DNA from: Thiomicrospira sp. XS5
GTDB taxonomy: Bacteria > Pseudomonadota > Gammaproteobacteria > Thiomicrospirales > Thiomicrospiraceae
NCBI RefSeq assembly: GCF_001507555.1
Contig: NZ_LQBO01000001.1
Span: 1,860,001-1,924,000, forward strand
DNA length: 64,000 bases
Direction: 5' to 3'
The stretch's first letter is position 1. Each line of letters opens with the position of its first letter. The position numbers were made by a program, and so were the translations under genes. The notes under the pieces were generated by a model that saw only the letters and a list, made by a program, of their open reading frames with translations, ran no database searches and had not been told where the DNA came from. Below are positions 1 to 64,000 of the stretch, piece by piece.

Positions 1-227
1 GCCAACAGCACACCGGTCGCGATCATAAACACCGGCAGTAACAAGCTGGAACCCAAGCCGATGGCCGCTAAATCGTCGGTGCCCACTTGGCCGGACATAA
101 TCGTGTCCACCACGCCCAGCCCGGTTAAGGCCAGTTGCGCCAATAAAATTGGCACAGACAAGCGCACCAGCTGTTTCAATTCCAACCAAGAGACCCTACC
201 GGTTTTCGAAGTGGGACTATTTGTCAT
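1..227 (-). CDS. MATE family multidrug/Na+ efflux transporter, N-terminal part
   Basis: The gene runs off the left window edge, so only about 75 N-terminal residues are visible. Read from the ATG at 227, the minus strand gives a short hydrophilic start, then KQLVRLSVPILLAQLALTGL and VVDTIMSGQVG, then a second hydrophobic segment. The pattern of a first helix followed by a V-D-T-x-M-x-G turn is characteristic of MATE (NorM/DinF-like) drug:cation antiporters of the inner membrane. Its start overlaps the end of the upstream membrane-protein gene by 11 nt, so the two are probably co-translated. The substrate cannot be judged from this fragment. Confidence 0.8.
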   Translation of the reverse strand, partial: MTNSPTSKTGRVSWLELKQLVRLSVPILLAQLALTGLGVVDTIMSGQVGTDDLAAIGLGSSLLLPVFMIATGVLL

Positions 228-648
228 GCGGCGTGTTTGTTTCGGACTCAGAGGTTGTTTTTTTTGAAGCGGAAGGCGAATCCGGCTGACGGTCGCTTGG
301 AACGTCTTCTTCGCGTTCCCAATAGCGATCTTCCAAGTTCGGATCCAGTTCATCGCTCAGCTCAGAGGCATCACTCGGCAGCTGAATGATTTTGTCCGAC
401 CAGAACAGAATAATTAAGACTTTCAGCCCCCAGAAAATCATGGCGTACACCACCAGCGCGAACACCAGCACCACCGGCAACCCGAGCAATAAATCAACAA
501 ACAAAGCCTGCCCGGCAAAAACTTTCTGTAAAAACGCTTTTTCAATAAACGCGAAGTACAACCAATACCCCGTCCCGCCCAAACTGGCTAGCCAAACCAG
601 CCAATTCAACGGGTAGGCGATACGGGAATTTTTAAATAAACAAAACAT
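217..648 (-). CDS. Small two-helix membrane protein, unknown function
   Basis: This is a 143-residue protein I do not recognise. Hydrophobic segments lie at about residues 12-34 and 52-83. The second is long enough for one long or two tightly packed helices. The C-terminal 55 residues are acidic and rich in Ser, Glu and Asp and probably stay in the cytoplasm. It follows the NUDIX gene after 15 nt and overlaps the MATE gene start by 11 nt, which places it at the distal end of an alr-nudix-membrane protein-MATE transcription unit. No enzymatic motif is visible. Confidence 0.65.
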   Translation of the reverse strand: MFCLFKNSRIAYPLNWLVWLASLGGTGYWLYFAFIEKAFLQKVFAGQALFVDLLLGLPVVLVFALVVYAMIFWGLKVLIILFWSDKIIQLPSDASELSDELDPNLEDRYWEREEDVPSDRQPDSPSASKKTTSESETNTPHDK

Positions 649-663
649 CAGACAACGTTATCC

Positions 664-1278
664 TCAAGGCATTTGGAGCGTTTGGAGCTTTTGAAAAAAC
701 AACCATTGTAAAGCAATAATGGTACTGGCGACATTGAATTCGGCCTGCCCGAGCTTGGCTTTCGCCGTCTCAAAATCCATTTTCAACAAACGGATGTCTT
801 CCACTTCATGGGCTTGGCCCGCATGATCTGGCAAAACCGTCGAATCGACTTCCGCCGCGTACAAATGCAGTATTTCATCGCTGCCACCGGGGCTGGGATA
901 AAATTCGCAGATGAATTCAAAGGCCGCGTTCGTCACACCGGCTTCTTCATACGCTTCCCGTGCACAAGCGTCCAACTTGGTTTCGCCTTCATCGATCATA
1001 CCCGCGACCGGTTCAATCAACCAGGCCTGGGCGTTTTGCTCACTAGCATGCGTTAAGGCTCCGGCCCGGCACTGTTCAACCAACACCACTTTCTCCGACA
1101 CCAAGTCGTACAACAAAACCACCACCGCCTGGCCACGACCAAACAATTCCCGATCAATCCAAGGCGTCCAGCCACCTTGAAACAAGGTATGGCGGAAAGT
1201 CAGACGGTCAATCTTGAAAAAACCGTCGTAGCCACGTTGTTTTTCTTTCAGCTCAATGCGTTTATCGTCGGCCATCAA
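664..1278 (-). CDS. nudF: ADP-ribose pyrophosphatase-like NUDIX hydrolase
   Basis: This 204-residue NUDIX hydrolase probably cleaves ADP-ribose to AMP and ribose 5-phosphate in the cytoplasm. A complete NUDIX box (G-x5-E-x7-REAYEEAG) lies at residues 93-114, with the metal-binding REAYEE core intact. The Pro-Gly-Gly-rich stretch after the box (FYPSPGGSDEILHLYAAEV) matches the NudF/TrgB branch. The start codon overlaps the stop of alr by 4 nt, so translation is probably coupled. The assignment to ADP-ribose rather than another nucleoside diphosphate is family inference. One copy of the iterated palindrome lies in the gene at 1021-1030. Confidence 0.85.
   Translation of the reverse strand: MMADDKRIELKEKQRGYDGFFKIDRLTFRHTLFQGGWTPWIDRELFGRGQAVVVLLYDLVSEKVVLVEQCRAGALTHASEQNAQAWLIEPVAGMIDEGETKLDACAREAYEEAGVTNAAFEFICEFYPSPGGSDEILHLYAAEVDSTVLPDHAGQAHEVEDIRLLKMDFETAKAKLGQAEFNVASTIIALQWLFFQKLQTLQMP
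1021..1030. repeat. Iterated palindrome CCAGGCCTGG in nudF
   Basis: Exact copy, read as Gln-Ala-Trp in the NUDIX hydrolase. Confidence 0.9.
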
Positions 1279-2366
1279 TTCTTCACCTCAACTCTCGGCA
1301 CTCGCTGGGTGACATCACACAACAATTCGTACCCAATGGTGCCACACGCTTGCGCAATAACGTCCACCGGTAAACCTTGTCCCCAAAGGATCGCTTCATC
1401 ACCCAACGCAACCTGGTCGGCGATTTCGGTCACATCCACCGTTAACATATCCATCGACACCCGTCCCGCCATCGGCAAACGCTGTCCATGAATCAGCACC
1501 GGTGTTCCCGCTGGCGCACAGCGCGGGTAACCATCGCCATAACCGGCGGCGACCACGGCGATCAAACTCCGGCGTTCCGCCCGCCAGGTTTGACCGTATC
1601 CGACGGTTTCACCCGCTTCAATCCATTTCAAACTGGTGATTTCCGATGCCAAGGTCATGGCCGATTGCAAGCCGGGGACCGTTTCGTCGGTGGCGCAAGC
1701 ACCGTACAGCATAATGCCCGGACGCACCCATTCAAAATGACTTTGCGGATAGCGCTGCACACCGGCTGAATTGGCCAGGCTTCTCGGACAATTCAGTGTT
1801 TGGGCCACGCGATTGAAAATACTCAATTGCTTCTGGGTAAAGTCGTCGGACGTATCCGCGGAGGCGAAATGGGACATTAAGTTCAAATGCACCGACATGG
1901 GCAAACGTTTGATGGCCGCTAGCACTCGTTCCATATCACTTTCATCAAAGCCCAGACGATGCATGCCGGTGTCCAATTTCAGCCAGATCGTCAGCGGCGT
2001 CGTTACATGGCTCGTTTTCAGCCAATTCAATTGTTCCCAGTTATGCACGGCGAATTCCAGCCGGTGCTGAATCGCCAACTCCAATTCCGCTTCGGAAAAC
2101 AAGCCTTCCAAAATCACAATCGGATGCAAAAACCCTTTTTGGCGCAAAAAAATCGCTTCGTCAATGGAAGCCACGCCATAGCCGTCGGCTTCAGCTAATT
2201 CCCGTGCCACCCGTTCGGCGCCGTGACCGTAGCCGTTGGACTTAATAATCGCCAGTACTTTCGCTTTGGGCGCAAAGCGTTTCACAACATTCAGATTATT
2301 ACGAAGAGCGTTTAAATGGATACGAGCTTGAATCGGACGATACGCGGTCATGGCATCACCCGGCAT
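1275..2366 (-). CDS. alr: Alanine racemase
   Basis: This PLP enzyme makes D-alanine for peptidoglycan. The PLP lysine lies in the canonical KSNGYGHG motif (Lys42 from the first ATG), and the catalytic tyrosine region AAGYGDGYPR is present in the C-terminal barrel domain. The length of 363 residues is normal. A second ATG five codons inside (2351) is an equally plausible start, since neither has a strong Shine-Dalgarno. The gene follows dnaB on the same strand, as in many gammaproteobacteria (dnaB-alr), and overlaps nudF by 4 nt downstream. Confidence 0.95.
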   Translation of the reverse strand: MPGDAMTAYRPIQARIHLNALRNNLNVVKRFAPKAKVLAIIKSNGYGHGAERVARELAEADGYGVASIDEAIFLRQKGFLHPIVILEGLFSEAELELAIQHRLEFAVHNWEQLNWLKTSHVTTPLTIWLKLDTGMHRLGFDESDMERVLAAIKRLPMSVHLNLMSHFASADTSDDFTQKQLSIFNRVAQTLNCPRSLANSAGVQRYPQSHFEWVRPGIMLYGACATDETVPGLQSAMTLASEITSLKWIEAGETVGYGQTWRAERRSLIAVVAAGYGDGYPRCAPAGTPVLIHGQRLPMAGRVSMDMLTVDVTEIADQVALGDEAILWGQGLPVDVIAQACGTIGYELLCDVTQRVPRVEVKN

Positions 2367-2425
2367 CTCAAGGAAGGTTGTTCAGACATCCTGTGGCTAC
2401 CTTTTTGCAGGCGGTTAACAAATAA

Positions 2426-3847
2426 TTAATAAGGATCGTCGGGCACATCAAACCCGGCGTAGTTTTCGAATTTGGTGTATTGCCCCATAAAGGTCAAACG
2501 AATGTTCGCCAGAGCCCCGTTACGGTGTTTACCGAGAATGATTTCCGCCGTGCCTTTGTCATCGGTATCGGGATTATAGACTTCGTCACGATAGATGAAA
2601 ATAATCAAATCCGCATCCTGCTCAATCGCCCCAGATTCACGCAAGTCCGCCATTTTAGGGCGCTTGTCCGGGCGTTGCTCCAGGTTACGACTCAACTGGG
2701 ACAACGCAATCACCGGCACATTTAATTCCTTAGCGATGGCCTTTAAGCCACGGGAAATTTCCGAGATTTCATTGACTCGGTTGTCGGTATTGGTGGAACC
2801 GCGCATCAACTGTAGGTAATCGATCACAATCAAGCCCAAACCGGTCATTTTTTCTTCCGGATTTTCCACTCCCTCTTCGACGGCTTTTTTAAACTGGGCA
2901 TCACGAATATCTTTATCAATTCGACGGGCTCTGGCACGCAAATCCGTAATCATCAGGGCCGGTGTATCGTCAATGAAGAATTGAGTTTGCGACAACATAC
3001 TGACCGCTTTATTCAAGCTCGGCCAATCTTCCTGTTGCAGCTTACCGGTTCGAATACGCTCGGCATCGATTTTGCCGATGGAACTGATCATTCTCAACAC
3101 CAGTTGTTCCCCCGGCATCTCCATACTGAACACCGCCACCGGATTACTTTGCATGGCGATATTTTCTGCCAGGTTCATCGAAAAGGTGGTTTTCCCCATC
3201 GATGGACGGCCCGCCACAATAATCAAATCACCATTCTGCAAGCCGGACGTCACCTCATCGAATTCCGACAACTTCGTCGCCAGGCCGGTAATGGAACCGT
3301 CGGAATTGAAACGCTCGTCAATCGTGCTAACCGCACGGCTCAACAAACTTTCCATGGTTTCATATTCACGCTGTTTGCCAGAACCGTGTTCGGCAATGCC
3401 CATCACCCGGGATTCGGCCAAGTCGAGTACTTCGCGAATGTCTTTGCCCTGCGGGAAATAACTCGCTTCGGAAATTTCATTGGAAACCGCAATCAACGAG
3501 CGCAAGATGGATTTTTCGCGAACGGTTTCGGCGTAGAACTCAATATTCACCGACCCCGGCGTATTGGACACCAAGTCGATCAAGTACTGCTTATCGCCGA
3601 CGTCTTCCAACTTTCCGGTGGATTCCAGCATTTCAATGACCGTAACCAGGTCGAACGGTTTATTGCGTTCGCTGAGCTGGGTGATGGCCATGTAAATCAG
3701 CTGGTGTTGATGGGTATAGAAATCCTCCGCTTTCAGCACCACCGAAATATCGGAAAACTTTTCATTATCCAACATCAGCCCACCGATAACAGACTGTTCG
3801 GATTCAATCGAGTGCGGCGGAGTTTTAAATAGAGCTTCTTGAGTCAT
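2426..3847 (-). CDS. dnaB: Replicative DNA helicase DnaB
   Basis: This 473-residue hexameric 5'-3' helicase unwinds DNA at the replication fork. The N-terminal DnaB domain (about residues 10-115) is followed by the RecA-like motor with Walker A GRPSMGKT at 213-220, the Walker B region LIVIDYLQLM and the arginine-rich KHRNG segment near the C-terminus. No intein is present, although DnaB is a common intein host. It lies downstream of the rpsF-rplI operon but is separated from rplI by a terminator, so it probably has its own promoter in the 3850-4000 region. Confidence 0.97.
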   Translation of the reverse strand: MTQEALFKTPPHSIESEQSVIGGLMLDNEKFSDISVVLKAEDFYTHQHQLIYMAITQLSERNKPFDLVTVIEMLESTGKLEDVGDKQYLIDLVSNTPGSVNIEFYAETVREKSILRSLIAVSNEISEASYFPQGKDIREVLDLAESRVMGIAEHGSGKQREYETMESLLSRAVSTIDERFNSDGSITGLATKLSEFDEVTSGLQNGDLIIVAGRPSMGKTTFSMNLAENIAMQSNPVAVFSMEMPGEQLVLRMISSIGKIDAERIRTGKLQQEDWPSLNKAVSMLSQTQFFIDDTPALMITDLRARARRIDKDIRDAQFKKAVEEGVENPEEKMTGLGLIVIDYLQLMRGSTNTDNRVNEISEISRGLKAIAKELNVPVIALSQLSRNLEQRPDKRPKMADLRESGAIEQDADLIIFIYRDEVYNPDTDDKGTAEIILGKHRNGALANIRLTFMGQYTKFENYAGFDVPDDPY

Positions 3848-3965
3848 GCGGCGGTCAAACTATTCCATCGTTATCGTGTCGGAAGAAGGTTACTATTATA
3901 CGGGGAATTACCCGGTTTTGGATTCGATTTTCATAATGGATTCGGAGGCGGCGAACAAGGCGGGC

Positions 3966-3980
3966 TGACAGCGGCTGTCA
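3966..3980. repeat. Perfect inverted repeat upstream of dnaB
   Basis: TGACAGC and GCTGTCA are separated by one G. The repeat lies about 120 nt upstream of the dnaB start and 20 nt beyond the rplI terminator. It could be an operator or a second hairpin. No protein is assigned. Confidence 0.4.
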
Positions 3981-3992
3981 TAAAAAAAGGAC

Positions 3993-4020
3993 AAAAAAAA
4001 AGCGAGGATAAACCTCGCTT
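3993..4020 (-). terminator. Rho-independent terminator after rplI
   Basis: The stem AAGCGAGG/CCTCGCTT (4000-4007 and 4013-4020) is followed, in the minus direction, by a run of Ts, 40 nt downstream of the rplI stop. It separates the ribosomal protein operon from dnaB. Confidence 0.85.
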
Positions 4021-4058
4021 TCAAGCTGACATCATGTCAGAAAGTTCAGGACAATTTA

Positions 4059-4511
4059 TTATTGCTCTGTTGGTTTCACATCCACAGTGATGGATGCAAC
4101 GACATCAGAGTGCAACTCAACGTCGAATTCAAATGTACCAACGAAACGGATCGCCCCTTCTGGCATGCGAACGTTTTTACGCTCGACTTCAAAACCGGCA
4201 TTTGACAAAGCGTCTGCAATGTCCGCCGTACCGATGGAACCGAACAGTTTCCCTTCGTCACCGGCAACGGATTCGATCGTGACAACCACGCCGTTCATTT
4301 TTTCATAAACCGCTTGAGCCGCTGCCAATGCTTCGGCCGCTTGTTTTTCCAACTCAGCACGACGCGCTTCAAACTCAGCGATGTTTTCTTTGGTCGCTGG
4401 CTTGGCTTTTCCTTGTGGAATCAAGAAATTACGTGCAAAACCTGATTTAACAGTAACCTGATCGCCCAAGGACCCTAGGTTCTGTACTTTTTCAAGTAAA
4501 ATAACATTCAT
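4059..4511 (-). CDS. rplI: 50S ribosomal protein bL9
   Basis: This 150-residue large-subunit protein has the typical N-terminal domain beginning [19 protein letters not shown], the long connecting helix (about residues 45-75) and the C-terminal rRNA-binding domain. It is the last gene of the rpsF-rpsR-DUF2232-rplI operon and is followed by a clear terminator. Length and order are standard for gammaproteobacteria carrying a YybS-like gene between rpsR and rplI. Confidence 0.97.
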
Positions 4512-4545
4512 GGCTAAAACCTCTAAAGTTAAATTCTTTAAGACC

Positions 4546-5433
4546 TTACTCGGTCTCTGTCCATCGGTTTCGGATATCCACCCAAATGTCTATCAAACCG
4601 ATGGTTGCTAAAATTAAAACTGCCTGTGGAAACAAAAACAAAAGCACATACAAGCCGCCCAACCACATTGAGCTCATCTGCCGCTTGTTGACGGTGTGAT
4701 GCGCCACGGCCAAGCCTTGGAACATCAATCCCGCCATCAACACGCCGGACAAATCCTGAATCAAACCGTTTTGGGTAAATAACCCAACCAGCGCCACAAA
4801 GACGGCCAGCCCGGCGATTCCTTTCGGCAACCGAATTTCATAAAAATCGGTGCGGAACTGTCCCGGTACGTACAAGGCACTTTGCCACCAACGTCCCAAC
4901 AGCACGATGGAGAACCACAATACCACCACAAACATGGCGAGCAGCATGGTTGCGACCTTCGTCAGGTCTTCAAACATCGCCTGAGGGAACGGCGTTCCGG
5001 TTTGTTCGAAAACCGGTTGCACAAATTCCTTGAACACTTGCTGCCACCAAACCGCGGTATCTCCGACGGCCAGGTGGAAGGCGATAACACCCGCTCCAAC
5101 AATCAGCATGTTCAGACTCAAACTCAACGCCATGGAACTGGTGTTGCGTAAGACCCAGCTTAACAGCCAAATCGGGAGCATATACTCGATGACGCCGACT
5201 ACGCCCGGCCAAATCGAACCGGACATAAACAGGGTCAAGCCCAGTGTCACCGCGACAGCAGCGGCTAAAACTTTCAATCCTTCAATTTCACCGATTCTCA
5301 GCGTGACCAGTGAAATAATCGCGCCCACCAGAATTCCCAGTGGGGCGATCCAGACAGTCAGTGCGGATAACAACAGTGTTGCAATGAAGGCCTGCATCGG
5401 TCCTTTCATTACATAGTTAGCAACACCTAGCAT
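4546..5433 (-). CDS. DUF2232 (YybS-like) polytopic membrane protein
   Basis: This 295-residue inner-membrane protein has about eight hydrophobic segments spread along its whole length. Its position between rpsR and rplI, together with its composition, matches the DUF2232/YybS family. That family is often found in this operon, and its function is not established. A good Shine-Dalgarno (AAAGGA) lies six nt before the ATG at 5433. Co-transcription with ribosomal proteins suggests a growth-linked envelope role, but that is inference only. Confidence 0.8.
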
Positions 5434-5470
5434 TGTCTGTCCTTTGCTTGCTTCCTAATACAAATACGAA

Positions 5471-5698
5471 TTACTTATGCTGATCTGTATAAGGCAATAG
5501 CGCCAAGTAACGAGCGCGCTTGATAGCCGTAGCTAGCTGACGCTGGTATTTAGCACTGGTTCCAGTGATACGACTCGGAACGATTTTACCTGTTTCAGTA
5601 ATGTAGCTTTTCAAGGTATCCAGATCTTTATAATCGATCTCTTTAACACCCTCTACCGTGAAACGACAGAATTTTTTTCTTCCAAAACCTCTAGCCAT
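5471..5698 (-). CDS. rpsR: 30S ribosomal protein bS18
   Basis: This 75-residue basic small-subunit protein starts [17 protein letters not shown] and carries the conserved core with [15 protein letters not shown] and ARYLALLPY. It forms a heterodimer with bS6 on the platform of the 30S subunit. It begins two nt after the rpsF stop, so translation is probably coupled. Confidence 0.97.
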
Positions 5699-5700
5699 GA

Positions 5701-6042
5701 TTACTCTCCTCTACGCTTATCTTCTTTCTGAGAAGCCATAACAGACGGCTCAGTATCAGCTGATTTACGCTTGATGAACATGTTGCGCAAAACCGCATCG
5801 TTGTAGTAGAACAAATTATCCAACTCGTCCAATGTTTCCTGGTCACATTCGATGTTCATCAAAACATAGTGTGCTTTGTGGACTTTGTTGATTAGATAAG
5901 CCAGTTGACGACGACCCCAGTCTTCAAGACGGTGAACCGCTCCACCTTTCTCTTCGATCAGACCACGGTAACGTTCAATCATTGCAGGAACCTGTTCGCT
6001 TTGATCAGGGTGCACTAAAAATACGACTTCATAATGACGCAT
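5701..6042 (-). CDS. rpsF: 30S ribosomal protein bS6
   Basis: This 113-residue protein starts [19 protein letters not shown] and has the conserved [11 protein letters not shown] segment and an acidic, lysine-containing tail. It is the first gene of the operon. The roughly 100-nt leader between the predicted promoter and the ATG contains ACCGGTCCGAATCGG. That could be part of an S6:S18 autoregulatory RNA, but I could not verify the fold by eye. A strong Shine-Dalgarno (AAGGAG) precedes the ATG. Confidence 0.97.
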
Positions 6043-6139
6043 TTATTGATCTCCTTATGGATTAAAACTAAGCTTCCCAAGCCCGATTCGGACCGGTGAA
6101 GCAAGGAAATTCAGAATTTAAACAAACTGAAAGCGCAGT

Positions 6140-6167
6140 ATTATAAACACTTTCCGTATTTTTTCAA
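6140..6167 (-). promoter_or_regulatory. Sigma-70 type promoter of the rpsF operon
   Basis: On the minus strand a TTGAAA -35 box (6162-6167) and a perfect TATAAT -10 box (6140-6145) are separated by 16 nt. The predicted transcript leader is about 90 nt. Confidence 0.7.
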
Positions 6168-6245
6168 ACAGAAAAACCGCTATTTATTTGAAAAACAACA
6201 AGTATTTTAATAACTATTTAAAAGGTGTGTGAGAACGGAATACAA

Positions 6246-6269
6246 AAAACCACCAGGCCTGGTGGTTTT
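6246..6269 (-). terminator. Terminator of the flavodoxin gene built on the iterated palindrome
   Basis: A perfect 24-bp palindrome with CCAGGCCTGG (6253-6262) at its centre is flanked by A and T runs on both sides. It lies 59 nt after the flavodoxin stop. As the T run exists in both directions it could terminate either strand, but the neighbour on the other side is the divergent rpsF promoter region. Confidence 0.85.
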
Positions 6270-6328
6270 GAACGAAAAACGCATCGCGAAAACGCCCGTA
6301 TTTCCTGAGCGCTTTCACAGAAACTCGG

Positions 6329-6844
6329 TTACAGTCCCATTTCCTCTTTGATTTGATCAACCCATTGATCAACGCGCTCGGCGGTCATTTCAGGCTGCTG
6401 GTCTTCATCAATGGCCAAGCCCACAAAAAACTCGCCATCTTCTGTCACCGCTTTAGACTCATCGAACTCAAAACCGTCCGTAGACCAATACCCTGCCGGG
6501 ATCGCTCCATTTTCCAAGGCGATGTCGTGCATCATGCCCATCGCGTCCAGGAAGTACTCCGCGTAATCGGCTTGATCCCCCAAACCGAAACAGGCCACCG
6601 TTTTGTCGGTAAAATCAATGGCTTTAAAATCTTCCCAAAAATCGTCCCAGCTGCTTTGCAGCTCACCATAATACCAAGTCGGTTGCCCCAGAATGATCTT
6701 GTCATATTTGGCGAAATCTTCCGGACTGGCCGTCGCGACATCATAAACATCCACCAGATCGCTTCCGATCTTGTCTTTAATCATATCCGCAACACGCTCG
6801 GTGTTTCCTGTATCCGTTCCATAGAATAGGCCGACTTGACTCAT
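6329..6844 (-). CDS. fldA: Flavodoxin, long-chain type
   Basis: This 171-residue FMN-binding electron carrier acts in the cytoplasm. The phosphate-binding loop GTDTGNTE is at residues 9-16, and the isoalloxazine-flanking loops (PTWYYGELQSSWDD and CFGLGDQADYAEYF) are recognisable. The insertion typical of long-chain flavodoxins (FldA/NifF) is present. The gene stands alone with its own terminator. No clear Fur box was found in the 200 nt upstream, so iron-dependent control is not shown. Confidence 0.93.
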   Translation of the reverse strand: MSQVGLFYGTDTGNTERVADMIKDKIGSDLVDVYDVATASPEDFAKYDKIILGQPTWYYGELQSSWDDFWEDFKAIDFTDKTVACFGLGDQADYAEYFLDAMGMMHDIALENGAIPAGYWSTDGFEFDESKAVTEDGEFFVGLAIDEDQQPEMTAERVDQWVDQIKEEMGL

Positions 6845-7046
6845 GTTTAAACCCTTTTTAAAAGTTATCCATTTCTTGTAAAATGCGTGACTAAGCTTTG
6901 ATAGTCGCGCCTTACAAGACCGACAATGTGAATTTAAGTATACGAAAAACGGCGTGGGGAAACCACCCGTCCTACAAGTTATTTCGTGCTGCGCATCATA
7001 GCATAAAGTTTAACTATCGCATTTCAAAAAAAACTTATTACCAACA

Positions 7047-7274
7047 ATGAAGAAAACTAATTCTGACAACCCGCCCATCGACTGTTTTCAGTGCGAACAC
7101 TTCTTCGTCACTTGGGATGCGAACCAACCGCGTGGCTGCAGAGCCTTCGGGTTTAAAACCAAACAATTACCGAGTGTCGTCGTTCTCGAATCGTCCGGCC
7201 AACCCTGCATGAAATTCAAACCCAAACGTCGCCCACCGCCATCCGACACAAAAGACAACGGCTGGATTGCTTAA
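7047..7274 (+). CDS. Small Cys-rich conserved protein, probable metal binder
   Basis: This 75-residue soluble protein has four cysteines arranged as CxxC (residues 14 and 17), then one in RGCRAFGF and one in GQPCMKF, which would suit a single zinc or iron site. The segment CEHFFVTWDANQPRGCRAFG resembles a short uncharacterised family I have seen in proteobacterial genomes, but I cannot name it with certainty. It lies between the flavodoxin and ampD genes without an obvious functional link. Confidence 0.7.
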   Translation: MKKTNSDNPPIDCFQCEHFFVTWDANQPRGCRAFGFKTKQLPSVVVLESSGQPCMKFKPKRRPPPSDTKDNGWIA

Positions 7275-7296
7275 CTCCGCTTATTGATTGAATGTC

Positions 7297-7860
7297 TTAA
7301 CCGGACTTGAGCGCTTCGATAAAATCCCACATAAAGTACGGCCCCGGATCGGTTTTTCGGCCTGGTGCAATATCGCTGTGTCCGCGAATGCGATCTAATG
7401 AAAGCGATGGATAGGTTTCCGTCATCGCTTGAATCACCTGTTTCAAGGTGTCATATTGCGATGCGGTGTAAGGCGTTTCATCCGTGCCTTCCAACTCGAT
7501 ACCAATGGAAAAGTCGTTGCACGCCGTACGGTCTCCAAACTGCGACACCCCGGCATGCCAAGCCCGCTTATTGAGCGGCACAAACTGAAACAACTCGCCT
7601 GCACGGTTAATAAACAGATGTGATGACACTTTAAGCGATTGAATTTGCTTATAGTATTCATCCTCATCAGGATTTAATGCATTGGTAAACAACTGCTCGA
7701 CCCCTTTGCCGCCAAAACGACCGGGCGGCAAACTGATGCCATGAATTACGATCAGATGTAAATCGGATTCATCTGGACGATCATCCGCATTCGGGCTTGG
7801 AATGTAGTGCGCACCTTGAAAAAGATGGCTATTCGGGTCAAGTGTTAATGGGCTTTTCAT
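7297..7860 (-). CDS. ampD: 1,6-anhydro-N-acetylmuramyl-L-alanine amidase AmpD
   Basis: This 187-residue zinc amidase of the cytoplasm cleaves the peptide from anhydro-muropeptides during cell-wall recycling. The expected zinc ligands are visible: the His in LIVIHGISLPPG near the N-terminus, the His in IRGHSDIAPGRKTDPGP and the Asp of KTDPG. No signal peptide is present, which supports AmpD over periplasmic amidases. It is divergent from nadC, an arrangement seen elsewhere (ampD-nadC neighbours). Confidence 0.92.
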   Translation of the reverse strand: MKSPLTLDPNSHLFQGAHYIPSPNADDRPDESDLHLIVIHGISLPPGRFGGKGVEQLFTNALNPDEDEYYKQIQSLKVSSHLFINRAGELFQFVPLNKRAWHAGVSQFGDRTACNDFSIGIELEGTDETPYTASQYDTLKQVIQAMTETYPSLSLDRIRGHSDIAPGRKTDPGPYFMWDFIEALKSG

Positions 7861-7949
7861 ATGTCAGATAGTATAATCGAAAAGAATCGGCCATGAGAAC
7901 TCACATGGATAAGAAACGGACAAGAAGCCTTTATTGAACCTTGATTACT

Positions 7950-8798
7950 ATGCCAGAAATAAACTATTTTAATGATTTGCACACCAACGTTGCCAACGCC
8001 CTCGCCGAAGACATCGGCCGTGGCGACTTGAGCGCCAGTTTTCTCCCTGAGCACCAAATGGCGACAGCCACGGTCATTGCAAAAGAAGACGCCCTTGTTT
8101 GCGGACGCCCCTGGTTTGACGAAGTCATGCGTCAAGTCGATGAACGCATTGAAATCCACTGGCATTGTGATGAAGGTGAAGCCGTCAAAAACGGCACCTT
8201 AGTGTGCGAACTTAAAGGGCCAGCGGCCGCCATCTTATCGGCGGAACGCAGTGCTTTGAATTTTCTGCAAACTTTATCGGCCACGGCCACGATCACCCAT
8301 CAATACGTCAAACAACTGGAAGGCACTCAAACCCGCTTGTTAGACACACGTAAAACCCTGCCGGGTTTACGATTGGCACAAAAATACGCGGTTCACTGCG
8401 GCGGTGGCACCAACCACCGGATCGGCCTTTACGACGCCATTCTCCTGAAAGAGAATCACATTATGGCCGCCGGCGGCATTGATGCGGCGGTTCAACAAGC
8501 CCGTCAGCACCACGCCGGCAAAACTGTTGAGGTGGAAACCGAAAACCTCAACGAGGTCAAACAAGCGCTCGAAGCCGGCGCGGACATTATTATGCTGGAT
8601 AATTTTTCGCTCACGGACATGCATGAAGCGGTTAAAATGGTGAATCATCAGGCAAAGCTGGAAGTCTCCGGCAATGTCGAGCTGCCGCATTTAACGGAAC
8701 TGGCAACAACGGGCGTTGACTTTATCTCCACTGGCGCAATCACCAAACACATTCGAGCGATTGATTACTCCATGCGCTTTGATTTAGAGAAAGGTTAA
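7950..8798 (+). CDS. nadC: Nicotinate-nucleotide pyrophosphorylase (quinolinate phosphoribosyltransferase)
   Basis: This NAD biosynthesis enzyme converts quinolinate and PRPP to nicotinate mononucleotide. The family motifs LLDTRKTLPGLR, KYAVHCGGGTNHRIGLYDAILLK and the C-terminal SGNVELPH...TGVDFISTGAITKH are intact. The open frame extends to a TTG at 7941, but the ATG at 7950 is the likelier start; neither has a strong ribosome binding site. TATAAT at 7872-7877 could be the -10 element, without a good -35 box. A Kef-type antiporter gene follows after 10 nt. Confidence 0.95.
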   Translation: MPEINYFNDLHTNVANALAEDIGRGDLSASFLPEHQMATATVIAKEDALVCGRPWFDEVMRQVDERIEIHWHCDEGEAVKNGTLVCELKGPAAAILSAERSALNFLQTLSATATITHQYVKQLEGTQTRLLDTRKTLPGLRLAQKYAVHCGGGTNHRIGLYDAILLKENHIMAAGGIDAAVQQARQHHAGKTVEVETENLNEVKQALEAGADIIMLDNFSLTDMHEAVKMVNHQAKLEVSGNVELPHLTELATTGVDFISTGAITKHIRAIDYSMRFDLEKG

Positions 8799-8808
8799 CC
8801 CGAACACT

Positions 8809-10794
8809 ATGTTTGATCACATTCTTTTAAACATCGTTTTCTTGCTCATTATTACCGTCGGGCTGGTATCCATTTCCCGACGATTGCATCTCCCGGCCAT
8901 CCTAAACTACATTCTGGTCGGGGTGATTGTCGGCCCTTTCGGCTTCGGGCTGATTCAAAGTGAAAAAAGCATCAGCTTTCTCGCCGAATTCGGCATCGTG
9001 TTTTTGCTGTTCTCAATCGGTTTGGAGTTCTCGCTCACGCAAATGATGTCCATGCGCCGCATGGTATTCGGCTTCGGCGGTTTACAGGTTCTCATGACAG
9101 GCCTGGTCGTTTTCGGCGTCTCTTATCTGCTGGGCTTTGGCATAGAAACCAGCGTTGTGATCGCCAGTGCTTTTGCCTTATCCTCCACCGCCATTGTCAT
9201 CAAACAGTTAACCGAACAATCGGAAATCCAAACCCGGCATGGCCGCGCCACCGTCGGCATCCTGATTTTCCAGGATATCATGGCGATTCCATTATTGATT
9301 TTAATTCCCGCTCTCGGCACGGCCGCCGGTCAATCCTTGCCGACTGAACTGGGCATGGCCTTTTTAAAAGGGGCCATCGTGGTTGTCGTCATGTTGTTTG
9401 CCGGGCGCTATATCCTGCGTCCTTTGTTCCATGAAGTCGCCTCATCAAAATCCCAAGAGCTGTTCACCTTAACGGTTCTCACCGTCGTCTTAAGCGCAGC
9501 CGCCTTTACCGAAGAAATGGAAATTTCCATGACACTCGGCGCCTTCCTGGCCGGGATGATGCTCGGCGAAACCGAATACCGTCACCAGATCGAAGCCGAC
9601 ATCCGTCCTTTCCAGGACATCTTACTGGGGTTATTTTTCATCACCGTCGGGATGATGATTTCACCGGAGTTGATTCAAACCCACTTTTTAACCATTTTGG
9701 CCATTACCCTCAGCATTATGCTGGTCAAAACCGTTGTTATTTTCGGCATTATGCGCCTGTTTCAAAAACCGGACGGCGTCAGCCTGCGCACCGCTGTTTC
9801 CCTGTCTCAAGTCGGCGAATTCGGTTTGGTCTTAATCACTCTGGCACTCACTTACGAATTGCTGCCACACCAGCTCGGCCAAATCTTGTTAACATCCGCC
9901 GTCTTCAGCATGGTCGCCACGCCTTTCCTCATTAAATACAACGGGCGCATTGCCAACCGCTTCTGCCGTAAAAGTTATCAGAACGACTTCGCCGAAATGG
10001 AAAGTGTCATCAAAGAAGACACCAAATTCCTGTCCGACCACGTGGTTTTGCTCGGTTTCGGTCGAGTTGGTCAGATCACTGCAAAATTTCTGGAACAAGC
10101 GCACGTGCCGTTTGTCGCTTTGGACATGGACATCAAACGGGTGCATGAAGCCCAACAAAGTGGTGAACCTGTCTATTTCGGCGATTCCGCCAAACACAGT
10201 ATTATCCACGCCACCAATATCAGTAAGGCCAAGGTCGCGATCATTACGTTCCACGACTATCACGCGGCCATCAAAACGCTGAAAACCCTGCAGGACGTGG
10301 CGCCGGAACTGCCGATCCTGGTCCGTTCCATCGACGATACTCACATCAACGAGCTGACCAAGGCGGGTGCCACGGAAGTCATTCCGGATACGTTCGAATC
10401 CAGCATCATGCTGGCGTCGCACCTGTTGTTGATGATTGGACACCCGCCAAGCCAGGTGTTGAAACAAACTCGTGCCGCCCGTCGCGGTCGCTACAATCTG
10501 CTGAACGGTCTTTACCCGGGTGAATCCGACCATGTGCCGTTTGATCATGCGCAAATGGGGCAAATCATCCAACCGATTACGGTCAACGAATCCGCGTTCG
10601 CCGTCGGCAAGCGCCTGGAAGCCTTTCCGGTTGAATCGCTGGATCTTTACATTAAATCGGTCCGACGCGGGTCCGTGCGCGGCGACAACCCGGATATGAA
10701 AACCCGAATCCGCGTCAATGATATTTTGATTGTGCAAGGCTTGCCGGAAAACATCGACAAATTCGAGCACTATTTAAATACCGGTAAGACTTAA
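8809..10794 (+). CDS. Kef-type K+/H+ antiporter with RCK domain
   Basis: This 661-residue inner-membrane protein has about twelve transmembrane segments of the CPA2 antiporter fold (residues 1-385). A RCK/TrkA-N Rossmann domain beginning VVLLGFGRVGQITAKFLEQA (about 411-430) and a TrkA-C-like domain (about 575-655) follow. This is the KefB/KefC layout, which exports K+ in exchange for H+ under electrophile or osmotic stress. The usual glutathione-linked ancillary protein KefF/KefG is not next to it. It is probably co-transcribed with nadC. Confidence 0.88.
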   Translation: MFDHILLNIVFLLIITVGLVSISRRLHLPAILNYILVGVIVGPFGFGLIQSEKSISFLAEFGIVFLLFSIGLEFSLTQMMSMRRMVFGFGGLQVLMTGLVVFGVSYLLGFGIETSVVIASAFALSSTAIVIKQLTEQSEIQTRHGRATVGILIFQDIMAIPLLILIPALGTAAGQSLPTELGMAFLKGAIVVVVMLFAGRYILRPLFHEVASSKSQELFTLTVLTVVLSAAAFTEEMEISMTLGAFLAGMMLGETEYRHQIEADIRPFQDILLGLFFITVGMMISPELIQTHFLTILAITLSIMLVKTVVIFGIMRLFQKPDGVSLRTAVSLSQVGEFGLVLITLALTYELLPHQLGQILLTSAVFSMVATPFLIKYNGRIANRFCRKSYQNDFAEMESVIKEDTKFLSDHVVLLGFGRVGQITAKFLEQAHVPFVALDMDIKRVHEAQQSGEPVYFGDSAKHSIIHATNISKAKVAIITFHDYHAAIKTLKTLQDVAPELPILVRSIDDTHINELTKAGATEVIPDTFESSIMLASHLLLMIGHPPSQVLKQTRAARRGRYNLLNGLYPGESDHVPFDHAQMGQIIQPITVNESAFAVGKRLEAFPVESLDLYIKSVRRGSVRGDNPDMKTRIRVNDILIVQGLPENIDKFEHYLNTGKT

Positions 10795-10866
10795 CGAAAG
10801 GGTCAGAATCAAGATGACCGAATAATCAACCGAGTGGTTTTAAAACGGCACGGCTGGGCGACTGAA

Positions 10867-11628
10867 TCAATCTTCCAGCCATATTAAAGTCGCCATACGA
10901 CCGGTTTGGCCGTCGCGACGATAAGAATAGAATAACTCTTCGTCATGGTAACTGCACAGGCCGCTTTGCGTTACGTCCGACACACCCAAACCTCGTAATT
11001 CAAATTCCGCCAGGCCTGGTAAATCGGCATACCACTTCCCTTGTGATCCTGCCGTAAAATACGACGCATGATCGGCGTTCCGCTCGACAAACCCGTCATA
11101 CACATCGGCACCAACTTCAAAATAACGCTGGCTGATGGCCGGACCAATCCAAGCCAATAAATTTTCCGGGGCATCGGGCAATTGCCGAATGGTGTTTGCC
11201 ACCACCCCGTTCAACAGGCCTCGCCAACCGGCATGAACCGCGGCCGCCACGGTTCCGCTTCGATTGGTAATCAACACCGGCAGACAGTCCGCCGTCATCA
11301 CGCAACACACCTGCCCCGATTGCTGGGTCCAACTGGCATCGGCCACTGGCGGCTTGGCATACGCTTGACCTTGCCAGTGAATCGTATCCACGGTGTGTTC
11401 TTGTGCTAACCAAAGCGGTTCATTCGGCAGTTTTAAAGCCGTTTCCACGGCCTGACGGTTAGCCGCCACTTGATTCGGGTTGTCACCGACATGCCCGGCC
11501 AAATTCAACCCATCATAAGGCGGTAGACTGTCTCCACCAAGCCGAGTGGTAACAAAGGCCCGAACCGTCTCAGGCACCGGCCATTCTGGCCGAACGAACT
11601 GCAAATCATTCTTGAGGAATATCTGCAT
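10867..11628 (-). CDS. pgeF: Purine nucleoside phosphorylase / peptidoglycan editing factor PgeF (YfiH)
   Basis: This 253-residue protein of the YfiH/LACC1 family has the motif AAAVHAGWRGLLNGVV with the conserved histidine, CCVMTADCLPVL and the C-terminal CSYHDEELFYSYRRDG. Members use a metal site (Cys/His) and have been linked to purine nucleoside cleavage and to correction of wrongly built muropeptides. Its start overlaps the end of rluD by 23 nt. The order bamD <-> rluD-pgeF is conserved in gammaproteobacteria. Confidence 0.92.
   Translation of the reverse strand: MQIFLKNDLQFVRPEWPVPETVRAFVTTRLGGDSLPPYDGLNLAGHVGDNPNQVAANRQAVETALKLPNEPLWLAQEHTVDTIHWQGQAYAKPPVADASWTQQSGQVCCVMTADCLPVLITNRSGTVAAAVHAGWRGLLNGVVANTIRQLPDAPENLLAWIGPAISQRYFEVGADVYDGFVERNADHASYFTAGSQGKWYADLPGLAEFELRGLGVSDVTQSGLCSYHDEELFYSYRRDGQTGRMATLIWLED
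11010..11019. repeat. Iterated palindrome in pgeF
   Basis: Exact copy, read as Pro-Gly-Leu. Confidence 0.9.
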
Positions 11629-12661
11629 CGGTTACCCACTCCACTTCGACACCGTCATCATAATCGTAGTCGTCGTAGCCTAAGTCGTCTTGCATGGCTT
11701 TGAAATCATCCATATCGTCACGCAACACATCAATCAGCGCCAACATATCGTCGGGCATCGGCGCTTTCCATTTCATGACTTTTCCGCTAACGGGATGCGT
11801 GAGACTGAGTTGCCCAGCATGCAACGCCTGACGTTTAAAGCCGCGCAAGAAATCCGCAAATTCCGGCAACATCTGCTGTGGAATCCGTAAGCGCCCGCCG
11901 TAGACCGGGTCGCCCACCAATGGAAAACCGAGATGCGACATATGCACCCGAATTTGGTGTGTTCGACCGGTTTCAAGCTGCACCCGGACATGCGTATGCT
12001 CCCGAAACCGCTCCAATACCCGATAATGCGACACAGCCGGTTTACCGCCGCCAGTGGTAATCACCGCCATGCGTTTTCGGTCGGTCGGGTGACGCCCGAT
12101 TGGCTTATTGATTGTGCCGCCGGAAATCATTTTCCCCACCACGATGGCGTCGTAAACACGTTCCACCGCGTGACGTTGCAATTGTTCGACCAGGTGCGTT
12201 TGCGCCGGCACCGTTTTCGCCACCACCATCAAACCGGTGGTTTCTTTATCCAACCGATGCACAATGCCCGCACGCGGCACTTCGCGCAACCGTTCGTCAT
12301 GAAACAGCAAAGCGTTCAGCAAGGTCCCGTCCGGGTTACCCGCGCCAGGGTGTACCACCAGCCCCGCCGGTTTATTGACCACCAGAATATCGTCGTCTTC
12401 ATAAACGATGTCCAGCGGAATATCCTGCGCTTGGTAAACGACCTCTTCTTCAATTTCCGCTTGAAGGCACACGCTTTCCCCGCCCAACACTTTCATATTG
12501 GGTTTGGTTTGGACTTGACCATCCAATGTGGCCTGCCCCGCTTTAATCCAGTCCTGGATGCGACTGCGTGAATAATCCGAAAACAACTCCGCTAAAACCG
12601 CGTCAAGGCGCTGACCCAACTTATCAGACGGAATGCGTGCTTCCAATTGTTGACTGCTCAA
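11606..12661 (-). CDS. rluD: 23S rRNA pseudouridine synthase RluD
   Basis: This 351-residue enzyme isomerises uridines in helix 69 of 23S rRNA. An S4-like RNA-binding domain (about residues 15-75) precedes the catalytic domain, whose RluA-family signature HRLDKETTGLMVVAK contains the catalytic aspartate. The C-terminal acidic tail (DDLGYDDYDYDDGVEVEW) is longer than usual and would be disordered. The gene is divergent from bamD and overlaps pgeF. Confidence 0.95.
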   Translation of the reverse strand: MSSQQLEARIPSDKLGQRLDAVLAELFSDYSRSRIQDWIKAGQATLDGQVQTKPNMKVLGGESVCLQAEIEEEVVYQAQDIPLDIVYEDDDILVVNKPAGLVVHPGAGNPDGTLLNALLFHDERLREVPRAGIVHRLDKETTGLMVVAKTVPAQTHLVEQLQRHAVERVYDAIVVGKMISGGTINKPIGRHPTDRKRMAVITTGGGKPAVSHYRVLERFREHTHVRVQLETGRTHQIRVHMSHLGFPLVGDPVYGGRLRIPQQMLPEFADFLRGFKRQALHAGQLSLTHPVSGKVMKWKAPMPDDMLALIDVLRDDMDDFKAMQDDLGYDDYDYDDGVEVEWVTDADIPQE

Positions 12662-13041
12662 AACCGCTCCTAAAAACCCTGTGCCGAATGGATTTTAAAC
12701 ATCCATTACTTAGTCGGCTCTAAATAACGCATTTAATTTATGGCAAAGCCAGTTTTTACTCATCAAGGAAGAATGGTGCAATGCTATCTAGATAACATAA
12801 AGCATTCTAACGCAGAGGAGTGAAAACTGGAGAAGCCCCTTCGGGTGAGCGTTTAAGCAGGCATTCTCGTTGTTGTGAATTTCGATAATGGAATAACCAT
12901 TATCTTCAATCCACGCCTAGAGCCTACCAGCTTAAACGTCTCACATAAATTTAAATGCGTTATTCAGAGTCGACTACTTATACTCAGCTCGGCACATATG
13001 GTATGATTAATTTTTTATTCGAAACGCTATTTTACCAAAAT
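12662..13041. other. Intergenic region between rluD and bamD
   Basis: This 380-bp gap holds the divergent promoters and two large imperfect stem-loops described separately (12749-12942). I see no additional gene. The reading frame open from 12955 is an extension of bamD without a ribosome binding site. Confidence 0.6.
12749..12942. ncRNA. Candidate structured RNA or small non-autonomous element
   Basis: Two consecutive long stem-loops are visible. The first pairs 12749-12761 with 12818-12830 (13 positions, one of them a G-U pair) and contains an inner AATGCT/AGCATT stem around the palindrome TATCTAGATA. The second pairs CGTTTAAGC (12850-12858) with GCTTAAACG (12930-12938) and contains a perfect GATAATGG/CCATTATC hairpin with a 5-nt loop (12884-12904). 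A small CCC-TTC-GGG hairpin joins them. I do not recognise a known RNA family. A MITE-like element is the alternative. Confidence 0.35.
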
Positions 13042-13800
13042 ATGAAGCACTCGCTGTTATCCCTGATTGTTTTATTGACCCTTGCGCTGCAAGCTTGCTC
13101 CCTGGTGGAGAAAGACGAATCCGAATGGACGGTCAAAGATTTCTACGAACACGCCAAAGACGCCTATAACAGCGAACAATGGGAATCCGCTATTGGGTAT
13201 TATGAAAAGCTCAAAGCCTACTACCCTTACGGCAAATACGCCGAACAATCTTACCTGGAACTGGCCTATTCTTATTATCGCTATGATGAACCGGAATCGG
13301 CTCAGCGAGAACTGGAAGAATTCATCCGTCTTTACCCAAAACATTCCGCTTTGCCTTACGCTTATTACTTGCGCGCTTTATCGGCGGACTCCATCAACAA
13401 AAGCTGGTTCGACAGCTGGTTAACCGACCCGGCGTCTCGAGACATGGATTCGACACAAGAAGCTTATAATGCTTACTTGGAGTTACTGAGTCGCTTCCCA
13501 ACGTCTAAATACTCCGCCAAATCGCGGGAGCGACTGATTGTGCTGCGCAACCGCATGGCACGCCATGAATATCAAGTGGCCGAATATTATTTCAAACGTA
13601 AAGCCTATTTGGCCTCCGCCAATCGCGCCAAGTTTATTATCGAAACTTACCCACGCTCTGTGGTCAATATTTACGCCTTGCAACTCATGCGCGATGCTTA
13701 CCAGGAACTGGGCATGAAGCAGAACGCGGATGATGCTCAAGCCGTTATTGACCTCAACCTGGCGCGCATCGAAGCCCAGGAAAAAGCCGACGAAGACTGA
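13042..13800 (+). CDS. bamD: Outer membrane protein assembly factor BamD
   Basis: This 252-residue lipoprotein of the BAM complex inserts beta-barrel proteins. I chose the ATG at 13042 because it gives a proper lipoprotein signal (KHSLLSLIVLLTLALQAC, lipobox LQAC). The upstream in-frame ATG at 12955 would bury that signal. Tetratricopeptide-like repeats fill the rest: FYEHAKDAYNSEQWESAIGY and several YP/FP-containing repeat units (YYPYGKYAEQSY, LYPKHSALPYAYY, RFPTSKYSAKS). The protein faces the periplasm. It is divergent from rluD as in E. coli. Confidence 0.95.
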   Translation: MKHSLLSLIVLLTLALQACSLVEKDESEWTVKDFYEHAKDAYNSEQWESAIGYYEKLKAYYPYGKYAEQSYLELAYSYYRYDEPESAQRELEEFIRLYPKHSALPYAYYLRALSADSINKSWFDSWLTDPASRDMDSTQEAYNAYLELLSRFPTSKYSAKSRERLIVLRNRMARHEYQVAEYYFKRKAYLASANRAKFIIETYPRSVVNIYALQLMRDAYQELGMKQNADDAQAVIDLNLARIEAQEKADED

Positions 13801-13853
13801 GACTGCGAGACTGATTGGATCGGTCGAAAACGGTTAATATAAAAAACAGATGT

Positions 13854-13883
13854 AAAAAAACCGCCAGGCCTGGCGGTTTTTTT
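13854..13883. terminator. Bidirectional terminator between bamD and nadE
   Basis: A perfect 30-bp palindrome with CCAGGCCTGG (13864-13873) at its centre is flanked by seven As and seven Ts. The two genes converge on it, so it can stop both. Confidence 0.9.
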
Positions 13884-13915
13884 ATTTGGCGTCAATGTTA
13901 TTTAAAACATCGGCT

Positions 13916-15547
13916 TCACTCGCTGTAACGACTGGTAATCGGATAACGCCGGTCTCGACCGAAAGCACGCGGCGAAATCTTCACTCCCGGCGCCGCCTGA
14001 CGACGTTTGTATTCGTTACGCGTAATCATGCCGACCACACGCTTAACTTCGCTCTCATCATAACCAAAGGCTTTCACAATCTGGGCCGGGCTCTTATCTT
14101 CTTCCACAAACGCCTGAATCACATTATCCAACACCTCATAATCCGGTAATGAATCCTGATCCTTCTGATCCGGCCGCAGTTCAGCCGACGGCGCACGGGT
14201 AATGACGCGTTCCGGAATGACTTCGCCATCACGATTGCGGTAAGTCGCCAAGCGATACACCCAGGTTTTCGGCACGTCTTTCAACGGCGAGAAGCCGCCG
14301 ACCATATCGCCATACAGCGTTGAATAGCCCACGGCCACTTCGGATTTATTACTGGTCGCCAACACCAGTTTATGCGCTTTATTGGAAATCGACATCAGTA
14401 ACATCCCGCGAATACGCGCCTGCATATTCTCTTCGGTTACATCTTCTTCATAGCCTTGAAAACGATCCGTCAGAGCCGATTCGCACGCCGCATACACCGA
14501 CTCAATCGGAATGGAATGATATTTCACGCCGAGCGTATTGGCTTCTTTTTCGGCGTCTTCGATGCTGATATCCGCCGTGTAACGGAACGGCATCATCACC
14601 GCTTCCACTTTATCGGCACCCAACGCATCCACGGCCACAGCCAAGGTCAAAGCCGAATCAATCCCGCCGGACAAGCCCAAGACCACGCCGCCAAAACCGT
14701 TTTTTTCAACGTAATCTTTTACCCCGGTCACCAGGGCTTCATAAATGCGCGCTTCGTCTTGATACAAAGGCTGTTTTTCGCCCGGTAGAATCACCACCGA
14801 ATCCGCTTGTTTCAACACCTGAACGGGAACCAGCTCCGACTTGAATTCGCCACCTTGCACCTGAACATCGCCTTCGGCGCAAGTGGCAAACGAACCGCCA
14901 TCAAACACCAGTTCATCTTGGCCGCCGACCTGATTAACATAAATCACCGGCCGCTTCACTTCGCTAACGCGACGGTTCACCACTTGGATGCGATCCTGAT
15001 GTTTTTCCTGCGAAAACGGAGACGCATTCAAGCTCAACAGAATATCAGCTCCGGCTTTCACGGACTGGCTGGCCGGCGACGGCTTCCAAATGTCTTCACA
15101 AATCAGCAAGCCGAAACGCACGCCTTTGTATTCGACCACGCATGGCTGTTCACTGGCGGAAAAATAACGTTTCTCGTCAAACACGCTGTAATTCGGTAGG
15201 TTTTGCTTGATGTAACTGGCTTGAATCTCACCATTTTCAATCCAAGCCGCCATATTGAAACGCTCGCCCAGCTCGTCCATCATCGGATACCCTAACACCA
15301 GCACCACGTCTTGGACCTGCTCGCAAATGCTCAGCAAGGCTTTCTTGACCTGATCGTATAAGGCGTCGCGGAACAACAAGTCTTCCGGCGGGTAACCGGT
15401 CAGGGTCATCTCGGGAAACACCACGATATCGGCCTGTTGCTCGGTTTTGGCCCGTCGTGCCGAATCGATGATCAAATCGACGTTACCGTCGATATCGCCG
15501 ACCACCGGGTTGATTTGCGCCATGACGACCGTTAATTGTTCTGACAT
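13916..15547 (-). CDS. nadE: Glutamine-dependent NAD+ synthetase
   Basis: This 543-residue enzyme converts deamido-NAD, ATP and glutamine to NAD+. The N-terminal nitrilase-type glutaminase domain (about residues 1-265) has the catalytic triad elements VVFPEMTLTGYPPEDLL (Glu), a Lys in IKQNLPNYSVFDEKRYF and LLICEDIW (Cys). The C-terminal ATP pyrophosphatase domain has the PP-loop GLSGGIDSALTLAVAVDAL. This two-domain form uses glutamine rather than ammonia. It complements nadC elsewhere in the window. Confidence 0.95.
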   Translation of the reverse strand: MSEQLTVVMAQINPVVGDIDGNVDLIIDSARRAKTEQQADIVVFPEMTLTGYPPEDLLFRDALYDQVKKALLSICEQVQDVVLVLGYPMMDELGERFNMAAWIENGEIQASYIKQNLPNYSVFDEKRYFSASEQPCVVEYKGVRFGLLICEDIWKPSPASQSVKAGADILLSLNASPFSQEKHQDRIQVVNRRVSEVKRPVIYVNQVGGQDELVFDGGSFATCAEGDVQVQGGEFKSELVPVQVLKQADSVVILPGEKQPLYQDEARIYEALVTGVKDYVEKNGFGGVVLGLSGGIDSALTLAVAVDALGADKVEAVMMPFRYTADISIEDAEKEANTLGVKYHSIPIESVYAACESALTDRFQGYEEDVTEENMQARIRGMLLMSISNKAHKLVLATSNKSEVAVGYSTLYGDMVGGFSPLKDVPKTWVYRLATYRNRDGEVIPERVITRAPSAELRPDQKDQDSLPDYEVLDNVIQAFVEEDKSPAQIVKAFGYDESEVKRVVGMITRNEYKRRQAAPGVKISPRAFGRDRRYPITSRYSE

Positions 15548-15566
15548 AGTTTAATTCCGTTTGACC

Positions 15567-16448
15567 TTATCCGACCAGCTTGAACATGGCATCGCCCAGC
15601 TCCGCCGGGGAACGCACCACGGTCACGCCCGCCGCTTCCAAAGCTTCAAACTTGGCTTCCGCCGTGCCCTTACCGCCGCTGACAATCGCACCGGCGTGGC
15701 CCATGCGCTTACCGGCCGGCGCCGTGACACCGGCAATGTACGCTACGACCGGTTTAGAAACGTTTTCTTGAATGTACTGCGCGGCGTCTTCCTCGGCTTG
15801 ACCGCCGATTTCGCCGACCAGAATAATGCCCTCGGTTTGCGGGTCCTGCTCAAACAACGTCAAGCAGTCGATGAAATTCATCCCTTGAATCGGGTCGCCG
15901 CCGATGCCAACACACGTTGACTGCCCCAAACCGTTTTGTGTGGTTTGGTGAACCGCTTCATAGGTCAAGGTGCCGGAGCGGGAGACGATGCCCACTTTTC
16001 CGGGCAAGTGAATGTGCCCCGGCATAATGCCGATTTTACAGCCCTGTTGATTGTCACCCGGCGTAATCAGGCCTGGGCAATTGGGTCCAATCAAATACGC
16101 ATCGGACTGATCCAGCGCAGCACGCACTTTCAACATATCGTTGACCGGAATGCCTTCGGTAATGCAAGTAATGACTTGAATACCGGCGTCGATGGCTTCA
16201 ATAATCGAATCCGCGGCAAAGGCCGGTGGTACGTAAATCATTGAGGCCTCAGCGCCGGTCTCGGCGACGGCTTCTTTCACGGTGTTGAACACCGGTAAGC
16301 CCAAATGCTCACTGCCACCTTTACCCGGCGTGACGCCGCCGACCATCTGAGTACCATACGCCATCGCCTGTTCGGAGTGGAAAGTACCTTGTTTGCCGGT
16401 AAAGCCCTGACAAATCACTTTGGTTTGATGGTTGATCAAAATACTCAT
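15567..16448 (-). CDS. sucD: Succinate-CoA ligase, alpha subunit
   Basis: This 293-residue subunit of the TCA-cycle enzyme makes succinyl-CoA from, or releases it to, succinate with ATP/ADP. The CoA-binding Rossmann start ([20 protein letters not shown]) is followed by the phosphohistidine segment [20 protein letters not shown]. The first codons overlap the sucC stop by 4 nt. With fumC in this window it shows at least part of a TCA cycle. In an autotroph the pathway may be incomplete, which the window cannot decide. Confidence 0.95.
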
Positions 16449-17629
16449 GCTTGACCCTCCATTGCGGCATTAAGCGCCGCATCCACCGCTTTTTGCGCCG
16501 CATCGGCCAAGCCGTCTGCGGTAATGATGCTCAGGCCGCTGTTGGCCAGTTTTTCTTTTCCTAATGTCACATTGGTTCCTTCTAAACGCACCACGACTGG
16601 AATCTGCAAGCCCACTTCTTGCACCGCTTGAATAATGCCGTCGGCAATCAGGTCGCAACGCACAATGCCGCCGAAAATATTCACCAGAATCGATTTCACT
16701 TCAGAAGACGACAGAATCAGTTTAAAGGCTTCCGCCACGCGCTCCGGCGTGGCGCCACCGCCCACATCCAGGAAGTTGGCCGGTTCACCGCCGTTGAGTT
16801 TGATTAAATCCATGGTCGCCATGGCCAAACCGGCCCCATTGACCATACAGCCAATATTGCCATCCAATGCGATGTAATTCAGTTGATGGTCCGCCGCTTT
16901 GGCTTCACGCGCATCTTCCTGAGTCGCATCACGCATTTCCACCAGGCCTGGCTGACGATACAGGGCATTGGAGTCGATGTTCAATTTCGCATCCAAAGCC
17001 ACCAATTCATTATCCGCGGTCAGCACCAACGGGTTGACCTCCAATAGGGCAACATCCTTATCCAGCGCCATGCGGTAGAAACCTTGCATCATCGCCGTCA
17101 TTTGCTTGAATGCCGTGCCGGTCAAGCCCAATGCAAACCCGATTTCACGGCATTGATACGGCATCAGGCCGACAGCCCCATCCACATGCACGGACAAGAT
17201 TTTTTCCGGCGAGGCTTCCGCCACCAGTTCAATGTCCATGCCGCCCGCTTCGGAAATCACAAACGTATGCGTTTTGGTGACACGATCCACCAACAAGCTC
17301 AAATAAAATTCCTGGCGAATATCCAACGTTTGTTCAATCAAAAGTGTATTCACCGGCAAGGCTTTTCCGGCGGTTTGAATCGTCGCCAATGACGACCCCA
17401 ATAGAGACGTCGCCGCTTCTTGTGCTTCTTCAGCGGTTTTCACCAGTTTCACACCGCCGGCTTTACCACGCGCGCCAGCATGAATTTGGGCTTTAACGAC
17501 CCAACCATCCGAGTCGATTTTCGCCAGCGCATCGGGCAACTGGCTCAAGTCATCTATCATGACGCCGGCCGGCGTCGGGATACCATACTGCTGAAACAGC
17601 GATTTTGCTTGATATTCGTGTAAGTTCAT
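16445..17629 (-). CDS. sucC: Succinate-CoA ligase [ADP-forming], beta subunit
   Basis: This 394-residue ATP-grasp subunit pairs with SucD. Recognisable parts are the N-terminal [20 protein letters not shown], the nucleotide-contacting [18 protein letters not shown] and the C-terminal ligase domain with [17 protein letters not shown]. It is the first gene of a two-gene operon. The upstream 17630-17757 region, shared with a divergent PP0621-like gene, is AT-rich and must hold both promoters. One palindrome copy lies at 16942-16951, read as Pro-Gly-Leu. Confidence 0.96.
16942..16951. repeat. Iterated palindrome in sucC
   Basis: Exact copy, read as Pro-Gly-Leu (QPGLVEM). A one-mismatch copy in sucD (16067-16076) also reads Pro-Gly-Leu. 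Confidence 0.9.
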
Positions 17630-17757
17630 GAATTGCCTTTTAACGGATTTGCCGCACCCACCTTGATACGATGTTCGGCGGTAAATTAAATTGCAATTAT
17701 TTTATGTTTTTTAGACAATAAATGCATTAAAACAACCGCTGAAATCACTGAATTCCT

Positions 17758-18018
17758 ATGAGAGCCCTGCTTTTTTTCGTATTTATCCTAGTCGTTTACC
17801 TGGCAATCCGCTTTACGTTAAAACGTGTGCGAGAATTGCGCGCCGCTTCGGCAGAGGCTGAAACCCTTAAAAACCAACCGGAACCGGAAGAAATGGTGGC
17901 CTGCGCAACCTGCGGATTACACCTGCCAAAACACGAAGCGATTTGCGAAACGGCCGAAGCCGGCGAACGCTGCTTTTGTTCGGACGCCCACCAAAAACAG
18001 GCGCATGAAGAAGATTAA
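17758..18018 (+). CDS. PP0621-family membrane-anchored zinc-ribbon-like protein
   Basis: This 86-residue protein has one N-terminal transmembrane segment (about residues 3-20), a charged linker and a small Cys/His domain: CATCGLHLPKHEAIC followed by GERCFCSDAH. This layout matches the PP0621 family, whose function is not known. The four or five Cys and two His residues could bind one zinc on the cytoplasmic side. It stands alone, divergent from sucC. Confidence 0.8.
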   Translation: MRALLFFVFILVVYLAIRFTLKRVRELRAASAEAETLKNQPEPEEMVACATCGLHLPKHEAICETAEAGERCFCSDAHQKQAHEED

Positions 18019-18030
18019 CCTGAAACGAAA

Positions 18031-18477
18031 TCAGGACAGAATGTTTTCGATCTTCGCTTCAAACACAACGACCTGACCGGTCAACGGGTGATTAAAATCC
18101 ACCACCACGTCATCGCCGTTCACTTCATAGATCGTGCCGGGAATTTCATCGCCGGACGGTGTATCAAAACCGATCACATAGCCCTCTTCCAACACCATCG
18201 TATCGGGAAACTCATTGCGCGACATGGTTTTGAAGTTCTCCGGGTTCGGCAAACCGAACGCCTGTTCCGGCATTAAGGTGAATTTTCCGGTCGTGCCCAC
18301 TTCCAGGCCGATCAGCAATTCATCCAAACGATTCAACAGTTGCCCATCGCCGATTTGAAAGGCAAACACTTCCCCTTCTTCGGTCTGATCGACCACCGTG
18401 CCATCCAACAAGGAAAGCTGAAAAGAGATTTCAATGTCACTGTTTTCTTGGACGGTTTTGACGGTTTCTTGACTCAT
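18031..18477 (-). CDS. fkpB: FKBP-type peptidyl-prolyl isomerase, SlyD/FkpB-like
   Basis: This 148-residue cytoplasmic isomerase contains an FKBP core interrupted by an insert-in-flap domain, as in SlyD and FkpB (SlpA). Diagnostic stretches are FQLSLLDGTVVDQTEEGEVFAFQIG, IGLEVGTTGKFTLMPEQAFG and the C-terminal VDFNHPLTGQVVVFEAKI. It lacks the His-rich metal tail of SlyD, which favours FkpB. The usual neighbours lspA and ispH are not here. It is convergent with the PP0621-like gene, 12 nt away. Confidence 0.88.
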   Translation of the reverse strand: MSQETVKTVQENSDIEISFQLSLLDGTVVDQTEEGEVFAFQIGDGQLLNRLDELLIGLEVGTTGKFTLMPEQAFGLPNPENFKTMSRNEFPDTMVLEEGYVIGFDTPSGDEIPGTIYEVNGDDVVVDFNHPLTGQVVVFEAKIENILS

Positions 18478-18517
18478 AATTGGTTTTCTCGTTTTGATAA
18501 TCTACGAAGGTATTGAA

Positions 18518-19810
18518 TTAGGATGAACGCTTGGCGGCCGTTGAACGTTTTTGACCAGGCCTGGCCGATTTGGCCTTAGAAGCCGTCTTCGGTTTTGTTT
18601 TGGCGCGCGTTTTCGGCTTCGATTTCGCCGCCGTGACCGGCTGCCCCGCCACCACAATTCGGTTTCGCCCGGCTTCCTTCGCTTGATACAAGGCTTCATC
18701 GGCGTATTTCATAACCTCGTGCGGTTTTTTATGTTGTGCATCGCGTGCGGCCAAGCCAAAACTGACGGTGACATGCGTTTCCACATCCTGCCCATTCAGC
18801 GGCACAGTCAACACCCGCGATTCAATCGCTTTGCGCACTGTTTCCAACGCCGGCATCACCTGATCCGGCGACTTACCTTTGAACACGACGGTAAACTCTT
18901 CGCCGCCATAACGATACACCTGTCCGGTGGCGATCATTTCCAGCTCCTGTGCGACGGTTCGCAACACCAAATCCCCGACATCATGGCCGTACGTATCGTT
19001 AAAAGACTTGAAGTGGTCGATATCCATCATCGCGATGCTGTATTTTCGCCCCAAACCTAAAAACGACTCCAACAAGGCGCGGCGCCCTTTTAAACCGGTT
19101 AACTGATCGGTATAAGCAATATGGTGCGCATCGAAAATCAACGATAATAAAATCATCATCGCGGCAAAGGCACTGGTCCAGGCCAGAGCGCCGTACTGAT
19201 AAAACGCATTCAAACCGAACGCCATTAGAATCAGAACAAACACCACCGTCTGATCCAAGACCTTGGCATGACTGAGAAGCGCATTACGGAACATCATCAG
19301 GAACCAGACTCCCACCATTGTCAACATCGCGACAAACGGCAGACGTACCTGCTCATAACCGCTTGGCGAGGAAATCCAATGCCAGTATTCCAGCGGCAAA
19401 TTCGCCATCACCCAATAGACAAAATACCCTTGGGCGGCCAACAAAATGAATTGAAAGGAAACATACAGTTTGTCCTGAACGCCTCTTTCCGGAAACAACA
19501 ACCAGAAGAGTAAGTTCAACGGCAACAGCAGTGCTAAAACCGGGTACAGCGTAATGGCAGACAAGGTCACGTCCGCTTGAGGCACAAAATACTGCATGCC
19601 GGCGTTGAACAACACCAGACTGGAGAGAATCAGGATTGGTTGCAGGCGATTCAGGAAAACACTGACAAAAATGCCCAGGCCTGCGATCAGATACGGTAAC
19701 CAGGGCAGCAGTTTTTGCAGCGCCAAAGGCCAGCTCGGAATGCTCGGCATCTGCCAAATGGCAAACACCGTTAGCCCCAGCAACCAAATGATGTGTTTTA
19801 ACGCGCCCAT
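18518..19810 (-). CDS. Membrane diguanylate cyclase with a lysine-rich C-terminal tail
   Basis: This 430-residue protein has six or more hydrophobic segments in residues 1-210, then a GGDEF domain with the active-site motif YRYGGEEFTVVF and the metal-binding MMDIDHFKSFND. It should therefore make c-di-GMP. No RxxD inhibitory site is obvious before the motif. The last ~45 residues are very rich in Lys, Ala, Pro and Ser (KSKPKTRAKTKPKTASKAKS), resembling histone-H1-like tails, which is unusual for a cyclase and could bind nucleic acid or phospholipid. A palindrome copy lies in that tail at 18555-18564. Confidence 0.9.
   Translation of the reverse strand: MGALKHIIWLLGLTVFAIWQMPSIPSWPLALQKLLPWLPYLIAGLGIFVSVFLNRLQPILILSSLVLFNAGMQYFVPQADVTLSAITLYPVLALLLPLNLLFWLLFPERGVQDKLYVSFQFILLAAQGYFVYWVMANLPLEYWHWISSPSGYEQVRLPFVAMLTMVGVWFLMMFRNALLSHAKVLDQTVVFVLILMAFGLNAFYQYGALAWTSAFAAMMILLSLIFDAHHIAYTDQLTGLKGRRALLESFLGLGRKYSIAMMDIDHFKSFNDTYGHDVGDLVLRTVAQELEMIATGQVYRYGGEEFTVVFKGKSPDQVMPALETVRKAIESRVLTVPLNGQDVETHVTVSFGLAARDAQHKKPHEVMKYADEALYQAKEAGRNRIVVAGQPVTAAKSKPKTRAKTKPKTASKAKSARPGQKRSTAAKRSS
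18555..18564. repeat. Iterated palindrome in the diguanylate cyclase tail
   Basis: Exact copy in the third reading frame, read within SARPGQKR of the lysine-rich tail. Confidence 0.9.
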
Positions 19811-19833
19811 TGTTCAGACTCTCAAATCATCGA

Positions 19834-20181
19834 TTAGGTTTTACCGAAGATGGAGAAGTCCGGCTTGGCTCTTTCTTCACAGTGGATACGCCACTCCAAG
19901 ACATAGTCACAGTTTTGACCGGCGGCACAGCTGAAATCGTTATACCCAAATTCGGCGGATTTACCGGCATTTTTGGTCAGCACCAAATACCCCAACGGGC
20001 ACAATTCATCCGCTTCGCTTTCAATGGTAAAGCTGTCAAAATCGCGTGGCGGTTCGCTGTAAAAGTTTACGATTTGGTAGGTATTGTCACCCATTTCCTT
20101 AGTTTGCACACCGGAACAGCCGGCAAGGAAAGCGACCAGGCCTGACAGTAAAAAGAGTTTGAAAAGGGATTGTTTAAACAC
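19834..20181 (-). CDS. Putative lipoprotein, unknown function
   Basis: This 115-residue protein has a lipoprotein signal (lipobox LAGC at about residues 19-22). The mature part holds five cysteines, including FSCAAGQNCDYVLEWRIHC, which suggests disulfides in the periplasm or at the outer membrane. I do not recognise the family. It is the first of three small exported proteins encoded in a row on the minus strand up to 21002. Confidence 0.7.
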   Translation of the reverse strand: MFKQSLFKLFLLSGLVAFLAGCSGVQTKEMGDNTYQIVNFYSEPPRDFDSFTIESEADELCPLGYLVLTKNAGKSAEFGYNDFSCAAGQNCDYVLEWRIHCEERAKPDFSIFGKT

Positions 20182-20252
20182 GTGAAGGTTTCTCTACTAA
20201 ACAGTTTTTTGTATTGCGGCCATTCGAAACCGAACGACCGGATGGAATGATT

Positions 20253-20570
20253 TTATGGTGCCAAATCGACCGGCTCTTCTTTAATGCCGATTTCACTCAC
20301 CACATAACACATATTGGTGTGCAGCTTTTTGCCATCCACCAAAAAGGAAGTGGCACCACCGATTTTGTCATCCGGGTTCAAGCGAACACTGCCTTTATAG
20401 GTTTTCAAAACCTTACCGGTATAACAACTGTAAATCTCAATTTTACGATCCAGCCCCACCCAGTCGGACTGAATATTTTTAGCGGTATTCGAGACTTTTT
20501 CACAGGCCGTTACCGCCAATAAAACAGACAATACCAACAACAATTTCAGAAAAGGTTTCATCTTTTTCAT
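20253..20570 (-). CDS. Putative lipoprotein, unknown function
   Basis: This 105-residue protein has a lipoprotein signal ending in LAVTAC. The frame is open from a TTG at 20588, but the ATG at 20570 has an AAAGG Shine-Dalgarno just upstream and is preferred. The mature domain has two further cysteines (IYSCYTGKVLKTYKG and HTNMCYVV). The sequence GLDRKIEIYSCYTGKVLKTY resembles small periplasmic beta-rich proteins, but I cannot name a family. Confidence 0.7.
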   Translation of the reverse strand: MKKMKPFLKLLLVLSVLLAVTACEKVSNTAKNIQSDWVGLDRKIEIYSCYTGKVLKTYKGSVRLNPDDKIGGATSFLVDGKKLHTNMCYVVSEIGIKEEPVDLAP

Positions 20571-20679
20571 CAACCTTTGGCCCTTCAAATGAGACCGTTA
20601 TTGCACACGAACGTTTTCACCAAACGTCTTTGTTTAAATTGAGGGTTATTTTACACGTTTTAAGGCGTCAAAAAACAAG

Positions 20680-20701
20680 AAAGCCGACAATTGTCGGCTT
20701 T
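20680..20701 (-). terminator. Terminator after the small exported protein gene
   Basis: A perfect 22-bp palindrome (AAAGCCGACAA/TTGTCGGCTTT) is followed on the minus strand by TCTTGTTTTTT, 32 nt after the stop at 20733. Confidence 0.8.
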
Positions 20702-20732
20702 CCAAATGAAATCGAGTTTGACTAAGGCAACA

Positions 20733-21002
20733 TCAGTCCACCGGGATGCCGGCTTCATCTTCTTTCGGCTTCACCGGCATCAAACCTTGCTCTTCGGCTT
20801 CCTGCTTAATTTCTTTAACCGAGGTATCTTTACCATCGTCATAAGCTTCTTCACCGTCATCCGCCACTTTGGAGGCATTTTCTTTCGTGCCTTCCCAAGC
20901 CTTAGACGCGTCTTCCTTAATATTGTCCCACAATCCCGCTTGCGCACTCATACTGGCACCAAACAGAACCGCTACCCCCAATAATTTCACTAACTGTTTC
21001 AT
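20733..21002 (-). CDS. Small exported acidic protein, unknown function
   Basis: This 89-residue protein has a signal peptide (KQLVKLLGVAVLFGASMSAQA, cleavage after AQA). The mature part is hydrophilic and begins GLWDNIKEDASKAWEGTKE, a pattern of amphipathic helices, with many acidic residues. It is presumably periplasmic. I do not recognise it. It has its own terminator and a 330-bp upstream region with inverted repeats. Confidence 0.7.
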   Translation of the reverse strand: MKQLVKLLGVAVLFGASMSAQAGLWDNIKEDASKAWEGTKENASKVADDGEEAYDDGKDTSVKEIKQEAEEQGLMPVKPKEDEAGIPVD

Positions 21003-21333
21003 AAAACACTCTCCGTTTAAACGTTAAGGATTTGTTATATTTTTTTAATCTATCGCCTGAGCGTTCCATTCCAGCCGGCTATTGCCGCTATTCCGTAAGG
21101 TGTATTCAAGTATACGTCAATACCCATAAGGTTGACTAGGTTAAACAAGTGTACTTTAATGAAATCTTAAAACTTCATGAAGTTACAGAGAGCGCGCATT
21201 TCGTGCGCTGATATTTGTAACACCCGGAAACATAATTAATTTTTATCACAACAGTAGATAAAATTTTATTTTACCCATATAGATTTTTTCTATACCATTT
21301 TTGTCTAACCTTAAACAAAAGGATTAAACCAAG
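21003..21333. promoter_or_regulatory. Divergent regulatory region with inverted repeats
   Basis: This gap of about 330 bp separates the exported-protein gene from the SQR-like gene. It contains the perfect 14-bp palindrome AACTTCATGAAGTT (21171-21184) and, nine nt further, a GCGCA/TGCGC hairpin. The SQR-like gene has a good AAAGGA Shine-Dalgarno. No gene is visible. Specific promoters cannot be fixed by eye. Confidence 0.5.
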
Positions 21334-22458
21334 ATGAACATTACCATTCTCGGCACAGGATTTGCCGCCCTCACCGCCATCAAGAAAACACGCAAGCTGG
21401 CTCCAAACGCACGAATCACGGTGATCGCGCCGTCCAAAGAATTGGTTTATCTTCCAAGTTTAATCTGGATTCCGTCCAATCTTCGCCAAGGCGACGACCT
21501 GCGCATCAACCTGACCAACTACTTCAACCGCCAAACTGTGGAATACATTCAGGCCAGCGTCACCGATGTATCCAACAACGGTCGCACCGTTCACACCGAC
21601 CAAGGCGATTTTGAAAACGACGGTCTGATCATTGCCTCCGGCGGGCGCTTTATTAAAAAGCTACCGGGCATCGAAAACGCCATCACCCCCTGCGAAGGCA
21701 TTCCGGCGGCCGAGAAAATCAAAGAACGTTTGGATAATATGTCCGGCGGCACCATCGCCATTGGTTTCGGCGGCAACCCGAAAGAACCGTCCGCGATGCG
21801 CGGCGGCCCAATGTTCGAATTCCTGTTCGGCATCGACACCTTGCTACGCAAACAAGGCCGCCGAGACCAATTTGAGCTGATTTTCTTCAACCCGGCACCG
21901 AAACCCGGTAAACGCTTGGGCGACAAGGTACCGGATGCCGTTATGAAGATGATGGCCAAAAAAGGCATTCAAACCCGCCTCGGCCACAAAATGAAAGCCT
22001 TCGAACCCAACAAAGTCATCACCGAAGGCGACGAATTTGAAGCGGATCTGATTTTGTTCATGCCGGGCATGACCGGACCGGCCTGGTCACAAGATTCCGA
22101 GATTGCGAAATCCGAAGGCGGTTTGATTAAAGCCAATGAATTCTGTCAGGTAGACGGTCTGGAAAAAACTTATGTTGCTGGGGATTCTGGTAGCTACCCA
22201 GGCCCGGACTGGCAGGCCAAACAGGCCCACATGGCCGACTTGCAAGCCGAAGCCGCGGCCCACAACCTGATCGCCGAACTGCAAGGCCAAACGAACTTCA
22301 AAACCTTTAAGCATGAACTGTTGTGCATTATCGACACCCTATCCCACGGCGTCTTAATCAAGCGGACCGAAAAAGGCACCTTGATGCTGCCACCGTGTCG
22401 ATTGATGCACTTGGCGAAACGCTTTTTCGAACACTTGTACCTCAGACAGTACAAGTAA
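21334..22458 (+). CDS. Sulfide:quinone oxidoreductase-like FAD flavoprotein
   Basis: This 374-residue protein of the two-dinucleotide-binding flavoprotein family (SQR/FCSD/NDH-2) has an N-terminal FAD fold ITILGTGFAALTAIKK, the second FAD motif TYVAGDSGSYPGPDW and a C-terminal amphipathic part that would attach to the membrane. In SQRs it passes electrons from sulfide to quinone. By eye, cysteines equivalent to two of the three SQR catalytic ones seem present (Cys120, Cys331), but the central one, expected near residue 155, is replaced in SAMRGGPMFEF. The substrate is therefore uncertain. The next gene follows after 30 nt. Confidence 0.8.
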   Translation: MNITILGTGFAALTAIKKTRKLAPNARITVIAPSKELVYLPSLIWIPSNLRQGDDLRINLTNYFNRQTVEYIQASVTDVSNNGRTVHTDQGDFENDGLIIASGGRFIKKLPGIENAITPCEGIPAAEKIKERLDNMSGGTIAIGFGGNPKEPSAMRGGPMFEFLFGIDTLLRKQGRRDQFELIFFNPAPKPGKRLGDKVPDAVMKMMAKKGIQTRLGHKMKAFEPNKVITEGDEFEADLILFMPGMTGPAWSQDSEIAKSEGGLIKANEFCQVDGLEKTYVAGDSGSYPGPDWQAKQAHMADLQAEAAAHNLIAELQGQTNFKTFKHELLCIIDTLSHGVLIKRTEKGTLMLPPCRLMHLAKRFFEHLYLRQYK

Positions 22459-22488
22459 TTTTTCAACATTACACATTAGGAACACACC

Positions 22489-22869
22489 ATGGAACAATCG
22501 CTTTTTCATGACAAATACCCGGTTTTTTCGAAAACCATTGCCAAGTCCGACACCCAATATCAAAGTGTCGATGCCATTCTGAATTATTTGGAAGACTGTA
22601 TTAACAGCAATGAAAAAGCGGTATACATCGCCCGTTTCGACCATGCCGCCCACACTAAAAACATCAACGGTGAAGTGGCGCCGGATATTTTGGAAGCCAA
22701 GCACATCATCTTTTGCTTTGGAATGAAATTGCCGGTCCCTCAAGCCATGGCGGTTCGCCCTCGCTCCATCGGTGTAACCGACATGGGTGATAATTTCGTG
22801 GTCAGTTTCATGGAAGCGCCGAACCCACAAGCGCAAGAGTGGATCACCGAATGGGTGGAAGCCATTTAA
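22489..22869 (+). CDS. DUF6858-like conserved protein next to the SQR-like gene
   Basis: This 126-residue soluble protein has strongly patterned segments: IARFDHAAHT, KHIIFCFGMKLPVPQAMAVR and PRSIGVTDMGDNFVVSFMEA. From memory this matches a small family (DUF6858) found in sulfur-oxidising and other chemolithotrophic bacteria; I could not check. The conserved Asp-His and single Cys could form a metal or redox site. It is co-directional and 30 nt from the SQR-like gene and is followed by a terminator, so the two probably form an operon. Confidence 0.7.
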   Translation: MEQSLFHDKYPVFSKTIAKSDTQYQSVDAILNYLEDCINSNEKAVYIARFDHAAHTKNINGEVAPDILEAKHIIFCFGMKLPVPQAMAVRPRSIGVTDMGDNFVVSFMEAPNPQAQEWITEWVEAI

Positions 22870-22886
22870 TCGCTTCCATTTCATCA

Positions 22887-22922
22887 CAATAAAAAAAGGG
22901 GCTTTTATTAGCCCCTTTTTTA
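22887..22922 (+). terminator. Terminator after the SQR-like operon
   Basis: The stem AAAAAGGGGC/GCCCCTTTTT has a short loop and a T run on the plus strand. Confidence 0.85.
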
Positions 22923-22938
22923 TGTCGAATGCTTTAAC

Positions 22939-23637
22939 TTAGTGGATTTCGTTCAACCCGACTTTTAGCAAACCAATATGGCTGGCATAATTCACCAGCT
23001 CCGCTGAGGCGGTCATCCCCAGCTTGGTCATGATATTCTCACGGTGTTTGGAGACGGTACGGTCACTGATTTCCAGCATTTCCGCAATGTCTTTGGTTTT
23101 GTAACCTTCAGCCACCAGTTTAATGACCTGCTTTTCACGCACTGACAATTTTTTCGGGCGTTTAGGCTTATCATCCAGCTCACCATCATCGGTTTGTTGT
23201 GCGGCCAATTCCGCTCGATATTCGGCCAGGCCTGGCTGAATATCGGAATGCACAAAACCGTCACCGGCAATCACACTCTTAATGCCGCCAATCAACTCTT
23301 CTTTCGACACCGACTTTAGGGCAATCCCCTCTACTCCCAAGTCCAACACTTCTTTCCAGACATTCGGCGCTTCTGCCGCTGTCAAGACAATGACTTTGGT
23401 GTCATATTTTTTCTTTTTCAGGTGCGTAATGACCGCCATACCGCTTAACTTTGGCATGGACAGGTCAATAATCAAAATATCCGGTTGTTTTTCGTCAATC
23501 AAAGCAAGTGCGGATTCACCATCTTGAGCTTCGGCCACCACCTTGACCGTACCGTCGGAATCCAAAATGGATTTGAAACCGGCACGAACCAAATCATGAT
23601 CTTCTGCCAAGAGAACTTTAGGTTTTGCTTTTGCCAT
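22939..23637 (-). CDS. NarL/FixJ-type response regulator
   Basis: This is a 232-residue regulator. I chose the ATG at 23637 (MAKAKPKVLLAEDHDLVRAG) because it has an AAGGA ribosome binding site; the open frame extends further upstream to 23715. The receiver domain has the acidic pair ED, the phosphorylation Asp in ILIIDLSMPKLSG and the conserved Lys. The C-terminal LuxR-type helix-turn-helix reads KLSVREKQVIKLVAEGYKTK and DRTVSKHRENIMTKL. It lies downstream of a hybrid kinase gene on the same strand and is its likely partner. Its targets are unknown. Confidence 0.9.
   Translation of the reverse strand: MAKAKPKVLLAEDHDLVRAGFKSILDSDGTVKVVAEAQDGESALALIDEKQPDILIIDLSMPKLSGMAVITHLKKKKYDTKVIVLTAAEAPNVWKEVLDLGVEGIALKSVSKEELIGGIKSVIAGDGFVHSDIQPGLAEYRAELAAQQTDDGELDDKPKRPKKLSVREKQVIKLVAEGYKTKDIAEMLEISDRTVSKHRENIMTKLGMTASAELVNYASHIGLLKVGLNEIH
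23226..23235. repeat. Iterated palindrome in the response regulator gene
   Basis: Exact copy, read as Pro-Gly-Leu in the linker between receiver and DNA-binding domains. Confidence 0.9.
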
Positions 23638-23733
23638 GCGAAAATCCTTCTGTAGTTTTGGGAGTAAAAGTTCGTAGTAAAACTTCTTTATTTGGGTCAT
23701 TATAGACCGTTTCAAAAAAATTTCATTGAAAAA

Positions 23734-25668
23734 TTACCCCAGTTTCCGTAATTGATTTTCCAAAAAACGCAAACGGGCGTCCACATCCGAGCGATTTTGG
23801 TAAGACGGCATTTGCTCCATTTCACGCACGATATCCAACACGGCTGGAATGTTGAATAGCATCAAATTGCCTTTCATGCGGTGCAAAATCTTACGTATGG
23901 CCGCCTCATCCCCTTCCAGAAGAGATGTCCGTACTTCATTAATTTCTTTCCCAGTGCTTTCCACTAATTGCGGCACTAGGTGCTGCAAATGTTCAGGAAT
24001 ATCCGCGACCAGGGATTCCGCCTGATCGCTCTCTCTCAACATTTTTAAATTGGCTTTCGTCGCCGGGAGCTCTTTGCAGTGCAGTAAATGAATGATCTTG
24101 TCCTGTGAAATCGGTTTTTCCACCCATTCATCAAAAATACTCTGATCGATCTCAATCCCCATCTGCTCAACCTCATTCACCGTATGAGCGGCCGTCAACG
24201 CAAATACACCCTGCAAATTCGATTTGGATTCCGCCGGTAGAGCCCGAATTTTCTGACACACTTCCGCACCGTTCATACCGGGCATTTGAATATCCAAAAA
24301 CACAAAATCGTAAGGATTCTGTTGGAACTTCTCCCAGGCCTGGTTGCCGTCATTTGCTTTATCAACCCGACACCCCAGTTGTTCCAAAAAGGTTTCCAGC
24401 ACTTTTTGATTGATACTGGAGTCATCGGCAATCAACACATCAAAATCACACTGAAAGCTATCACTCAGCTCAGAGCAAGTGTCACATCCGGCTTCCACAT
24501 TCGGGTCATTCGTTGGGCAGGACTTAACCTCCATCGGCAAATTCACGGTAAATAAACTGCCGACGCCTTTTGTCGACTCAACAAAAATCCGCCCATTCAT
24601 TAGCTCAACCAAAGTGTTCACAATGGCCAACCCCAAACCGGAGCCCACATAACGCGGCCCGGCATCCGACTCCAACTGCTTGAAAGGTTTAAAGATGTTT
24701 TTCAGATCGGTTTCATCCATTCCCACGCCGGAATCGGACACCTGAATTTCCAGTTCATTATCCAGCTCCCGGATTTCAACGAACACCCCGCCGATTTCGG
24801 TAAACTTAATGGCGTTGACAATCAAGTTCACCAGAATCTGAGACACCCGCACCAAATCACCATAAAAACAGTTATTCCGACTGCTAATCGCGAAGGAAAC
24901 GAAAATGCCTTTTTCCGACGCAATGGACTTGGTTAGATGGCTGACGTATTCCCCCAACTGATCCAGTTCGAAAACCGTCGGCTTCAGCTGAATCGACCCG
25001 AACTCGGTTTGCGCAAACGTCAAAATATCATTAATCAGAAAATTCAACTGCTCAATGGTCAACCGCATGGTTTTCAGGTCGTCCGTCGCATCTTCATGCG
25101 CCTGTTGTTTCTTTTTGACCACAGAGACTAAACTGTTCATGCCCATCAGCGGCGAGCGCAGTTCATGGCTGAGCATCGCCAAAAATTGCGTTTGGTCATC
25201 GTATTGCTGTTGCAACAACTCCGCTTCTTTTTTGGCCATTTCCTCTTTAGCACGAAGCTGTTCGATCATCAGGCGACTGTGCGATTCGATCAACTGCTCT
25301 TCCAACGCGTACATTTCCGACACTTCCACACAGGTGGAATAGAGCACACGGCAGTCCCCCGGCCCTTGATGGGCTAAATGGAGCTTATTAATCAACCAAG
25401 TGATCTTGTCGTCAACTTTAAAGCCGACGAGAAAGCGCTCATCCACTTCCGGCCGCGTCATAAACTCACGGGATTTATACTCAAGCAGATGCGCACTTTC
25501 CGGCATCAAGTAAGAAAGAAAGGTTGCATAGTCTGGAATTTGAGCTCCCACCATTTCTTGCAACGCCGGTGACGCTTTGAATTTCACGCCGTCACCTTCC
25601 TGAGTTAAACACCACCAAAGGGTTTTGTTGAGCAGCATTTCGCCCAGAAATTTTTTATCCAAATCCAT
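23734..25668 (-). CDS. Hybrid sensor histidine kinase with receiver and Hpt domains
   Basis: This 644-residue kinase lacks transmembrane segments, so it senses in the cytoplasm. Domains in order are an N-terminal PAS-like region (1-120), a coiled coil (120-160), a HisKA domain with phospho-His168 in MLSHELRSP, and an HATPase with N box LVNLIVNAIKFTE and G boxes DSGVGMD and GSGLGLAIV. A receiver domain (DVLIADDSSINQ, Asp in FLDIQMPGMNG) and a C-terminal Hpt domain (LHRMKGNLMLF) complete it. It thus contains a whole phosphorelay that would end on the adjacent NarL-type regulator. The gene is divergent from fumC. Confidence 0.92.
   Translation of the reverse strand: MDLDKKFLGEMLLNKTLWWCLTQEGDGVKFKASPALQEMVGAQIPDYATFLSYLMPESAHLLEYKSREFMTRPEVDERFLVGFKVDDKITWLINKLHLAHQGPGDCRVLYSTCVEVSEMYALEEQLIESHSRLMIEQLRAKEEMAKKEAELLQQQYDDQTQFLAMLSHELRSPLMGMNSLVSVVKKKQQAHEDATDDLKTMRLTIEQLNFLINDILTFAQTEFGSIQLKPTVFELDQLGEYVSHLTKSIASEKGIFVSFAISSRNNCFYGDLVRVSQILVNLIVNAIKFTEIGGVFVEIRELDNELEIQVSDSGVGMDETDLKNIFKPFKQLESDAGPRYVGSGLGLAIVNTLVELMNGRIFVESTKGVGSLFTVNLPMEVKSCPTNDPNVEAGCDTCSELSDSFQCDFDVLIADDSSINQKVLETFLEQLGCRVDKANDGNQAWEKFQQNPYDFVFLDIQMPGMNGAEVCQKIRALPAESKSNLQGVFALTAAHTVNEVEQMGIEIDQSIFDEWVEKPISQDKIIHLLHCKELPATKANLKMLRESDQAESLVADIPEHLQHLVPQLVESTGKEINEVRTSLLEGDEAAIRKILHRMKGNLMLFNIPAVLDIVREMEQMPSYQNRSDVDARLRFLENQLRKLG
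24334..24343. repeat. Iterated palindrome in the hybrid kinase gene
   Basis: Exact copy, read as Gln-Ala-Trp in the receiver domain (GNQAWEKF). Confidence 0.9.
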
Positions 25669-25788
25669 TCACGACACTTTCTATAATTTTTGATATGAAT
25701 ACGATAGAATAGCAACAAATTTAACCAGATACCAGCAAAGGGGCCCGAGCCCGCTCACGCCCTTAAAAATAGGCCAAAGACGCTTCCT

Positions 25789-27183
25789 ATGACACAACAC
25801 TACCGCATTGAAAAAGACAGTATGGGAACCTTGGAAGTTCCCGAGTCCGCCCTTTATGGCGCCCAAACCCAAAGAGCCATCGACAACTTCCCGATCAGCC
25901 ATCAACCGATGCCAGCCAGCTTTATTCAAGCCTTGGCTTACGTTAAGTTTGCCTGTTCGGAAAGCAACCTCGAACTGGGCTTGATTTCGGAAGAAAAAGC
26001 CAGCGCCATCCAAACTGCTGCGAAAGAAATCATCCAAGGCCAGCACCTGGAACACTTCCCGATCGATGTTTTCCAGACCGGTTCCGGGACCAGCACCAAC
26101 ATGAACATGAATGAGGTGATTGCTACCCTGGCCAAGCAATTGACCGGCGTCGACATTCACCCGAACGACGACGTCAACATGAGCCAAAGCTCCAACGACG
26201 TCATTCCGACCAGTATTCACGTTGCCGCCGCCATTGCCGTCGAAGAGCAATTATTGCCAGGCCTGGAAGCATTGGTTCAAACGCTGGAAGCCAAAGAACA
26301 GGAACTGGCCGGTGTCGTCAAAACCGGACGCACCCATTTGATGGATGCCACACCGATTCGATTCGACCAGGAAATTTCCGCCTGGCGCCACCTGATTTTG
26401 GACAATATTGAACGTTTGAAGCACACTCAAAGCCGCTTGCACCGTTTACCGCAAGGCGGCACGGCGGTCGGCACCGGCATTAATGCCGACCCGGAATTCA
26501 GCCGTTTGGTGAGCGCCAACCTGTCCACCATCACCGCCGTGCATTTCGAACCGATGGAAAATCTGTTCGTCGGCCTCAGCTCGCAAGATACCGCCGTGGA
26601 ACTCAGCGGACAACTGAACGTGCTGGCCACCAGCCTGATGAAAATCGCCAATGACTTGCGCTGGATGAACTCCGGCCCCTTGGCAGGCCTGGGCGAAATT
26701 CAACTGCCGGCCCTGCAACCGGGCAGCTCCATCATGCCCGGCAAAGTCAACCCGGTTATTCCGGAAGCGGTTTGCATGGTCGCGGCGCAAATCATGGGCA
26801 ACCACACCGCCATTACCATGGGCGGGCAAGCCGGCAATTTCCAATTGAACGTCATGTTGCCGATGATTGCGCGCAACCTGCTGGAAAGCATTGAAATTGC
26901 CGCCAATGCCGGTAACGTCCTGGCGGAAAAAGCCATTGCCGGCTTTACCGTCAACCCGCAAAACATTCAAGAAGCCTTGGAAGTCAATCCGATTCTGGTC
27001 ACCGCTTTGAACCGCGTTGTCGGTTACGAGACCGGGGCCGCCATCGCGAAAAAAGCCTACGAAACAGGCCAACCTGTTTTGGACGTGGCCAAATCCATGA
27101 CGGAGCTCGACGAAGAGACTCTGCGCAAATACCTAAATCCCGCCCTGCTCACACAAGGCGGCAATCCCAATCCGGATACCTAA
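25789..27183 (+). CDS. fumC: Fumarate hydratase, class II
   Basis: This 464-residue iron-independent fumarase interconverts fumarate and malate. The start TQHYRIEKDSMGTLEVP, the TGSGTSTNMNMNEV and TGRTHLMDATP regions and the signature GSSIMPGKVNP are all present. Length is normal. It is followed after 32 nt by a thioredoxin gene with a good Shine-Dalgarno, so the two may be co-transcribed. It lacks the oxygen-sensitive cluster of class I, fitting an aerobic or microaerobic lifestyle. Confidence 0.96.
   Translation: MTQHYRIEKDSMGTLEVPESALYGAQTQRAIDNFPISHQPMPASFIQALAYVKFACSESNLELGLISEEKASAIQTAAKEIIQGQHLEHFPIDVFQTGSGTSTNMNMNEVIATLAKQLTGVDIHPNDDVNMSQSSNDVIPTSIHVAAAIAVEEQLLPGLEALVQTLEAKEQELAGVVKTGRTHLMDATPIRFDQEISAWRHLILDNIERLKHTQSRLHRLPQGGTAVGTGINADPEFSRLVSANLSTITAVHFEPMENLFVGLSSQDTAVELSGQLNVLATSLMKIANDLRWMNSGPLAGLGEIQLPALQPGSSIMPGKVNPVIPEAVCMVAAQIMGNHTAITMGGQAGNFQLNVMLPMIARNLLESIEIAANAGNVLAEKAIAGFTVNPQNIQEALEVNPILVTALNRVVGYETGAAIAKKAYETGQPVLDVAKSMTELDEETLRKYLNPALLTQGGNPNPDT
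26257..26266. repeat. Iterated palindrome in fumC
   Basis: Exact copy, read as Pro-Gly-Leu. A one-mismatch copy at 26683-26692 reads Ala-Gly-Leu. Confidence 0.9.
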
Positions 27184-27215
27184 TCCACTCAACCAACCAG
27201 CTCAAGGAGACTAGA

Positions 27216-27587
27216 ATGGCTGTAACCAACCTGAAAATCGAAGACTTTGAATCCACTATCGAAAACAATGACATTGTCATTCTGGACTTCTGGGCGGAAT
27301 GGTGTGGTCCGTGTAAGCAGTTTTCACCGATTTTCGAAGCCGTATCCGAAAAACACCCTGACATCGTTTTTGCCAAGGTCAACGTGGAAGAACAACAAGA
27401 ACTGGCTGGGATGTTCCAAGTGCGTTCCATTCCAACGCTGGTGTTCATGCGTGAAAAAATCGTCGTTTTCTCCAACCCGGGCATGATTCCGGAAAGCAAC
27501 TTGGAAGAAGGCATCCAACAATTGTGCGATTTGGACATGGAAAAAGTCCGTCAGGATTTGGAAAAAGCCCAGCAGGAAAATTCTTAA
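27216..27587 (+). CDS. Thioredoxin-family protein
   Basis: This 123-residue protein has the redox motif WCGPCK (Cys30, Cys33) and the cis-proline loop SIPTLVFM, so it should be an active disulfide reductase in the cytoplasm. Compared with housekeeping TrxA it has an extended, charged C-terminal helix (MEKVRQDLEKAQQENS), which marks it as a second, specialised thioredoxin. No signal peptide is present. Confidence 0.9.
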   Translation: MAVTNLKIEDFESTIENNDIVILDFWAEWCGPCKQFSPIFEAVSEKHPDIVFAKVNVEEQQELAGMFQVRSIPTLVFMREKIVVFSNPGMIPESNLEEGIQQLCDLDMEKVRQDLEKAQQENS

Positions 27588-27667
27588 ATTTCCATCCGCG
27601 CAATTTGTGCTAAATTAAACGAAATGTTCTGAACAACCCAAACACCTTATAAGACAAGGAGGCCTGT

Positions 27668-28597
27668 ATGGCGGATAAGACATTTCGTTTGGTAACACGC
27701 AGTGATTTCGACGGTTTGGTGTGTGCCGTCCTACTCAAAGAACTCGATTTGATTGATGATATTTTGTTCGTCCATCCCAAGGACATGCAAGATGGTAAGA
27801 TTGAAATCACCGAGAACGACATCACCACCAACCTCCCCTATGTCAAAGGCTGCCATCTAGCGTTTGACCATCACTTAAGCGAAAGCGTCCGCAACGCCCA
27901 GACCGACAACCATATCATCGACGCCAGTGCGCCTTCCGCGGCACGCGTGGTGTACGATTATTATGGCGGTAAAAAAGCCTTTCCCCGTGTCTCCGACGAC
28001 ATTATGGAAGCCGTCGATAAAAGCGATGCCGCACAATTCTCTCAAGACGAAATTCTGAACCCGACCGGCTGGCCGCTTTTGAACTATTTGATGGATGCCC
28101 GCACCGGGCTGGGACGCTTCCGTGACTTCCGCATTTCCAACTATCAATTAATGATGGAATTGATCGACTACTGTCGCGACCACACCATCGATGACATCCT
28201 GAATTTGCCGGACGTTAAAGAACGCGTTGACCTCTACTTTGAGCACGAAGCGCAAGCCAAAGAACAGATCCAGCGTTGTTCAACCGTTCATGACAAATTA
28301 GTGGTCTTGGATTTACGCAATGAAGAGATCATCCACCCCACCAACCGTTTTATGATTTACGCCCTCTATCCGCAGTGCAATATTTCCATTCACATACTTT
28401 GGGGCTTTCAAAAACAAAATACGGTGTTTGCCATCGGCAAATCGATTTTGGACCGCAGTTCCAAAACCAATGTGGGAGAATTGTGTCTGAAATACAATGG
28501 CGGCGGCCACCGGGCAGCCGGCACCTGTCAGGTTGACAGCGACCAGGCCGGTAGCGTATTGAATGAATTGATCAGCGCCATCACTCAGGACGGTTAA
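27668..28597 (+). CDS. DHH-family phosphoesterase
   Basis: This 309-residue metal-dependent phosphoesterase has the first motif RSDFDGLVCA (DxD), the DHH motif LAFDHHLSE and the C-terminal DHHA1 motif NGGGHRAAGTCQV. Family members include NrnA-like oligoribonucleases, c-di-AMP phosphodiesterases and exopolyphosphatase-like enzymes. The substrate cannot be assigned here. Its stop overlaps the convergent CBS-protein gene by 4 nt. Confidence 0.88.
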   Translation: MADKTFRLVTRSDFDGLVCAVLLKELDLIDDILFVHPKDMQDGKIEITENDITTNLPYVKGCHLAFDHHLSESVRNAQTDNHIIDASAPSAARVVYDYYGGKKAFPRVSDDIMEAVDKSDAAQFSQDEILNPTGWPLLNYLMDARTGLGRFRDFRISNYQLMMELIDYCRDHTIDDILNLPDVKERVDLYFEHEAQAKEQIQRCSTVHDKLVVLDLRNEEIIHPTNRFMIYALYPQCNISIHILWGFQKQNTVFAIGKSILDRSSKTNVGELCLKYNGGGHRAAGTCQVDSDQAGSVLNELISAITQDG

Positions 28598-29226
28598 ACA
28601 TAAATTTCCAGCGGCGGCGATTCCGATAACCGCCGCACAATATCCGACAGGGTCACTATCCCGCGAATCGACCCGGCGTCGGACATAATAACAATACACC
28701 CCAAGTCGTATTCGCTCATCACTTGCGCCACACGTCGAATGTCCATTTCGGCTTTGGTGGTCACCACCTGTTCCGTCATAACATCCATTACCAGACCTTC
28801 CCCGCCGATATCCAACTGACCGTTATCGCCCACCACGGCACGCATCAAAATATCATGACTGGAGACCAGACCGACTAATTCGCCGATTTCATCCACCACC
28901 GGTAAATGATGCACGTGCGACTCAATCATTTGTTGCCAGGCCTGCGCCAAAGAGCGGTCATCGCGAATGGTCATCACCGGCTGCGTCATAATTTCATAGA
29001 CCTTGACCACCGCTTTCCGTTCGCTTTTGCTCTGAACGGATTGATACTCTTTTACCGCGGGTTGCGTTTTTTCATGCACTTGGGCCATCGCCTCTTTAAA
29101 GTGCATTTGATCCATTTCCGACTGACCGACCGGGTTCACCCGCTTGGTCCGAGCCACCTTCAATTGCGGTGACAACTCACCCGGCTGAATGCGGTTGCGT
29201 CCTTCTGGCGTATAGACGATAAACAT
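28594..29226 (-). CDS. CBS-domain pair protein
   Basis: This 210-residue cytoplasmic protein has two tandem CBS domains (about residues 75-205: KVYEIMTQPVMTIRDDRSL and DVMTEQVVTTKAEMDI), which form a Bateman module that usually binds adenine nucleotides. An ~70-residue N-terminal region starts FIVYTPEGRNRIQPGELSP and has no known domain that I recognise. It probably acts as an energy-sensing regulator. It is convergent with the DHH gene. Confidence 0.85.
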   Translation of the reverse strand: MFIVYTPEGRNRIQPGELSPQLKVARTKRVNPVGQSEMDQMHFKEAMAQVHEKTQPAVKEYQSVQSKSERKAVVKVYEIMTQPVMTIRDDRSLAQAWQQMIESHVHHLPVVDEIGELVGLVSSHDILMRAVVGDNGQLDIGGEGLVMDVMTEQVVTTKAEMDIRRVAQVMSEYDLGCIVIMSDAGSIRGIVTLSDIVRRLSESPPLEIYV

Positions 29227-29367
29227 AACCGGATTTCCTTTTAAAAGACTTCAATACTGTGGTTATCGACCTTGTTTTTAAAAGGATTAAATAAATTTTA
29301 CCCACCCCGCATTCAAACACTCTGAATGCCTAAACAAGCCGAAACGGATATTTCGATTGTAAAGCAG

Positions 29368-29396
29368 TTTTCAAGCCGTCACAAATTGACTATACT
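29368..29396 (+). promoter_or_regulatory. Probable promoter of the peroxiredoxin gene
   Basis: TTTTCA and TATACT are separated by 17 nt, ending 42 nt before the peroxiredoxin ATG. The -35 box is a weak match. Confidence 0.45.
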
Positions 29397-29438
29397 ATTT
29401 GCACTTCAAAATTGAAACATTCAAAAGGATTGTCAATC

Positions 29439-30041
29439 ATGTCAGTACTCGTTACAAAACAAGCACCCGACTTCACAGCCGCCGCCGTTTTAGCCGATGG
29501 CACCATCGTTGATGACTTCAACTTGAAAAGCCACATTGAAGGCAAATTCGCTGTGGTTTTCTTTTATCCGTTGGACTTCACGTTTGTTTGCCCATCCGAA
29601 ATTCTGGCATTTGACCACCGTGTGGACAGATTCAAAGAACTGGGTACCGAAGTCATCGGCGTATCCATCGATTCACAATTCACCCATAACGCTTGGCGTA
29701 ACACCCCGGTGAATGAAGGCGGTCTAGGGCCGGTGAAATTCCCATTAGTGGCCGATGTAGGTGGCTCCATCATGGACGCTTACGGTATCGTTCACCCAGG
29801 TAACGTTGCCCTTCGCGGTGCTTTCCTAATCGACAAAGACGGTGTCGTTCGTCACCAAGTGGTCAACGATCTGCCATTGGGCCGTAACGTTGACGAAATG
29901 GTTCGTATGGTTGAAGCCCTGCAATTCCACGAAGAGCATGGCGAAGTGTGCCCAGCCGGTTGGAACAAAGGCGACGAAGGGATGAAAGACTCACCAGAAG
30001 GTGTCGCGGATTACTTGTCCAAGCACGGTGAAGAACTGTAA
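29439..30041 (+). CDS. Typical 2-Cys peroxiredoxin (AhpC/Prx)
   Basis: This 200-residue peroxidase reduces H2O2 and organic peroxides. I chose the ATG at 29439, which has AAAGGA upstream; the frame opens at 29412. The peroxidatic Cys51 lies in FYPLDFTFVCPSE and the resolving Cys171 in GEVCPAGW, followed by the C-terminal tail typical of Prx1-type enzymes. No ahpF lies beside it, so thioredoxin is the likely reductant. It ends at a strong terminator. Confidence 0.94.
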   Translation: MSVLVTKQAPDFTAAAVLADGTIVDDFNLKSHIEGKFAVVFFYPLDFTFVCPSEILAFDHRVDRFKELGTEVIGVSIDSQFTHNAWRNTPVNEGGLGPVKFPLVADVGGSIMDAYGIVHPGNVALRGAFLIDKDGVVRHQVVNDLPLGRNVDEMVRMVEALQFHEEHGEVCPAGWNKGDEGMKDSPEGVADYLSKHGEEL

Positions 30042-30066
30042 ACCTTTCCGAAATGGAATATCAAAA

Positions 30067-30091
30067 GGCTGCTTCGAGCAGCCTTTTTTCT
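30067..30091 (+). terminator. Terminator after the peroxiredoxin gene
   Basis: The stem AAAAGGCTGC/GCAGCCTTTT has the loop TTCGA and is followed by Ts. Confidence 0.9.
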
Positions 30092-30117
30092 TTCTACCGA
30101 CTGATATCCAATATTGA

Positions 30118-30127
30118 CCAGGCCTGG
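30118..30127. repeat. Iterated palindrome overlapping the ispA ribosome binding site
   Basis: This exact CCAGGCCTGG copy has as its last bases part of the GGGAG that serves as the Shine-Dalgarno of the TTG-started ispA. Confidence 0.8.
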
Positions 30128-30135
30128 GAGATCAC

Positions 30136-31011
30136 TTGAAAACCACGCTGATTGCCTACCAAGAACGCATCCATCAGAAACTGTCCCATTTTTTGAAACA
30201 GCCGCGCGCCATTCCGCCCCGTCTCCTCGACGCGATTCAATACGCTACCCTAAATCAGGGCAAACGCATCCGCCCGGCGTTACTTTATGCCATCGGCGAA
30301 GCTCTGGATACGCCCATCGACCGATTAGACGCCTGCGCCTGCGCATTGGAACTGATTCACAGCTATTCATTGGTACATGACGATTTACCGGCCATGGACG
30401 ACGACGATCTGCGGCGCGGCCAACCAACCTGCCACATCCAATACGACGAAGCCACCGCGATTTTAGTGGGGGATGCACAACAATCCCTGGCCTACGAAGC
30501 CATCCTGTCCGACAGCCGTCTCAACGCCAACGCGCAGGTGGAAGCTTTGCGCCTTCTGGCACACGCCGCCGGGCCGGAAGGCATGATTGGTGGTCAGATA
30601 CTGGATATTGAATCCACCGGCCAAAACATTCCGCTAGAGCAACTCCAACGGCTTCACGAAATGAAAACCGGTGCGCTGATTCAGGCCGCCCTCCTGATGG
30701 GAGCGGTTTCCTCACCGCGTTATGAAGCCATTCGACCAGGCCTGGCGGATTTAGGTCAAAAAATCGGCTTAGCTTTTCAGGTCCAGGACGACATTTTGGA
30801 TATCGAAGGCACCACCGAACAACTGGGCAAACCGCAAGGCAGTGACGAAGCGCAAGCCAAATCGACCTACCCACAACTCATGGGGTTAAACGAAGCTAAA
30901 GCGTTCCGAGACCACTTGATCCAAGAAGCCCAAAACCGACTGGTGCAACTGCAAATCGACAGCCCGTTTCTGGAAAGCTTGATTCAATACATCGCCCAGC
31001 GCGACCACTGA
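30136..31011 (+). CDS. ispA: Polyprenyl (farnesyl/geranyl) diphosphate synthase
   Basis: This 291-residue prenyltransferase condenses IPP with allylic diphosphates to farnesyl diphosphate for quinones and undecaprenyl phosphate. The first aspartate-rich motif DDLPAMDDDDLRRG and the second DDILDIEG are intact. It starts at TTG (30136), five nt after GGGAG. No ATG in the first codons would keep the conserved N-terminus. The xseB and dxs neighbours common in other gammaproteobacteria are absent. Two palindrome copies flank or lie in the gene (30118 and 30736). Confidence 0.93.
   Translation: MKTTLIAYQERIHQKLSHFLKQPRAIPPRLLDAIQYATLNQGKRIRPALLYAIGEALDTPIDRLDACACALELIHSYSLVHDDLPAMDDDDLRRGQPTCHIQYDEATAILVGDAQQSLAYEAILSDSRLNANAQVEALRLLAHAAGPEGMIGGQILDIESTGQNIPLEQLQRLHEMKTGALIQAALLMGAVSSPRYEAIRPGLADLGQKIGLAFQVQDDILDIEGTTEQLGKPQGSDEAQAKSTYPQLMGLNEAKAFRDHLIQEAQNRLVQLQIDSPFLESLIQYIAQRDH
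30736..30745. repeat. Iterated palindrome in ispA
   Basis: Exact copy, read as Pro-Gly-Leu (IRPGLADL). Confidence 0.9.
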
Positions 31012-31029
31012 ACTCACTGGAAATCCCAT

Positions 31030-31066
31030 GCAAATTTCATTATCTCAAATGGAAATTTGCTATAAT
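31030..31066 (+). promoter_or_regulatory. queD promoter with overlapping inverted repeat
   Basis: GCAAATTTC (31030-31038) and GAAATTTGC (31052-31060) form a perfect 9-bp inverted repeat with a 13-nt spacer. Directly after the second arm comes TATAAT (31061-31066), a consensus -10 box. The repeat covers the -35 area, which is the classical place for a repressor operator. The queD start is at 31104. Confidence 0.55.
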
Positions 31067-31103
31067 TGTCGCCAACTTAGCAACACTGGATTCGGTTTCC
31101 GAT

Positions 31104-31487
31104 ATGGCACAACAATTTGTACTCAAAACCCTACTGGACTTCGCCGCGGCTCACAGTTTAAAAAACTATCCCGGGGATTGCGCCAAACTGCACGGCCATA
31201 ACTGGAAAATCGAAGTGCAAGTGCAAGGTTCCAAGCTGAATGAAATTGGCATGCTGGTCGACTTCAAAGAAATCAAAAAGCATGCAAAACAAGTCGTGGC
31301 CGAATTGGATCATACGTTTTTGAACGACCACCCTTCTTTCCAAGCGCAAAACCCGACGGCCGAAAACATCGCGGTTTTCTTATACCGTGAAATCGAATCG
31401 CGCATCCAATCCGACACGGTCAAAATGCACAGTTTAACGGTCTGGGAAAACGACCGTAATTGCGTCATCTACAGCGAAAACGACTGA
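31104..31487 (+). CDS. queD: 6-carboxy-5,6,7,8-tetrahydropterin synthase QueD
   Basis: This 127-residue T-fold enzyme of queuosine/preQ0 biosynthesis converts dihydroneopterin triphosphate to CPH4. The zinc-binding histidines (FAAAHSL and LHGHNW), the catalytic Cys before the HGH motif (GDCAKLHGH), the LDHTFLND segment and the pterin-anchoring Glu in LTVWEN are present. It stands alone, without queC, queE or queF nearby. Confidence 0.93.
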   Translation: MAQQFVLKTLLDFAAAHSLKNYPGDCAKLHGHNWKIEVQVQGSKLNEIGMLVDFKEIKKHAKQVVAELDHTFLNDHPSFQAQNPTAENIAVFLYREIESRIQSDTVKMHSLTVWENDRNCVIYSEND

Positions 31488-31585
31488 GATTCCGTTTTTT
31501 GACAACGATCAATTTAGACGCTTTCAATTAAAAATTTTTTACCCTATACTGAATACGAAGAAAACAAAAAACTGGACAGATCAAA

Positions 31586-31876
31586 ATGATTAACAGTAAA
31601 TTGAAAGGCGATACGCTTTGGGTTTATGTCGGTGATAAATTCACCATTGATTCTTTCGCGGAATTTCAAGCGGCTTACTGCGAGAACGAGTTCAAAGACA
31701 TCGTCATCGACTTCAGCCAAACCTCTCAAATTGACAGTGGTGGCTTGGGTATGTTGTTGCAACTTCGTACCCATTTAGGTGAAAATGCCAACCGCATTAC
31801 ACTTTCCGGCCTGTCGGATCACATTCTGAAAGTCTTTGAAGTGGTCAACTTCGAAAAACTTTTCAAAATGGCCTAA
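31586..31876 (+). CDS. STAS-domain anti-sigma-factor antagonist
   Basis: This 96-residue single STAS domain resembles SpoIIAA/RsbV-type antagonists. The conserved phospho-serine lies in SQIDSGGLGMLLQLR. No kinase or phosphatase partner is encoded next to it, so the module it belongs to cannot be named from the window. It precedes pilD by 11 nt and may be co-transcribed with it. Confidence 0.85.
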   Translation: MINSKLKGDTLWVYVGDKFTIDSFAEFQAAYCENEFKDIVIDFSQTSQIDSGGLGMLLQLRTHLGENANRITLSGLSDHILKVFEVVNFEKLFKMA

Positions 31877-31887
31877 TTCACACCACC

Positions 31888-32682
31888 ATGCCGACGATTC
31901 ATCCAATAGAGGCTGTTTTATTTACGGCCATTCTGGGGTTAATTGTCGGGAGTTTCCTTTCAATGCTCACCTGGCGCTGGCCACGTATGCTGCATTTGAA
32001 CGCTTCGGAACAATTCAGACACCTTTCATTCAGCCGATCCGCTTGCCCCAGCTGCCACGCAACCTTACCTTGGTACCGTTTGATCCCCCTGATCAGTTGG
32101 ATATGGAGTCGTGGCCAATGCCATCATTGCCATACAACCATTTCACGGCGCTACCCAATCATTGAATTCGTCACCGCCTTGCTCTCAGCCGCGCTGGTCT
32201 ATCACGCCGGAGTCAACTGGCTAGCTCTTTACGGCCTCATTTTCCTCTGGATCCTGCTGGCCATTGCCATTATCGACATCGAACACCAATTGATTCTGGA
32301 CGCACTCAGCCTGCCCTTGTTATGGCTGGGGCTGATTCTCAATACCCAACATGTGTTTACCACACCGGAACAAGCCATTCTCGGCGCCGCAACCGGGTAT
32401 TTAATCCTATGGGCCATCTTTCAAACGTTTAAGTGGTTAACGGGTAAGGAAGGTATGGGCTATGGCGACTTCAAGCTGCTGGCAGCACTTGGTGCCTGGT
32501 TTGGTGCCCTGGCGATACCGCAGATCATTTTAATTGCCTCAATCAGCAGTTTAATGATCGGACTGGCACTGGTATTACTAAAACGCAGAAGTTTTGACAG
32601 CCCTCTCCCATTCGGGCCATTTCTAGCGCTGGGCGGCTGGGTCAGTTTAATGTTTGGGAGCGAGTTGATTCAACAACTCTAA
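31888..32682 (+). CDS. pilD: Prepilin peptidase / N-methyltransferase
   Basis: This 264-residue inner-membrane aspartic peptidase cleaves and methylates type IV pilins and type II secretion pseudopilins. It has the cytoplasmic four-cysteine loop (CPSCHATLPW ... CHHC) and both catalytic aspartates (DIEHQLI and GMGYGDFKLL), with eight or so transmembrane segments. PilB and PilC are not adjacent. Its presence implies type IV pili or secretion, and hence possibly DNA uptake, elsewhere in the genome. Confidence 0.94.
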   Translation: MPTIHPIEAVLFTAILGLIVGSFLSMLTWRWPRMLHLNASEQFRHLSFSRSACPSCHATLPWYRLIPLISWIWSRGQCHHCHTTISRRYPIIEFVTALLSAALVYHAGVNWLALYGLIFLWILLAIAIIDIEHQLILDALSLPLLWLGLILNTQHVFTTPEQAILGAATGYLILWAIFQTFKWLTGKEGMGYGDFKLLAALGAWFGALAIPQIILIASISSLMIGLALVLLKRRSFDSPLPFGPFLALGGWVSLMFGSELIQQL

Positions 32683-32699
32683 AGACGGGGAAAAAGCGC

Positions 32700-32993
32700 T
32701 CAGGAACCGAGCTCAGACTCCATGGAGTCACAAACCTCGGACATTTTCAGGTCGTTGGATTTGACAAAATTCATCACATAATCAAACATCGCCGGATCTT
32801 TGGCCTGCAGCTCGGTATCGATAATCAAGCACTTTTGCCCTTTATACAACTCCGGATGCAGCAATTCCGAAAACACTAAGCGATGTGAGGAACCATACGA
32901 TGCCATCATCGACGCGATGCGATCGATCCAGTCGCTGGGACGAAATTTACGCCCTTCGTTGGTATAACCTTCAATAATGTATTTACAATGCAC
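32700..32993 (-). CDS. DUF3579 family protein
   Basis: This 97-residue soluble protein starts at GTG (32993), with GGAAGAG upstream. The segments KYIIEGYTNEGRKFRPSDWIDR and MFDYVMNFVKSNDLK match the DUF3579 family, which is common in beta- and gammaproteobacteria and has no established function. It is convergent with pilD. Confidence 0.8.
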   Translation of the reverse strand: MHCKYIIEGYTNEGRKFRPSDWIDRIASMMASYGSSHRLVFSELLHPELYKGQKCLIIDTELQAKDPAMFDYVMNFVKSNDLKMSEVCDSMESELGS

Positions 32994-33238
32994 TGCGTTT
33001 CTCTTCCAAAAATTCCGAATTTAAGACGTTGTGATGTTCGATTTATTAACGGGGGATTCTAGCATAACTCGCTCGAATAGCCACCCTTAACCCCATTAAA
33101 TTCCGCAGAATTTCATAAAAAATAACTATCAAATCCATTGCCTATGACGCGGACCCATTTTTAGCCAACTTTTTCGTCCAAGAAATGGCATAATATACCG
33201 TTTTTACGGTTAATGAATTTGACACCAGAGACAGCACG

Positions 33239-34303
33239 ATGACACAGTATCAAACCGACGATTTACGCATAAAAACGATCACGGAAGTACGCCCACCTCA
33301 AGTCTTGCACGAACTGTTTCCGATTTCGGAAAACGCATCCAAGACCGTGTACGATACCCGTCAACAGATTCACAACATTCTGACGGGTGAAGACGATCGT
33401 CTTTTGGTCATCATCGGCCCGTGTTCCATCCACGACACCAAAGCGGCGCGTGAATACGCCGAGCGTCTGAAAACGCAGATCGCTCATTATGAAAAAGATT
33501 TGTTGATTGTCATGCGTGTCTACTTCGAAAAGCCTCGCACAACCGTCGGTTGGAAAGGCTTAATTAATGATCCCCACTTGAACGAATCCTTTGAAATCAA
33601 TAAAGGGTTGGAAGAAGCCCGCTCTTTACTTGTCGACATCAATGACATGGGCGTTCCTTGTGCCACCGAGTTTCTGGATTTGATTTCACCGCAATACATT
33701 GCCGACCTGGTTTCCTGGGGGGCCATTGGCGCGCGTACCACCGAAAGCCAAGGGCACCGTGAATTGGCGTCTGGCCTTTCCTGCCCGATCGGATTCAAAA
33801 ACGGTACCGACGGTGGCTTTAAAATCGCCGTTGACGCGATTCGCGCCGCCAATAACCCGCATATTTTCCTATCCTTAACGAAAATGGGACATTCGGCCAT
33901 CTTCTCCACGAACGGCAATCCGGATTGTCATGTCATCCTGCGCGGTGGGAACGACGGCCCGAACTACGATGAAGACAGCGTCAATCAAGCCGTCTCCGAA
34001 TTGGAAAAAGCCGGCGTTCAGAAAAAGCTGATGATTGATTGCAGCCACGCTAACAGCAGCAAACAACATGAACGCCAGCTCATCGTCGCCCAGTCGATTC
34101 GGGATCAGCTCAGCAAAGGCGCCGACCACATTATGGGCGCCATGGTGGAAAGTCACTTGATTGAAGGTCGTCAAGATGTGATCAGTGGTCAACCGCTGAC
34201 TTACGGCCAAAGCATTACCGATGCCTGCATCAGCTGGGAATCCAGCCTGAACCTACTGGAAGACCTGGCCACCGGGGTACGCGCTCGCCGCGCCGCAAAA
34301 TAA
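33239..34303 (+). CDS. aroG: 3-deoxy-7-phosphoheptulonate synthase (DAHP synthase, class I)
   Basis: This 354-residue enzyme performs the first step of aromatic amino acid synthesis, joining PEP and erythrose 4-phosphate. The motifs VIIGPCSIHD, VMRVYFEKPRTTVGWKGL and SCPIGFKNGTDG are intact. Whether it is the Phe-, Tyr- or Trp-controlled isoform cannot be told reliably by eye. The gene is alone, and no leader-peptide attenuator was seen upstream. Confidence 0.95.
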   Translation: MTQYQTDDLRIKTITEVRPPQVLHELFPISENASKTVYDTRQQIHNILTGEDDRLLVIIGPCSIHDTKAAREYAERLKTQIAHYEKDLLIVMRVYFEKPRTTVGWKGLINDPHLNESFEINKGLEEARSLLVDINDMGVPCATEFLDLISPQYIADLVSWGAIGARTTESQGHRELASGLSCPIGFKNGTDGGFKIAVDAIRAANNPHIFLSLTKMGHSAIFSTNGNPDCHVILRGGNDGPNYDEDSVNQAVSELEKAGVQKKLMIDCSHANSSKQHERQLIVAQSIRDQLSKGADHIMGAMVESHLIEGRQDVISGQPLTYGQSITDACISWESSLNLLEDLATGVRARRAAK

Positions 34304-34451
34304 GCCCCCTTCCCCCTTCTCCTATTTGCCTTCCTGCACTCAGTAAATGAGCGCAGGCATTGGCGTTTAGATTTCATCCCGCTGTCACATTCCCTTTATA
34401 TACTGAAATCGTTATTTCCATAACAGGTATTTAAGGAGCCTCAAAGGCGAT

Positions 34452-37019
34452 ATGAAGTTTTTCAATTACATTTCCATCAATCTACGACTGTTCATCAACA
34501 CGCTGCTATCCATCGGATTCATGTCCGCCATCGCCTATATCGGCTGGCAATCACTCTCGGATGTGCAGACCAAAGCCGATGCACTTTCCGCGTTACAGAA
34601 AGAACAAACCAGTCGTATCGCCAATTTACAACAGTCCTTGATCCTGACCACACAGTTGTCGAATGAATACATCTTGACGCGCAGCCAGGCCTCCAATCAA
34701 AAATTTAACCAAGCCATTGATGAGCTTAAGGTTCAGACCGAGCAAATGCTCAAAGTCCTCACCTCTAAAAAGAACCAAGAAAGCATTCAAACCATTGAAA
34801 ACGTACTCAGACAATACAAAAAAGTGACGAATTCGAATGTTTTCCTGAAAAATGAAATCAACAACACTTTGGAATATGGCATTACCCCGACGGCCGAAAC
34901 CCTGGAAAACGTTTTGAAAACATTGGCTGACACACCGGAAATTCAAGATTCAGAAACGCTTTTCCAGGCGGTGAAAAATTTGCAAAAACGCCTGGCCGAC
35001 TCCCAACTGATGCTTGGCAAACTGATTTCCACCAAAGATACCAGCCTCAACACATTATTTGATCAGCAAGGGCTGGGCGATATCGCCGATACCGATTTAA
35101 CGGTTTTAAACGACGAACTCGGTTCCAACTTCGCTTGGATGGACACCCTATCCGATCTCAACGACGCACGTGATGGATTTCAAGAATCGTTTGGTGACAT
35201 TAAAGATTACTTGAACACGGAAACGGAAAACAATAACTCCTTGATAGCCCTGATCAACCAGGCCAACCAGCAAATCAACTTTCTGTCCACGGAGTCCCAA
35301 CAAACCACCTCCGGCCTGATTCAAGAGCTCAACCAACTGTCCCATGAACAAATCTATCGCTTAGGCGTGCTCAGCTTAGTTGGACTCATCTTAATTCTGC
35401 TGTTGAACCTGCTGGTCGTCACCTCCATTACCGGCCCATTGCACCGCATGAAAAAAACCATCGCCCGCATCGCCCAAAGCGGCGAACTGGCACAATGGAA
35501 AACTCTCAAAGGCAAAAATGAACTGGTGGACATGAGTAACAGCATTAACGACCTGATCGGTTCTTTCCGTCACATTACCGGTGAACTGCAACAGGTCGGC
35601 ACCGCGCTTTCTCACGGCCAGTTCAATCGTCACGTCGAAAAAGAATACGCAGGCGACCTGCTCAGTTTGAAAGAAAACTTCAACGATTCCGTCAGCCAGA
35701 TTTCCCATACCATGACGTCCATCCAAAATATGAGTGAAGCCATCCAGCAAGGCAACTTGACCTTCAGCGAATCGGCCGATCAATATCAGGGCGCGTATCA
35801 TAAAGTGGTCGAAAGCTTGAACGATGCCATGGCCACGCAGCGTCAAGCCATCGAGTCGGTCAAGGACGTCATGCTCATGATGAACAAAGGCGACTTCTCA
35901 AAACGCATCGAACTGGATATGCCGGGCGATTTAGCGCAACTGAAAACCTATTTGAACAACTCCCTAGACAAACTGGATGAGGCCATCACTCAAAAATCCC
36001 ACACGCTGGACCATTTCCGCCAGGGCAACTTCGCTTTCGAAATCCAAGGCGAGTTTGAAGGCAAATTGAAAGAACTGAAAAACAACATGCAGGACATGGC
36101 CGCCAATATCAGCGACATGCTGGCCGATGTGCAAAACGCCTCCTCCGACGCCGTCAACGGTGTGCAAGAAATCAGCCTGGGCAACCAGGACCTGAATCAA
36201 CGCGTCAACCAACAAGCACAAGCGATTCAAAACACCATGAATCACATGCAACAAATGATCAATCAGGTCAATGAGTCCCTGTCCAATGCATCGACGGTCA
36301 ACAACCGAAGTTCTCAAGCCAAGGAAAACACCTTATCCGGCGTCAATATCGTCAACAGCATGGTCGAGGCCATCAGTGAAATCGAAGCCGCCAGTGAAGA
36401 AATCGCCAGCTTTACCCAGGTCATCGACGACATCGCTTTCCAAACCAACCTACTGGCGTTGAATGCCGCCGTTGAAGCGGCACGTGCCGGCGAGCAAGGC
36501 CGAGGCTTTGCCGTAGTGGCGACCGAAGTCCGCAACTTGGCGTCCAAGTCCGGTGAAGCAGCGCACAGCATTCAAGATGTGACCCAAAAAAGTTTGAAGA
36601 AGGTCAAACAAGGCATCGAACTCAGCGAACTCACCAAAAAAGCTTTTGAAGAAAACGCTCAGGCCATCGACGAAATTTCATCGATGATGGCGGCCATGCA
36701 CGATTCGCTAAACCACCAGTCTCACGGCATCGAGCAAGTGAACCACTCATTATTGGAAATCAACGAAATCACCCAGCAAAACGCCTCGCTGGTGGAAGAA
36801 GTGACGCATACCTCAACCAGTATCATCGACAGTGTGAAAGGCGTGGAGGAACGTTTATTGAACTTCCAGCTTAAGGCCAGTGATTCGGTCACGAGCTTGC
36901 CGCCGGCCAACGAAGTGGATGAAAACGAAGCTTTTGCCGAAGAAGCCGCTACAGATGAAGACAGCCTTCAAGATGAAGGCACTAAAGACGAAACGTTGCT
37001 GGCGGATAAGACCGCTTAA
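34452..37019 (+). CDS. Large methyl-accepting chemotaxis protein with multiple HAMP-like modules
   Basis: This 855-residue chemoreceptor has a first transmembrane segment at about residues 12-34, a helical periplasmic sensor to about 300 and a second transmembrane segment at about 300-325. A HAMP domain follows, and then two more HAMP-like repeats ([40 protein letters not shown] and similar). The signalling hairpin [20 protein letters not shown] is near residue 675. The tail is acidic and lacks a CheR-docking pentapeptide. Its ligand is unknown. Confidence 0.92.
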
Positions 37020-37049
37020 GCATCAACAGTCTAAAAGAATCAAACCGGG

Positions 37050-38015
37050 TTAAAAATGCTGAAAGCCCAAGTGTTCCAAGGTTTGGACGCCTTTCGGCGC
37101 ATTTTTCAACACCACGCCGGTTCCAGCGGTGATGCGACCGATTTCCGTGATCGGCAGGTTTAGAGGCTGGATTCGTTCTTTCAACAAAGCTTCTTTTTCC
37201 GCTGGCACCGTAAAGCACAGTTCATAATCGTCCCCGCCCGTCAGCGGTAATGCCCAGGCCTGGGCATTTTGCGCCAAATAACCTTGCATGATTTGCGAAT
37301 ACGGAACTGTTGCCACATCCAGTTCACACCCACACTGCGACGCCTCCAATAGATGCGCAATGTCGGCCAATAACCCATCGGAAACATCAATGGCGCTGCT
37401 GGCCAGATCGGCCAATAAAGCGCCCAGCGCCACTCGCGGCTCAGGTCGGTTCAATTTTTGCAAAGCTCCGGCATAGGCTTCAGCATCCAGAGCTTCGTTG
37501 ACGACCATCAAGCCCAAGGCGCCATCGCCGATATAGCCAGAAACGTAAAGACCGTCTCCCGGGCGCGCGCCGGAACGTAAAAGCGCCTGACCTTCCGGAA
37601 CCCAACCGTGCGCCGTCACCGTCACCGTTAGGCGATCCGACCGAGTGGTGTCGCCACCGATTAATGGAACCTGATGGTGTTCCGCCAAATCGCGCAGTCC
37701 GCTTGAAAAGGCTTTTAGCCAGGCCTGGTGATTTTTCGATTCCGGCAAACTCAACGCCAAAGAAAAAAAAGCTGGCTTTGCCGCCATCGCCGCTAGGTCA
37801 CTGAGGTTAACGGCCAGGGCTTTCCAGCCAATGTCTTCCGGTGCCGTCTCCAGAGGGAAATGCACCCCTTCTACCATGGTATCGGTCACCACCACCAGTT
37901 GCTGCCTGGGCGGGCAGGACAAAACCGCTCCGTCATCGCCAATGCCAACATCCTGCGTCGCAACTTGTGACAAGGGCTGGAAAAAGGTACGAATCAAATC
38001 AAATTCATGGGCCAT
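37050..38015 (-). CDS. thiL: Thiamine-monophosphate kinase
   Basis: This 321-residue kinase makes thiamine diphosphate from thiamine monophosphate. I chose the ATG at 38015 (MAHEFDLIRTFFQP); the frame is open further upstream. Family motifs are GDDGAVL, DTMVEGVHFP, GGDTTRS, the DVSDGLLADIAHLLEAS segment and TGGDDYELCFTVP. It is the last gene of the nrdR-rib-nusB-thiL series but is separated from nusB by a terminator. Two exact palindrome copies (37254 and 37719) both encode Gln-Ala-Trp. Confidence 0.95.
   Translation of the reverse strand: MAHEFDLIRTFFQPLSQVATQDVGIGDDGAVLSCPPRQQLVVVTDTMVEGVHFPLETAPEDIGWKALAVNLSDLAAMAAKPAFFSLALSLPESKNHQAWLKAFSSGLRDLAEHHQVPLIGGDTTRSDRLTVTVTAHGWVPEGQALLRSGARPGDGLYVSGYIGDGALGLMVVNEALDAEAYAGALQKLNRPEPRVALGALLADLASSAIDVSDGLLADIAHLLEASQCGCELDVATVPYSQIMQGYLAQNAQAWALPLTGGDDYELCFTVPAEKEALLKERIQPLNLPITEIGRITAGTGVVLKNAPKGVQTLEHLGFQHF
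37251..37266. repeat. Iterated palindrome in thiL, extended to 16 bp
   Basis: CCAGGCCTGG at 37254-37263 sits within a perfect 16-bp palindrome (TGCCCAGG/CCTGGGCA), read as Ala-Gln-Ala-Trp-Ala. Confidence 0.9.
37719..37728. repeat. Second iterated palindrome in thiL
   Basis: Exact copy, read as Gln-Ala-Trp (NHQAWLKA), 465 bp from the first thiL copy. Confidence 0.9.
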
Positions 38016-38045
38016 GCATATTCTCTTTTTAGCGTCAACCAAACA

Positions 38046-38073
38046 AAAAAGCCAGAGCAAGCTCTGGCTTTTT
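38046..38073 (-). terminator. Terminator between nusB and thiL
   Basis: The stem AAAAAGCCAGAGC/GCTCTGGCTTTTT is a near-perfect palindrome 23 nt downstream of the nusB stop and ends in a T run. It would reduce read-through into thiL. Confidence 0.8.
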
Positions 38074-38095
38074 ACGTTACCGTCAAAACGATGTT

Positions 38096-38581
38096 TCAGT
38101 CCATCTGTGTTTTTTCCAGACTGCGTAACTCTAAAGCCACTTTATCCAACACACCATTAATGTACTTGTGGCTGTCCTCCGCGCCAAAGCGCTTGGCCAA
38201 TTCCACCGACTCGTTAATGACAACTCGATAAGGAATTTCCGGCTTCGACTGCAGCTCATAAACGCCCATTCTCAGAATGTTCTTTTCCACCGGGTCGATC
38301 ATCGCCACGGCACGATCCAGAAACGGCGCGAAAATCGCATCCAATTCTGTCACCTGCCCGGAAACGCTGTTCAGCAGATCACGAAACAAAGGCGCATCCA
38401 CATCCGTTAACAAACCGTCTTCTGAAAACTGTTTGATAATATCAAACGGTTCATCGTGATTCATTTGCCACTGATACAGAGCTTGTAACGCCACACGGCG
38501 CGACTGGGTACGCGGACTGACCGGTCCCTCTTCTTCCACCACCTCGACACCGTCGCCGGGTTTAAAATCCGATCGATTCAT
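38096..38581 (-). CDS. nusB: Transcription antitermination factor NusB
   Basis: This 161-residue helical RNA-binding protein acts with NusE/S10 in rRNA antitermination. The conserved SRRVALQALYQWQMN, DPVEKNILRMGVYEL and YRVVINESVELAKRFG segments are present. A ~20-residue acidic N-terminal extension precedes the core. The gene follows ribH after 14 nt, as in most gammaproteobacteria. Confidence 0.96.
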   Translation of the reverse strand: MNRSDFKPGDGVEVVEEEGPVSPRTQSRRVALQALYQWQMNHDEPFDIIKQFSEDGLLTDVDAPLFRDLLNSVSGQVTELDAIFAPFLDRAVAMIDPVEKNILRMGVYELQSKPEIPYRVVINESVELAKRFGAEDSHKYINGVLDKVALELRSLEKTQMD

Positions 38582-38595
38582 AACGTCGCAACCAC

Positions 38596-39057
38596 TTAAA
38601 GCTGTTTCAGTACATTAGCGGTTTCAATCGCCGCCAAAGTACACTCTTCGCCTTTGTTACCGGCTTTGGTACCAGCACGTTCAATGGCTTGTTCAATGGT
38701 ATCCACCGTCAAAACACCGAACGAAACCGGGGTGCCGCTTTTCAACGCCACCTGACCGATGCCTTTCACACACTCACCGGCTACGTAATCGAAATGCGGC
38801 GTACCACCGCGAATCACCGCGCCCAAAGCCACGATGGCGTCGTATTTTCCGGAGTCAGCCATTTTTTGTGCCACAATCGGAATTTCAAACGCACCCGGCA
38901 CAAACACCTGTTCGATATTGTCTTCCGACCCACCATGACGCACGATGGTATCGACAGCCCCTTTTACCAAACTGTCGACAATAAAACTGTTAAAACGCCC
39001 GACCAGCAGACCGATTTTCAATCCTTCCGCCGTCAAATTTCCTTCGATGATTTTCAT
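38596..39057 (-). CDS. ribH: 6,7-dimethyl-8-ribityllumazine synthase
   Basis: This 153-residue enzyme performs the penultimate step of riboflavin synthesis. Active-site segments [22 protein letters not shown] and [14 protein letters not shown] (catalytic His) are intact. It lies between ribBA and nusB. Confidence 0.97.
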
Positions 39058-39099
39058 TCTTATACCCTACTTTTCAAATCTTTAAGACGCTTGATCGTC

Positions 39100-40218
39100 T
39101 CAATCTTTCATTTTCTCAATATTTTCGACGATTTCCAAGCCAAAGCCGCCCAACGCACTCATGCGCCAAGCCGAGCCGATGACCTTCAATTGTTTCAAGC
39201 CGAGTTCCGACAGAATTTGCGCCCCCAAACCATAGGTTTTGGCATCGTCTTCCGACTGAGTTTCCGGCTGACTGATACCGCGATCTTTCATCTGGAACTG
39301 CTGAATTTTATCCAACAACTCTGCGCCTTCTTCATGCTTACGCAAAATGACAATCACCCCCGAACCTTCCTGGGCGATTTGTTTCATGGCAAGCCGCAAC
39401 GACCAGCCGCATTCGCTTCGTTTGGAGTCAAACAAGTCGCACAAAGTATCCAGCATATGCACGCGCACTGCAGTTGGCTGACTGCCGTCCAATTGCCCGT
39501 AAACCAACGCCATATGCGCACGATGCTCTAAAATGTCCTCATAACCAATCAAACGGAAGTCACCGTATTCGGTCGGCATCTGGCACTCTGAAACCCGTTC
39601 GATGGTCTTTTCATTCTTCAAACGGTATTGAATCAAGTCCGCCACCGTGCCCAATTTAATGCCATGCTCTTGGGCAAACACTTCCAGATCATCGCGACGC
39701 GCCATGGTGCCGTCTTCATTCATGATTTCCACAATAACCGACGCCGGTTCCATACCGGCCAGGCGGGCCAAATCACAACCGGCCTCAGTATGTCCAGCAC
39801 GTTCCAACACGCCTCCTGGTTTCGCCATAATCGGGAAAACGTGCCCCGGCGTAACGATATCGGCCGGTGTGGCATCGGACTTGATGGCCGCTTGAATCGT
39901 CGCGGCACGATCCGCGGCGGAAATCCCGGTAGTCACGCCTTCGGCGGCTTCAATGGAAACCGTAAAACTGGTGCCGTGCGCGTCCTGATTGGTACGAGAC
40001 ATCAACGGCAAATGCAGCTGCTGACAACGTTCCTTGGTCAGGGTCAGGCAAATCAAGCCGCGACCGTAACGCGCCATGAAGTTAATGTGCTCCGCGGTAA
40101 TCGCATTGGCGGCAATCATCACATCGCCTTCGTTTTCGCGGTCTTCGTCATCCATCAGGATGACCATCTTACCTTGTCGATAATCTTCAATGATTTCTTC
40201 AATCGTGTTTAACTGCAT
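39100..40218 (-). CDS. ribB: 3,4-dihydroxy-2-butanone 4-phosphate synthase with degenerate GTP cyclohydrolase II-like domain
   Basis: This 372-residue two-domain protein has an intact N-terminal RibB domain (residues 1-205), with DDEDRENEGD and HTEAGCDLARLAG. The C-terminal domain aligns with GTP cyclohydrolase II but has lost zinc ligands. Where RibA has a Cys followed by a CDC motif, this protein has TLCDLFDSKRSECGWSL, keeping only the last cysteine at the expected spacing. It therefore probably makes only dihydroxybutanone phosphate and needs a separate RibA encoded elsewhere. Such RibB-RibX forms are known in proteobacteria. Confidence 0.92.
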   Translation of the reverse strand: MQLNTIEEIIEDYRQGKMVILMDDEDRENEGDVMIAANAITAEHINFMARYGRGLICLTLTKERCQQLHLPLMSRTNQDAHGTSFTVSIEAAEGVTTGISAADRAATIQAAIKSDATPADIVTPGHVFPIMAKPGGVLERAGHTEAGCDLARLAGMEPASVIVEIMNEDGTMARRDDLEVFAQEHGIKLGTVADLIQYRLKNEKTIERVSECQMPTEYGDFRLIGYEDILEHRAHMALVYGQLDGSQPTAVRVHMLDTLCDLFDSKRSECGWSLRLAMKQIAQEGSGVIVILRKHEEGAELLDKIQQFQMKDRGISQPETQSEDDAKTYGLGAQILSELGLKQLKVIGSAWRMSALGGFGLEIVENIEKMKD

Positions 40219-40237
40219 GTCTCTTTCCAGAAATTCG

Positions 40238-40897
40238 TTAGATAAAACCGCGGTCGGCCAACAGCGTTTCGGTCACGCCACCGGGTGCGGTTTGTTCATC
40301 GTCTTGCGGCGCGGTCAGCATCCGTTCCAAATAGCGCGCCAGCAAATCAACTTCCAGGTTGACTTCGGTGCCAACCTGAAAATCCTTAATTGTGGTTTCC
40401 TGCCGTGTATGCGGCACAATATTAACATCAAACGTGTTACCGTCCACCTGATTCACGGTCAAACTGATACCGTTAATGCAGATGGACCCTTTCGCGGCAA
40501 TGTACTTGCTCAACGCCACCGGCGATTCAATCTGATAACGCCAGGAGCGTGCCTCCTGGCGAATCGAAGCCACTTTGCCGATGCCGTCTACATGACCACT
40601 GACCAAATGACCACCCAATCGATCCTGCAGACGCAGCGCTTTTTCAAGATTCACCTGCGAACCCACCTTCAAATGTCCCAACGTCGAGACCTTAAGGGTT
40701 TCCGCCGACACGTCGGCGACGTAAAAATCCTGCCCGAGCTCAACCGCCGTCAAGCACACACCATTGCAAGCGATACTGTCACCGATTTTAACGTCGCTCA
40801 TGTCGAGCTTTCCAGTGGCGATGGTCATTTTCGCATCCCCATTGACCGGCTGAATTTTTCGAATGGTGCCTTCTGCTTCGATAATGCCTGTAAACAT
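40238..40897 (-). CDS. ribE: Riboflavin synthase, alpha chain
   Basis: This 219-residue protein is made of two similar lumazine-binding barrels, starting MFTGIIEAEGTIRKI and with the repeat SVACNGVCLT-like IACNGVCLTAVE and ICINGISLTVNQVDG. It dismutates two lumazines to riboflavin. It lies 8 nt after ribD on the minus strand. No FMN riboswitch is found upstream of the cluster. Confidence 0.96.
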   Translation of the reverse strand: MFTGIIEAEGTIRKIQPVNGDAKMTIATGKLDMSDVKIGDSIACNGVCLTAVELGQDFYVADVSAETLKVSTLGHLKVGSQVNLEKALRLQDRLGGHLVSGHVDGIGKVASIRQEARSWRYQIESPVALSKYIAAKGSICINGISLTVNQVDGNTFDVNIVPHTRQETTIKDFQVGTEVNLEVDLLARYLERMLTAPQDDEQTAPGGVTETLLADRGFI

Positions 40898-40905
40898 GTC
40901 CGCTC

Positions 40906-42090
40906 CTAAAAAGATGTCACCAGAGTGGTTGCGTCGGAAACCGGCTTCAAAACCAAGTGTAAATCGTCCCCGACGGTTTGAACCGACTGATATTGAAACG
41001 GCATTTTATCACTCATTGCGACCAGGCCTGGCAAAAAGAACATCGGTTTAGCCTCATGCCCCATCAGGCAAGGCGCCATAAACACATGCAACTCGTTCAC
41101 GTAACCGGACTGCAAAAAAGCACCCGCCACGATCGCACCGGCCTCCACCAACACGTCAAAGACCTGCTCTTCCTGATAAAGGTACTCCAGCACCGACAGA
41201 ATGTCCAACTTATCGCCATCGGCTTCCACCGCAACAATTTCCGCGCCGGCATTTGCCAACAACTCGACCAATTCCGGCTGATCCTCGGCGGTTTCTCGCG
41301 ACGTCATCAAAATGGTTCGTCCGGGCTGAGACAGCATTTTTGCGTCGGCCGGCATACTCAGGTGCGCATCCAGCACCACGCGAACCGGGTGACTTTCCGC
41401 TTCCGACAAGTTCATTGTTTGCAATTCGGCTTCCGGCAAACGCACAGTCATACTTGGATCGTCGGCCAATATCGTACCGATACCGGTGACCAAGGCACCA
41501 CTTTTCGCACGCATTCGATGCACTTCATGCCGCGCAGCGGCGCCGGTAATCCACTGACTTTCGCCATTGGCCATCGCCGTATGACCATCGAGGCTATTGG
41601 CCATTTTCAAACGCACATAAGGCAACTTACAACGCATGGCATGGGCAAACCCAGCGTTCAAAGCTTCCGCTTCCGCTTCTAACAAACCGCTTTGTACGTC
41701 AATACCCGCCGCGCCTAATCTGGCCAGACCTTGTCCAGCGACCAATGGGTTTGGGTCTTCCATTGCCACCACCACGCGCCCGACCTTGGCCTCAACCAAA
41801 GCGTCGGCACACGGCGGTGTTTTGCCATGGTGCGAACAGGGCTCCAGCGTGACGTAAACCGTCGCGCCTTCCACCGATTCTTGAGCCGCCGCCAACGCCA
41901 CTCTTTCCGCATGCGGTTCACCGGCCCGTTGATGCCAGCCTTCGGCGATAATACGATTGTCTTTCGTAATGACACACCCGACCGCCGGATTCGGCTTAGT
42001 CGAAAACTCGCCTTGACGGGCAAGCGACATCGCCCGGGTCATCATCTGGATATCGAAATCGGAAAAGGTATTGGAGGGAGAATCCATCAT
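40906..42090 (-). CDS. ribD: Bifunctional riboflavin biosynthesis deaminase/reductase RibD
   Basis: This 394-residue protein has an N-terminal zinc deaminase domain with GEPHAERVAL and VTLEPCSHHGKTPPCADAL (His/Cys/Cys zinc ligands, catalytic Glu). A C-terminal reductase domain contains LKMANSLDGHTAMANGESQW and an NADPH-binding region. It converts the GTP-derived pyrimidine to the ribitylamino form. The ATG at 42090 overlaps the nrdR stop codon by one base; a second ATG follows immediately. Confidence 0.95.
   Translation of the reverse strand: MMDSPSNTFSDFDIQMMTRAMSLARQGEFSTKPNPAVGCVITKDNRIIAEGWHQRAGEPHAERVALAAAQESVEGATVYVTLEPCSHHGKTPPCADALVEAKVGRVVVAMEDPNPLVAGQGLARLGAAGIDVQSGLLEAEAEALNAGFAHAMRCKLPYVRLKMANSLDGHTAMANGESQWITGAAARHEVHRMRAKSGALVTGIGTILADDPSMTVRLPEAELQTMNLSEAESHPVRVVLDAHLSMPADAKMLSQPGRTILMTSRETAEDQPELVELLANAGAEIVAVEADGDKLDILSVLEYLYQEEQVFDVLVEAGAIVAGAFLQSGYVNELHVFMAPCLMGHEAKPMFFLPGLVAMSDKMPFQYQSVQTVGDDLHLVLKPVSDATTLVTSF
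41022..41031. repeat. Iterated palindrome in ribD
   Basis: Exact copy, read as Pro-Gly-Leu (FLPGLVAM). Confidence 0.9.
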
Positions 42091-42554
42091 TACTGAGAGG
42101 TGGTGGCTTTCACCAGTTTTTCAATTTCTTCACGGAAGGCATTAACGTCTTGGAAGGAACGGTAAACGGAAGCAAAGCGGACATACGCCACTTGGTCTAA
42201 CTCCCGAAGCGCGTCCATCAACAATTCCCCGATTTGTGAGGAAGGAATTTCCTTCACCCCTTCGGCGGTCAATTGCTTATGAATACGGTTGACGACCTGA
42301 TCGATGACTTCACTTTCCACCGGCCGTTTTTCCAACGCTTTAATCAAACCACGACGGATTTTATCGTCATCGAACTTCTCACGATTACCGTCGGATTTAA
42401 TGACCCTTGGCAGAGTCAGTTCAGCGGTTTCATAGGTTGTAAAACGCTCACCGCAACGCATGCATTCACGCCGACGACGCACCTGGCTCCCTTCCGTTGC
42501 CAATCGGGAGTCGATTACTTTCGTATCCGGCGCATTACAAAAAGGACAATGCAT
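42090..42554 (-). CDS. nrdR: Transcriptional repressor NrdR
   Basis: This 154-residue repressor of ribonucleotide reductase genes has an N-terminal zinc ribbon ([17 protein letters not shown] ... [10 protein letters not shown]) followed by an ATP-cone domain (residues ~49-139). No NrdR box pair was seen in this window, so its targets lie elsewhere. It is linked to ribD by a 1-nt overlap. Confidence 0.97.
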
Positions 42555-42589
42555 AACTCGCGGTCACCGTTCTTTGTTATCTGAAAAGC

Positions 42590-43861
42590 TTATTTGTAAA
42601 CCGGTCTCGCCGAACACAAGGCTTTGACTTTCTCACGAACGTCAGCAATGATCTGCTCGTCCCAAGACTCGCTTTCTTGCTTACAGGAATCAATGACATC
42701 ACACATCCAGTTCGCCAAATTCACCGAATCTTCTTCGGTGAAGCCACGCGTTGTTGACGCCGCCGTTCCCACTCGAATCCCGCTGGTCACAAATGGCGAC
42801 ATAGGGTCGTTCGGAACCGAGTTTTTGTTGATGGTAATGTGCGCTTCACCCAACGCCGCGTCGACCAATTTGCCGGTCAAGCCTTGCTCAATGAAGCTAA
42901 CCAGGAACAGGTGGTTTTCGGTACCTTTTGAAACCACGTCATAACCACGATCCATAAAGACTTTTGCCATGGCTTGAGCGTTGGTTTTGACACGCTTGGC
43001 GTAGTCTTTGAATTCCGGCTCCATCGCTTCCTTGAAGGCCACCGCTTTCGCCGCGATGACGTGCATTAAAGGCCCACCTTGCGCACCCGGGAAAATGGCC
43101 GAGTTCAGTTTTTTCTCGATTTCCGGATTCGCCTTAGCCAAGATCAAACCACTTCTCGGTCCACGCAAAGTCTTGTGCGTGGTGGTGGTGGTGACGTCGG
43201 CGATCTGCACCGGGTTCGGGTATTCACCCGCCGCAACCAAACCGGCCACGTGCGCCATATCCACCATCAAATACGCACCAACGGCGTCGGCGATGTCACG
43301 GAAACGTTGCCAATCAACCACTTGGGAATACGCAGAGAAACCGGCGATAATCATCTTCGGCTTATGTTCCTTAGCCAAACGCTCGACTTCTTCGTAATCG
43401 ATGACACCGGTTTCCGGGTCCAAGCCATACTGAACGGCATTGTACATTTTGCCGGAAAAGCTGACGTGCGAGCCGTGCGTCAAGTGCCCACCGTGCGCCA
43501 AGCTCATGCCCAGCACGGTATCGCCCGGTTCCAACAGCGCCATGTAAACCGGTGCATTGGCTTGCGAACCGGAGTGCGGTTGCACGTTGGCGTAATCGGC
43601 GCCGAACAGTTCTTTGGCACGATCAATCGCCAATTGCTCGACGATGTCGACGTATTCACAACCGCCGTAATAACGTTTGTGTGGGTAGCCTTCAGCATAT
43701 TTGTTCGTCAACACAGAGCCCTGCGCTTCCATTACACGTGGACTGGTGTAATTCTCGGAAGCGATCAATTCGATATGATCTTCCTGGCGTTGCGCTTCTG
43801 CATTCATCGCATCCGCAAGTGCATCATCATAACCGGCAATGGTCATATTCTTATCAAACAT
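42590..43861 (-). CDS. glyA: Serine hydroxymethyltransferase
   Basis: This 423-residue PLP enzyme converts serine and tetrahydrofolate to glycine and methylene-THF. I chose the ATG at 43861 ([19 protein letters not shown]), preceded by GGAGA; the frame stays open to 43903. The PLP lysine region [14 protein letters not shown], the [15 protein letters not shown] segment and the [13 protein letters not shown] motif are intact. The 240-nt region shared with ettA shows no glycine riboswitch. Confidence 0.97.
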
Positions 43862-44099
43862 GCTAAAGGTCTCCAAACAGAAAATAAGTACTACTGAATT
43901 CAAAAGAGAAATTTTACCAAATTATTCAGGGGTTAGACGACAAAACCGGCACTTTAACTTGAATTATTTTCACAAGCGGATGATCAAGTTTGTAAAATAG
44001 GCATTTTTATGGATTTTTCAAAAATCTCGCTTGAAAACATCCTAAAATCTTAGCTGTTAAGCTAAACACCTTCGAACCAAAACAACCTGAGGTAATATC

Positions 44100-45770
44100 G
44101 TGGCACAATTTGTTTACACCATGAATCGCGTTGGAAAAATCGTTCCGCCAAACAAACACATCCTGAAAGACATCTCCCTATCCTTTTTCCCGGGAGCCAA
44201 AATCGGTGTATTGGGTTTGAACGGTGCCGGTAAATCCACACTGCTGAAAATCATGGCGGGCATCGACACGGATATTGTCGGCGAAGCGCGTCCGCAGCCG
44301 GGCATCAAAATCGGTTATTTGCCTCAGGAACCGCAACTCGACCCGGAACTCGACGTTCGCGGCAACGTGGAACAAGCCGTCAAGGAAGTCAAAGACGCTC
44401 TGGCAGAATTGGATGCCATCTACGCCGCCTACGCCGAACCGGATGCCGACTTCGATGCCCTGGCCAAGAAACAGGCCGAAATCGAAGACCTGATTCAAGC
44501 CAAAGACGGGCACAATCTGGACCGCACGCTGGAAATCGCAGCCGATGCACTTCGCCTACCGCCTTGGGAAGCCGACGTCACCAAACTCTCCGGTGGGGAA
44601 CGCCGTCGTGTGGCACTGTGCAAGCTATTACTGGAAAGACCGGACATGCTGTTGCTGGATGAACCGACCAACCACTTGGACGCGGAATCCATTGCTTGGT
44701 TGGAGCGCTTCCTGTTGGAATTCAGCGGCACCGTGGTCGCCATCACGCACGACCGTTACTTCCTGGACAACGCCGCCGAATGGATTCTGGAACTGGACCG
44801 TGGTGAAGGCATCCCTTACCACGGCAACTACTCTTCCTGGCTGGAACAAAAAGAAAAGCGTTTGGAAATGGAAGCCAAGCAAGAAGCCGCCCGCATGAAA
44901 ACCATCCAACACGAGTTGGAATGGGTCCGCTCCAATGCCAAGGGCCGCCATGCCAAATCCAAGGCCCGTTTGGCGCGATTTGATGAATTAAGCAGCCAAG
45001 AAAGCCAAAAACGCAACGAAACCAAGGAAATCTTCATTCCGGTTTCCGAGCGACTGGGCGAAAAAGTCATCGAAGTGAACAATATCTCTAAAAGCTTTGG
45101 GGATCGCTTATTAATTGAAGACCTGAATTTCAAGTTACCGCAAGGCGGCATTGTCGGCATCATCGGGCCAAACGGCGCCGGTAAATCCACGCTCTTCAAA
45201 ATGCTCACCGGGCAAGAACAACCTGACTCCGGCAGCATCGAATACGGTGAAACTGTCAAACTCTCTTATGTTGATCAATCCCGTGATGCCTTGGATGACA
45301 GCAAAACCGTCTACGAAGAAATTTCCGAAGGCGATGACGCCTTCATGGTCGGTAATATCGAAATCAATGCCCGCGCCTACTGTGGTCGCTTTAATTTCAA
45401 AGGCACCGACCAACAAAAACGCATTGGCGAATTGTCCGGTGGTGAACGCAACCGAGTTCACCTGGCGAAAACGCTTCGCAGCGGCGGCAACCTATTGCTG
45501 CTCGATGAACCCACCAACGACCTGGATGTCGAAACATTGCGCGCCCTGGAAGAAGCCCTGCTGGACTTTGCCGGCTGTGCGGTGGTCATCTCCCACGACC
45601 GCTGGTTCCTGGACCGAATCGCCACACACATGCTCGCTTTTGAAGGCGACTCTCATGTAGAATGGTTCGAGGGCAATTTCTCGGATTATGAGGAAGACCT
45701 CAAGCGTCGCAAAGGCGCCGACGCGGCCCAGCCACACCGAATCAAATACAAACCTGTTATTAAAAATTAA
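44100..45770 (+). CDS. ettA: Energy-dependent translational throttle protein EttA (ABC-F)
   Basis: This 556-residue soluble ABC-F protein binds the ribosomal E site and gates the first elongation steps according to ATP/ADP. It starts with GTG after a GAGG sequence. Two ATPase domains show Walker [10 protein letters not shown] and GPNGAGKST, signatures [15 protein letters not shown] and [15 protein letters not shown] and Walker [13 protein letters not shown] and [12 protein letters not shown]. The arm and linker ([19 protein letters not shown]) have EttA-like length. Confidence 0.96.
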
Positions 45771-45808
45771 TTTCCGCCCATTCAGACCCAATACAGAGGA
45801 AACACAGT

Positions 45809-46726
45809 ATGGCCGAACAGTTTGAAAAAATGCACTCGCACATTGAAGCCATCGCGAATGCGATGCCGGACCCGATCTTCGTGATGGGTCAGGACGGCAC
45901 CTATTTGGACGTTATCGGCGGGCAAGAGCGTACGCTGTATGCGGATGGCCACAGTTTGATCGGCAAAAAATACGCCGACGTTTTGCCTGAAAAAATGGCC
46001 GAACGCTTTTTGAAAGTTGTCAACAAAGCGATTCGCGCCAACCACCTTCAGGAAATCGAATACCAACTCGCCGACACCGAAGTGCAAGGCATCGAACCCT
46101 TAAGCACCACGGAAGGCCAATGGTATGAAGCGCGTGTTTACCCTTTGGAAGAGAATACCTACGACCAACCGGCGGTTATTTGGCTGGCCATTAACATCAC
46201 CCACCGTAAACATATGGAAGAACAGATTGAACGTCTGTCTTCCAATGACCCGTTGACGGATCTCTATAACCGGGATTACTTCTTAGGCATCGTCGACGAA
46301 GAGTTGAATAAAGCGCGCTTGAACAAACGGCCGCTATCACTGTCCAAAATCAACCTCGACTGCTTTAAGCGCATCACCGATGCCTTTGGGCATGAAATGG
46401 GCGACAAGGCCATCCTGACAGCCGCTCATGCCATTCGGAACGTGGTCGGCGAACTGGGTTACATTGGCCGCTTAAGCTGCGATCAGTTTATGATAGTGTT
46501 ACCGGAAGTGAAGGCGGTGGATGCTTTCCGCATCACTAAATTGGCCCAGGAAACCATTTCCGCTCAAACCATCCCGTTGGATGAAAATGAGACCACGTGT
46601 TTGACCAGTCATGCCGGCGTCACGGAATTGCGAGAACCAACTGAAAACAGCCAAGTACTTTTCAAACGCGTCAATAAAGCCATCAAATCATTGGAAGGCA
46701 CGCGCGAAAAAACCAAAATTTTGTAA
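45809..46726 (+). CDS. PAS domain protein with degenerate GGDEF domain
   Basis: This 305-residue cytoplasmic protein has an N-terminal PAS domain (about residues 8-135; NAMPDPIFVMGQDGTYLDVIG) followed by a GGDEF-like domain (145-300). The catalytic loop reads GRLSCDQFMIV instead of RxGGDEF, and the first metal-binding region INLDCFKRITDAFGHEMGD has lost the usual Asp. It is therefore probably not a cyclase and more likely a c-di-GMP or GTP-binding effector. It follows ettA by 38 nt. Confidence 0.85.
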   Translation: MAEQFEKMHSHIEAIANAMPDPIFVMGQDGTYLDVIGGQERTLYADGHSLIGKKYADVLPEKMAERFLKVVNKAIRANHLQEIEYQLADTEVQGIEPLSTTEGQWYEARVYPLEENTYDQPAVIWLAINITHRKHMEEQIERLSSNDPLTDLYNRDYFLGIVDEELNKARLNKRPLSLSKINLDCFKRITDAFGHEMGDKAILTAAHAIRNVVGELGYIGRLSCDQFMIVLPEVKAVDAFRITKLAQETISAQTIPLDENETTCLTSHAGVTELREPTENSQVLFKRVNKAIKSLEGTREKTKIL

Positions 46727-46749
46727 AACCGGTCTTTTCAGCAGACATA

Positions 46750-46777
46750 AAAAAACCGCCAGGCCTGGCGGTTTTTT
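46750..46777. terminator. Bidirectional terminator between the PAS-GGDEF gene and fur
   Basis: A perfect 28-bp palindrome is centred on CCAGGCCTGG (46759-46768). It has the same extended form (ACCGCCAGGCCTGGCGGT with A/T tracts) as the bamD/nadE terminator 33 kb away. The two genes converge on it. Confidence 0.9.
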
Positions 46778-46798
46778 ATATTCCTTTGAAACCGAATT

Positions 46799-47209
46799 TT
46801 ACTCTTCGTTTTTCAAAGTCCCGTAAATCACTAAGCTATGAGCGGAAAGATTGTAGCCTTTCTCCTTGGCAATTTCCTGAATACGCTCTTCAATGACCGG
46901 GTCAACAAACTCTTTGACCTTACCGGTTTTTAAACACACCAAGTGATCGTGGTTGTCACCGGTATCCAATTCGAATACGGAGATATTATTCTCAAAATTC
47001 AAACGTCGCACAATACCGGCTTGCTCAAACTGAGTCAAAACACGGTAAACAGTCGCCAAGCCAACTTCCTCGCCTTGGTCAATCAGCATTTTATAAACGT
47101 CTTCCGCTGTCAGGTGATGTTCATCTCCTTCCTGCTCAAGAATTTCCAACACTTTTAAGCGAGGCAAGGTCACTTTAAGACCAACTTTTTTTAAATCTGC
47201 GCTGCTCAT
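46799..47209 (-). CDS. fur: Ferric uptake regulator Fur
   Basis: This 136-residue metalloregulator has an N-terminal winged helix (LKVTLPRLKVLEILEQ) and a C-terminal dimerisation domain. It retains metal-site residues such as HHLTAEDVY and DTGDNHDHLVCLKTGKV. It lacks the second CxxC zinc pair present in E. coli Fur, which is common in this class. It is divergent from bamE, a conserved pair. Confidence 0.95.
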   Translation of the reverse strand: MSSADLKKVGLKVTLPRLKVLEILEQEGDEHHLTAEDVYKMLIDQGEEVGLATVYRVLTQFEQAGIVRRLNFENNISVFELDTGDNHDHLVCLKTGKVKEFVDPVIEERIQEIAKEKGYNLSAHSLVIYGTLKNEE

Positions 47210-47285
47210 CGAACTTAAGATTCCTTATTAAAACTTCAGTAGTGTGTATAATAAACCAAAAATTGATCTAAGTTAAAACTAATCT

Positions 47286-47639
47286 ATGAATAAAGGCATT
47301 AAAAAAATATTCATCATTGCGCTCAGCGGCGCCTTGATCACGCTATCCGGATGTTCGTTTTTCACGCCTTACAAGGCGACGGTCACCCAGGGAACCGTCA
47401 TTAACCAGGACGCCTTGGATACGCTGCAACCCGGCTTAGTGATGGGGCAAGTCAAAGACATTCTAGGGCCGCCGATGGGCCAAGACCCTTACAATCCGTT
47501 ACACTGGGAATACGTTTTCTACACCACCGACCCGACGTTTCACCCGGACGCGGTACGCCACATGTATGTCAATTTTGACCGCGAAGGCTACTTAACGGAT
47601 TGGAAAATCCTGCAACGCGAACCCCACCCAGGCGATTAA
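47286..47639 (+). CDS. bamE: Outer membrane protein assembly factor BamE
   Basis: This 117-residue lipoprotein (lipobox LSGCS) of the SmpA/OmlA family has the core YKATVTQGTVINQD, LQPGLVMGQVKDILGPPMG and HWEYVFYTT. It stabilises the BAM complex at the outer membrane. TATAAT at 47247-47252 is a likely -10 box in the short fur-bamE gap, without a convincing -35 box. With bamD it gives two BAM subunits in this window. Confidence 0.95.
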   Translation: MNKGIKKIFIIALSGALITLSGCSFFTPYKATVTQGTVINQDALDTLQPGLVMGQVKDILGPPMGQDPYNPLHWEYVFYTTDPTFHPDAVRHMYVNFDREGYLTDWKILQREPHPGD

Positions 47640-47642
47640 GCG

Positions 47643-47921
47643 TTAAGAGTCTTTTTGCCGCTCTGCCGCCACCTGCTTACGACGCCGGTCGCGCGGGTCG
47701 GCCTTCAACGGGCGGTACACCTCAATACGATCCCCCTCTCGCAACACCTGATCCAGCTTAACGACTTGTGACCAAACCCCGACTTTACTGATATCCAGGC
47801 CTGGGAATTTCTTCAATAACATGGACGTTTTCAAAGCCGTTTCAACCGTCGTGCCCTCGGGGACTTCCTCTTCGAATAGAAACTGCTCCTCTTCCAGCGC
47901 ATACGCCACTTCTATCTTCAT
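47643..47921 (-). CDS. rnfH: RnfH family (UPF0125) ubiquitin-like protein
   Basis: This 92-residue beta-grasp protein has a C-terminal basic tail. The segments KIEVAYALEEEQFLFEEEVP and LREGDRIEVYRPLKADPRDR match RnfH. Its start overlaps the ratA stop by 4 nt. The ratA-rnfH order with divergent smpB is conserved in gammaproteobacteria. Its biochemical role is not settled. Confidence 0.93.
   Translation of the reverse strand: MKIEVAYALEEEQFLFEEEVPEGTTVETALKTSMLLKKFPGLDISKVGVWSQVVKLDQVLREGDRIEVYRPLKADPRDRRRKQVAAERQKDS
47795..47804. repeat. Iterated palindrome in rnfH
   Basis: Exact copy, read as Pro-Gly-Leu (KFPGLDIS). Confidence 0.9.
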
Positions 47922-48349
47922 CCGTACACCTGCTTGGCTCGTTCACAGAAGGACTGTACTAATGTCGACGCAATTTGCTCGAAAATGGCACCAATAGCGG
48001 CATTCAAAAGACTGTTGCTGATTTCAAACTCGATGTCCAAGCTGATTTTACAAGCGTCCTCATCCAATGCCTTGAAAAGCCAGGTTCCCGTCAGGGCTTT
48101 AAAAGGCCCATCCACTAAGGTCATGTCAATGCGTTCCGGTTCGGTGAGCGTATTTCGAGTGGTGAACGCCTGTTTGATACCAGCCTTGGAGATCAACACA
48201 CTGGCGACCATTTCATTTTCGGAAGATTCTTTGATTTCCGCCCCACCACACCAGGGCAAAAATTCGGGGTAAGCTTCGACATCATTCACCAAATCGAACA
48301 CCGCTTGTGACGAATAAGGCAACAATGCCGAGCGTGAGATTTTTTTCAT
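47918..48349 (-). CDS. ratA: RatA, START/SRPBCC-fold ribosome-associated protein
   Basis: This 143-residue SRPBCC domain protein has typical FDLVNDVEAYPEFLPWCGGAEI, LVDGPFKALTGTWLF and the C-terminal helix ASTLVQSFCERAKQVYG. Family members were described as blocking 70S formation in E. coli and as coenzyme Q-binding COQ10-like proteins. The second role is equally possible here. Confidence 0.93.
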   Translation of the reverse strand: MKKISRSALLPYSSQAVFDLVNDVEAYPEFLPWCGGAEIKESSENEMVASVLISKAGIKQAFTTRNTLTEPERIDMTLVDGPFKALTGTWLFKALDEDACKISLDIEFEISNSLLNAAIGAIFEQIASTLVQSFCERAKQVYG

Positions 48350-48383
48350 ATTTTCCCGGTAAATTCGCTATAATCCGCCTATT

Positions 48384-48860
48384 ATGGCAAAGAAAAAAAA
48401 GCAAAACAATCCAAACACCATCGCACAGAATAAAAAGGCGCGCTTCGACTATTTCATTGAAGACACCTTTGAAGCGGGGTTGGCTCTGGAAGGCTGGGAA
48501 GTCAAAAGCTTGCGCCAAGGAAAGATTCAACTCAACGAAAGCTACATCCTGTTAAAAAACAATGAAGCTTGGTTATTCGGTGCCTTGATTACGCCTTTGA
48601 TTACCGCCTCTTCCCACACAGCGCATGATCCGCTGCGTTTACGCAAACTGCTCATGCACCGTCGCGAAATCGATCGTTTGATGGGCTTGGTGGATCAAAA
48701 AGGCTACACCATCGTTCCTCTAGACATGCACTGGCGCCAAGGCAAGGTCAAACTCAATATTGGCTTGGCGAAAGGTAAAAAACAGCATGACAAACGTGCG
48801 ACCGAAAAAGAACGCGATTGGAACCGTGATAAACAGCGTATTATGAAATATCACGGCTAA
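48384..48860 (+). CDS. smpB: SsrA-binding protein SmpB
   Basis: This 158-residue protein binds tmRNA and takes part in trans-translation. Characteristic stretches are [39 protein letters not shown] and the basic tail [19 protein letters not shown]. The tmRNA gene follows 132 nt downstream with its own promoter. Confidence 0.97.
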
Positions 48861-48884
48861 TTTCCACCTCAGGCCTTGAAAAAT

Positions 48885-48914
48885 TTAACAAGGCCCCCAT
48901 ATAACTCGTATAAT
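48885..48914 (+). promoter_or_regulatory. ssrA promoter
   Basis: TTAACA (48885-48890) and TATAAT (48909-48914) are separated by 18 nt. Transcription would begin near 48921, leaving a precursor of about 70 nt before the mature tmRNA. Confidence 0.6.
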
Positions 48915-48945
48915 AAGCAACCTGATTAAATTTTGCGGAAAACCA

Positions 48946-48955
48946 CCAGACCTGG
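48946..48955. repeat. One-mismatch copy of the iterated palindrome in the pre-tmRNA leader
   Basis: CCAGACCTGG lies inside a CACCAG/CTGGTG hairpin, between the ssrA promoter and the mature 5' end. Confidence 0.6.
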
Positions 48956-48992
48956 TGACTTTTCAGATTTCCGACAAACCAACACACCATTT

Positions 48993-49350
48993 GGGGATGC
49001 ACTGGTTTCGACGGGGAGTACAAAGTTTAGGATGCATGCCGTGCCTGAATGATGCACGTTAATCTTTATTTCAATTTGTTATAGTTGCAAACGACGATAA
49101 CTACGCTCTAGCGGCTTAATCCCGCTAGCGCAGACTGGGGCCGTTGTTCGTGGCGCCCAGTTCTGTGTCGACTTACACGGAATCGTCAGCTTTATGTGTT
49201 TGGATGAAGTCTGATTAAACTTTACAAACTCGCCGAATATGATCCCTGTTGATCGGGCAGTATTCTGGTTAAAATAGTAGATCAAATAAGCATGTAGAGT
49301 TTTAAATGGAGGCTTCTCGGACGGCGGTTCGACTCCGCCCATCTCCACCA
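48993..49350 (+). ncRNA. ssrA: Transfer-messenger RNA (tmRNA)
   Basis: The 5' end GGGGATGCACTGGTTTCGAC pairs with the 3' end CATCTCCACCA to form the tRNA-like acceptor, with the T arm GGCGGTTCGACTCCGCC and an encoded CCA. The tag reading frame starts at the resume codon GCA (49087) and ends with TAA at 49117-49119, giving ANDDNYALAA, close to the common ANDENYALAA. The 3' end doubles as the left attachment site of an inserted island. Confidence 0.96.
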
Positions 49351-49351
49351 A
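49331..49351. repeat. Left attachment site (attL), direct repeat copy 1
   Basis: These 21 bp begin GACTCCGCCC and end CCACCAA. They cover the last 20 nt of ssrA and are repeated exactly at 52945-52965. Confidence 0.9.
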
Positions 49352-49442
49352 TTAAAGAGAAACTGTTTGATTTAACTGTCATTCGTTATTCGAACTATCA
49401 CATTGTGAGATACATAGTTAGTGGTCCATAAAAAGATCTAGT

Positions 49443-49568
49443 ATGGTGCGCTCACAATCTTCTTTTTTATCCAAATCCAGACACGGTATTTATTACTTTC
49501 GACTTCGCATAGGCAATAGTGAAATCAAATGATCGCTAAAGACGCGCGATAATAGTCGCAGACTGATT
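49443..49568 (+). pseudogene. Remnant of a tyrosine-type phage integrase (N-terminus)
   Basis: From the ATG at 49443 the plus strand reads a 29-residue start containing SKSRHGIYYFRLRI and ending in EIK, then TGA, then in the same frame SLKTRDNSRLIQ. The pattern (basic, RHGxYYFRxRI, then EIRxSLKTRD) is that of the N-terminal arm-binding domain of many phage and island integrases, with one nonsense codon where Arg is normal. Similarity ends after ~49568, and no catalytic domain remains. Its place next to attL, reading away from ssrA, is where an intact integrase would lie. Confidence 0.6.
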
Positions 49569-49786
49569 CAGTCGAACCCAAACACGCATATAGGCCATGT
49601 TTCTAAATACTCTGCAAGTCGTTTCATTATTCTACTTCCGAAAAATTCACTACAATCACTCCTTAATCCTATTTTTTTATTACCCACACGGTCATAGAAA
49701 TGATTCTCTCCTGCTAGAAAATAAGAAGTCTTAGGCATAAGTGAACTTCTATTTATGGGTTGCGCCCTGCCCTCTGCGCAATGCAA
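49568..49786 (-). CDS. Short hypothetical reading frame in the island
   Basis: This 72-residue open frame matches nothing I recognise and has no convincing ribosome binding site. An internal ATG gives a 56-residue version starting MPKTSYFLAGENHFYDRVGN. It touches the end of the integrase remnant on the opposite strand. It is more likely chance than a gene. Confidence 0.2.
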   Translation of the reverse strand: MHCAEGRAQPINRSSLMPKTSYFLAGENHFYDRVGNKKIGLRSDCSEFFGSRIMKRLAEYLETWPICVFGFD

Positions 49787-49881
49787 ATTTGAAAGTGGTA
49801 TAACCTTATACTTTCAGCGTAGGAGCCACCCATTAAATCTATTGATAAAAGTGACTAACCATGCCCAACCTGGCTATATAC

Positions 49882-52587
49882 TCACCTTCCCACAGGTCTT
49901 AGTCCACGCCTATTGGTTAGCAAGCTAACATCTTTTGAATTTTCACTACGGCAAAGTCTCTCCAAAACCCGCTGTTGCGTTTCTGGTGTCCAGAAAATTT
50001 TTAAGTGCTCACGTGCTCGAGTTATAGCTGTATAAAAGATGCTGTGAGAAATATCATCTTTGTTGGCATCAGTTATCACTATCTTCACTGAATCAAACTC
50101 AAGCCCTTGTGCTTTATGAATGGACACCGCATATGCCACCTGAAATGGTACTGTAGTATTCATTGCGTCATCGTCTTCATCACTTGCGTCGTAATCATAT
50201 ACAGTGAAGCGCACAATCGCTCCCTCAACCCACTCCAAGTCATCAATTCCGGCAACATCAAAGGCATTTAGCGAACGATCGAGCTCTACATCAAACTGAA
50301 TCAAACCAAGTTCAGACTGAATATCAACGATTTTTCCTTTCAGGTTGTTATATATCACAGGCCTAAAACGATCACTTTCATGGAATAGGATAGGGTCTCC
50401 CACTTTATACGATGTTTCACGCCAAATAGTGACTTCACCAGGGTTACTACTCTGCAAAAAACGATTAACATTGTTAATTCCATAAAGGCCATCATAGTTC
50501 AAGCATAAAATTATCTCATCCTGCTCTTGTGTTTCAAATAGAGTATTATCGAGCACTGTTGAATAACCATTACGTGCTATGACTTCAGCAAGATCATCAT
50601 CAATATTTCTCACTTTATCCCAAAAATTTAATAACGATGTATTCGTAGCCCTAAAGGGTGTCGTCAACTCAAACACTGATGTACTGGGAATGAAGGAGCG
50701 AATAATACTAAACCAGTTACCAAACTGAATCGATTCGATTTGGAAGATATCGCCAACAAGCACAACTAACTTAAAAGTACTGCCATTTAAGACTTTGATT
50801 AAGTCCGCATTACTGACAGTACTGCACTCATCGATAACAAGAAGGTCATACTCTTGTCCAAAAGTATCTCTGTAGTTCTGGCTACTAATCGTTCGAAAAT
50901 CAGCATTTTGCGCAGTTATTCTACGCTTGAGGTTATCAATCGCAGGATTAGTGTGAGCAAGAAATAACTTCTTTTTCTCATTAAAGTAATGCGCTATATG
51001 ATTCACCATTGTTGATTTACCAGTTCCTGCTGCTCCATAGATTAGGGCGACCTTAGACTGACAGAACAACAGCTTGATCGCATCCACCTTTGCAGGATCG
51101 TCAATACCACTAGATGTCTGATTGAGCCAGTATTCTACAGCTTGTGTATACCCATCAATCCTAGAAGATGCATATTCCTGCAGCTTATTGAGAATGGAAA
51201 CAGTTTCATCTTCATACCCCTGGATAAATACGTGTCCCATGTCAAGTACGAGTTTTCGAACTGGCTCATGTCTCCAGTATAATTTTCTGTTATAAACTGA
51301 TAGTAAAGCATTAACACCTCCAAACTCTTCCAACTCCCTCACGGGAGTGTATAGAATTCCATGGTATTCCACGTTATTCTTTACTCGTCTAGCGAGCAAT
51401 TCATGGTTCCGACCTGTCACATTAATACTCTCAATCAAATCCCAGTAACGGGGGTTATGACCTACTAACGAAGTACAAAAAGGCATGGTATCAAATGGAA
51501 TACAGCTATAACTAAAATTCAAGTCAGACAACAAAGAGCACCCTCTGCCATCATATTGAGGTTTAAGAATATTGTTGTTCATTCTCAGCATTAGATATCG
51601 TAGAACAGTGCATCCATTAGCTCGGATTCTCACTATCTGCCGTACTTTATCTAGCATCTGAAAAAGATGAATAGATTTAGCACTTTGAATAACCCACGAC
51701 TTTACTTGAGCATAGTTGTCATCTGCCATATCGATCAAATCAAGTAAACTTCCCGAACTTACAGTAAGCCAATGCATTAAATTTCGGTACTCTGCTGAGC
51801 TAGCCTGAACAGAAATATTATGATATCCAAGGAAGCGTGCAAAGTTTTTCAATTCGCAAGGACGAATCGACACCTCCCATTTACGGATAATAATAATCGG
51901 CATCGTCTGATCAAGCACGCTGATTGCCTCCCTTTGAAGCGTCAACATGGCCGCATACTTGTCAGTCATATCGATTTCAGTAAAGGCAATAATTCGATCA
52001 GATTTATTTGCCTTGTTTATGGCCCTATAGAATGTAACTTCATAATAAATACCCCCGCTAACAAAGAATGGGCGAACTTTGTGAATGTAGTACCTTTCTG
52101 GACGAACCTCTGCTGAAGGGGAGCGAGCGCACTCAATTCTTTGAGCAATCTTTTCATGGTATTCACGTAATGATGGATCAAGGTCTAGTGGAAAATTTTC
52201 AAGGTTTATTAGCACTAAAAACCCGTAGTTATCTCGAAGTAAACTACGGATTCGTAAAAGGTACTCGTAATACTTAAGCATTAAACGCTCAGAAGCATCT
52301 CCATCCTGTGTGTAATGAGAGGCACTTATTTGGAGTAACTTATGAAACTTACCCAGAAAGCTATATGTCGCTACACTTTTAACGTAGGCATTTCCAGGCT
52401 CTATAAGATCATAAGTCAACTCAACATCAGGCAAGTTTGTATGGATAAGAACAGATACCGCCTCAATCAAATTCCGTAGCTGAGATATAACATTCTGTGA
52501 AAGCAAAGCACGATGGTCTATTAGTTTTTCAATATTGCCACATATCGCTTCATTTGCGCTTTCAATCTGCTTTCTGACTGTAGCCAT
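49882..52587 (-). CDS. Superfamily 1 (RecD2/UvrD-like) DNA helicase with novel N-terminal region
   Basis: This 901-residue protein has helicase motifs only in its C-terminal half: Walker A GAAGTGKST (518-526), Walker B LLVIDECSTVS (582-592), motif III GDIFQ (612-616) and motif IV TPFRATN (643-649). An SH3-like insert around GDPILFHESDRFRPVIYNNL (730-750), AVSIHKAQGLEFDSVKIV (820-837) and FYTAITRAREHL (851-862) follow, as in RecD2-type enzymes. Residues 1-500 show no domain I know, and no PD-(D/E)xK nuclease site is evident. The ATG has AAGGAG 11 nt upstream. As the only intact gene of the island it may be a single-gene defence system, but that is inference. Confidence 0.85.
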   Translation of the reverse strand: MATVRKQIESANEAICGNIEKLIDHRALLSQNVISQLRNLIEAVSVLIHTNLPDVELTYDLIEPGNAYVKSVATYSFLGKFHKLLQISASHYTQDGDASERLMLKYYEYLLRIRSLLRDNYGFLVLINLENFPLDLDPSLREYHEKIAQRIECARSPSAEVRPERYYIHKVRPFFVSGGIYYEVTFYRAINKANKSDRIIAFTEIDMTDKYAAMLTLQREAISVLDQTMPIIIIRKWEVSIRPCELKNFARFLGYHNISVQASSAEYRNLMHWLTVSSGSLLDLIDMADDNYAQVKSWVIQSAKSIHLFQMLDKVRQIVRIRANGCTVLRYLMLRMNNNILKPQYDGRGCSLLSDLNFSYSCIPFDTMPFCTSLVGHNPRYWDLIESINVTGRNHELLARRVKNNVEYHGILYTPVRELEEFGGVNALLSVYNRKLYWRHEPVRKLVLDMGHVFIQGYEDETVSILNKLQEYASSRIDGYTQAVEYWLNQTSSGIDDPAKVDAIKLLFCQSKVALIYGAAGTGKSTMVNHIAHYFNEKKKLFLAHTNPAIDNLKRRITAQNADFRTISSQNYRDTFGQEYDLLVIDECSTVSNADLIKVLNGSTFKLVVLVGDIFQIESIQFGNWFSIIRSFIPSTSVFELTTPFRATNTSLLNFWDKVRNIDDDLAEVIARNGYSTVLDNTLFETQEQDEIILCLNYDGLYGINNVNRFLQSSNPGEVTIWRETSYKVGDPILFHESDRFRPVIYNNLKGKIVDIQSELGLIQFDVELDRSLNAFDVAGIDDLEWVEGAIVRFTVYDYDASDEDDDAMNTTVPFQVAYAVSIHKAQGLEFDSVKIVITDANKDDISHSIFYTAITRAREHLKIFWTPETQQRVLERLCRSENSKDVSLLTNRRGLRPVGR

Positions 52588-52944
52588 AAACTACCTATCT
52601 CCTTCAAATAACGAAGCTAAGCAATAACTATGAATTAATAACTGTAGACTACAGCATCTCTCACCAAGATTCATAGTTTTTTATCTAGAGCATTACCAGC
52701 TAAAGCCTTACCCATGTCTTGAATTAGAATTTCAGAAACCTACAGTAAATAAAATTCGTACCTCCTAATGAAAATATCATTATCAGTTACTTGTAAAAAG
52801 TAACAAACGAAATTAGCATAACAACAAATAATTAGTTTATGTCCGCTTAGTGAGACACAAAGTGATACATGGAGGGTAAAAACGACCCCACCATTTGGTA
52901 CTTATAAATTTGATATTAAACAGAAAAGCCGTCGTGGTTAAATA
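52588..52944. other. Right, non-coding end of the ssrA island
   Basis: This AT-rich stretch of about 360 bp lies upstream of the helicase gene. It contains nested inverted repeats (52626-52678, separate entry) and a GTTACTT/AAGTAAC hairpin (52786-52804). There is also an AGGAGG-like sequence on the minus strand near 52770 without a start codon. No gene is visible. Confidence 0.6.
52626..52678. promoter_or_regulatory. Nested inverted repeats upstream of the helicase gene
   Basis: The outer arms AACTATGAAT (52626-52635) and ATTCATAGTT (52669-52678) match perfectly. Between them lies the odd palindrome CTGTAG-A-CTACAG (52642-52654). The unit ends 39 nt before the helicase start, which suits a repressor-controlled promoter or a folded mRNA leader. 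Confidence 0.5.
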
Positions 52945-52965
52945 GACTCCGCCCATCTCCACCAA
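52945..52965. repeat. Right attachment site (attR), direct repeat copy 2
   Basis: This is an exact 21-bp copy of the ssrA 3' end. The sequence before it (GTCGTGGTTAAATA) only loosely resembles the tmRNA T arm, so this copy is not a second tmRNA. Confidence 0.9.
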
Positions 52966-52970
52966 GTTCT

Positions 52971-53168
52971 TTATCCGTTTGCGTTGACGACTTCAAACGC
53001 GCCCGGAAAAACCCACACGGTAATCAAGACGATGACGCTGACAATCAGCGCCCCTTTCAGTAGCATACCGGATAACCTAACCACCAAATACAACATGGCC
53101 AAAATCACGACCAAACCCGCAATCGCGGTGGCGTCACCCTGCAAAATCAATGCACTGAATTCGTTCAC
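52971..53168 (-). CDS. Small two-helix membrane protein
   Basis: This 65-residue protein starts at GTG (53168). Hydrophobic helices lie at about residues 13-32 and 36-56. It lies between the island and the fliN terminator. It is not FliO, which would be expected after fliN but has a longer soluble domain. I do not recognise the family, and the ribosome binding site is weak. Confidence 0.5.
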   Translation of the reverse strand: MNEFSALILQGDATAIAGLVVILAMLYLVVRLSGMLLKGALIVSVIVLITVWVFPGAFEVVNANG

Positions 53169-53201
53169 AAAAAACGCTCACTTGTATTAAAAAGCGATAA
53201 A

Positions 53202-53223
53202 AAAAGGGCCTACAAGCCCTTTT
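53202..53223 (-). terminator. Terminator of the flagellar operon after fliN
   Basis: The stem AAAAGGGC/GCCCTTTT has a 6-nt loop and is followed on the minus strand by seven Ts, 30 nt after the fliN stop. It shows that fliO-fliP-fliQ-fliR are not in this transcription unit. Confidence 0.85.
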
Positions 53224-53253
53224 CCTAATATCCGTTGACCGGTTATCAAAAAT

Positions 53254-53721
53254 TTATTTCAGTTTTTTGATCCGTTCTTGCGGACTGATGACGTCCGTCA
53301 AGCGCACACCAAACTTATCATTGATGACGACCACCTCACCGTGTGCGATGAGCGTACCGTTGACCAATAAATCCAGCGGTTCCCCGGCCAGACGATCCAT
53401 TTCGATCACCGACCCCTGAGTATAAGAAAGCAGGTTACGAATCGACACTTTGGCTCGACCGATTTCTAACTGGAGCGTAACCGGAATATCGAGCAAAACG
53501 TCCAAATCGACTTTTTCGCCACTGTCGCCACGCCCTTTCTCCAGAGCTGAGAAAGACGCCGCATCGATCTCATCCGCATTATTCGAAGCCTCAGCCTGCT
53601 CATTCAGAGCCGCGCCCCATGGATCGTCTTCTGCCGCCGATGATGAAGCTTCGTCCTGTTCCGCTTCTGCTTGTTCGTTCAGAGCGTCACCCCATGCGCT
53701 CAAATCATCTTCTTCACTCAT
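53254..53721 (-). CDS. fliN: Flagellar motor switch protein FliN
   Basis: This 155-residue C-ring protein has a typical C-terminal SpoA domain (LDVLLDIPVTLQLEIGRAKV ... LLVNGTLIAHGEVVVINDKF). Its N-terminal half is acidic and contains two copies of a tryptophan motif, SAWGDALNEQAEAE and DPWGAALNEQAEAS, separated by 17 residues. This looks like an internal duplication. Its start overlaps the fliM stop by 8 nt. Confidence 0.95.
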   Translation of the reverse strand: MSEEDDLSAWGDALNEQAEAEQDEASSSAAEDDPWGAALNEQAEASNNADEIDAASFSALEKGRGDSGEKVDLDVLLDIPVTLQLEIGRAKVSIRNLLSYTQGSVIEMDRLAGEPLDLLVNGTLIAHGEVVVINDKFGVRLTDVISPQERIKKLK

Positions 53722-54733
53722 CGTACCATTCCTTTACGTTTTCGATCATTCTTTCCTGATAAGCAGGATGGTGTAAGATCTGTTCTATACGTACCGCTTT
53801 ACGGTCATTGCTTTCGCCGACCTTCCCTCTCACAAGGCTGATGCCTTCGGCTTTGACCGTTACCAACTCCGGCATTTCAATCGGGATAATGTCGCCTTTT
53901 TCCATTTTCATCAAGTCGTCCATCTGCATCTGCAACTCGGCCAGATTAACGGACAAATCGACTTCAATGTTTTTTGCTTCTTCTTTCAGTGTGCGCGACC
54001 AACGATTATCCGATTCACCCTGAAGGTTAGACATGCCTTCCTCGAGCTTATCGCGCACTGGCTCAAGCATGGCGTATGGCATGACAATATCGACACGTCC
54101 TTCGACTCCTTCAAATCGAACATTGATCGGACTGACCACAATCATGTCCGTCGCATCAACAATACTGGCAAACTTCGGATTCATTTCCGAGTGCATATAG
54201 TCGATCTCGATATCCATGACCGGCGCCCAAGCTTTTCGCAGATTTTCCGACGACATGTCAAGAATACTGCGCACCATGCTCATTTCCACCGGGGTGTATT
54301 CACGGCCTTCAATTTTGAAAGGCAACAAACCGGTGCCACCGAAATACATATCCACCGCAGTGAAAATCAGTTTGGAATCCAACGTAAACAGTGACACACC
54401 GTTCAATGGATTAATTCGATAAATATTCAAGCTTGTCGGGACGAACAGGTTACGCAGATAATCAATCATTTTGATAATCTTGACTTCCCCAGCCGTCACC
54501 TCAACACTTGACATAATCATCTCGTTGAAATGACGCTGAAACCCTCGCGCAAACCGCTCGTTGATGATATCCAAAGCCGGCAAACGTCCACGAACAATTC
54601 TTTCCTGGTTCGTGAAATCGTAAACCTTGGCAGACGCTCCTTCCCCGGAGTCATCCCCTTCGGTCTCAACGTCTCCGCCGCCCATCCCTTTTAACAGGGC
54701 ATCGACTTCGTCTTGGCTTAAAATATCATCCAT
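53714..54733 (-). CDS. fliM: Flagellar motor switch protein FliM
   Basis: This 339-residue C-ring protein binds CheY-P. The N-terminal CheY-binding peptide MDDILSQDEVDALLKGMGGG is followed by the CheC-like middle domain (IDYLRNLFVPTSLNIYRINP, GGTGLLPFKIEGREYTPVE) and a C-terminal SpoA domain. Order and overlap with fliN are standard. Confidence 0.96.
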   Translation of the reverse strand: MDDILSQDEVDALLKGMGGGDVETEGDDSGEGASAKVYDFTNQERIVRGRLPALDIINERFARGFQRHFNEMIMSSVEVTAGEVKIIKMIDYLRNLFVPTSLNIYRINPLNGVSLFTLDSKLIFTAVDMYFGGTGLLPFKIEGREYTPVEMSMVRSILDMSSENLRKAWAPVMDIEIDYMHSEMNPKFASIVDATDMIVVSPINVRFEGVEGRVDIVMPYAMLEPVRDKLEEGMSNLQGESDNRWSRTLKEEAKNIEVDLSVNLAELQMQMDDLMKMEKGDIIPIEMPELVTVKAEGISLVRGKVGESNDRKAVRIEQILHHPAYQERMIENVKEWYDE

Positions 54734-54755
54734 GGATTGCTTACCCGATCACAAC

Positions 54756-55340
54756 TTATTGCATTACAAAGCGTTCAAAATATACGTCTTCCAGCAGGTC
54801 TGGATAAATGTTGTGCTTCTCCAGAACATTGCGTGCCTTAGCCAACACTTTCTCTCTTAAAACATCCGGTCCGTTATCTTGATTCATATCCGTATAAGTT
54901 TGGATACGCAGCAAGCTGGTAATGTCGTTTCTCAGGATTGGACGGTAATTTTCCATATCCGCAATCAACTGAGGATAGTGCGACATAAACTTCATATTCA
55001 CAGCCAAAAACTTAGCTTGCCCTTCGCCTTTAAAATTCACTACAAACGGCTCCATGGCAAAGTACTGCGGGGCCGAACCAGGCTCCGGCGGATCATACTG
55101 TTTGAATTTTGGAGAATAATCTCTGACCACCCCGTCATCACCAATCGTTTCCCCACCGTGCTCAGCTGAAGCATGTTGTTCGGTTTCTGAAGAGTTTGCA
55201 CCGTTGTCATTGCCACCACTGCTCAGTAGGAAAAAGGTCATCACACCAATCCCGATGATTAATAGAATCACAACCACCAATAAGGCGATCACCAATCCTT
55301 TTCCACCACTCTTTTTCTCTTCTTGAACTTCTTCAGCCAT
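54756..55340 (-). CDS. fliL: Flagellar basal-body protein FliL
   Basis: This is a 194-residue inner-membrane protein. I chose the ATG at 55340 (MAEEVQEEKKSGGKG), preceded by AAAGGA, over the more upstream 55361 start. One transmembrane segment (about residues 18-40) is followed by a Ser/Asn/His-rich linker and the periplasmic domain ending in EDVYFERFVMQ. FliL surrounds and stabilises stators, which fits its place next to motAB here. Confidence 0.93.
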   Translation of the reverse strand: MAEEVQEEKKSGGKGLVIALLVVVILLIIGIGVMTFFLLSSGGNDNGANSSETEQHASAEHGGETIGDDGVVRDYSPKFKQYDPPEPGSAPQYFAMEPFVVNFKGEGQAKFLAVNMKFMSHYPQLIADMENYRPILRNDITSLLRIQTYTDMNQDNGPDVLREKVLAKARNVLEKHNIYPDLLEDVYFERFVMQ

Positions 55341-55379
55341 CTTTTTTCCTTTTTTCTGCAACTATTATAATCATCAAAC

Positions 55380-56273
55380 CTAGTTTGGCTGATTCCCAGG
55401 AGTTTTCACCATCTCCTTGGACAAATCTTCAATACCAGGTGCTTCACTCAAGCTTCGTAGCCGTTGATCCGCTTCTTTATTCAAGACAATGATGCTAATC
55501 CGTCTATTACGTGGATTATACGGGTTTTCTTTATCAAATGGCACCGTATCCGACAGCCCCACGACCTGAGCGACTTTATTCGATTCAACCCCGCCGTCCA
55601 ACAATAATCGTCTGGCAGCATTCGCTCGGTCGGCCGACAATTCCCAGTTGGTATATTCCGCGTTCGAATGATAGCCAGAGGAGTCGGTATGACCGGCAAT
55701 GCTGATTCGATTATTCGTATGGGCCAACACGCTGCCCACCTCTTTCAAAATTTTTGCGGCATAATCTTTCGGCAAATCGACCCCACTACCAAACATCGGA
55801 CGCTTACGATCATCCAAAATTTGTACCTGCAAGCCATTTGGTGTCACTTCAATTTTTAATTGATTCTTAAACTGCTCTAAAACCGGGTTTTCGGAGATCT
55901 TTTTTTCAATCTGTAGCTTCAACATCTCCATTTCGGCCTTTTCTTTGGCCTTATTTGCAGCGTCATCATCACCCTGATCGCCTTTCGGTGTATCTTTAAA
56001 GCCCCCCATGTCAATCATCGAATCGGAACTTTGCCCGGCCTCTTTCGATTGCACCAAATTCGCGGGAGCCGACTCAATCACTGTCGGGTCACGAAAATAC
56101 TCCGCCATGGCACGCATCTCTTCATCGTTCACGCCACTCAATACCCATAACATCAGGAAGAAAGCCATTGCCGCCGTCATAAAATCGGCAAAAGCAACCT
56201 TCCATGCGCCACCGTGGGCACAATGCGGACACTTTTTCAGCCGCTTGATGATTATGGACTGTTCATCGCTCAT
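55380..56273 (-). CDS. motB: Flagellar stator protein MotB
   Basis: This 297-residue stator subunit has one transmembrane helix with the proton-carrying Asp in AFADFMTAAMAFFLMLWVLS, a plug region and a C-terminal OmpA-like peptidoglycan-binding domain (AGHTDSSGYH ... LSADRANAARRLL). The N-terminus begins SDEQSIIIKRLKKCPHCAHG, the cysteine pair being a common MotB feature. It overlaps no gene but lies 21 nt after motA. Confidence 0.95.
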   Translation of the reverse strand: MSDEQSIIIKRLKKCPHCAHGGAWKVAFADFMTAAMAFFLMLWVLSGVNDEEMRAMAEYFRDPTVIESAPANLVQSKEAGQSSDSMIDMGGFKDTPKGDQGDDDAANKAKEKAEMEMLKLQIEKKISENPVLEQFKNQLKIEVTPNGLQVQILDDRKRPMFGSGVDLPKDYAAKILKEVGSVLAHTNNRISIAGHTDSSGYHSNAEYTNWELSADRANAARRLLLDGGVESNKVAQVVGLSDTVPFDKENPYNPRNRRISIIVLNKEADQRLRSLSEAPGIEDLSKEMVKTPGNQPN

Positions 56274-56294
56274 GGCGTTTCTCTACCGTGTTCG

Positions 56295-57146
56295 TTATTT
56301 TTGAGTTTGCAAAAACTCATCCACTTCCTGGAACGAAGGTCTTTCCGCCCCGGGAATCGACTTTCGCCCAAATTCCACAGCGATTTGCGGAGCATAACCA
56401 TTCAGATTGGCCATTAAACAAGTTTTAATGGTGCCAAAAAAGGCGCCTTCATCATGGGCTCGGTTTGCCATATCCGAGGCAATCGGGCCTACAATCCCGT
56501 AGGCCACCAAAATCCCGAGGAAAGTACCGACCAGAGCCACCGACATATGGTGGGCGATTTCCAATGGCCCTGCATCCAAATAACTCATGGTGACAATGAT
56601 CCCCAGCACCGCTGCGACGATACCGAACCCCGGTAAAGCCTCTGCGACTTTACCAACCGCTTCCGCCGGCGCCGCCGCTTCATGATGGTGAATATCCATC
56701 TCCAAAATCATTAAATCTTCAATCTGATATGGGTTGCTGGCCCCACTGATCATGAGTCTTAAATAATCACAAATAAAATCGACCGCATGATGATCATTGG
56801 CAATTTTAGGCGACGCATTAAACAGCTCACTGTCGTGAGGCTCTTCGACATCCGCTTCAATCGCCATCAAGCCTTCACGACGCGCTTTATTGAAAATACG
56901 GAACATCAGCCCCAGAAGCTCCATATAAGCTTCTTTATTGTAAGGCGCAGGCTTAGCTAACCCCAAAGCGCCAGAAAAACTGGCTTTCACCACCCACCCC
57001 GGATTGGCGATGATAAAGGCCCCCAAAGCACTCCCACAAATAATGAGCACTTCGAGCGGCTGGATCAAAATGCCGAAGCTGCCGTGCGGGAGATACCCGC
57101 CCAGCAAACAACCTATGACCACCAATGTTCCGACAATTGCTTTCAT
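56295..57146 (-). CDS. motA: Flagellar stator protein MotA
   Basis: This 283-residue inner-membrane protein has four transmembrane helices and a large cytoplasmic loop with the charged residues that touch FliG. MKAIVGTLVVIGCLLGGYLPHG, LPGFGIVAAVLGIIVTMSYL and ALVGTFLGILVAYGIVGPIA mark the MotA family of proton-driven stators. It is co-transcribed with motB and lies inside the fli operon, an uncommon position. Confidence 0.95.
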   Translation of the reverse strand: MKAIVGTLVVIGCLLGGYLPHGSFGILIQPLEVLIICGSALGAFIIANPGWVVKASFSGALGLAKPAPYNKEAYMELLGLMFRIFNKARREGLMAIEADVEEPHDSELFNASPKIANDHHAVDFICDYLRLMISGASNPYQIEDLMILEMDIHHHEAAAPAEAVGKVAEALPGFGIVAAVLGIIVTMSYLDAGPLEIAHHMSVALVGTFLGILVAYGIVGPIASDMANRAHDEGAFFGTIKTCLMANLNGYAPQIAVEFGRKSIPGAERPSFQEVDEFLQTQK

Positions 57147-57196
57147 ATATTTAAACCTTATTCTTCTTTTTGCACCACACTAAGCAATTAGGCTTA

Positions 57197-58213
57197 TTAA
57201 AGGTTTTTTACGACATTAGACAACGCTTCTTGCGCTGTTTTGAGCTGGGACAGATTATCTTCGATTTCATGTAAAAAATCATTCACTTTTCCAGCCTGCA
57301 TTTGGGTCATTTCCACACGCTCTTGACCATTGCCCATTACCTCAACGGCATTACGGGCTCGCTGCTGCAATTCTTCAATAATCGTCTGAATTTCAGTGGT
57401 GGCTTGCTGGGTTTTACCGGCCAAAATACGCACTTCATCCGCGACCACCGCAAACCCTCGTCCGTGCTCACCGGCACGAGCCGCTTCAATCGCCGCATTC
57501 AAGGCCAACAAATTGGTTTGTTCGGCAATATCACGAATCAAGACCAACACCGTTCCGATGTTACTGCTGTCTTCTTCTAGTTTTTTGATGACCGAGGAAG
57601 CATGGGTCACTTCATCCGTAAGACCTGTCACTTCGGAAATCACACTGCCTGCAGACGTCATGCCTTCTTTCGTGCCGGAATTCATCTGGTCAACCACTTG
57701 TGACAATTGCTCGGAAACCCCAATCAATTCAGAGGAATCAAACACCGCCGGTAATGCGGCGTCTTCTCCACCCGCTGCATTCACCTGTTCATAAGCCGCC
57801 GCTAACGTGGCGTTTAGTTCTTCTATTTGCTCTTCCAGTTCCGTGACACGCTGTCCGGCCAAGTTTGCCGCCATTTCTTTTTCATCCAGTGATTCGGATA
57901 CTTTGGAGAACAATTCGTTTAAGGCCTTCACCAGTTTCGGGTCAGCCGAATCTTCGGTTAAAGCACTGGAAAAATCCCCCGTTTCCGCTCGTTTGTTCAA
58001 CGCACTGATCAGCGATGACTGCTCACAAACACCGGGCTTATTACACCAAACCAAATACACAAGTGCTCCGGCGACAACCGCACCGACGGCAATGGCAATT
58101 AGCGCAATCCCAGCTGTCGGAATCCCCTGTATTTCGGAACCGGCACTCGCCCATGGAGACACCAGCCCCGCCATCATTGCCATTGAAATTTTATGATGTA
58201 ATTTCATGTCCAT
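57197..58213 (-). CDS. Short membrane chemoreceptor without a periplasmic sensor domain
   Basis: This 338-residue protein has a signal-like first segment (residues 1-25), one transmembrane helix (about 33-56), a coiled coil with [14 protein letters not shown] and a receptor signalling domain with [20 protein letters not shown]. There is no ligand-binding domain, no HAMP and no typical methylation helix length. Its location between fliK and motA suggests a role tied to the motor or stator rather than to an external ligand. That is inference. Confidence 0.85.
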
Positions 58214-58240
58214 TCCTTTCTATTCTTTATGCTTATATTT

Positions 58241-60073
58241 TTATGCGTAGAAATCTACCAAATTATCGGATGAAACCGTCTGAACCATACCATCCCCAGC
58301 CGTTTCCGCCTCATCGCCATCCGTTAGCAAATGCCCGGACGATTGCCCGGAAGAAGACTGGCCATCCTGATTGGCCAGACGTTGCTCAGAAGAGCCACTT
58401 TCATCGCGTACATCAAAAGAGCCGAACCCAATGCCCGCTGATTCCAGCATTTCTCTCAATCGTGGCATCGCATTTTCAATCGCATCACGCGTAGTACCAT
58501 GCTGTGCCACCATGGACACATGGGCTTGATGGTCTTTATCCATACTTAATTTGACTTGAATCGGTCCCAGCTTTTCCGGATTCAATGTAATTTTAGCTTC
58601 CTGAAGTTTGTTATTGGCCATATAGGTCACTTTTTGTCCCAAGGCCTGTCCCCACTGAGGAGAGCGCACCGGGTGCGGAATGGAAAGTGATTGACTCATG
58701 GTTTTTTTGGCATCCAATCCCAACCCTAAGTTACCCAAAAGTTTTTCCGCTTTCTCCGCCTTTTCCGATTCTACGGAAGAAGCTTCATTCGCCGTTTTCA
58801 CAGCTTCTTGTTGGCTTTGAACCACTTGTTTTTGCACCTGGTTCATAAACTGTTGTTGTGCCTGTTGCTGTCCAGAAAATGACTGCTGCCCTTGTTGATT
58901 CGATTGAGATGAAGCCGCATTTTGTTGCGCGGACGTTGACACGCCAGCATCCGACTTGTGCGACTTACCGTCACTCATTTCTTTTCCCAAAGCGCCATCG
59001 GCTTTAGGTTGATTGGTGTGCGCTTGAGCATTCAAAGACGGACGCTCTTTCTCCTGTGCCGCGTCTTTCATATTGCTTTCAGACGTTTGCGCCTGAGCGG
59101 TCACATTGGCAGAAGAAGGCGTGCCAGGCACTGTATTTTGTGAATCGGTACGAACACCCTGCGGGCCAGAAGGCTCACGCGAGGCCTCAACCGAAGTCTT
59201 TGTATCGCCCAACGGGGCCACATCTTCCGTGCCAGTCTCCTCACTGGCCTGAAGCGAAGCCAAAACCTCAGGGGCTTTTGCTTCATCCGGTACGTTTTCA
59301 GAAACTCTCTCCTGAGCTTGTGCCAAGCCAGTCAACTTCTCATCACTGGTCGTTTGTGAAACCGTATCCGTCACATCCACCATCGACTCAGCAGAGGCCG
59401 TTTGAGCGAGTTCCTTTGGCAAAGAATCTTGTGGTTGCTCCAAAGGCGCATTCATGTCCGCGGCCGCAGAAGCCGTTAATTCGGAATCAACGGTATCGGA
59501 CAATGTTTCAGAAACAATCGGTTGAGTAACGCCAGCCGCAACAGGTTCCTGATCGAGCAACGTCTCAGCCCCCTCTTCTTCAGCCGCCAAACCTAAGCTT
59601 AATTCCACCAGGCCTGGTGGTTTTTCGGATGACTCAGTGGATTCCTCTACCCCAGAGGAATCCAACATGGCGTTCACCGAAGAAACGGCTTTCATGGCTT
59701 CGGATGGCAAGGTAGGCAACTTTTCTTGCGGCAAGTGAATTTGCTTCATCACCATATCCAAATCCGTTTCGGTTTGGCCACCGCTTAATGCCGTCTGCGG
59801 CAAACCTTTTTCGCCGGTAGCCAGAGACGCAACCATCAAGCCCTCATTTCGAGCCATTCCATCCGCATCAATTTGAATGTCCGACAAGGCGCTCTGGCCA
59901 AGCTTGAAGGCTTCCTTCGACGCTTCATCAGAAGCTTCTGAAGCCTTGTTCAAAACCTCTGCAAAGGCACCTTTCAGCTTCGGCAATAATTGCCGTTCAC
60001 CGACACTTTCGGTGCCCGTATGCGGTTGCCCGCTGGTGTTAAGCGCTTTTAAAACCGGATTTTGTTCAATCAT
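58241..60073 (-). CDS. fliK: Flagellar hook-length control protein FliK
   Basis: This is a protein of about 610 residues. I prefer the ATG at 60073 over the TTG at 60103. Residues 1-440 are low-complexity, rich in Ala, Ser, Glu and Gln, including QQGQQSFSGQQQAQQQFMNQ, as expected for the molecular ruler. The C-terminal domain has the conserved SPQWGQALGQKVTYMANN and LNPEKLGPIQVKLSMD. An exact palindrome copy at 59608-59617 sits in a 16-bp perfect inverted repeat. It is the only copy in the 11-kb flagellar region. Confidence 0.9.
   Translation of the reverse strand: MIEQNPVLKALNTSGQPHTGTESVGERQLLPKLKGAFAEVLNKASEASDEASKEAFKLGQSALSDIQIDADGMARNEGLMVASLATGEKGLPQTALSGGQTETDLDMVMKQIHLPQEKLPTLPSEAMKAVSSVNAMLDSSGVEESTESSEKPPGLVELSLGLAAEEEGAETLLDQEPVAAGVTQPIVSETLSDTVDSELTASAAADMNAPLEQPQDSLPKELAQTASAESMVDVTDTVSQTTSDEKLTGLAQAQERVSENVPDEAKAPEVLASLQASEETGTEDVAPLGDTKTSVEASREPSGPQGVRTDSQNTVPGTPSSANVTAQAQTSESNMKDAAQEKERPSLNAQAHTNQPKADGALGKEMSDGKSHKSDAGVSTSAQQNAASSQSNQQGQQSFSGQQQAQQQFMNQVQKQVVQSQQEAVKTANEASSVESEKAEKAEKLLGNLGLGLDAKKTMSQSLSIPHPVRSPQWGQALGQKVTYMANNKLQEAKITLNPEKLGPIQVKLSMDKDHQAHVSMVAQHGTTRDAIENAMPRLREMLESAGIGFGSFDVRDESGSSEQRLANQDGQSSSGQSSGHLLTDGDEAETAGDGMVQTVSSDNLVDFYA
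59605..59620. repeat. Iterated palindrome in fliK, extended to 16 bp
   Basis: CCAGGCCTGG at 59608-59617 sits in CCACCAGG/CCTGGTGG, read as Pro-Pro-Gly-Leu-Val. On the plus strand it is followed by five Ts, so it resembles an antisense terminator. Confidence 0.9.
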
Positions 60074-60152
60074 AATGCTGTCCGCCAATAAGATATTGTT
60101 CAACGTCAGTTTGGTTCAAGCAACTTGCAAGCCAACTTAACAAACATGGCCT

Positions 60153-60602
60153 TCAATCCTCTCGAAACCCATGCACAAAGCGCTGTGACGCCAATTCATC
60201 AAGCAATTTCTGTTCTTGTTTTTCCAATTTAGCATGGTGATCTTTTTCGATTTTTTGACACAGTTTTTCCAGCGATTGATGCCGGACACGTTTTTCCAGC
60301 CACTCGGCGTGCGCTTTTTCAACCACTTCATCAAGCTGCCGAACCTGCTGGGTTTGTGAGTGAATGGCACTGGTCACCTTATCCAAAAAGGCTTGCATGG
60401 TTTGAAGTTGCATCACAGAAGTGTCACGGGACTTGGTCAACTGACCGACGTAATCAGAGTGATATTCCAATAAGGAATCAAGCTGCATTTGGTATTCATC
60501 CCGTTGACTGCGGACAGTCACGAAAACATCTTGCGCTTTATCGAGTTCATCTTGTGCTAAATCGACCAGTACACGGAGCCTTTCAAGTTTTGACAGAGCC
60601 AT
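60153..60602 (-). CDS. fliJ: Flagellar export chaperone FliJ
   Basis: This 149-residue all-helical coiled-coil protein starts MALSKLERLRVLVDLAQDEL, with long charged heptad stretches. It lies between fliI and fliK, the standard place. FliJ connects the FliI ATPase ring with the export gate FlhA. Sequence alone would not identify it, but position and size do. Confidence 0.88.
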   Translation of the reverse strand: MALSKLERLRVLVDLAQDELDKAQDVFVTVRSQRDEYQMQLDSLLEYHSDYVGQLTKSRDTSVMQLQTMQAFLDKVTSAIHSQTQQVRQLDEVVEKAHAEWLEKRVRHQSLEKLCQKIEKDHHAKLEKQEQKLLDELASQRFVHGFRED

Positions 60603-60628
60603 ATGACAACCTTAAATGCGATGGCGTA

Positions 60629-61966
60629 TCAAAAGAGCGCTTCCAGTTTTTCAAGGCTTTCCGCCACCGAAAACGATTCGTCAATGCCTTGAGATAAAAA
60701 GCCGTTCAATTGAGGATATTTATCGATGGCTTCATCGATAGACGCATCGGTTCCCTTACGATAGGCCCCAATACTGATTAAATCTTGATTCTGCTGATAA
60801 ACCGAGTAGATTTGCTTAAAACGCCGAGCCGAGCGAATCTGTTGTGGCGAAACGATATCAATCATCACTCGGCTGATGGACGATTCAATATCGATCGCAG
60901 GATAACGGCCTGAGTCGGCAATTTGACGGGACAGCAAAATGTGCCCGTCCAATACCCCACGAGCCGAATCCACCACAGGATCGTTTTGATCATCCCCTTC
61001 AGCCAAGACCGTATAAATCGCCGTAATCGATCCCGAATGGGTCGCCCCATTACCGGCACGCTCCACCAACTGCGGCAGCTTTGCAAACACCGATGGTGGA
61101 TACCCCTTACTGGCCGGCGGTTCGCCCACGGCTAACGCGATTTCTCGCTGCGCTTGGGCAAAACGCGTTAGAGAATCCATTAATAAAAGGACATCCTTGC
61201 CTTGATCACGAAAATATTCGGCAATGGACGTCGCCAACATGGCACCATGCAGCCGCATCAAGGGGGGATCATCTGCAGGCGTTGCCACCACAACGGAGCG
61301 TTTTAGCCCTTCTTCTCCCAGGTTGTTACGCACAAAATCATTAACTTCCCGGCCACGCTCTCCGACCAGGCCAACCACCACTACCTCGGCATTGGTAAAG
61401 CGGGTCATCATACCAAGCAAGACACTTTTCCCAACCCCGGTGCCAGCCAATAATCCGACACGCTGTCCCTTACCAAGCGTCAATAAACCATTAATGGTTT
61501 TGATTCCAACGTCTAATGGTTCTTCAATTGGAGCGCGATGCAGAGGGTTTATTTTTTCACCGTTCAAAGAAACCCGCTCTTCCGAGGCAATCGGACCCAG
61601 TCCATCCAAAGGCGTGCCGGCGCCATCAATCACTCGACCTAACATGGCGGCACTGACACCCACCTTAATCCCGCCGGAGACCGGAATGACTTTTGCATTC
61701 GGTTCCAACCCATGCACTTTGCCGATTGGCATCAAATAAAGGCGGTCATTATTAAACCCCACGACCTCGGCTTCGACCGGATCACCGTATTTCGAGATCA
61801 CCTGACAGCGCGAGCCGATGGGGGCATAGGTCCCAATCACTTCCAACGTCATGCCGACCATACGCACTAATTTACCTTCTACTTTCAGATCAGGCTTATC
61901 AGGCAGCTGCTCGGAAAACTCTGAAAATTTATGGTTGAGATATTGATTGAAGAGTTGCTTCATCAT
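60629..61966 (-). CDS. fliI: Flagellum-specific ATP synthase FliI
   Basis: This 445-residue ATPase of the flagellar type III export apparatus has Walker A GLLAGTGVGKSVLLGMM, the Walker B region DVLLLMDSLTRFAQAQREIA, VGEPPASKGYPPSVF and the C-terminal export signature. Length and context (fliH upstream, fliJ downstream) are standard. Confidence 0.97.
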   Translation of the reverse strand: MMKQLFNQYLNHKFSEFSEQLPDKPDLKVEGKLVRMVGMTLEVIGTYAPIGSRCQVISKYGDPVEAEVVGFNNDRLYLMPIGKVHGLEPNAKVIPVSGGIKVGVSAAMLGRVIDGAGTPLDGLGPIASEERVSLNGEKINPLHRAPIEEPLDVGIKTINGLLTLGKGQRVGLLAGTGVGKSVLLGMMTRFTNAEVVVVGLVGERGREVNDFVRNNLGEEGLKRSVVVATPADDPPLMRLHGAMLATSIAEYFRDQGKDVLLLMDSLTRFAQAQREIALAVGEPPASKGYPPSVFAKLPQLVERAGNGATHSGSITAIYTVLAEGDDQNDPVVDSARGVLDGHILLSRQIADSGRYPAIDIESSISRVMIDIVSPQQIRSARRFKQIYSVYQQNQDLISIGAYRKGTDASIDEAIDKYPQLNGFLSQGIDESFSVAESLEKLEALF

Positions 61967-61985
61967 AAGTACAAGACCTGTGTAC

Positions 61986-62810
61986 TCAAGAGGAGGAAGA
62001 TTCGTCGTGGCTACTTTGCGTAGCTAATGGTTGCGTGGGTTCTTTAGCGACTCTTTCCGAGGCTGCCTGAGCGGTTTCCAATAGCTCATTCATACGAGGG
62101 CGCCAATCGTTGACGATTAACGAAGAGCCTTGTTTGATTTTACAGGTACCCGCTTCAACACTGTCATCCGTTTGCAAACGCCATTTTTTCTGGTGCGCTT
62201 GTTGGTATTTCTGGATGATATCCGCATCTTTTGGGTTTAGAATCACTTCCAATTGCACACCGTCGTCCGGCAGCTTACCAACCGCTTCCTGAACCACACC
62301 GAGAATCCAGTCATGGCGAGATTGAATCTCTTCTCCGACTAAGGTTTTAGCCAAATCCAACGATAATTTGGCTAAAGACTCAAACACATCCTGTGCAACC
62401 TGTTGATAAGGGTCGCTCATCGCCTCGACAAGCTTTTGCAGGGATTTTACTTGAACGGACAAGGCAGCATCCGCTTCTTTTTCGGCTTTTTCAAAGGCTT
62501 CTTTGCGGCCTTTTTCCAGGCCTTCTTGATAGCCGGCTTCATACCCCTCTTTTTGGGCGGATTCGTAAGCTTCTTTTTTCAGTACGGAGGCGCGTCTCAG
62601 AATCTCTGGACGAATTTCCTCTCGCAACTTTTCTTCGACATCGGAACGAAGCTTCTGTTCTTTTTCAGCTTCTTCCTTGGCCAAGTCCTGATATTGCCAT
62701 GGCTTGATTTCCGGCGTTTCGACTTCATCAGCGCGCAATAACGTCGCCACCGGCAGCGCCTCTTCTTCCCCCGGAGCATCTTTAGTCAACGGGGTATCGT
62801 CAATGGCCAT
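61986..62810 (-). CDS. fliH: Flagellar assembly protein FliH
   Basis: This 274-residue negative regulator of FliI has a charged N-terminal part, then GxxxG repeats (EGYEAGYQEGLEKGRKEAFE, about residues 90-110) and a C-terminal V-ATPase-E-like domain. Its first codon abuts the fliG stop. The Ser/Thr/Pro-rich C-terminal tail ends in HDESSSS. Confidence 0.92.
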   Translation of the reverse strand: MAIDDTPLTKDAPGEEEALPVATLLRADEVETPEIKPWQYQDLAKEEAEKEQKLRSDVEEKLREEIRPEILRRASVLKKEAYESAQKEGYEAGYQEGLEKGRKEAFEKAEKEADAALSVQVKSLQKLVEAMSDPYQQVAQDVFESLAKLSLDLAKTLVGEEIQSRHDWILGVVQEAVGKLPDDGVQLEVILNPKDADIIQKYQQAHQKKWRLQTDDSVEAGTCKIKQGSSLIVNDWRPRMNELLETAQAASERVAKEPTQPLATQSSHDESSSS

Positions 62811-63830
62811 TTAGACGAACTCCTCGCCACCACCCGGCATCATCACCTTCTCTTCGTCGGCCAGGCGGCGCACGGTTTGAATAATGGTTCTTTGCGCTTC
62901 TTCGACATCGCTGAGCTTGACCGGCCCGGTCATTTCCAACTCTTCCCTCAGCATCTCGGCTTGACGCTTGGACATGTTCTCCAAGAACAATTCCACCATG
63001 GTTTGATCGGCCCCTTTAAGCGCAATTTTAAGCACATCGGTTGGAACTTCGCCCAGGATGGTTTGAATGCCTCTCGGTTCGATGCCACTGATGTCTTCGA
63101 AGACGAACATTTTGTCTTGAATGGCTTTACTGATGTCTTCGTGCTCAACCGCAATGTCATCCAACACACGGGAATCCACACCGCCACCGACTAAGTTCAA
63201 GATTTCCGCCGCACGTTTTTCACCACCGATAGTGGCCAACTTACCGCCTTCTCCATCACTGGATGCGTGTTCCAGCACTTCGTTCAAATCGAACAAGGCG
63301 CGCGGCTGAATCGTGGTCAAGGTGGCGATACGGTAAATAACTTCCGACTGGAAGCGCTCCGGAATACCCGCCAAAATTTCGGCAGATAAATCGGGTTCGA
63401 AATAGGACAGGACAATCGCCACGACCTGTGGGTGTTCATTGCGCAGCATATTGGAAATCGTCGACGGATGCATCCACTTCAGGGCTTCCAACCCTTTCAC
63501 TTGATCGCCCAGCATCGCGGCATCCATTAAGCCGCCGCCGCCTTCACCTAAAGCGTCCACCATCAAAGATTGGGCGTATTCGGTCGGGTTAATGCCCAAG
63601 GCATCTTCACCCAACTCGTCCATAAAGCTTTTCATCACCACATGGATATCAGAATGCGACACATCAGATACATCGGTCATGGCCGTACCGATCTGTTGCA
63701 CTTCACGCGGGTTTAGGTGCGACAAGACTTTGGAAGCCGTTTCTTTGCCCAACGCCAACAAAAGAATCGAGGTCTTTTCCAAACCGGTCAAATTGTCATC
63801 AGCAACTTCTTCGATTTCTGAATTCGCCAT
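62811..63830 (-). CDS. fliG: Flagellar motor switch protein FliG
   Basis: This 339-residue rotor protein has the N-terminal FliF-binding domain (LTGLEKTSILLLALGKETAS), the middle domain with the EHPQ motif (NEHPQVVAIVLSYF) and the C-terminal torque domain, whose charged helix includes VFVFEDISG-like MFVFEDISGIEPRG. It starts two nt after the fliF stop. Confidence 0.97.
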   Translation of the reverse strand: MANSEIEEVADDNLTGLEKTSILLLALGKETASKVLSHLNPREVQQIGTAMTDVSDVSHSDIHVVMKSFMDELGEDALGINPTEYAQSLMVDALGEGGGGLMDAAMLGDQVKGLEALKWMHPSTISNMLRNEHPQVVAIVLSYFEPDLSAEILAGIPERFQSEVIYRIATLTTIQPRALFDLNEVLEHASSDGEGGKLATIGGEKRAAEILNLVGGGVDSRVLDDIAVEHEDISKAIQDKMFVFEDISGIEPRGIQTILGEVPTDVLKIALKGADQTMVELFLENMSKRQAEMLREELEMTGPVKLSDVEEAQRTIIQTVRRLADEEKVMMPGGGEEFV

Positions 63831-63831
63831 A

Positions 63832-64000
63832 TTATTTTTCCTTCGTCATCCATTGCTTGATGATGTGAGCCGCCAGTTTTGGATCGGCCGACACAATGGC
63901 TTTGACTTTTTCGAGCATTTCTTTTTCTTTCTCGGAAGTTTCATCATCTTCTTCCGCTTTCTGCTCGACTTCTTCATTCATCTGTTCAAGCGCACGTGAA
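63832..64000 (-). CDS. fliF: Flagellar MS-ring protein FliF, C-terminal end
   Basis: Only the last 56 codons are in the window. They read SRALEQMNEEVEQKAEEDDE, a lysine- and glutamate-rich stretch, then AIVSADPKLAAHIIKQWM and the stop at 63832. The final IIKQWM motif is the conserved FliG-binding tail of FliF. The gene continues beyond the right window edge. Confidence 0.9.
   Translation of the reverse strand, partial: SRALEQMNEEVEQKAEEDDETSEKEKEMLEKVKAIVSADPKLAAHIIKQWMTKEK

Follow-up and report, generated by a model that had tools for sequence, protein, structure and literature searches.

The helicase gene and its island at ssrA

We analysed a stretch of 64,000 nucleotides (hereafter, the window) from contig NZ_LQBO01000001.1 of Thiomicrospira sp. 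XS5, in which one large gene lies between two copies of a short direct repeat beside the tmRNA gene. The features of the locus, in window coordinates, are listed below.

48993-49350, plus strand: ssrA (tmRNA) gene, the insertion target (ARAGORN; Rfam RF00023)
49331-49351, plus strand: attL, the 21-bp repeat GACTCCGCCCATCTCCACCAA at the ssrA 3' end (perfect direct repeat)
49443-49694, plus strand: probable relic of an integrase N-terminus with one in-frame stop, beside attL (translated frame; Pfam DUF6538)
49882-52587, minus strand: intact gene for a PDC-S53-type SF1B helicase of 901 aa (ORF; PADLOC PDLC05035)
52945-52965, plus strand: attR, the second perfect copy of the 21-bp repeat (direct repeat and empty-site comparison)

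When positions 49352-52965 are removed, the joined flanks match the empty-site genome of a congener colinearly (89%) and unbroken across the junction, giving exact boundaries for the island. The insert between the repeats measures 3.6 kb, has a GC content of 38.8% against 48.9% for the window, and contains the helicase as its only intact gene, an ORF with an ATG start that is present as a single copy in the genome. No other defence gene and no replication gene was found in this island, nor an intact integrase, and a tblastn search with the integrase of a congener's ssrA island gave nothing credible. The frame beside attL translates as HGIYYFRLRIGNSEIK*SLKTRD and resembles an integrase N-terminus; its match to DUF6538 (16.5 bits, E 0.0067) is weak and below the 27-bit cut-off, so that a decayed integrase at this position is probable, not proven. 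A promoter scan returned fewer sites than were obtained in shuffles.

The same ssrA site carries other cargo in congeners. The interval between ssrA and fliN varies in several of them (L100 and L101, both from genome G005, as well as L097, L098 and L099), and in one congener the repeats of the ssrA 3' end enclose about 33 kb of inserted DNA. This insert encodes a tyrosine integrase, has metal-efflux-like genes, and includes type I RM genes that were assigned by reading the sequence. The initial annotation had raised the prospect that homologues would sit in ssrA or tRNA islands, which holds for the window copy and is not general among its relatives, for a tRNA gene lies nearby in only one of the 32 loci scanned (L014). 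There, a tRNA-Ser gene (L014:35-122) is found directly upstream of the PDC-S53 homologue at the contig edge, possibly a second insertion of the tRNA type.

Architecture of the helicase and its front half

The observation that motivated this work, an unrecognised N-terminal half at 51088-52587, was placed correctly in coordinates, strand and frame, since these positions are residues 1-500 of the 901-residue ORF, and the SF1 motifs are indeed confined to the second half, with the motor starting at about residue 508. Pfam matches (Viral_helicase1, AAA_30, UvrD_C_2) start at about residue 502-515 and the NCBIfam RecD2 model (TIGR01448) at residue 458, and neither library has a match before about residue 458; the front half of the helicase is therefore invisible to these general libraries. 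A Pfam search with the N-terminal half alone gave no match in the window copy and scattered low scores in 25 relatives. The term "unrecognised" is thus apt for Pfam and NCBIfam and does not hold for two more specialised collections. The PADLOC profile PDC-S53 (PDLC05035) matches with 1344.4 bits, aligning residues 1-896 with profile positions 1-896 of 900, which makes the gene a member of that family, and PHROG 325, annotated as a "Dda-like helicase", covers both halves of the full protein (201.8 bits over residues 5-880) and detects the N-terminal half on its own (residues 5-346, 1.6e-14). Weak PADLOC matches to GajB (34.6 bits), Nhi (47 bits) and AbiO (43 bits) are limited to the motor region. 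The residues of Walker A and B, motif III and motif VI are invariant in the 25 relatives.

The protein was folded with AlphaFold2 on the basis of 25 aligned full-length relatives, taken from public contigs, which yielded a mean pLDDT of 84.5 and a pTM of 0.79 for the full protein, and 85.4 and 0.76 for the N-terminal half alone. Model numbering equals protein numbering minus 1 because the start methionine is absent from the reference. The following parts can be distinguished, the first four of them in the region preceding the motor.

52120-52587, minus strand: N-terminal helical domain, residues about 1-156 (AlphaFold2 helices)
51865-52116, minus strand: OB-fold-like five-stranded barrel, residues about 158-241, including both patterned segments of the initial annotation (structural alignment)
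51604-51861, minus strand: helical linker region, residues about 243-328 (AlphaFold2 secondary structure)
51115-51603, minus strand: RecD/RecD2-type helical N-domain before the motor, residues about 329-491 (3gp8 alignment and RecD2 profile)
49930-51114, minus strand: SF1B motor (Pfam and NCBIfam matches, alignment of relatives, 3gp8 structural alignment)

Against the PDB, the best match of the full model is RecD2 (3gp8; Z 23.2, rmsd 5.0, 482 aligned residues, model residues 328-898), followed by TraI and RecD. HHalign with the RecD2 sequences collected here aligns residues 391-879 with a probability of 99.7 and gives no match for residues 1-390; these two ranges place the start of the RecD-type chassis at about residue 329 on structural grounds and at 391 on sequence grounds. 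HHalign thus showed no sequence homology between the N-terminal half and the region of RecD2 that consists of an OB domain and tandem HhH motifs, and lends no profile support to the OB-like barrel seen in the model. The unexplained part consequently amounts to about 325 residues, not 500, and the original observation is real, yet overstated in extent.

Both patterned segments noted earlier in the front half exist, and in the model they form strands 1-3 of the small beta-barrel. The 50 chains listed for the N-half model all span model residues 157-241, and almost all are OB-fold proteins that bind single-stranded DNA (SSB, PriB, LEF-3, RecO) or N-domains of MCM. The best of these alignments has a Z of 7.3 over 81 residues with an rmsd of 2.8; a Z of about 7 is modest and can reflect a common arrangement, yet the fold type of the listed chains is notably consistent. 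In a library of viral structures, the only match of the N-terminal half below 0.001 was a pithovirus RecD helicase, and a Foldseek search of the PDB with the same half returned nothing under an E of 0.001. Rows for isocitrate dehydrogenase (IDH) kinase/phosphatase, RecJ and a Cry-protein (E 0.04-1, TM about 0.1) were treated as noise, and no conclusion was drawn where a family was missing from the fold-search lists. The front half was seen only in fusion with this helicase, in that the 26 viral contigs retrieved with the N-half alignment are all known full-length loci; a search of genome contigs gave only two loci because the query was a single sequence.

As initially reported, the N-terminal half of the window copy contains no nuclease, TIR, protease or zinc motif detectable by Pfam, and the relatives show unrelated sub-threshold matches. 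The earlier proposal, in which the helicase carries an unknown sensor or effector, is retained in part: the structural model suggests a possible sensor or DNA-engagement module, presumably nucleic-acid-binding given its OB-like barrel, on a RecD2-like chassis, while no effector domain, be it nuclease, TIR or protease, was detected. An abortive-infection effector triggered by the helicase, with the N-terminal helical domain being HEPN-like or otherwise toxic, would agree with helicase-effector fusions as a known defence design and with a strongly conserved SHYTxDxxxSERLMLKYY stretch in the helical bundle, which to our eyes is loosely reminiscent of HEPN-type motifs. This explanation nevertheless appears quite improbable, as Pfam gave no HEPN or nuclease match in the 25 relatives and the helical domain (about 1-155) has no PDB sequence match, and as the conserved histidine is glutamine in the phage members (L009 and L010) and no arginine occurs at the spacing expected from the HEPN motif R-x4-6-H.

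Distribution and neighbourhoods of PDC-S53 relatives

The PDC-S53 family is present in one of 12 genomes of the genus and three of 63 of the family, and in larger samples in one of 398 genomes of the phylum and three of 396 Actinomycetota. Plasmids of Rhodococcus, Sporosarcina, Phocaeicola and Lactiplantibacillus carry full-length copies, as do two phages and about 27 IMG/VR contigs; the copy on an Arthrobacter plasmid is split. Partial, unannotated matches on plasmids of Rhodococcus fascians (NZ_CP015237.1) and Acinetobacter pittii (NZ_CP027659.1) are possibly decayed copies. The phylogenetic tree places the window gene closest to two copies from its own family, with a Mycobacterium copy and further Actinomycetota joining next, a placement that implies transfer between phyla. 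PDC-S53 homologues are rare as well as mobile across phyla. Such sporadic presence, together with settings that comprise RM operons, the cargo of Tn7-like elements, plasmids and prophages, shows that the homologues do not lie mostly in core-genome positions.

Nor does the protein qualify as a well-known housekeeping helicase, the RecD2 model giving 103.3 bits against a curated cut-off of 500. No RecD2 above the TIGR01448 cut-off was found in the 63 genomes of the host order, and the island helicase is therefore not a known housekeeping enzyme. The same absence, combined with the RecD2-like motor, might suggest a horizontally acquired DNA-repair helicase that replaces the RecD2 missing from the host lineage. 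We consider this very improbable, because the gene is confined to three of those 63 genomes, in which its sites differ, and its neighbours are enriched for defence genes, not repair genes.

The neighbourhood survey covered 20 relative loci outside the prophage clade described below, and it bore out the expected clustering with defence genes, in that RM or Gabija genes adjoin the homologue in L002, L014, L015, L020, L024, L026, L038 and L095. A complete Gabija pair (GajA, 955 bits; GajB, 851 bits) lies upstream of the relative in L020, a type III RM system neighbours it in L024, and HsdR and AbiH flank it on either side in L026. HsdR is also found near relatives in L002, L015 and L095, HsdM in L014 and L095, a type IV restriction gene in L038, and a type II-like methylase in L003. 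Searched against PADLOC at E ≤ 1e-40, 64 large neighbour proteins matched 80 families, mainly of type I RM, compared with two families, each in one protein, for 62 proteins around 18 housekeeping RecD2 loci; as the control loci are chromosomal and from Actinomycetota only, and the case set has plasmid and prophage backgrounds, this contrast is indicative, not calibrated.

Two of these loci have further content. In Mycobacterium arosiense, a gene for a caspase-like domain fused to a DEAD helicase (L002:12633-15827) lies directly downstream of both PDC-S53 and an operon for type I RM. The copy in Thiomicrorhabdus cannonii (L003:6288-22677) is cargo of a TniB/TniQ transposon that also carries PRTase-CE, ORC-CDC6-like and methylase genes and that adjoins an interrupted comM-like gene, whose position was determined by reading the sequence.

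Helicases of one clade, from Firmicutes phages and prophages, are preceded on the same strand by a partner gene that lies 15-104 nt upstream. This clade comprises 14 of the 34 tree rows and has a single origin (support 100/100); the partner gene was located at L009:7146-7982 (with the helicase at L009:8001-10793), L010:7146-7982 and 15 IMG/VR loci (L025, L027-L035, L037, L039, L040, L042 and L043). Its products share a conserved C-terminal module, about 130 residues long, behind three unrelated kinds of N-terminus, and all 16 viral contigs found with this module also carry PDC-S53. The first 133 residues of one kind match the initial part of the LmuA profile PDLC03857 of Lamassu (49.7 bits), and no SMC gene, as expected for LmuB, is annotated beside the partner gene in the two phages. 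The conserved C-terminus and swapped N-termini suggest that the partner may be an adaptor docking on the helicase. The window island is without it.

The carriage of PDC-S53 on plasmids, and on phages with an annotation as Dda-like or RecD-like, also fits a replication or an anti-defence role. Given the RecD2/TraI-like motor, the helicase could serve mobile elements in the replication, recombination or transfer of phage and plasmid DNA and merely travel with defence genes. We regard this as unlikely: in the prophage clade the helicase and the adjacent replication genes are transcribed in opposite directions and methylase or REase genes follow beyond the helicase, copies lie within or beside chromosomal RM operons of unrelated bacteria (L095, L002), and the window island has no replication gene. 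The link to phage defence proposed at the outset is instead supported by context, namely a single-gene cargo at ssrA with an empty site in a congener, sporadic presence, a host order with no RecD2 above the cut-off, and relatives with RM or Gabija neighbours.

Proposed role and relation to known systems

Guilt-by-embedding is the approach by which PDC families were proposed as candidates for phage defence (PMC12988326), and the literature searched has no mention of PDC-S53, which stands as a listed candidate, by prediction only. The window gene resembles the family in its full-length profile match (residues 1-896 of 901), and eight relative loci show the embedding in or beside known defence systems that defines it; the window copy differs in being alone in its island, and one sister clade departs from the single-gene model through its added partner. 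With RecD2 of D. radiodurans (3gp8/3gpl) the helicase shares the SF1B motor and the preceding helical N-domain, but it falls far under the TIGR01448 cut-off, has no sequence match before residue 391, and is a sporadic accessory gene, whereas RecD2 is a housekeeping one. GajB of Gabija and Nhi/AbiO are likewise SF1 helicases in phage defence; neither the UvrD-like character of GajB nor the nuclease domain of Nhi was seen in the island helicase. PHROG 325 matches both halves but is a broad phage protein cluster for which we know of no tested role.

With moderate confidence, we favour a RecD2-like SF1B helicase or ssDNA translocase whose front end would bind nucleic acid and whose gene is the single defence cargo of the ssrA integrative island. 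DNA binding by the front, polarity and defence outcome are the steps that we infer. The OB-like barrel would engage ssDNA exposed by phage replication or by the cleavage of phage DNA, or the forks of invading DNA. The RecD2-type motor would load at the bound ssDNA or fork and translocate 5'-to-3', a polarity proposed by analogy with RecD2, and this translocation could block phage replication or packaging directly or, alternatively, expose phage DNA to nucleases, either those of the host or neighbouring ones. In the one prophage clade, the upstream partner with its swappable N-terminus might supply or modulate the output.

A broader generalisation, which we offer as possible though doubtful, is that PDC-S53 constitutes a distinct RecD2-derived type of defence, an OB-fold-tipped SF1B translocase that would sense phage ssDNA and act solo in most hosts, joined in one Firmicutes prophage clade by a dedicated adaptor that would dock on the helicase through its conserved C-terminal module and whose N-terminal module is swapped.

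With the window gene, a listed candidate family thus gains a new member and, in addition, structural and partner-gene detail. A defence candidate so far defined by a profile only can now be tested as an architecture that combines an OB-like front end with a RecD2-type motor. Since the helicase is the only intact cargo of a minimal natural island, no other genes would confound a test of its effect, and the linked partner gene in one clade points to the place where a sensor or effector may dock.
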